Of a stretch of 20,170 bases of DNA, positions 1 through 20,170 are shown in pieces; the stretch's first letter is position 1, and the number at the start of each line of letters is the position of its first letter. A program made the translations under genes and the position numbers. The stretch comes from a virus. The stretch covers positions 1-20,170 of IMG/VR virus record IMGVR_UViG_3300021197_000903; one strand, given 5' to 3'. The notes under the pieces were generated by a model, which worked only from the letters and a program-made list of their open reading frames with translations, was not told the DNA's origin and ran no database searches.

Positions 1-131
1 TGGTAGGAGTATTAACCCCTAAACATTTACATTTCGGAAAGTGGGCGTTGGCTGACAATGACGGAAATATTGTCGATCACGGCCCTTACTCAAAAGAAGC
101 GGCAAAAGCGGCGGCTCAGTTAGTAGGTTAA
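1..131 (+). CDS. C-terminal end of a small phage protein of unknown function (5' end outside window)
   Basis: An open frame enters from the left edge (codons from base 3) and ends at TAA 129-131, leaving 42 residues. It reads KWALADNDGNIVDHGPYSKE followed by an Ala/Lys-rich end (KAAAQLVG). The frame has no stop in the visible part, and the portal ATG follows directly after its stop, as expected for the gene upstream of portal in a phage packaging block. In such blocks the upstream genes are usually the terminase subunits with small proteins between them, but this fragment has no terminase motif. Function is unknown. That it is a real gene is inferred from the open frame and the abutting junction. 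Confidence 0.6.
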   Translation, partial: VGVLTPKHLHFGKWALADNDGNIVDHGPYSKEAAKAAAQLVG

Positions 132-2303
132 ATGGCTAAACGTAAAAAGGTTACCAAAGAAACACTGAAGTCACTGATTGCCGAGGGTATTCGCACAAGT
201 GCTGGGTATCACGGTGGTGAGTTACAGCGTCGACGTGAAAAGGCTCTGGAATATTATTTGTCGTATCCAATGGGTAATGAAGTTGAGGGAAGGTCGGCTG
301 TAATATCGTCTGATGTTATGGATACGGTTGAATCAATGCTTCCAAGTTTGTTAAAACCCTTCACGGGTTCCGGCGAAGTTGTAAAGTTTGCGCCTGTCGG
401 CCCTGAAGACGAGGCAAGTGCCGAGCAAGCAACCAAATATGTAAATCATATATTTTTAAAAGATAACCCTGGAGTGCAATTACTGCACGAAGGTTTTAAA
501 GATGCTTTGCTATCAGGCATTGGCATTTTTAAAACTTATTACGAAAATAAAAAAGACGTCACGACTGAGACGTATGAAAATTTGAGCATGGAAGAAGTAA
601 CACTTCTTTTAGCTGATCCAGAGGTTGAGGCGGTTGAGCATTCCTATGAGGAGCAAATGTCCGCCGAACTGGGGTTATTCGACGGCGATGTGGCTCCCGC
701 TTCAACACCTTCTTTTTCGAGTGGACACTCAGTAAAAATTCGTCGTACAAAAACAAAAGGACGTTGCGTCGTCGAGACAGTTGCACCGGAAGATTTTTAC
801 ATAGAGCGGAAAGCGCGCACTCTCGATGAAGCTAATTTTGTCGCCAGTCGAACTCGTTACACCGCCTCAGATTTAATTGCCCTCGGATATAAGCAAAGTT
901 TAGTCGATCAAATACCGACACTCGATGAAGAAGATTTTACAACTGAAAAATTATTGCGAGAGCAAATCGACGACGCTGATTTTGGTGGCAGTCATACAGG
1001 CGAAGATTCGTATGACCCAACACGTCGTGAGATTTGGCTTTACGATTGTTATTTAAAAGCTGACCGCAACGGCGACGGCATCGCGGAGTGGATACGCGTC
1101 TTAGCTGGTGGTTCCGGCAGTTATCTAATCTTAGATGAAGAAGAAGTTGAAGAGCCGCCATTTTCAACAATTGTTCCCATACCAATGCCACACCGATTTT
1201 TTGGTATGTCGATAGCAGATCAAACTTTTATGATCCAAGATGTAAAAACAAGTTTACTACGTAATTTACTCGACAACATATACTTACAGAATAACCACCG
1301 GACTGAAGTGGTGGAAGGTATGTGTAATATGGACGACTTATTGAATAGTCGCCCTGGAGGAATTGTACGCGTCAAACAGCCAGGCATGGTTAGAGAAATG
1401 ACAGCCGCTCCGGTAGGCGGAGATGTATTATCGGCGTTAGAATATGCAGATCAAATAAAAGAAGTTCGCACTGGCGTTACAAAACATTCTCAGGGACTTG
1501 ATCAGGATTCTTTAAATCCAAACCAAACTGCGACGGGCGTAAAATTAATGCTCAATATGTCGCAACAGCGTATCGAAATGATTGGGCGGTTATTTGCTGA
1601 TGGTGGCGTAAAAGATTTATTTAAAAAGATATTGAAATGCGTTTCAATGCATCAAAACCAAGAGCGCGTAATCCGATTGAATAATCAATGGGTGCCAATG
1701 GATCCACGGAATTGGAATACGGAATACGACGTCACGGTTATGGTTGGTCTTGGTCATGGCAACGACGAAATGCGCGTGTCGGCTTTAACAAATGTCCTCA
1801 ATGCCCAGAAGGAACTTGCGGCAAATATGGGTTTTGACAGTGGGTCAATTGTATCGCGTCAAAATGTTTATTCTGCACTCGTTGACTTAGTTAAAGAAGG
1901 CGGGGTTGAAGCAGAGAAATATTTTACACAACCAGCCCCAGACGGGTCTGACATACCGCCACCAAAACCAGACGCAAACGAAATGTTTATGCAGTCGCAG
2001 ATGAAAATCGAAAACGATAAGCTAATTATAAAACGCGAAGAGATGCAGATCGACCATAGTGAAAAGATGCAAGAGTTACAGGCTGAGATGGAAATTAAAC
2101 AGCAAGAAATGCAATTGAAAGTTATGGAACTGGAGCAAAAACTTGCGATTGAAAGAGAGAAGATTTCTGCGGATATGGAACAAACAGCCGCACAAATCGC
2201 CGCTGATGCTGAAAGCGGTAGTGCAAAACTTGAAGTTGAAGCGAGCTTGGCGAGAGAGAGACTGGAACATCAATCAATTGAAAATGATAAGAGGGTAGAG
2301 TAA
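132..2303 (+). CDS. Portal protein, P22-like family
   Basis: This 723-residue protein should form the dodecameric portal ring at one capsid vertex, through which DNA is packaged and ejected and to which the adaptor binds. Its length is close to that of P22 gp1 (725 aa). Family-typical segments are visible: ETVAPEDFYIERKARTLDEA at about 214-235, the acidic turn DRNGDGIAEW near 310-320, a PHRFFGMSIAD...QDVKTSLLRNLLDN block at about 352-385, and a long helical stretch from about 458 to 500 (LNPNQTATG...). After a Pro-rich hinge near 603-614, residues 615-723 form a Glu/Lys/Gln/Met-rich coiled coil, matching the C-terminal helical barrel or tail of P22-type portals. The ATG directly follows the upstream stop, and the stop overlaps the next start (TAATG). 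An acidic, variable insert lies near 150-200. Identity as portal is firm. Subfamily is inferred from length and order. Confidence 0.93.
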   Translation: MAKRKKVTKETLKSLIAEGIRTSAGYHGGELQRRREKALEYYLSYPMGNEVEGRSAVISSDVMDTVESMLPSLLKPFTGSGEVVKFAPVGPEDEASAEQATKYVNHIFLKDNPGVQLLHEGFKDALLSGIGIFKTYYENKKDVTTETYENLSMEEVTLLLADPEVEAVEHSYEEQMSAELGLFDGDVAPASTPSFSSGHSVKIRRTKTKGRCVVETVAPEDFYIERKARTLDEANFVASRTRYTASDLIALGYKQSLVDQIPTLDEEDFTTEKLLREQIDDADFGGSHTGEDSYDPTRREIWLYDCYLKADRNGDGIAEWIRVLAGGSGSYLILDEEEVEEPPFSTIVPIPMPHRFFGMSIADQTFMIQDVKTSLLRNLLDNIYLQNNHRTEVVEGMCNMDDLLNSRPGGIVRVKQPGMVREMTAAPVGGDVLSALEYADQIKEVRTGVTKHSQGLDQDSLNPNQTATGVKLMLNMSQQRIEMIGRLFADGGVKDLFKKILKCVSMHQNQERVIRLNNQWVPMDPRNWNTEYDVTVMVGLGHGNDEMRVSALTNVLNAQKELAANMGFDSGSIVSRQNVYSALVDLVKEGGVEAEKYFTQPAPDGSDIPPPKPDANEMFMQSQMKIENDKLIIKREEMQIDHSEKMQELQAEMEIKQQEMQLKVMELEQKLAIEREKISADMEQTAAQIAADAESGSAKLEVEASLARERLEHQSIENDKRVE

Positions 2304-3631
2304 TGGGATTGCTAGACGCGTGGAGAACAACACGTCAAAATATTATTGATTCTAAGCCTACCTACAGCCGCATTTTTCCTGCTCAAGATTACTCGGACGG
2401 CGTTTATCGCGGCAATACAAATAATCCAGTTGTCGCGTCAGCTTCTACTGGTGGCATTGTTGGGCAACCCGCTCCTTTTACAAAAAGAAGAATAGACAAC
2501 GGCGGTGGTGGTGGAGATTTTGACGACAACAATACAAGTTTTGTTGATAACGATGTATTCCAAGCTCTAGCCCAAACTGGCGCAGGGGTGCGCGGTGAAG
2601 ATTATGATCGTCCAAATAGTTTTTTTGAATCTTCAAATGCAAATGAAGCTCAACCTAATGTAATCAGTGCTGACCTTAACCAAGATTTAAATGTCCTGAC
2701 TGGCAGAGAAATGTCAGACGCAACACAAAATCCAGATAATAATAGTTTCTCATTAGGTAAAGCTGGAGATTTGGCAACTAATGTCGGTGACTTTGCATTG
2801 AATGCAATAAAAGGTGGGCCAATGGGTACAGCGTATACTATGGCGACAAATGACGCGTTTCCAAGGGAAGCATTGCCAGCGGCGGCGGCTTTAGCAATGG
2901 CTCCGATGGTTATTCCAGGCATGGGTATTTTAGGTACAATTGGCGGTGCTTTAAATAACGCGGGAGCCTACCACGATTTCGGCAATGATCCTGATATTAA
3001 TAGTGCTGGTGGAGAAATTAGTTATCAAAATGGACTAATGTCTGCCCCAACAAATGCACCTGGCGGCTACGTTTATCAAGATGGCGAAAAAAGTAATATA
3101 AATAGCCTTGCCGCAATGGATCCAAATACACCGATAAATGTCGGTGGTGGTGAATATTCTAGCGCGGGTGATTTGTATCAAGGTCTTTCGCAGACTGGTG
3201 CAGGGGTAGAAGGCGAGGATTATAACCGATCTGAATCTTTTGGTGATAGTGACGGTGGCGGTGATAGTGGCGGAACGGTAATTTGTACAGAGCTTCACCG
3301 ACAAAAATTGTTATTAGACAATGTATATGATGTTGATCGAGAAGTTGGATTGTATTTTGAAAAGAACGATCCACTAGTTGTAAAAGGTTATCATTTTTGG
3401 GCAGTGCCTCTTGCAAGGTTAATGTCAAAGTCAAAAATAGTAACTGCACTTGTAAAGCCAATTGCGTTGCCTTGGGCAAATCAAATGTATGCTCAAAAAC
3501 ATAATTTAAAAGCTAACCTGATCGGTAAATTAATGCTTCTAATCGGTGTACCGTTTTGCAGATTTCTCGGAAGTCTTTTAACAAAAATTGAAAAGGTTAC
3601 CTTAAATGACACTAGAACAAGATCGGCATAA
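2303..3631 (+). CDS. Phage protein with internal repeat and conserved C-terminal module, unknown function
   Basis: A 442-residue protein starting on the portal stop (TAATG, with GAGGG upstream at about 2291-2295). Residues 1-80 are polar with a Gly run (DNGGGGGDF). Residues about 172-220 are Ala/Gly/Met-rich and hydrophobic, which could contact membrane. Two copies of a repeat around QTGAGVxGEDYxR lie at 84-107 and 290-313. A Gly/Ser/Asp linker then leads to a distinct module at 327-442 that begins ICTELHRQKLLLDNVYDVDR and contains KGYHFWAVPLARLM and a hydrophobic stretch near 411-433. From memory, an ICTELHRQ-type module occurs at the C-terminus of other phage virion-associated proteins; I do not know its function. 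Lying between portal and scaffold, it is probably a virion or head-assembly protein. The last 26 nt overlap the next gene. Low-complexity linkers suggest a modular fusion. Confidence 0.75.
   Translation: MGLLDAWRTTRQNIIDSKPTYSRIFPAQDYSDGVYRGNTNNPVVASASTGGIVGQPAPFTKRRIDNGGGGGDFDDNNTSFVDNDVFQALAQTGAGVRGEDYDRPNSFFESSNANEAQPNVISADLNQDLNVLTGREMSDATQNPDNNSFSLGKAGDLATNVGDFALNAIKGGPMGTAYTMATNDAFPREALPAAAALAMAPMVIPGMGILGTIGGALNNAGAYHDFGNDPDINSAGGEISYQNGLMSAPTNAPGGYVYQDGEKSNINSLAAMDPNTPINVGGGEYSSAGDLYQGLSQTGAGVEGEDYNRSESFGDSDGGGDSGGTVICTELHRQKLLLDNVYDVDREVGLYFEKNDPLVVKGYHFWAVPLARLMSKSKIVTALVKPIALPWANQMYAQKHNLKANLIGKLMLLIGVPFCRFLGSLLTKIEKVTLNDTRTRSA
2552..2623 (+). repeat. Internal protein repeat, copy 1 (QTGAGVxGEDY)
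   Basis: Codes for residues 84-107 of the 442-aa protein (core QTGAGVRGEDYDR). It aligns without gaps to copy 2, with 16 of 24 residues identical by eye. Many synonymous sites differ at the DNA level, so the duplication is old or selected at the protein level. Confidence 0.7.
3170..3241 (+). repeat. Internal protein repeat, copy 2 (QTGAGVxGEDY)
   Basis: Codes for residues 290-313 of the same protein (core QTGAGVEGEDYNR), exactly 206 residues after copy 1. It lies just before a Gly/Asp-rich linker and the ICTELHRQ module, whereas copy 1 follows the N-terminal low-complexity region. Confidence 0.7.
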
Positions 3632-3869
3632 AGGAAGTTTAGCACGTCAAATTATTGATAATCAGGTTTTCCAAGACGCATTTAAAACAATGGAAAATAA
3701 TCTATTTGATGAGTGGAAAGTTTGCCAAGACCAAACTCAAAGAGAGGCAGTCTGGATCATGTTTCAGATGATGCCAAAGTTTCAATCGATATTAGAAGCG
3801 ACGATTGGTAACGGCGCAGTTGCGTCAAAACAATTAAATGATCTTAACCCCAAGCGAAAAAGGAAATAG
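3606..3869 (+). CDS. Small conserved phage head-region protein, unknown function
   Basis: An 87-residue, mostly helical, charged protein with a basic tail (NPKRKRK). The segment VFQDAFKTMENNLFDEWKVC followed by REAVWIMFQMM resembles small proteins of about 80-100 aa found between portal and capsid genes in many podoviruses and siphoviruses, where a short helical protein carries a terminal aromatic/Met block. No enzymatic motif is visible. It overlaps the upstream gene by 26 nt and ends just before the scaffold gene, so it is expressed with head assembly genes and may be an assembly accessory factor, which is inference from position. Start ATG 3606 has only a modest Shine-Dalgarno (AAGG near 3593), fitting translational coupling from the overlapping gene. 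Confidence 0.75.
   Translation: MTLEQDRHKGSLARQIIDNQVFQDAFKTMENNLFDEWKVCQDQTQREAVWIMFQMMPKFQSILEATIGNGAVASKQLNDLNPKRKRK
3861..3864 (+). promoter_or_regulatory. Ribosome binding site that sets the scaffold start
   Basis: AGGA lies 9 nt before ATG 3874. A longer in-frame start at 3838 exists, but it lies inside the upstream gene and has no comparable site, so 3874 is preferred. Confidence 0.6.
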
Positions 3870-3873
3870 AATT

Positions 3874-4929
3874 ATGGCCGAAGAGACAGTCACACCGGAA
3901 GCACCGGAAACTGTACAGGTAGCGGATGTCGCATCGGCATCCGACGCATTAGAAGGACTTCTAGATTTTGGTGATGAGCCAGAACAACCTGGATCAGATA
4001 GTGCGGATGATCAGCCCAACGAAGCTGTTACCCCAGAAATGGAAACAGAAAAAATTGCGGTTGAAGTTGCCAATGACGACGATGGTGACGAATTACAATC
4101 AGAAGAAGTGGCAGTAGCTCAAGACGACGAAGTTGAGACGCCTGACGCCGATGATCTCTACGAGGTAACTTTACCTGGTGGAGTTAAAGCACAGGTCACA
4201 CTCAACGAATTGTCTAGAGGTTATTCTCGCGAAGCTGATTACACGCGCAAAACGGAAAGTCTAGCGCAACAACGTCGGGAGTTGGCGGCTGAACGCGAAA
4301 GTGTTCAACAAGCCGTCGAAAATGAACGGGCGCAGTATGCTCAAAGTCTCAATCAAATGAGTGAGGCACTCGGCGCACAACTTTCACAAAATCAAAATAT
4401 CGATTGGGATACGTTAAAAGAAGAAGACCCAATTGAGTTTGCAACGCAATGGGCAGACCACCAAAGAAAAAGTGAGCAATTGCGAAACTCTCAGGCGCAG
4501 TTACAGCAAATGAGATATGAGCAGGAGCAACAAGCTAAAAATCAACACGCCGTTCTTTTACAAGAACAAGCGCGAGTTTTATCTGAAGCTATTCCTGAGT
4601 TTCGAGATGAAACAACGGCTGAAAAAATGCGTAACGATATGCGTACTTTTTTAAAGTCAAATTATGGTGGTTTTAACGATACAGAAATTAGCTCGGTAGC
4701 AGATGCGCGTCATGTGCAATTAATTGCTGATGCTATGAAGTGGAGAGGTCTTCAGTCATCTAAAGTAAAAGTTGAAAAGAAGGTTACGTCACTTCCAAAG
4801 GTTGTTAGAGGTTCAGCGCAAAAAACGAAAGTTGATGTCGATCAAGAGCAAGCTATGTCCAAAATGAAACGGGCAAAAGCAAGTGGTCACGTAAATGACG
4901 CGGCTATTGCAATTGCTGATTTAATCTAG
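3874..4929 (+). CDS. Scaffolding-like head assembly protein
   Basis: Using ATG 3874 the protein has 351 residues. Residues 1-92 are strongly acidic (Asp/Glu/Pro/Val-rich). Residues about 93-130 carry a motif familiar from scaffold proteins of marine podoviruses: YEVTLPGG, VTLNELSRGYSREADYTRKT. Residues about 127-240 are Gln/Glu/Arg-rich and predicted coiled coil (QQRRELAAERESVQQAVEN...). The C-terminal third is basic (KVKVEKKVTSLPKVVRG, KMKRAKASGH), a usual property of the capsid-binding end of scaffolds. It sits directly before the major capsid gene, whose ribosome binding site overlaps this stop, the canonical position. It would guide procapsid assembly and leave before or during DNA packaging. 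No protease domain is visible. Role is inferred from position, composition and the GYSREADYTRKT motif. Confidence 0.8.
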   Translation: MAEETVTPEAPETVQVADVASASDALEGLLDFGDEPEQPGSDSADDQPNEAVTPEMETEKIAVEVANDDDGDELQSEEVAVAQDDEVETPDADDLYEVTLPGGVKAQVTLNELSRGYSREADYTRKTESLAQQRRELAAERESVQQAVENERAQYAQSLNQMSEALGAQLSQNQNIDWDTLKEEDPIEFATQWADHQRKSEQLRNSQAQLQQMRYEQEQQAKNQHAVLLQEQARVLSEAIPEFRDETTAEKMRNDMRTFLKSNYGGFNDTEISSVADARHVQLIADAMKWRGLQSSKVKVEKKVTSLPKVVRGSAQKTKVDVDQEQAMSKMKRAKASGHVNDAAIAIADLI

Positions 4930-4939
4930 GAGATGCCAA

Positions 4940-5887
4940 ATGGCACAACCAAGTAACACCTTTGATACTTACGATTCAAAAGGAAACAGAGAGGCGTTGT
5001 CAGATATTATCTACTCGATCTCTCCGACTGAAACACCATTTATGAATATGGCGGCTCGTGGCAAAGCTACGGCGACGTATGAAGAATGGCAAACTGATGC
5101 GCTTGCAAGTGCATCGGCATCCAACGCCGTAATTGAGGGTGATGAAGCTACTCTTGATGCTAGCGTGGCAACTGTGAGAGTTGGAAATTATACACAAATT
5201 TCTGATAAGACTGCCGTAATTACTGGAACTCAAGAGTCCATAAACAAGGCTGGTCGTAAATCTGAAGTTGCTTACCAAGTAGCGAAAAAGGGTAAAGAGC
5301 TAAAACGTGATATGGAAGCGGCTCTTACTAGTAATACGGCACAGGTTGCGGGTAACGCGACGACTGCTCGAAAAGCGGGGTCGTTAGGTTCATGGATTGC
5401 GACAAATGATGTTCTCGGAACTGGGTCTGCCGCCTCACCGACGGGTGATGGCACTGACGCTCGAACCGATGGTACTCAACGTGCGCTGACCGAGAGCCTA
5501 CTAAAGACAGCTATCCAGTCTTGCTGGACTGAAGGTGGAAATCCAAGCTGTGTGATGGTCGGCCCACACAATAAAACTGTTATTTCTGGTTTTACCGGAA
5601 ATTCTACACGTTTTGATAAAGGCGAAGACAAAAAACTTGTTGCCTCTATCGACGTGTATGAATCAGATTTTGGAGCTATGGAAATAATTCCAAATAGGTT
5701 TTCTCGTGAGAGAGACGCCTGGGTTCTTGATAAGGAAATGTGGCAAGTAGCATATTTGCGTCCCTTTTCTCAGTTCGAGTTAAGCAAGACAGGTGACAGT
5801 GAAAAGCGTCAAATGCTTGTGGAGTATACTCTTATCTCACGACAAGAGAAGGCTTCCGGCATGGTAGCTGATTGTACTACTTCTTAA
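4940..5887 (+). CDS. Major capsid protein, SU10/DUF5309 type
   Basis: This 315-residue protein is the probable shell subunit. The N-terminus (NTFDTYDSKGNREALSDIIY, then SPTETPFMNM and ATYEEWQTDAL) matches the DUF5309 or SU10-type HK97-fold capsid family, in which an N-terminal segment of this kind precedes the core. Further family-like segments are IEGDEATLDASVATVRVGNY at about 65-84, a helical region SINKAGRKSEVAYQVAKKGKELKRDMEAAL, a Gly/Ser/Thr loop near 155-180, and the closing part with VYESDFGAMEIIPNRFSRER and YTLISRQEKASGM. AGGAG at 4928-4932 is 7 nt before the ATG and overlaps the scaffold stop. A strong terminator follows, so this gene ends a transcriptional unit. No delta-domain or prohead protease is seen. 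The assignment rests on recognised motifs plus position after the scaffold. Confidence 0.88.
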   Translation: MAQPSNTFDTYDSKGNREALSDIIYSISPTETPFMNMAARGKATATYEEWQTDALASASASNAVIEGDEATLDASVATVRVGNYTQISDKTAVITGTQESINKAGRKSEVAYQVAKKGKELKRDMEAALTSNTAQVAGNATTARKAGSLGSWIATNDVLGTGSAASPTGDGTDARTDGTQRALTESLLKTAIQSCWTEGGNPSCVMVGPHNKTVISGFTGNSTRFDKGEDKKLVASIDVYESDFGAMEIIPNRFSRERDAWVLDKEMWQVAYLRPFSQFELSKTGDSEKRQMLVEYTLISRQEKASGMVADCTTS

Positions 5888-5895
5888 TATTAAGC

Positions 5896-5922
5896 GGGGG
5901 GTCTTTTGGCCCCCCATTTTTT
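5896..5922 (+). terminator. Rho-independent terminator after the major capsid gene
   Basis: GGGGGGTC pairs with GGCCCCCC around a TTTT loop: eight pairs, one of them G-U, six of them G-C at the base. The stem is followed by A and six T. It lies 9 nt after the capsid stop, and only about 43 nt separate it from the next start. No equally clear hairpin with a U tract was seen elsewhere in the window. Confidence 0.9.
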
Positions 5923-5965
5923 AAGCACTCAGAACGCCCTCTAGTGGGGGTGAAGGGAAATTATT

Positions 5966-6313
5966 ATGCGAACACTAAATGATTATTTTATTCCATTTCA
6001 AATCAACGATGTTTCAACTGCGGGTCAGGTTTATATTCCTGTTCCTGATGGTGGCAAAATTATAAAAATCGCTACGATTTTAAATGGAGCCATTGGCACT
6101 GCGGATGCTGTCTTGACCGCTAAAATTAACAATGTTGCTGTGACTGGCGGCGTCGTAACAATCGCTACTGCATCAAGTGCGGCAGGTGATCTTGATAGTG
6201 CAGTTCCAACTGCGGCAAATGAAGTTCTTGAAGATGACAAGCTGGAAATTGAGACTAACGGCGCGTCGTCGAATGCTATTGTTGTAAATGGCATGATTAC
6301 AATTCGTCGATAG
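5966..6313 (+). CDS. Small beta-rich virion protein, possible capsid decoration protein
   Basis: A 115-residue protein of alternating beta-type sequence: STAGQVYIPVPDGGKIIKI, a middle Ala/Thr/Val stretch, and the closing NAIVVNGMITIRR. Similar proteins of about 110-120 aa beginning MRTLNDYF with STAG.VY...PD.GKI follow DUF5309-type capsid genes in other phages as far as I recall, often called decoration or hypothetical proteins. A head-decoration (cement) role is inferred from position and fold character; there is no direct proof. Its ribosome binding site is strong (GAAGGGA at 5952-5958, 7 nt before ATG). As the first gene after the terminator it needs read-through or an unseen promoter. Confidence 0.75.
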   Translation: MRTLNDYFIPFQINDVSTAGQVYIPVPDGGKIIKIATILNGAIGTADAVLTAKINNVAVTGGVVTIATASSAAGDLDSAVPTAANEVLEDDKLEIETNGASSNAIVVNGMITIRR

Positions 6314-6324
6314 GAGTTTTGCAA

Positions 6325-6624
6325 ATGCATCCATACCCAATTATTACCGTTGGAGCGGTTGCGAAAACGGTCACGTCTGGCGGAAGTTCCGCCGAGACAA
6401 CTATTCCAAACGACGCTTCCGGCGCAACTGCAAAAGTTGTACGGATTACAAGTAACGGAACGGCTCACGTCAAAGCTGTTCTCACCGGAACTGCGGCAAC
6501 GGCTAATGATATAATGGTTGGCCCAGGAGACGGTATCTTTCTCCACGTTCAAGGATTTACGCACATAGCATATATTCAACAAGCGTCGGGAAGTAAAATT
6601 AATATTGTACCAATTGAGGGATAA
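6325..6624 (+). CDS. Small beta-rich protein, possible head or fibre-associated component
   Basis: ATG 6325 is preferred to TTG 6319 because AGGAG at 6312-6316 is 8 nt from the ATG but only 2 nt from the TTG. The 99-residue product is rich in Thr, Ala, Gly and Val (VGAVAKTVTSGGSSAETTIP, VLTGTAATANDIMVGPGDGI, FLHVQGFTHIAYIQQASG) and looks like a single beta-sandwich domain. The pattern of a short strand-rich domain with TAATANDIMVGPGDGIF is similar to small phage head or tail surface proteins found just after capsid genes, where a pair of such proteins is common. Function is unknown. A structural, surface-exposed role is inferred from composition and position. The stop is followed by the next gene after 1 nt. 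Confidence 0.7.
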   Translation: MHPYPIITVGAVAKTVTSGGSSAETTIPNDASGATAKVVRITSNGTAHVKAVLTGTAATANDIMVGPGDGIFLHVQGFTHIAYIQQASGSKINIVPIEG

Positions 6625-6625
6625 T

Positions 6626-6946
6626 ATGAGCGAAGATTTTCTAAAGACAGAGTTCTTTCACGATGAATCTGATGGCAAGTATATCATAAAACGAGAGCAA
6701 GACATTGAGCCTATTTTGAATGCAAATAAAATAGCTCAAAACGATGGCTCAAATGGATATTCTAAAAGTCGGGATTTGAGGCGCGTTGCCTCAATCCCAC
6801 TCGTCGTTATTGAGCAGTGGATGAAAGAAGATGGCGTTAACATACTTGCGTTGACGGGAGACGAAAAACAAAAATATTTTCGTAGAAAATTAAACGACCC
6901 TGACAACAAATATTTCCGCACTGACGCTGGTGGACTTGTTTTATAA
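6626..6946 (+). CDS. Conserved small phage protein of unknown function
   Basis: ATG 6626 is chosen because GAGGG at 6616-6620 precedes it; an in-frame TTG at 6605 lies inside the upstream gene. The 106-residue product has a recognisable conserved core: KYIIKREQDIEPILNANK, then GYSKSRDLRRVASIPLVVIE with QWMKEDGVNI, and the ending RKLNDPDNKYFRTDAGGL. This pattern is widespread in phages, where the protein is small, acidic to neutral, and encoded in the head-tail connector region. Its biochemical role is not known to me; assembly factor or minor virion component are both possible. The Shine-Dalgarno of the next gene overlaps its stop codon, indicating tight coupling to the adaptor gene. Confidence 0.8.
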   Translation: MSEDFLKTEFFHDESDGKYIIKREQDIEPILNANKIAQNDGSNGYSKSRDLRRVASIPLVVIEQWMKEDGVNILALTGDEKQKYFRRKLNDPDNKYFRTDAGGLVL

Positions 6947-6957
6947 GGACAATATAA

Positions 6958-7566
6958 ATGGCACTTACGAACTTTACGACAATAAAAGCGGTCATTGCTG
7001 ATTATCTAGATCGTTCTGATTTAGCTGATCAAATAACTGACTTTATGTCTTTAGCAGAAAATCAAATTTATAGAGATTTGCGTGTAAGTGCGATGGAGAC
7101 AAGTTTGTCTGCAACTATTTCGTCGGGAACAATTTCGGTTCCCAGTGGTTATATTGAAATGAAGAATTTATTTCTCAATACGTCACCAGTAACTCCGTTA
7201 GTTAGAAAAGATTTAAACTTTATTTACACTAATCACCCGACCCGATCCGCTGATGCACGACCATCATTTTTTGCAAGAGAAGGTACTAATTTTATATTCG
7301 GCCCTTTCCCAGATAGCAATTATGCCGTTCTAGGTTTATTTTATAAAAGGCTCGATGCACTTACTGGGACAAACACAAATTTTATTACGACAGATATTCC
7401 AGAGGCATTAATATTTGGTGCTTGTTTGGAAGCGGAGCCATTTTTACAAAACGACGAGCGTATTGCAGTTTGGAAAACTAAGTACGACGAAGTTATTAAA
7501 GACTATCAGGCGAAGGATACGGCTGAAGCATTGTCGGGCTCACCTCTAACTGTAACGGCGGGTTAA
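6958..7566 (+). CDS. Head-tail adaptor protein
   Basis: A 202-residue protein that should form the ring below the portal connecting head to tail. Helices at the start (TTIKAVIADYLDRSDLADQI, then DFMSLAENQIYRDLRVSAME) are followed by a short beta region (TISSGTISVPSGYIEMKNLF), a loop, and a helical end with EAEPFLQNDERIAVWKTKYD. This helix-then-beta-then-helix order with an early LAE.QIYRDLR segment and the late block before the C-terminus is typical of podovirus adaptor (gp4 or tail tubular A-like) proteins of about 190-220 aa. The AAGGA at 6945-6949 serves it. The nozzle gene follows with one base between, the common order adaptor-nozzle. Family-level assignment is by pattern, since adaptor sequences diverge strongly. 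Confidence 0.72.
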   Translation: MALTNFTTIKAVIADYLDRSDLADQITDFMSLAENQIYRDLRVSAMETSLSATISSGTISVPSGYIEMKNLFLNTSPVTPLVRKDLNFIYTNHPTRSADARPSFFAREGTNFIFGPFPDSNYAVLGLFYKRLDALTGTNTNFITTDIPEALIFGACLEAEPFLQNDERIAVWKTKYDEVIKDYQAKDTAEALSGSPLTVTAG

Positions 7567-7567
7567 C

Positions 7568-9028
7568 ATGATACCACTAGGGGAATACCTACCTGACTTG
7601 CCAGCTTTTAATAACCCAGGGGCAACAGTTGCTAATAATGTAATCCCCACAGTGATGGGTTACCGTCAATTAGGAAGTATATCTCCTTATTCGACAACCG
7701 CATTGACAGCAAGGGCGCAGGGTCTGGGTTCCGCACAAGGTGGCGACGGTGTGGTTGAAATGTTTGCGGGGGATGCAACTAAATTATATCGTTTAGTTGA
7801 TACGGCGTGGACATCTACAAACACTGGTTACACGACGGCAGAAGATTCTGCATGGCGATTTGCTCAATTTGGCAACACGATGATCGCAACGAATTATGCA
7901 GACGATGTTCAAAAGTGGACACTTGGAACGTCGTCTACATGGTCTAATTTAGCTGGATCACCTCCGAAGGCGCGGCATATAGCTGTAGTTCGTGGTTTTG
8001 TAATGCTTGGTGATTGTGTGGAAAGTGGAACACCGTACACAAACCGAGTGCGCTGGTCTGGATTAGAAAATCCAGAAACTTGGACAGCCAGCCAAACGAC
8101 ACAATCTGACTTTCAAGATTTTGTTGGCGAAGGCGGTGCAATAACAGGAATTGTTGGCGGTGAATTTGGAATAGTTTTATTAGAGCGGTCTATTTTCCGA
8201 TTAGATTTTCAAGGAACACCATTAATTTTTTCCGCAAATGAAATAAGTCAAACAATCGGCACACAAGTTTCGGGATCAATAGCGGCATTGGGTCGGAGAA
8301 TATTTTTCTATTCTGATGACGGTTTTTATATGTTGGAAGATGGATCAAAATTAACTGCGATAGGCGCAAACAAAGTTGATTCAACTTTTGAGGTTGATTT
8401 TGATTCAGCATTTGCCTCTAGGGTGACTGCGACAATTGATCCAGTCAATCATTTATACATTATGAGTTATCCAGGTTCCGGTCATACCGCTGGGACACCA
8501 AACAAATTAATAATATTTGATTGGGTAAATAACAAATGGTCGACGGCAAATTTTGACCACGAATTAGTAGCGCGAAGTTTGTCGACGGGTTTTACAATTG
8601 ACACGCTTGACGACATATCAACAAATATTGACACCCTTGCGTTCTCACTCGACTCACGAGCTTGGGTCGGTGGTTCTGTAAATCTAGCGGCGATGGATAC
8701 TAATCATAAATTAGCGTATTTCACTGGTACAGGACTAACGGCGACGTTGGAAACATCAGAGTTTCAACCTATGGCTGGACGTCGGAGTTTTGTTAATTTA
8801 GTTAGGCCAATTTTTGAAGGGTCTGGCAGTACAGTAACCGTTCAATTGACAGGCCGTAATGTTGGTACGGGGTCTATTAGTTTTAGCTCGGCAGTGTCTA
8901 TAAATGCCAGTGGCAATGCACCCGTTCGACAAGATGCTCGGTATCACAGAGCAAGAATAAATATAAGTGGCGGGTTCGATCACGCGCAAGGGATTGACGT
9001 GACATGGAAGGCTAGAGGCAAAAGATAA
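7568..9028 (+). CDS. Tail nozzle / packaged-DNA stabilisation protein, P22 gp10-like
   Basis: This 486-residue protein is mainly beta. The opening IPLGEYLPDLPAFNNPGATV with VIPTVMGYRQLGS is the classic beginning of phage proteins that plug the tail (gp10-type hub or SU10 nozzle), and the length is close to P22 gp10 (472 aa). Blade-like repeats follow: FAQFGNTMIATNYADDVQKW, HIAVVRGFVMLGD, NRVRWSGLENPETWT, FGIVLLERSIFRLDFQG, and LIIFDWVNNKWSTANFDHE, as in beta-propeller-like hubs. It would seal the adaptor and hold packaged DNA before ejection. Its order after the adaptor supports this. It carries no obvious enzymatic site. The stop overlaps the next ATG (TAATG). A phage-tail role is confident; the precise structural position is inferred. 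Confidence 0.75.
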   Translation: MIPLGEYLPDLPAFNNPGATVANNVIPTVMGYRQLGSISPYSTTALTARAQGLGSAQGGDGVVEMFAGDATKLYRLVDTAWTSTNTGYTTAEDSAWRFAQFGNTMIATNYADDVQKWTLGTSSTWSNLAGSPPKARHIAVVRGFVMLGDCVESGTPYTNRVRWSGLENPETWTASQTTQSDFQDFVGEGGAITGIVGGEFGIVLLERSIFRLDFQGTPLIFSANEISQTIGTQVSGSIAALGRRIFFYSDDGFYMLEDGSKLTAIGANKVDSTFEVDFDSAFASRVTATIDPVNHLYIMSYPGSGHTAGTPNKLIIFDWVNNKWSTANFDHELVARSLSTGFTIDTLDDISTNIDTLAFSLDSRAWVGGSVNLAAMDTNHKLAYFTGTGLTATLETSEFQPMAGRRSFVNLVRPIFEGSGSTVTVQLTGRNVGTGSISFSSAVSINASGNAPVRQDARYHRARINISGGFDHAQGIDVTWKARGKR

Positions 9029-9354
9029 TGTCTCAAGGTTTTCTCCCCGTACCTGTGACCTGGGCAGACGACGAAGAACATCGTCGATTAATTGCAAATG
9101 CTGTTAACTCGTTGAGAGACGGTAAAATTAATGCAACTGGCACGGCAACACTTGCGACGTCGGCAACTTCGACAGTTGTAACTGAAACCCGATGCGGCGG
9201 CGATAGTATTATTTTACTTATGCCAACAACCTTAAACGCGGCAGGGGCATTATCAACGACTTTTGTGAGTACGGTCGGCAAGCAAACTTTCACAATAACC
9301 CATGTGAGTAATAGCCAAAATGACAGAATATTTAGGTACACAATTTTCGGATAA
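9028..9354 (+). CDS. Small beta-domain tail-associated protein
   Basis: A 108-residue protein starting on the nozzle stop. The first 35 residues (VPVTWADDEEHRRLIANAVN) are helical and resemble an N-terminal attachment segment. Residues about 38-108 form a beta domain: ATLATSATSTVVTETRCGGD, SIILLMPTTLNAAGAL, then TFTITHVSNSQNDRIFRYTI. This pattern of SI.L.P.T.NAA...TFTITH.....DR.FRY occurs in many phage proteins, often fused to larger tail fibres. Here it stands alone with a small N-terminal anchor. A tail-surface role is inferred. It overlaps the next gene by 35 nt. No catalytic residues are visible. Confidence 0.7.
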   Translation: MSQGFLPVPVTWADDEEHRRLIANAVNSLRDGKINATGTATLATSATSTVVTETRCGGDSIILLMPTTLNAAGALSTTFVSTVGKQTFTITHVSNSQNDRIFRYTIFG

Positions 9355-9781
9355 TGACGAAGTAGAGCAACTTCATAAATGGTGTAAAAACGATAGTAAC
9401 GCAGTTGTGTTTTTAAGAGTGATTGCAGAAATTTCTCAAATAGCTGACGATTATGCAGACGGTGACGAATTTGGTTCTGAGGCAATGACACGTCTTTTAC
9501 ATTTATGCTTAGTCGCTATTCCGTCTAACCCATTTTATATAAAAAATCAGCCCTGGCTGATGCCTGTCATGTCGGCAAGTATGATTATGTGGAATGCATC
9601 CAACGATTGGAAAAATGAGTTTGGCTTTGTTTATCGAGAATCTTTAGAGCAAATAATACACGTCGTTGCATTAATTATCGGCGGTCAAAAACACGCCAAC
9701 AAAGTCGCAAAAGAAGTAAACAAATTCTATCACCAAGATCACGGTGAAAATTATAAAAATTGGTTAAAGGAGCAAAACTAA
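9320..9781 (+). CDS. Helical phage protein of unknown function
   Basis: A 153-residue, all-helical, soluble-looking protein. Notable segments are AEISQIADDYADGDEFGSEA (an Asp-rich cluster near residues 37-51), LHLCLVAIPSNPFYIKN, PVMSASMIMWNASNDWKNEF, VYRESLEQIIHVVALIIGGQ, and a His-containing end (FYHQDHGENYKNWLKE). Comparable proteins with a D-rich helix, IP.NPFY and RESLEQII occur near tail or ejection genes of marine phages, as far as I recall, always unnamed. The Asp cluster and the histidines could bind a metal, but that is speculation. The gene lies between the nozzle/beta protein and the ejection proteins, overlaps its neighbour by 35 nt, and ends in TAATG, so it is probably co-made with virion parts. 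Confidence 0.75.
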   Translation: MTEYLGTQFSDNDEVEQLHKWCKNDSNAVVFLRVIAEISQIADDYADGDEFGSEAMTRLLHLCLVAIPSNPFYIKNQPWLMPVMSASMIMWNASNDWKNEFGFVYRESLEQIIHVVALIIGGQKHANKVAKEVNKFYHQDHGENYKNWLKEQN

Positions 9782-10662
9782 TGGCTAGTTTAGGTGGAGG
9801 TTCACAAAGACCCGCGGGTACTGTAACTCAAACAACGTCGAAAGAGCCCTGGGAAGATCAGCAACCACATTTAAGGAATGTTTTTTCTGAAGCTGAAAAT
9901 TTATATAATTCCAGTACACCAGAATATTTTTCTGGCAATACTGTAGCCCCGTTATCTGATCCGACAATGACGGCTTTAAATTTACAAGAAGGACGCGCTT
10001 TAGCTGGAAGCCCATTATTAAATCAAGCGCAAGATGAATTAAGCGCAACTTTAAGTGGCAACTATTTAAACAATAACCCAAACCTGCAAAATATGATCGA
10101 TGCGTCTTCCGCTGGAATTGTTAGGAATTATCAAAACGCAATTGCCCCAGGCATTGATTCAGCATTTACAAAAGCCAATCGCTACGGCTCAAATGCATTT
10201 AAAACAAATGTCGATGATGCACAAATTAATTTAGCTGACTCGCTTGGTCGAGTTGCTAGTAATATTGCTTATTCTGATTATGGCAGAGAGCGAGGTCTGC
10301 AAAATCAAGCTATTAATATGGCTGATCCATTAAGCCAAGCTGACTACAACGACATTGCTCAACTTGGTCGGGTAGGTCAGGTTTTTGACTCTCAAGGACA
10401 AGCAGAATTATCGGCAGACATTGACCGATTTAATTTTGAACAAAATAAGCCAGCTAACAAACTTGCACAATACAGTGGATTAGTTTCTGGTGGTTATGGA
10501 TCAACTGGGACACAAACAACACCATTTTTTAATAATACAGGTGCATCAGTCCTAGGGGGTGCGCTCGGGGGTCTCGGTGCCGCATCCAAACTTGGTGGGG
10601 GTATGGGTGATTTTAGCACCTTTGCTTTAGGTGGCCTTGGTGCTTTGGGAGGGTTATTATAA
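9781..10662 (+). CDS. Internal virion / ejection-type protein 1
   Basis: ATG 9781 is preferred (AAAGGAG at 9766-9772, 8 nt upstream, and TAATG overlap); an in-frame TTG at 9760 lies inside the upstream gene. The 293-residue product opens with the recognisable pattern TVTQTTSKEPWEDQQPHLRN, followed by an Asn/Ala/Gln-rich helical middle (e.g. QDELSATLSGNYLNNNPNLQ, YSDYGRERGLQNQAINMADP) and a Gly/Ala/Leu-rich hydrophobic C-terminus (LGGALGGLGAASKLGGGMGD...LGGLL). This PW..QQP.L opening and Gly-rich hydrophobic end are usual in the first of two or three proteins encoded just before tail fibres in marine podoviruses, thought to leave the capsid with the DNA and line the channel across the envelope. 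Function is therefore inferred from pattern and position, not from a catalytic motif. Confidence 0.65.
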   Translation: MASLGGGSQRPAGTVTQTTSKEPWEDQQPHLRNVFSEAENLYNSSTPEYFSGNTVAPLSDPTMTALNLQEGRALAGSPLLNQAQDELSATLSGNYLNNNPNLQNMIDASSAGIVRNYQNAIAPGIDSAFTKANRYGSNAFKTNVDDAQINLADSLGRVASNIAYSDYGRERGLQNQAINMADPLSQADYNDIAQLGRVGQVFDSQGQAELSADIDRFNFEQNKPANKLAQYSGLVSGGYGSTGTQTTPFFNNTGASVLGGALGGLGAASKLGGGMGDFSTFALGGLGALGGLL

Positions 10663-11804
10663 TGGCCTCATACCCACGAGCTAATCCTTACCACGCGTAT
10701 CCTGTCGGTGCTGACATAAATTTAGTTGGGACATACGACGTCAACGAAGCGTTAAGAGATTTGAAAAATCGCTCTGCGTCACCATACGCATCAAGTTCTT
10801 TTAGGCCACCGATGAATCGAGAGACACCTGTTTCCAATGTTGCGCCAGTTGCAAATCAACAACAAACTGCGCCTATGGCAATGCCACAACCTGGCTTGCT
10901 CGGTGGGTCGCCAATCGGTGGCGGTTTATTAGCGGCGTCAAATGTATTAAGTCAAGTTGGCATGAACTCACCAATGCCTCGGTCACTTGGTAGTGCAATT
11001 GGGCCAGCTTTAAATGCATTTGCTCAAGGGTATGCTCAAGATCAGCAAACAGCAATAAAGAGGGCGAGAGAGCAAGCTCTTATTAACAAGTATGGGCCAG
11101 AGGCATTAGTCAGTGGTGCAATTCCTGCGCTTATAGCCGCAAATGCTGAAAAGAAAAACCTTGCTAATATGCAAACTTTATTAGGTCAAACCCCCGAAAA
11201 TATAGAAGCCAAATTGGGTATGAAACTAACTCCCTCGGAATTAGCACAAATAACAATTGCTGGTAATGCTAAAGAACTTGGCGCAACAATTAAAAGTATA
11301 TCAAAAGGTAAATTTGATACTGCAAAAGTTCTTAGAAATGAATTTGGCGAAAAAACAAAATCTCTTTCTAAAATAATCGGAGCGGGTGAAGAAGCAATAA
11401 GAATGCTTGATGCAAATGAGGGAACAGGAAGTGTAGTGGGTGTCGATGATTTAGTTACTCTTTACACAACAATCACTGCTCTCGATCCTGATAGTGTGGT
11501 TCGTGAGGGTGAGGTCGCGTTAGGCAGAGAAATTGTTTCAATAATAAAGAACATAAAACAAAAACTTGATAAAGTTAATGAAGATCGAATATTACCAATA
11601 TCTGCCGCTAAAGAAATGAGACAAATGGTGTTCAATCTTGCATCAAAAGCAGAATTGGCATCTGGGGGCTTAGAAACCTATTACTCAGGTCAAGCAGAAC
11701 GGCTTAAAATACCCATTATAAATGTAATCACACCTCGAAGAAAATTACCTTCCCGTAAATTTCCTTCAAACAGCACAAATGGTTCTCCAAAATTTGAAAA
11801 ATAG
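10662..11804 (+). CDS. Internal virion / ejection-type protein 2
   Basis: A 380-residue protein. Residues 1-75 are Pro/Ser/Asn-rich and unstructured. Residues about 80-135 are Gly/Ala-rich with hydrophobic patches (LLGGSPIGGGLLAASNVLSQ, SAIGPALNAFAQGYAQ). After a helical stretch, residues 225-330 hold a conserved block: VLRNEFGEKTKSLSKIIGAG, VDDLVTLYTTITALDPDSVV, REGEVAL, and LPISAAKEMRQMVFNL. The block 'LR.EF...TK....' followed by 'DPDSVVREGE' is a frequent signature in phage internal or ejection proteins, and I recognise it with good confidence. The C-terminus is basic and Pro/Ser-rich. The start overlaps the preceding stop (TAATG) with GGGAGGG at 10647-10653. It probably acts with its two neighbours during DNA delivery. 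Confidence 0.7.
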   Translation: MASYPRANPYHAYPVGADINLVGTYDVNEALRDLKNRSASPYASSSFRPPMNRETPVSNVAPVANQQQTAPMAMPQPGLLGGSPIGGGLLAASNVLSQVGMNSPMPRSLGSAIGPALNAFAQGYAQDQQTAIKRAREQALINKYGPEALVSGAIPALIAANAEKKNLANMQTLLGQTPENIEAKLGMKLTPSELAQITIAGNAKELGATIKSISKGKFDTAKVLRNEFGEKTKSLSKIIGAGEEAIRMLDANEGTGSVVGVDDLVTLYTTITALDPDSVVREGEVALGREIVSIIKNIKQKLDKVNEDRILPISAAKEMRQMVFNLASKAELASGGLETYYSGQAERLKIPIINVITPRRKLPSRKFPSNSTNGSPKFEK

Positions 11805-11814
11805 AGATTGTTAA

Positions 11815-13761
11815 ATGAAAATTGATTCAAAAGATATGTCGAAGTGGGCAACTCAAGTTACAAAATTTAGAGCGCAAAATTGGAATGATGAAAATATTAC
11901 GCGTGGTCTGAAAAAAGCTGGCATACCAGCAACCTTAGAGCAAATCGACGACCATATTTCTTCTTGGGCAAATGTCTTTAGAACGGCAGGTCAAGGTTTA
12001 TCATATGGTTGGGGAGATGAAATAACTGCGGGTGTAAAATCTGCGTTTACAGATCAGACATACGATGACGCGGTTGCAGAAGAACGACAAGGAATTAAAA
12101 ATTATGCAAGTGCAAATCCGGCTAAAGCACTCGGTCTTGAGGTAGCTGGCGCACTGCCAACGATGTTCGTCCCAGGTCTAGGACAGGCAAGAGCGGCCTC
12201 AATGGGCGGCAGAATTGGTAAGGCGGCATTACAAGGCGGCGGTGAAGGTGCATTGTATGGGTTCGGAACGGGCGAAGGTGATATATCAAATCGAGCTAAA
12301 AATGCAGGACAAGGAGCAATTTTTGGTGCGGGTGGCGGGACGATTATGCGGGGTGGTATTGAGGCTCTTGCGCCAAGTATAAAAAAAGGTTTTGCGAGAA
12401 TGGTCGGCACAAGTGCAGACGAACAAAGAGCAAAAAATATATTGCGAGATACGACACGTTATGACGGTGGGCCACAAGCAATAACACAAAAAGCCGAGGC
12501 AGTTGCCCCTACACTTAGAAATGATGCTGTGCTTGGTGACTTAGGTGAAAATTTACAAACGACAACGTCGGCAGTATCTAATATTGCGGGTGATGCAAGA
12601 TCACAAATTCAACCTTTAATGAGGGGGAGAGAAGATCGTGCAGGAAGCCGAATTGTTAAAAGCGTACAAAAGGGATTAGCAACAAAAAAACCTTTTTCAA
12701 TGTTTATGGCAGATGAAATTTCTGAGATTACAAAAGCTCAAAGAAAAGCATCTGGCCCTGTGTATCGAGAAGCGTTTGAAGAAATGGATTTAACGAACCG
12801 AATGGGTTCACTTTCACAACTTGCTAAACACCCACTTATAAAAAAAGCATCTAAAGGTGCAAAAGATTTTGTTGAAGTCGGTGAAAAATTCGATCTCAAA
12901 AATACCTCAAATCCAAGAACCTGGGATTTAATAAAACATGGTTTGGATAAGATGTATGAGAAAAATACAATTCCACTAAAGGGGCCAAATAAAACAGCGG
13001 GTAAAATACAAAATATAAAGACGCAATTATTAGAAATTTTAGACAGCGAAATGGTTGATCCATCTGGCGCATATAAAATAGCTCGTCAAACTTTTGCTGA
13101 ACCAGCGCAATTAAAGAATGCAATGGAAATGGGATACAGTCTGTTTCGCGTAAAAAATACAGATAAGATTGGCTATGGATTACAAGAAGTCGCGCAAATG
13201 TCGGCTCCAGAATTAGACGGTTTTATTCGCGGCGTTGGGTTTTCAGTCCGCGATGTATTGCAAGAGGGGCCGGAGAGTGCGTCAGCAATACGACGATTGG
13301 TTAAAGGGCCAAAAAGAGAAATATTGAGGCGCGCAATAAATGATGACGTACGGTTTGATATGTTTATTAAAGAATTAGATGACGAGCTAATGATGTTTGA
13401 AACATCGTCACAATTACTTGGGCGTGGACAATCACGCACTGAGGTATTAAGGCGAGAAATTGATAACTTGATGTCAAAATCAGGGGGCAATAATAGAATG
13501 TCGGCTGAAGGTTTTCTTTCTATTATTGCAAGTAAAATTATAGGTGAGGGGGCTGAAGTTTCAAAAGATAAAACCATGAGGATTTTATCAGATATGCTAA
13601 TGACCCCAGCTTCTGACGTAAAGAAAATTTCTAAATTACTAACCGGAGATGTAACTGACCAAATCTATAACGCGGTAAATGCTATAGTTTCTTCATCATT
13701 AGAAAAAACAGGCCGCCGGACTGGAGCAATTGCATCTGACAGAATGGGAGTGCAATTCTAA
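11815..13761 (+). CDS. Large internal virion / ejection-type protein 3
   Basis: A 648-residue protein. An N-terminal helical region (TQVTKFRAQNWNDENITRGL) precedes a frequent phage-ejection motif, TAGQGLSYGWGDEITAGVKS at about residues 57-76. Then comes a Gly/Ala-rich amphipathic region at about 98-185 (LEVAGALPTMFVPGLGQARA, GKAALQGGGEGALYGFGTGE, GQGAIFGAGGGTIMRGGIEA) that could insert in membrane. The remainder is charged and helical (e.g. DLIKHGLDKMYEKN, DDVRFDMFIKELDDELMMFE), which suggests a long extended or oligomeric protein. It is the largest member of the three-gene ejection block, in the position where large internal virion proteins sit before the fibres. No lysozyme or transglycosylase motif could be found, so murein cutting is not supported. 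Start ATG 11815 has only a weak AGAG upstream. Confidence 0.68.
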   Translation: MKIDSKDMSKWATQVTKFRAQNWNDENITRGLKKAGIPATLEQIDDHISSWANVFRTAGQGLSYGWGDEITAGVKSAFTDQTYDDAVAEERQGIKNYASANPAKALGLEVAGALPTMFVPGLGQARAASMGGRIGKAALQGGGEGALYGFGTGEGDISNRAKNAGQGAIFGAGGGTIMRGGIEALAPSIKKGFARMVGTSADEQRAKNILRDTTRYDGGPQAITQKAEAVAPTLRNDAVLGDLGENLQTTTSAVSNIAGDARSQIQPLMRGREDRAGSRIVKSVQKGLATKKPFSMFMADEISEITKAQRKASGPVYREAFEEMDLTNRMGSLSQLAKHPLIKKASKGAKDFVEVGEKFDLKNTSNPRTWDLIKHGLDKMYEKNTIPLKGPNKTAGKIQNIKTQLLEILDSEMVDPSGAYKIARQTFAEPAQLKNAMEMGYSLFRVKNTDKIGYGLQEVAQMSAPELDGFIRGVGFSVRDVLQEGPESASAIRRLVKGPKREILRRAINDDVRFDMFIKELDDELMMFETSSQLLGRGQSRTEVLRREIDNLMSKSGGNNRMSAEGFLSIIASKIIGEGAEVSKDKTMRILSDMLMTPASDVKKISKLLTGDVTDQIYNAVNAIVSSSLEKTGRRTGAIASDRMGVQF

Positions 13762-14756
13762 TGGCATCGATTTACGATTGGTCGACAACAGCAAATAGCA
13801 ACGCGTCAATTTCTGGCAGTTCAATTAACTGGGCAGAGAACCAGGCACCGTCGACAATTAATAACAGCGCACGAGCGGAGATGGCGGACGTCGCAGGGTG
13901 GCGTAATTTACTTGGTGCTACAAAAATTACATCCGGCACAAATACTATGACGTTAACTTCGGGGTTATCGCTTACAGCTTACTCGCAAGGTCTTTTGTTT
14001 GCTTTTGAAAATGGTGCCACAAACACGGGAGCCTGTACTATTAACATTGATAGTATTGGAGCGAAGGACATTAAGAAATATCATAATGTCGCGTTATCAT
14101 CAGGCGATTTAGTTGCTGGCGGTTTATACATAATCGGTTACGAAGCAACTGCCGGTAATTTTCAATTATTAAGTCCAGTAGCAACTGGGTCTAGCGCGCC
14201 ATCAACAATAACGATTGCAGATGAAAGCACAGACACGACTTGCTTTCCTTTATTCACAACTGCGGCAACGGGTGACCTCGCTCCAAAAACAGGCACTAAC
14301 ATTACGTTTAATAGTAACACTGGCGAGTTAGCGGCAACCAAGATGACACCAACGTCACTTGGAGCCACGACACTATCTGGAGCAATTACAGGTGCAGATC
14401 AAATTGTATCAGCAATTAACCTTAAAGATTACGGGGAGGTAACAAATGCTATTGGAGCTACAGGAGGCGGTACGCAAGATATTAACCTTACTCTTGGTAA
14501 TAGCGTTACTGCTACCGTGGATACTTCTGCTAACACCTTTACTTTTAGTAACCCTACTGCTTCAGACGAGCTATGTGGTTTTACCCTCGAACTCACCAAC
14601 GGTGGATCGCAGACGGTAAACTGGCCCGGTACAGTTGATTGGGCTGGAGGGTCTGCCCCTACGCTAACGACTAGCGGAGTTGATTACTTAGTGTTCTGGA
14701 CTGTCAATGGTGGGTCTAGGTGGTACGGAGCTTTAGTTGGATTGGCTTTCGCTTAA
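13761..14756 (+). CDS. Tail fibre protein with podovirus-type N-terminal attachment domain
   Basis: A 331-residue protein. The N-terminus (YDWSTTANSNASISGSSINW, then AENQAPSTINNSARAEMADV) is the recurrent attachment segment that anchors fibres to podovirus tails. A beta-rich shaft follows, with a DESTDTTCFPLFTTAATGDL-type segment near residues 149-170 that is common in marine phage fibres. The C-terminal module (about 225-331) carries LGNSVTATVDTSANTFTFSN, GGSQTVNWPGTVDWAGGSAP and a closing VFWTVNGGSRWYGALVG: a Gly/Thr/Trp-rich tip that is likely to contact the receptor or the trimer axis. The start overlaps the ejection protein stop (TAATG). The C-terminal third appears to use codons differently from the 5' part, suggesting module exchange. 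No enzymatic depolymerase motif was seen. Confidence 0.85.
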   Translation: MASIYDWSTTANSNASISGSSINWAENQAPSTINNSARAEMADVAGWRNLLGATKITSGTNTMTLTSGLSLTAYSQGLLFAFENGATNTGACTINIDSIGAKDIKKYHNVALSSGDLVAGGLYIIGYEATAGNFQLLSPVATGSSAPSTITIADESTDTTCFPLFTTAATGDLAPKTGTNITFNSNTGELAATKMTPTSLGATTLSGAITGADQIVSAINLKDYGEVTNAIGATGGGTQDINLTLGNSVTATVDTSANTFTFSNPTASDELCGFTLELTNGGSQTVNWPGTVDWAGGSAPTLTTSGVDYLVFWTVNGGSRWYGALVGLAFA

Positions 14757-17266
14757 TGACAAATTTTAGAAATGCAATGATGGCGGCGGCATACACCGCT
14801 AGTGCATCTGGTGTGACAATCGAAAACTCTGCGTTGTTCTCAGCAGTTAATCAAAGTTTGTCGAGAAGTCAGGGAAGCGGATCAAACACCGTTTGGACTT
14901 TTTCAAGTTGGATATATAAATGCGAAAGTAAAAATCAAGTGTTCCTAAATTCTGGAAGTTCGCCAGAAGGACAACTAGGTTGGGATACCAGCGACAGATT
15001 ATATATTTATAACGGCAGTACAATTGTTGCACTAACGACTCAAGTTTTTCGTGATATTGGTTGGTATCATATTCACATTGCCTATAACACATCTGCGTCA
15101 GGTACAGATAAGGTTAAACTTAGTGTCAATGGTTCGCTTGTTAGTGCCTTCGATACAGACAATAGGTCTTCAGCTGGTGCCTTTAACAATATGAATCAAA
15201 GTGGTCAGACACTAAGGTTAGGGAATAATGGCAGTGATTCTGGAACTGTTTGCCTATCAGGATTTATGGCTGAAACTGTTATCTTAGATGGAACAGCATC
15301 ACAAGCTACGAGCTTTGCAGAGTATGACTCAACAGGAACATATTGGACACCACTAGCAAGTGCAACAATCAAAGCATTAACATTTGGTACTAATGGTTTC
15401 TATTTAGATAACACTACAAATGCTGAAACTTCAGCAACTGGTTCTAACTCGTTCACGAATAATAATACTGTTACAACTACTTCATTAATGACTCCGACAA
15501 AACTTCCAAGACTTCTTTGGAATCCTTTATCACCAGCATTTGCCGGAACTCTAAGTCAAGGCAATACTAAACTAGCATCAAGTGGTGTACATCAAGGAGC
15601 TTTCGCAAATACTAATTTCCCAAAAACTGGAAAATGGCAGACTGAAGTGTTAGTTGATGTAAGCGGAAGTTCTAGTGCTATTGTATCATTTGCAATTATG
15701 CCAAGCTTATCGTCAGAATCTCTGAACCAATATATAGGAGATAACTCTGATTCATATGGATTTTATGTTTACCCTACAAATCAAGCATTTTATAGTGGAA
15801 CAAGCAGTGTATTCACAACGGGTTCTGTGGCTAGATCAACATTCAAATATCAAATTTGTTGGGACGCATCTGCTGGAGATGGTACAGCAGATGTTTATTT
15901 TGGCATAGATAATACTTTTTATGACAATGATGGAAGCACTGACGGAAATCCAGCAACGGGCGCAAATCCAACTATTGAAAATTTAGATATAAGTACTTCG
16001 GAATGGAATTTATTAGGGATACCTTATGACGCAGGTACATTAACGACTGCTGATGAAGCTGATTGGGAATATTCAATACAATCTGGCTACACAGCATTAA
16101 ATTTAACAAATGTAACAGACGCTGTGACGTTACCCACAAGCACAATCGATGATCATTTCAGAACAATTTTGTATACAGGAAATGGATCAACTCAAACAAT
16201 CACGACAACTATTCGGCCTGATTTTATCTGGACAAAAAATCGAACTAGCTCTGGCCCAGCAATTGTGGATGCTGTTCGAGGGCCAACCAAAAGTGTTCAG
16301 ACAAATTCTTCTGGGAATGAATTTACAAGTTCGAACTCAATTACATCTTTAGGCGCAACTAGTTACGATTTAGGGTCAGATGGTGATCACGGAAGTTTCA
16401 ACGATAATGGTGATGCCCACGTCGCTTGGGTCGCACAGCTTGGAGGTGTTCCTAGTGCAACAAATTCCGCTGGTGCTGGTGCTACCCCGACAGCCAATAG
16501 CGTAAAAATTGATGGATCAAATCTAGGATCGGCTTTAGCTGGAACAATCCCAGTTACGAAACTAAGTGCCTCAACCGAGTTTGGGATGAGTGTTATTTCT
16601 TACACAGGCAACGGATCGGCTGGTGCAACTTTTTTTCATGGGTTATCAGCAACACCACAAATGTATTGGGTCAAAGGTCTGGATGGCGGTGATCACTTTT
16701 ATGTATACCACTCAGGTGTAGCATCTGACGCTGAAACCGATGCTTTGCTCTTAAATGGCACGAGCGGATCGTATGATGATGCGACTCTGTGGAATGATAC
16801 TGCGCCAACGTCTTCGGTCATTTCTTTAGGAAGTAATAATGGCGTGAATCAATCTGGTAAAAAATATCTAGCTATAGCCTTTGCACCATCTGCATTTTGT
16901 ATGGTGACCAGTTGGCTTGGAAATAATAACTCGAACGGTACTTTCGTGCCTACGGTAAGCACTTTGTCAGATGGCATTGTGCCGATGGAGCCGAGATGGG
17001 CTTTGATAAAACAAAGTTCTGCGGCTGGGCAAAATTGGTATATGTATGATCGAGTGCGTGATCCGATTAATCCGATGACTAGAGATTTAAGAGCTAATGC
17101 CGCAACTGCTGAAAGTGGCGATTCTTCTGATAGCATTGATTTTTTAACCAGCGGTATAAAATTTTATTCAAATCATTCTGGCACCAATGCCGCTCAAACG
17201 TATGTCGCTTTAATTTTTGGTCAGCCGATAATTTCTAAAGATAAGACACTGTTGGCTGGGCGTTAA
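14756..17266 (+). CDS. Multidomain tail fibre / adhesin (LamG-like, SPRY-like, three DUF7483-like repeats)
   Basis: The first in-frame ATG beyond the upstream stop is 14756 (TAATG overlap), giving 836 residues; a longer start at 14720 would sit inside the previous gene. No clear Shine-Dalgarno is seen, so translation may depend on coupling. Domains in order: a LamG/concanavalin-like domain at about 46-220 (TFSSWIYKC, GWYHIHIAYNT, VKLSVNGSLV, LRLGNNG); a SPRY/B30.2-like domain at about 258-448 (GKWQTEVLVDVS, SYGFYVYPTN, IGIDN-like FGIDNTFYD); and three related beta units at about 468-565, 608-712 and 713-830, built as YTGNG...P..IW.K.R...(loop)..YVA. They resemble DUF7483 of marine phages. This is a typical adhesin that would sit near the tip and bind host glycans or surface layers. 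The exact receptor is unknown. Confidence 0.82.
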   Translation: MTNFRNAMMAAAYTASASGVTIENSALFSAVNQSLSRSQGSGSNTVWTFSSWIYKCESKNQVFLNSGSSPEGQLGWDTSDRLYIYNGSTIVALTTQVFRDIGWYHIHIAYNTSASGTDKVKLSVNGSLVSAFDTDNRSSAGAFNNMNQSGQTLRLGNNGSDSGTVCLSGFMAETVILDGTASQATSFAEYDSTGTYWTPLASATIKALTFGTNGFYLDNTTNAETSATGSNSFTNNNTVTTTSLMTPTKLPRLLWNPLSPAFAGTLSQGNTKLASSGVHQGAFANTNFPKTGKWQTEVLVDVSGSSSAIVSFAIMPSLSSESLNQYIGDNSDSYGFYVYPTNQAFYSGTSSVFTTGSVARSTFKYQICWDASAGDGTADVYFGIDNTFYDNDGSTDGNPATGANPTIENLDISTSEWNLLGIPYDAGTLTTADEADWEYSIQSGYTALNLTNVTDAVTLPTSTIDDHFRTILYTGNGSTQTITTTIRPDFIWTKNRTSSGPAIVDAVRGPTKSVQTNSSGNEFTSSNSITSLGATSYDLGSDGDHGSFNDNGDAHVAWVAQLGGVPSATNSAGAGATPTANSVKIDGSNLGSALAGTIPVTKLSASTEFGMSVISYTGNGSAGATFFHGLSATPQMYWVKGLDGGDHFYVYHSGVASDAETDALLLNGTSGSYDDATLWNDTAPTSSVISLGSNNGVNQSGKKYLAIAFAPSAFCMVTSWLGNNNSNGTFVPTVSTLSDGIVPMEPRWALIKQSSAAGQNWYMYDRVRDPINPMTRDLRANAATAESGDSSDSIDFLTSGIKFYSNHSGTNAAQTYVALIFGQPIISKDKTLLAGR
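16157..17245 (+). repeat. Three diverged tandem DUF7483-like units in the adhesin
   Basis: Unit 1 (about residues 468-565) starts ILYTGNGSTQT and ends AHVAWVAQLGG. Unit 2 (608-712) starts ISYTGNGSAGA and ends KYLAIAFAP. Unit 3 (713-830) starts TSWLGNNNSNGTF and ends TYVALIFGQP. Each has a YTGNG-like opening, a central strand with WxK or WALIK, and a closing strand with VAW, LAIAF or VALIF. They are recognisable only at protein level. Confidence 0.6.
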
Positions 17267-17267
17267 T

Positions 17268-17303
17268 ATGGAGTTAGACGGTAAAATTTTAGGAGAAAGA
17301 TAA
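17268..17303 (+). other. Possible tiny ORF or leader peptide before the fibre-assembly gene
   Basis: Between the adhesin stop (17264-17266) and ATG 17303 there is an 11-residue frame, MELDGKILGER, starting 1 nt after the adhesin stop and ending in a TAATG overlap with the next gene. Its codons contain the AGGAG that serves that gene. It could be a coupling peptide, a remnant, or chance. Support is positional only. Confidence 0.25.
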
Positions 17304-17797
17304 TGTACGTAATAGAAAACAAAAATAACCAACAAGTAGCGATCTTGCACAATCTGTCTGTAGTCAAAAGACCTGACGGTGGTATGACAAGCAACGCCAA
17401 AGTCGATGAGCAGTTATACGATGAAGGTGGGACAGTTTACTTCATCAGAGAAGTAGAAGAAGTCTCTGAGGGTACAGGGAGTCAGAAAGCTAACTCACCT
17501 CAACCTGAGTACAAAGACGGTAAGTGGAAACGTATAACCAAGTACAAAGAGCCAACAGTGCCAGCAGAGGTTGTCTACCAAGGAACTGACGAAGACGCTA
17601 AAAACTCAGACGGTGTTTCAACATACGATAAGTTTTATGCAGACAATTATAAAACATACCGTCAAAGTGCATACCCCAATGTCGAAGAACTTATTGTAGC
17701 CCTGTGGGAGAAAGAGGTAGAAGGTCGTTCAACTGATGCAGACGCTCTCGAAGTAAAACGTCAGGCAGTTAAAACAAAATACCCTGCGCCGGAGTAA
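17303..17797 (+). CDS. Probable tail fibre assembly / chaperone-like protein
   Basis: A 164-residue, charged, hydrophilic protein. The N-terminal half (YVIENKNNQQVAILHNLSVV, then a D/E-rich strand region) and the Lys/Pro-rich middle (KDGKWKRITKYKEPTVPAEV) are variable. The C-terminal part has the recognisable pattern YRQSAYPNVEELIVALWEKE followed by a 'KRQAVKTKYP' end. A helical ...R..AYP..EELI.ALW... C-terminus is characteristic of small phage fibre-associated proteins (XkdW/DUF4376-like fibre-assembly chaperones), usually encoded just after a fibre. Position directly after the adhesin fits that. AGGAG at about 17291-17295 precedes ATG by 7 nt. The codon use (C-ending Thr/Tyr codons) seems to differ from the AT-rich adhesin, hinting at a different history. 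Confidence 0.6.
   Translation: MYVIENKNNQQVAILHNLSVVKRPDGGMTSNAKVDEQLYDEGGTVYFIREVEEVSEGTGSQKANSPQPEYKDGKWKRITKYKEPTVPAEVVYQGTDEDAKNSDGVSTYDKFYADNYKTYRQSAYPNVEELIVALWEKEVEGRSTDADALEVKRQAVKTKYPAPE
17791..17794 (+). promoter_or_regulatory. Ribosome binding site supporting a TTG start
   Basis: GGAG overlaps the end of the fibre-assembly gene and is 9 nt before TTG 17804. The membrane segment starts within the first ten codons, and no ATG lies between the upstream stop and that segment, so this is the best available start. Confidence 0.6.
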
Positions 17798-17803
17798 TTC
17801 AAA

Positions 17804-18145
17804 TTGGAGCTAGGACTGCGAGAGTTACTTACCATTGGAACGGTGTTGGCGGGGCTTGGCGGCACTTGGGCGGTAATCAAGTCAACCGTTGCTCGCATCC
17901 AAGAAGACCTTAAAGGTATTCAAGACGAAATTCAGTCACTCAATATACGCTTAGATAATACCGAGTCAGGCGATGCCGTTATGAAACACCAAATATCAGT
18001 AATTGGTGGAATTTTAAGTCCTGGCAATTTGGAATCTACGGCGAGAGAAGCTGAAGCTCTGACAAATAGAATGAACGCTTGTCGTCGAGATGTAGATACA
18101 TTGATGCATATGCACAATGGGAAACACATGTCAGTGGAGAAATAA
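17804..18145 (+). CDS. Small membrane protein with coiled coil, holin/XhlA-like
   Basis: A 113-residue protein with a TTG start supported by GGAG 9 nt upstream. One hydrophobic segment near residues 8-28 (LLTIGTVLAGLGGTWAVIKS) is followed by a long amphipathic helix at about 29-56 (RIQEDLKGIQDEIQSLNIRL) typical of coiled coils, then a polar C-terminal region with HMHNGKH. This single-helix-plus-coiled-coil design is shared by haemolysin XhlA-type and DUF2730-type phage membrane proteins linked with lysis. It lies at the beginning of the lysis-side cluster and overlaps the next gene at TAATG (18145). Membrane anchoring is seen; the lysis role is inferred. It could equally be an accessory membrane component of the virion. 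Confidence 0.6.
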   Translation: MELGLRELLTIGTVLAGLGGTWAVIKSTVARIQEDLKGIQDEIQSLNIRLDNTESGDAVMKHQISVIGGILSPGNLESTAREAEALTNRMNACRRDVDTLMHMHNGKHMSVEK

Positions 18146-18381
18146 TGTTTAAAGCTGTGATATTTCTTTTTATTTACACCGGAGAAGTTGGCATCCCGAC
18201 TATTATTAATGATCCATTGCCACCCACAAAAACATTTTCAGAGTGCCTCTTACGAGGGGCAAATATTATAAAAGTTATCTACCAAGGCAAGCACGTTATT
18301 GTTGAGGCGAAGGCTGGTTGCGTGAAAGTTAAAGAACAAAAAAAAGATGGTGAGGGAAAAATAGAGGAAAAAGCAATTTAA
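18145..18381 (+). CDS. Small possibly exported phage protein, unknown function
   Basis: ATG 18145 (TAATG overlap) gives 78 residues. The first 12 residues are hydrophobic (FKAVIFLFIYTG), which could be a signal peptide or a short membrane anchor, but no clear cleavage site or lipobox is present. After a Pro-rich turn (NDPLPPTK), two cysteines at 34 and 59 could form a disulphide, as expected for a periplasmic protein. The C-terminus is Lys/Glu-rich (VKVKEQKKDGEGKIEEKAI). Small two-cysteine exported proteins are found near lysis genes of marine phages. A spanin-like role is possible but unproven, and it might have an unrelated role in the envelope. Confidence 0.5.
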   Translation: MFKAVIFLFIYTGEVGIPTIINDPLPPTKTFSECLLRGANIIKVIYQGKHVIVEAKAGCVKVKEQKKDGEGKIEEKAI

Positions 18382-18393
18382 GGAATCTTATTT

Positions 18394-19494
18394 ATGGCCC
18401 TAGCAAAATGTTCAGATGATGAGTTTATTAAACTATTTCAACAACACGGCGCAACTGAGCTAAGTAAAATTTTAGAAACAAGTGTCCGAAGTGTGTTTTC
18501 TCGACGTCGGTCAATTGAAAGTAGAATTGGTTCCAGTCTCAATTCTCCAAACGCTAGTTTAAAAATTTTAGGTGAAAGTACACTTTACGATGCTGAAGGT
18601 GAAGTAAAACTAACCTGGGTAAAAACTACAGCCGACAAAGAAAAACAAGAGCAAATTTTTCGTGATGGCGTTTTGGCAATGTCAGAAAAATTGCCGCGAT
18701 TAAAACCAATTAATTCCCCAGCACAATCGCTACCAGATTTATTAAATTTGTATACCTTAACAGATTTCCATTTGGGGATGCTCGGTGATGACTGGGACAA
18801 TAAAACGGCGGAAGATGTTTTAATAAATTGTTTTTCGGAAATGATCAACAATTCGCCGAAAGCACACACGGCGATTATCTGTCAGCTTGGCGATTTTTTG
18901 CATTCTGATTACCCTGGATTGAGAAGTGAAACACCGTTATCTGGACATTTACTAAATAGCGATGGTGAGCCCCATAATATAATTGCATCGTCAATAAAGT
19001 TATTACGACGAGTTGTAGACGCGTCACTTACTAAACATGAAAACGTCCACGTTATTATGGCGGAGGGCAACCACGACATTACGTCGTCGATTTGGTTGCG
19101 CCATATGTTCGACGCCTTGTATGAAGATAACCCCAGGGTGACGATTGATACAAGTGACCTTCCTTACTACGTCCACCATCACGGCGATACAATGCTTGCT
19201 TTCCATCACGGTCACTTAAAAAAGTTTTCTACTTTGACTTCAGTGTTTGCGGCAACATTCCCAGAAATTTGGGGTAAGACAAAATATCGATACGCTCATT
19301 GCGGTCACCTTCATCACGCCCAGGTCAAAGAAGATATGGGAATGACAGTAACTCAGCATCGAACACTGGCAAGTAAAGATGCTTATTCTAAAAGGCTATC
19401 TTATTTTTCAGAACGAAAAGCAGAATCCACAACCTACCATAAAAAATTTGGTCAAGTCGCATCAAATTATGTAACCCCCGAAATGATTATTTGA
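18394..19494 (+). CDS. Calcineurin-like metallophosphoesterase with N-terminal HTH-like segment
   Basis: This 366-residue protein is predicted to hydrolyse phosphoesters with two metal ions. The metallophosphoesterase motifs are all visible: D124-F-H126 (TDFHLGML), G166-D167 (QLGDFLH), G225-N-H-D228 (AEGNHDI), H271-H272-G-H274 (FHHGHL) and G304-H305-L-H307 (CGHLHH). The early part (about 8-45: DDEFIKLFQQHGATELSKIL, then a basic RSVFSRRRSIESRIG) looks like a helix-turn-helix that could touch DNA or RNA. Similar phage proteins occur near the fibre and lysis genes of many marine phages, mostly without biochemistry. Possible substrates are DNA ends, nucleotides or cyclic signals. The AAGGA at 18380-18384 overlaps the upstream stop. 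Family is firm; substrate is unknown. Confidence 0.85.
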   Translation: MALAKCSDDEFIKLFQQHGATELSKILETSVRSVFSRRRSIESRIGSSLNSPNASLKILGESTLYDAEGEVKLTWVKTTADKEKQEQIFRDGVLAMSEKLPRLKPINSPAQSLPDLLNLYTLTDFHLGMLGDDWDNKTAEDVLINCFSEMINNSPKAHTAIICQLGDFLHSDYPGLRSETPLSGHLLNSDGEPHNIIASSIKLLRRVVDASLTKHENVHVIMAEGNHDITSSIWLRHMFDALYEDNPRVTIDTSDLPYYVHHHGDTMLAFHHGHLKKFSTLTSVFAATFPEIWGKTKYRYAHCGHLHHAQVKEDMGMTVTQHRTLASKDAYSKRLSYFSERKAESTTYHKKFGQVASNYVTPEMII

Positions 19495-19501
19495 GGTAAA
19501 A

Positions 19502-19804
19502 ATGCTACCGAATAGAAGAATATGTATAACGCATACTGCTGAGTATGAGAATAATAAAGTACACGTTTCCATCGGATACGATCCCGAAAATTTAGAAATA
19601 TGTGAGGTCTTTGCGGCAGGGCCAAAGATTGGAAGTTCAGCACAGGCGTTATTGTCTGATATTTGCATTGAGAGGTCACGCGCTTTGCAAGACGGCATAC
19701 AGCCCTCTTATTTTGCTTCTAGAGCATCACGAACTGACGATGGTCAACCGGTGTCAATTGCCGGGTTTGTGGCTGACGTTTTATTATTGGAGAGTCAAAC
19801 ATGA
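19502..19804 (+). CDS. Small TSCPD-like domain protein
   Basis: A 100-residue protein. NRRICITHTAEYENNKVHVS (strand), then EVFAAGPKIGSSAQALLSDI (turn-helix) and the end RSRALQDGIQPSYFASR with DGQPVSIAGFVADVL resemble the TSCPD domain that also occurs at the C-terminus of class II ribonucleotide reductases and as stand-alone phage proteins. The diagnostic T-S-C-P-D motif itself was not seen, so this is an approximate match by pattern. A stand-alone role for such proteins is not established. A Shine-Dalgarno-like GAGGT lies at 19493-19497. It overlaps the next gene by 4 nt (ATGA). Confidence 0.5.
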   Translation: MLPNRRICITHTAEYENNKVHVSIGYDPENLEICEVFAAGPKIGSSAQALLSDICIERSRALQDGIQPSYFASRASRTDDGQPVSIAGFVADVLLLESQT

Positions 19805-20170
19805 TTACACTTCTCGGAAGTCTGCTTGGTTTTGGTAGTTCAATGCTCCCAAAAGTATTTGAAATTTTTACTGATCGTTCTGACAAGTCGCACGAGCTAA
19901 AAGTATTAGAAATGCAGATGAAGGCGCAGTCGCAGGGACACGGAGAGAGACTAGAAGAAATAAATGCCGAAGCTGATATTAAAGAAATTCAAAGTCTGCA
20001 TCAACACGATAAGCTGACAGGCGTCGGTTTTATCGATGGTCTGCGAGGCTCAGTTCGACCCGTCGTGACTTATGTATTCCTCGCTTTATTTGTTACTGTA
20101 GAAATAGTCGCATTATTTTCTTTGATTAACGCTGGCACCAATGCCGGAGACGCGTTGCAAATTATTTGGT
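19801..20170 (+). CDS. Holin of gene-transfer-agent type (3' end outside window)
   Basis: At least 123 residues are visible. ATG 19801 overlaps the upstream stop as ATGA. The start is GSLLGFGSSMLPKVFEIFTD (hydrophobic, membrane or interface), then a charged helical stretch (ELKVLEMQMKAQSQGHGERL), and a strongly hydrophobic segment at about 88-107 directly after the 'GSVRPV' signature at 83-88 (VTYVFLALFVTVEIVALFSL). The SVRP.VTY pattern before a membrane helix and an N-terminal GF.gs.lp segment are features of the 3TM holin family for gene-transfer-agent release (PF11351-like). It would open the inner membrane at lysis. The rest, including further membrane helices, is cut by the window edge. 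Confidence 0.75.
   Translation, partial: MITLLGSLLGFGSSMLPKVFEIFTDRSDKSHELKVLEMQMKAQSQGHGERLEEINAEADIKEIQSLHQHDKLTGVGFIDGLRGSVRPVVTYVFLALFVTVEIVALFSLINAGTNAGDALQIIW

What the first reader, a model, noticed from the sequence alone, without database searches (positions are those of the whole stretch)
2303..3631. Unexplained 442-aa modular protein between portal and scaffold
Podovirus head modules usually run portal-(small genes)-scaffold-capsid. Here a large low-complexity protein sits in between, with two copies of a QTGAGVxGEDYxR repeat 206 residues apart and a separate C-terminal module beginning ICTELHRQ. The repeat is conserved at protein level while codons have drifted, suggesting selection. 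The C-terminal module resembles ends of other phage virion-associated proteins, so the gene may be a fusion delivering that module into the head.
Basis: partly seen in the sequence, partly recalled or inferred. Interest (0 to 1): 0.55.

Follow-up and report, generated by a model that had tools for sequence, protein, structure and literature searches.

The report
Phage protein carrying a bacteriocin-type tail domain
A gene slotted between two structural genes of a probably marine phage encodes a mix-and-match protein whose tail end is an unnamed, swappable domain that bacteria also attach to bacteriocin-like and toxin-like secreted proteins, which hints that some phages carry a borrowed weapon or cell-entry part in their particles.

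Summary
In detail: a 442-aa ORF at 2303-3631, two copies of QTGAGVxGEDYxR 206 residues apart (0 of 200 shuffles as good), and a separate C-terminal domain.

The gene is an accessory cassette. In 44 of 54 distinct portal-scaffold junctions of relatives only one small gene lies there. Eight, the window's clade, carry a protein with a constant N-terminus (M[GS]LLDxWR), a variable body and a swappable end: our module in 3, another module (GDGCVIATH...) in 2, neither in 3.

The module is a ~100-residue helical domain (AlphaFold2 pLDDT 95.6). Pfam, PHROGs, NCBIfam and PDB searches gave no family or solved relative. It is strictly C-terminal; its carriers' N-terminal parts fall into 58 blastp clusters among 86.

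In bacteria the same domain ends double-glycine-leader, microcin-like proteins beside HlyD/ABC exporter genes, with a small membrane protein nearby in 6 of 8 such loci; it also ends an RHS protein and follows Hint domains. It therefore looks like an effector domain of polymorphic-toxin type, delivered from the virion here. A rival is an envelope-docking or uptake domain. Virion location and toxicity are untested.

The parts
132..2303 (+). portal gene upstream of the cassette (723 aa)
   Evidence: 38% identical to HTVC106P gp65; 420 phage records match, several of those listed annotated as portal or head-to-tail connecting protein
2303..3631 (+). the 442-aa modular accessory gene
   Evidence: no counterpart in 44 of 54 distinct portal-scaffold junctions of relatives
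2303..2371 (+). constant N-terminal anchor MGLLDAWRTTRQNIIDSKPTYSR (M[GS]LLDxWRxxRxxII in the clade)
   Evidence: blastp of the window protein against L262, L264, L266, L267 and L268: E 3e-5 to 8e-13 over 22-69 columns at the N-terminus
2573..2611 (+). repeat copy 1, QTGAGVRGEDYDR (residues 91-103)
3191..3229 (+). repeat copy 2, QTGAGVEGEDYNR (residues 297-309)
3230..3277 (+). Ser/Asp/Gly-rich linker (residues 310-325)
   Evidence: sequence; in 71 of 94 distinct viral cases the 15 residues before the module hold 6 or more G/S/D/N
3278..3628 (+). C-terminal module (residues 326-442; conserved core 327-426)
   Evidence: hmmsearch E 1.5e-31; AlphaFold2 pLDDT 95.6; absent from L002-L004
3606..3869 (+). 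small gene (87 aa) whose counterpart directly follows the portal in relatives; overlaps the cassette end by 26 bases
   Evidence: similar to HTVC106P gp64, E 3e-9
3838..4929 (+). scaffold gene
   Evidence: E 2e-29 to the annotated scaffolding protein of phage Venkman
4940..5887 (+). major capsid protein gene
   Evidence: 47-52% identical to the HTVC106P, RHph_I1_23 and Venkman head/major capsid proteins

Best explanation
The gene is an accessory cassette in the head-gene region. SHOWN: it is inserted between the portal gene and the small gene that normally follows it; constant N-terminal anchor, variable body, interchangeable C-terminal domain; the C-terminal domain here belongs to an unnamed, mobile, strictly C-terminal family shared by phages and bacteria. 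INFERRED: the N-terminal anchor docks the protein into the particle (probably at the portal/scaffold side of the procapsid) and the C-terminal module is an effector, delivered to the next host cell at DNA ejection. The module acts on the bacterial envelope, probably the inner membrane, as the same domain would do when bacteria export it through C39-ABC/HlyD machinery or place it at the end of an RHS protein. In a lytic phage it could help ejection, depolarise or weaken the cell or competitors, or modify the host early.
For: Cassette: 8 of 54 distinct junctions have the large gene, 44 only one small gene, 2 an unrelated 190-197 aa gene as well. C-terminal swap on one body: L264 (this module) against L267/L268 (module B), 40-43% identical over 369-377 aligned columns ending at the Gly-rich linker. 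Near-isogenic difference: L002, portal 99.7% identical, lacks the module. Mobility: 58 N-terminal clusters among 86 carriers; phage, exporter-linked and other genome labels need 16 changes on the tree, least possible 2. Terminal position: 0-43 residues after the domain in 97 of 97 distinct stop-ended viral cases, 25 or fewer in 95. Toxin-type contexts: 6 of 37 module-bearing genome stretches lie beside HlyD or ABC exporter genes or pieces of them (L159 by Pfam, L181 and L191 by C39 motif, L180, L183 and L188/L210 by eye), and 4 of the 10 plasmid hits, the 4 opened, have annotated HlyD and peptidase-ABC genes. Double-glycine or GA leaders by eye. Small predicted membrane protein near the module gene in 6 of 8 exporter loci looked at, and one right after the RHS gene of L198 (by eye). 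Control: among representatives, a small membrane ORF within two genes in 4 of 5 exporter-linked genome loci, 3 of 25 other genome loci and 4 of 65 viral loci. Hint domains with CFIAGT-type start and HN end just before the module. The Vibrio protein after its leader is little more than a Gly-rich linker plus the module, so there the module itself must be active if the protein is a toxin.
Against: No assay and no virion proteomics for any member. In L180, L183 and L159 a glycine-rich hydrophobic stretch (Pfam glycine zipper below cut-off in L180; by eye in the others) stands before the module and could be the toxic part, which would make the module an uptake or targeting domain. The module is not transmembrane-like overall: 12 of 88 have a 19-residue window of mean hydropathy 1.6 or more. 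No catalytic set was recognised. The small membrane proteins are only candidate immunity proteins; the Vibrio neighbour has no segment by the criterion used and L181 was not resolved. Some bacterial carriers (LysM, pilin-like) fit adhesion as well. Exporter-linked members are a minority of the genome hits. The exporter label is not clustered on the tree beyond chance (59 of 500 shuffles as low).
Confidence: 0.5

Rival explanations
1. Envelope docking or uptake domain. The module is not itself harmful; it binds a conserved envelope component and brings whatever is fused to it (microcin zipper, RHS, ejection or fiber protein) to or across the membrane, as the C-terminal part of microcin V is thought to do (recalled).
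For: Leader + glycine-rich hydrophobic stretch + linker + module order in L180 and L183; carriers with LysM, pilin-like and tail-fiber-type parts.
Against: The Vibrio protein has no other obvious active part. A Hint domain that would cut the module off, if active, stands before it in three architectures: L039, L069/L077, L156. The phage protein exists without it in L002-L004.
Confidence: 0.3
2. Virion-sorting or tethering tag: the module fixes accessory proteins to the particle and the variable N-terminal parts are the cargo.
For: One copy in 23 of 25 viral records of 12-82 kb searched whole; ART-PolyVal domain N-terminal to it in L052.
Against: The same domain occurs in exporter-linked bacterial proteins with no phage gene annotated in the plasmid stretches shown; at this locus the N-terminus, not the module, is constant.
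Confidence: 0.12
3. Ordinary hypervariable virion protein (host-range or decoration type) whose C-terminus happens to recombine; the bacterial copies are degraded prophage relics.
For: Raised divergence of the gene: dS 0.30 and dN 0.12 against L002, portal dS 0.065. Islands of variation in marine phage genomes have been described (PMC3909814: title and start of abstract seen in the listing only).
Against: The Rhizobium and Vibrio plasmid operons are annotated as ordinary whole genes with no phage gene in the stretch shown.
Confidence: 0.08

Closest known systems
Polymorphic toxin systems (variable C-terminal toxin domains, pretoxin Hint, RHS, immunity)
   Same: strictly C-terminal, mobile, found on RHS and Hint carriers, usually after a Gly/Ser/Asp/Asn-rich linker, small membrane gene near most exporter-linked copies
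   Different: toxicity and immunity untested; most members seen are on phage proteins; no known toxin family matched in Pfam
Class II microcins / C39-ABC exported bacteriocins (PMC9746304, passages read)
   Same: bacterial relatives: double-glycine or GA leader, HlyD, peptidase ABC transporter, small membrane protein nearby
   Different: about 190-250 aa with an extra C-terminal domain; the window protein has no such leader
Phage polyvalent proteins and MuF-effector fusions (PMC5512222, passages read)
   Same: proposed virion-injected multidomain effectors; one carrier of the module has an ART-PolyVal domain
   Different: the window protein has no recognised enzymatic domain; the module matches no Pfam family
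CDI ionophore toxins (PMC11630599, abstract and passages read)
   Same: C-terminal domain of five predicted helices; small hydrophobic immunity partners there, small membrane neighbours here
   Different: this module is basic and mostly amphipathic; no direct sequence or structure comparison was made
CFI-box-CTERM (NCBIfam NF041770)
   Same: C-terminal domain that starts with a Cys motif after a linker, as recalled
   Different: NF041770 matched none of the 4 records tried, two of them module B carriers; no homology shown

Membership tests
Polymorphic toxin C-terminal domain | C-terminal position in every carrier | tested here: met
   tail 0-43 residues in 97 of 97 distinct stop-ended viral modules
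Polymorphic toxin C-terminal domain | attached to many unrelated delivery or trafficking proteins | tested here: met
   58 N-terminal blastp clusters among 86 carriers; RHS, Hint, LysM, DUF4815 carriers
Polymorphic toxin C-terminal domain | cognate immunity gene next to it in bacteria | tested here: inconclusive
   small predicted membrane protein near 6 of 8 exporter loci and after the RHS gene; function untested
Polymorphic toxin C-terminal domain | toxic to cells | not testable with these tools
   needs an expression assay
Class II microcin | double-glycine (GG or GA) leader | tested here: not met
   window protein begins MGLLDAWRTTRQNIIDSKPTY; seen by eye only in bacterial relatives such as L180, L183, L202, L203
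Class II microcin | C39-peptidase ABC transporter and HlyD in the locus | not tested
   no profile scan of the window's other ORFs was made; present in bacterial relatives
Polyvalent protein | several domains of disparate activity in one polypeptide | tested here: not met
   no Pfam family in the window protein; best E 0.13, below cut-off
CDI ionophore toxin | five-helix bundle non-polar enough to span the membrane | tested here: inconclusive
   five helices predicted but only 12 of 88 modules have a hydrophobic 19-residue window; structures not compared directly
Known phage ejection or virion protein families | match to a PHROG family | tested here: not met
   0 PHROG families for the window protein, whole or in two parts, at E up to 1

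The most novel reading that the evidence does not exclude
Marine and other phages carry, in a swappable cassette beside the portal gene and on other virion proteins, an antibacterial domain of the type used in bacterial microcin-like and RHS proteins. The virion thus doubles as a delivery device for a bacteriocin-type effector, and phages and bacteria trade the same new, unnamed domain.
Probability: 0.38. Interest if true: 0.85.

Novelty: new variant of a known kind. Interest (0 to 1): 0.7.

Why it matters
It gives a searchable definition to a widespread uncharacterised domain (134 distinct modules, 97 representatives at 90% identity, from a handful of scans that were not exhaustive) and links phage virion-type proteins with microcin-like operons on Rhizobium and Vibrio plasmids and in Pasteurellaceae. 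It makes two questions testable: what accessory genes beside the portal do, and whether the module protein of Bibersteinia trehalosi takes part in its proximity-dependent inhibition of Mannheimia haemolytica, whose genetic basis was not known in PMC4956465 (2016; whole text read).

Tried and rejected
Repeat as the key: rejected, it is confined to close relatives. Module as a known domain: Pfam, PHROGs and NCBIfam gave no family shared by the members; the best Pfam hit, Nop5_N at E 0.02 in one member, is noise. PDB by sequence: one hit at E 0.7 with A3 and none with A5; Foldseek PDB best E 3.3; the VIA-align second look compared 17 chains, best Z 2.4 over 41 residues, which does not show that the fold is new. 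BFVD returned 8 phage proteins at E below 0.01, none with a function; the top one, S4S2E0, is probably HMO-2011 gp49, judged only by its length of 762 aa. Modules A and B as homologues: hhalign P 0.5, not shown. CFI-box: no match; no paper in the library holds 'CFI-box'. Full-length structure: uninformative. Searches of whole genomes found few members: 1 of 369 and 4 of 385 (two classes), 1 of 399 and 3 of 121 (two families), centre genomes included, so the domain is sparse in bacteria. 'ICTEL' in papers gave 142 papers; the 20 listed were unrelated. Not in print: I searched only, and saw no paper on the module in those listings.

Rows dropped: up to 90 records were offered; those without both a portal and a scaffold hit, and those with identical junction DNA, were left out, and 54 remain. 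In one search, 86 of 95 representatives had 80 or more residues before the module. In one search two of 97 representatives gave no gene (L189, L194). In the genome scan 8 of 45 stretches lacked the module at E below 1e-10.
Full report
WHAT IS THERE. The ORF 2303-3631 (442 aa) begins on the last base of the portal gene and is followed, with a 26-base overlap, by an 87-aa gene, then scaffold and major capsid. The repeat QTGAGVxGEDYxR is real: self-match score 95 at offset 206, while 200 shuffles reached at most 51. It was found only in close relatives and its spacing changes by an indel.

WHICH PHAGE. The portal matches 420 of 50,697 phage records, best Pelagibacter phage HTVC106P (38%), also Venkman and Rhizobium phage RHph_I1_23. 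In those three isolates the portal is followed directly by a 76-98 aa gene, then scaffold and capsid. The window's 87-aa gene matches HTVC106P gp64 (E 3e-9), and its scaffold and capsid match those of the three phages. So the 442-aa gene is extra. That the phage is marine is inferred from its nearest isolates.

A CASSETTE SITE. Scanning viral contigs with a portal alignment kept the best 80 of 440 relatives. With the isolates and earlier loci, 54 distinct junctions could be measured; they differ in DNA but are not independent. Forty-four hold only one small gene (76-106 aa, gap 229-370 bp), two hold an unrelated 190-197 aa gene as well, and eight hold a 348-547 aa protein starting M[GS]LLDxWR. 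Of these eight, three end in the module of the window (window, L261, which is the contig of L001, and L264), two end in a different module, GDGCVIATH... (L267, L268), and three end in neither (L002, L262, L266). L264 and L267/L268 share 40-43% identity over 369-377 aligned columns and then, after a Gly-rich linker, carry different C-terminal domains. L002, whose portal is 99.7% identical to the window's, lacks the module; the DNA resumes at the same point downstream. The gene is also locally diverged: dS 0.30 against L002, with 0.065 for the portal and 0.035 for the scaffold. I read this as recombination at a cassette.

THE MODULE. With five module queries tblastn found it in four of the phages of the 50,697-record collection: HMO-2011, HTVC033P, SynMITS9220M01 and the uncultured MW202481. 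In HMO-2011 and HTVC033P, whose portals are only weakly similar to the window's (E 6e-6 and 7e-6), the carrier also stands between portal and coat genes. A DNA pattern for GYHxWAxP...M hit 104 stretches of viral contigs and an alignment scan returned 43 loci; hmmsearch confirmed the module in all 104 and all 43, and in 153 of the 156 records then held, the misses being L002-L004, with two copies in L096. In 97 of 97 distinct stop-ended cases 0-43 residues follow it. Carriers without their module fall into 58 clusters among 86 (blastp E 1e-5, single linkage). Of 25 viral records (12-82 kb) searched whole, 23 have one copy and two have two.

STRUCTURE AND CONSERVATION. AlphaFold2 with 64 rows gives pLDDT 95.6 and pTM 0.82, five helices. 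In 80%-identity representatives Cys328 is invariant (90 of 90), Gly362 and Tyr363 are invariant (92 of 92), His364, Trp366, Ala367, Pro369, Met374, Gly408 and Gly423 are 93-98%, Cys419 is 87%. Net charge is positive in 83 of 88, median +6; the domain is not transmembrane-like overall. No solved structure was found by sequence or by Foldseek; in the library of viral protein models eight phage proteins scored E below 0.01, the next 0.85.

CARRIERS. Among 56 carriers PHROGs named a DNA ejection protein family twice, tape measure once and tail fiber once; most carriers had no match. Where in those carriers the ejection and tape-measure matches lie was not looked at. Pfam found Hint domains in three (L069, L039, L077), DUF4815 and E1_FCCH in L069, and ART-PolyVal in L052. 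L069 and L077 share the same Hint sequence.

BACTERIAL RELATIVES. The same DNA pattern hit 45 stretches in a collection of one genome for each of 84,980 species; 37 of 45 carry the module at E below 1e-10. Contexts: (a) L159, L180, L181, L183, L191 and L188 (seen as L210) lie near HlyD or ABC-exporter genes or pieces of them. Only L159 was tested with Pfam: Peptidase_C39 E 4.9e-33, HlyD_3 E 2.3e-18; L181 and L191 have the C39-type motif; the others are by eye and partial. (b) Ten plasmids match, eight Rhizobium and two Vibrio; the four opened all show HlyD and a peptidase-domain ABC transporter downstream. In Rhizobium the module gene overlaps by four bases a 63-aa protein with two hydrophobic segments, and an 80-aa peptide with a double-glycine leader follows. 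(c) Leaders, by eye: GG in L180, L183 and the Vibrio protein, GA in L181, L191 and L202, unclear in L159; in L210 and L228 a GG leader lies in another frame than the module. PMC9746304 (passages) states that class II microcin leaders end in GG or GA and that known immunity proteins have 51-216 residues and tend to be membrane proteins. (d) L198 has the module at the end of a 2,169-aa RHS/SpvB protein, followed by a 112-aa gene with hydrophobic segments at its start. (e) L156, an assembly labelled archaeon, has a Hint domain ending HN just before the module. (f) L173 has LysM; L164 begins like a pilin, L175 and L190 like signal peptides, all three by eye. A same-strand ORF of at most 110 aa with a hydrophobic segment lies within two genes in 7 of 30 genome representatives (4 of the 5 exporter-linked, 3 of the other 25) and in 4 of 65 viral ones; some loci are cut short, which lowers all these counts.

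TREE. With 90 module sequences and only 99 columns, phage, exporter-linked and other genome labels need 16 changes; the least possible is 2 and shuffles average 27.7. The exporter-linked members lie within one starred group of 17 that also holds other genome members and two phage modules (L029, L079), so exchange between phages and bacteria is likely, its direction unknown. Some genome contigs may be prophages or viral.

MECHANISM. Shown: accessory cassette, exchangeable C-terminal domain, domain shared with exporter-linked bacterial proteins, RHS and Hint carriers. Inferred: the N-terminal anchor brings the protein into the particle; the module is the active part, acting at the envelope of the next cell. 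The Hint motifs (CFIAGT, HP, HN; motif roles recalled) directly before the module suggest release of the module in some carriers. The strongest counter-argument is the glycine-rich hydrophobic stretch before the module in several bacterial members, which could be the toxic part and would make the module an uptake domain. I give 0.5 to effector, 0.3 to docking or uptake.

SECOND MODULE. The GDGCVIATH module was found at 18 viral loci, C-terminal in the 16 whose end is present, and not in the phage or plasmid collections at E 1e-3. A profile comparison with the first module was not significant.

LITERATURE. PMC5512222 (passages) describes proteins proposed to be injected with phage DNA; PMC11630599 (abstract, passages) describes five-helix ionophore toxins with hydrophobic immunity proteins; PMC9038755 (passages) describes HMO-2011-type genomes, without mention of this gene in the passages seen; PMC4956465 (whole text) reports that B. 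trehalosi inhibits M. haemolytica by a mechanism not yet identified. The link from that phenotype to L180 is a lead only: the strain with the phenotype was not searched here.

Noticed in passing
L267:7839-8189, L268, L343-L360: A second C-terminal module, preceded by a Gly/Asp-rich linker (CVIATH...W[WY]GE...GYR or GYQ), on phage proteins of 409-1402 aa, exchanged with the first module at the same locus.
   Followed up: partly
L180:4390-5028 (Bibersteinia trehalosi DSM 23101): Double-glycine leader plus glycine-rich stretch plus module beside a short ABC-exporter piece and an 86-aa membrane protein; possible link to the unexplained proximity-dependent inhibition of Mannheimia.
   Followed up: partly
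L228/L229 and L210 (Pasteurellaceae): Two module copies about 1.3 kb apart in one genome; leader and module lie in different frames in L210 and L228. Broken or frameshifted, not resolved.
   Followed up: no
L006:2672-4522 (SynMITS9220M01_028): Module preceded by long poly-proline and poly-arginine runs and carrying an extra insertion after the GYxxWA motif.
   Followed up: no
record of L024 (G1306): Two module proteins about 20 kb apart in one 55-kb viral record, an exception to one copy per record.
   Followed up: no
window 18394-19494: ORF with metallophosphoesterase-like motifs (by eye) at the far end of the window.
   Followed up: no
L202:6730-6972 (Rhizobium plasmid pRle248b): 80-aa peptide with a double-glycine leader in the same gene row as the module protein, possibly a second bacteriocin.
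   Followed up: no
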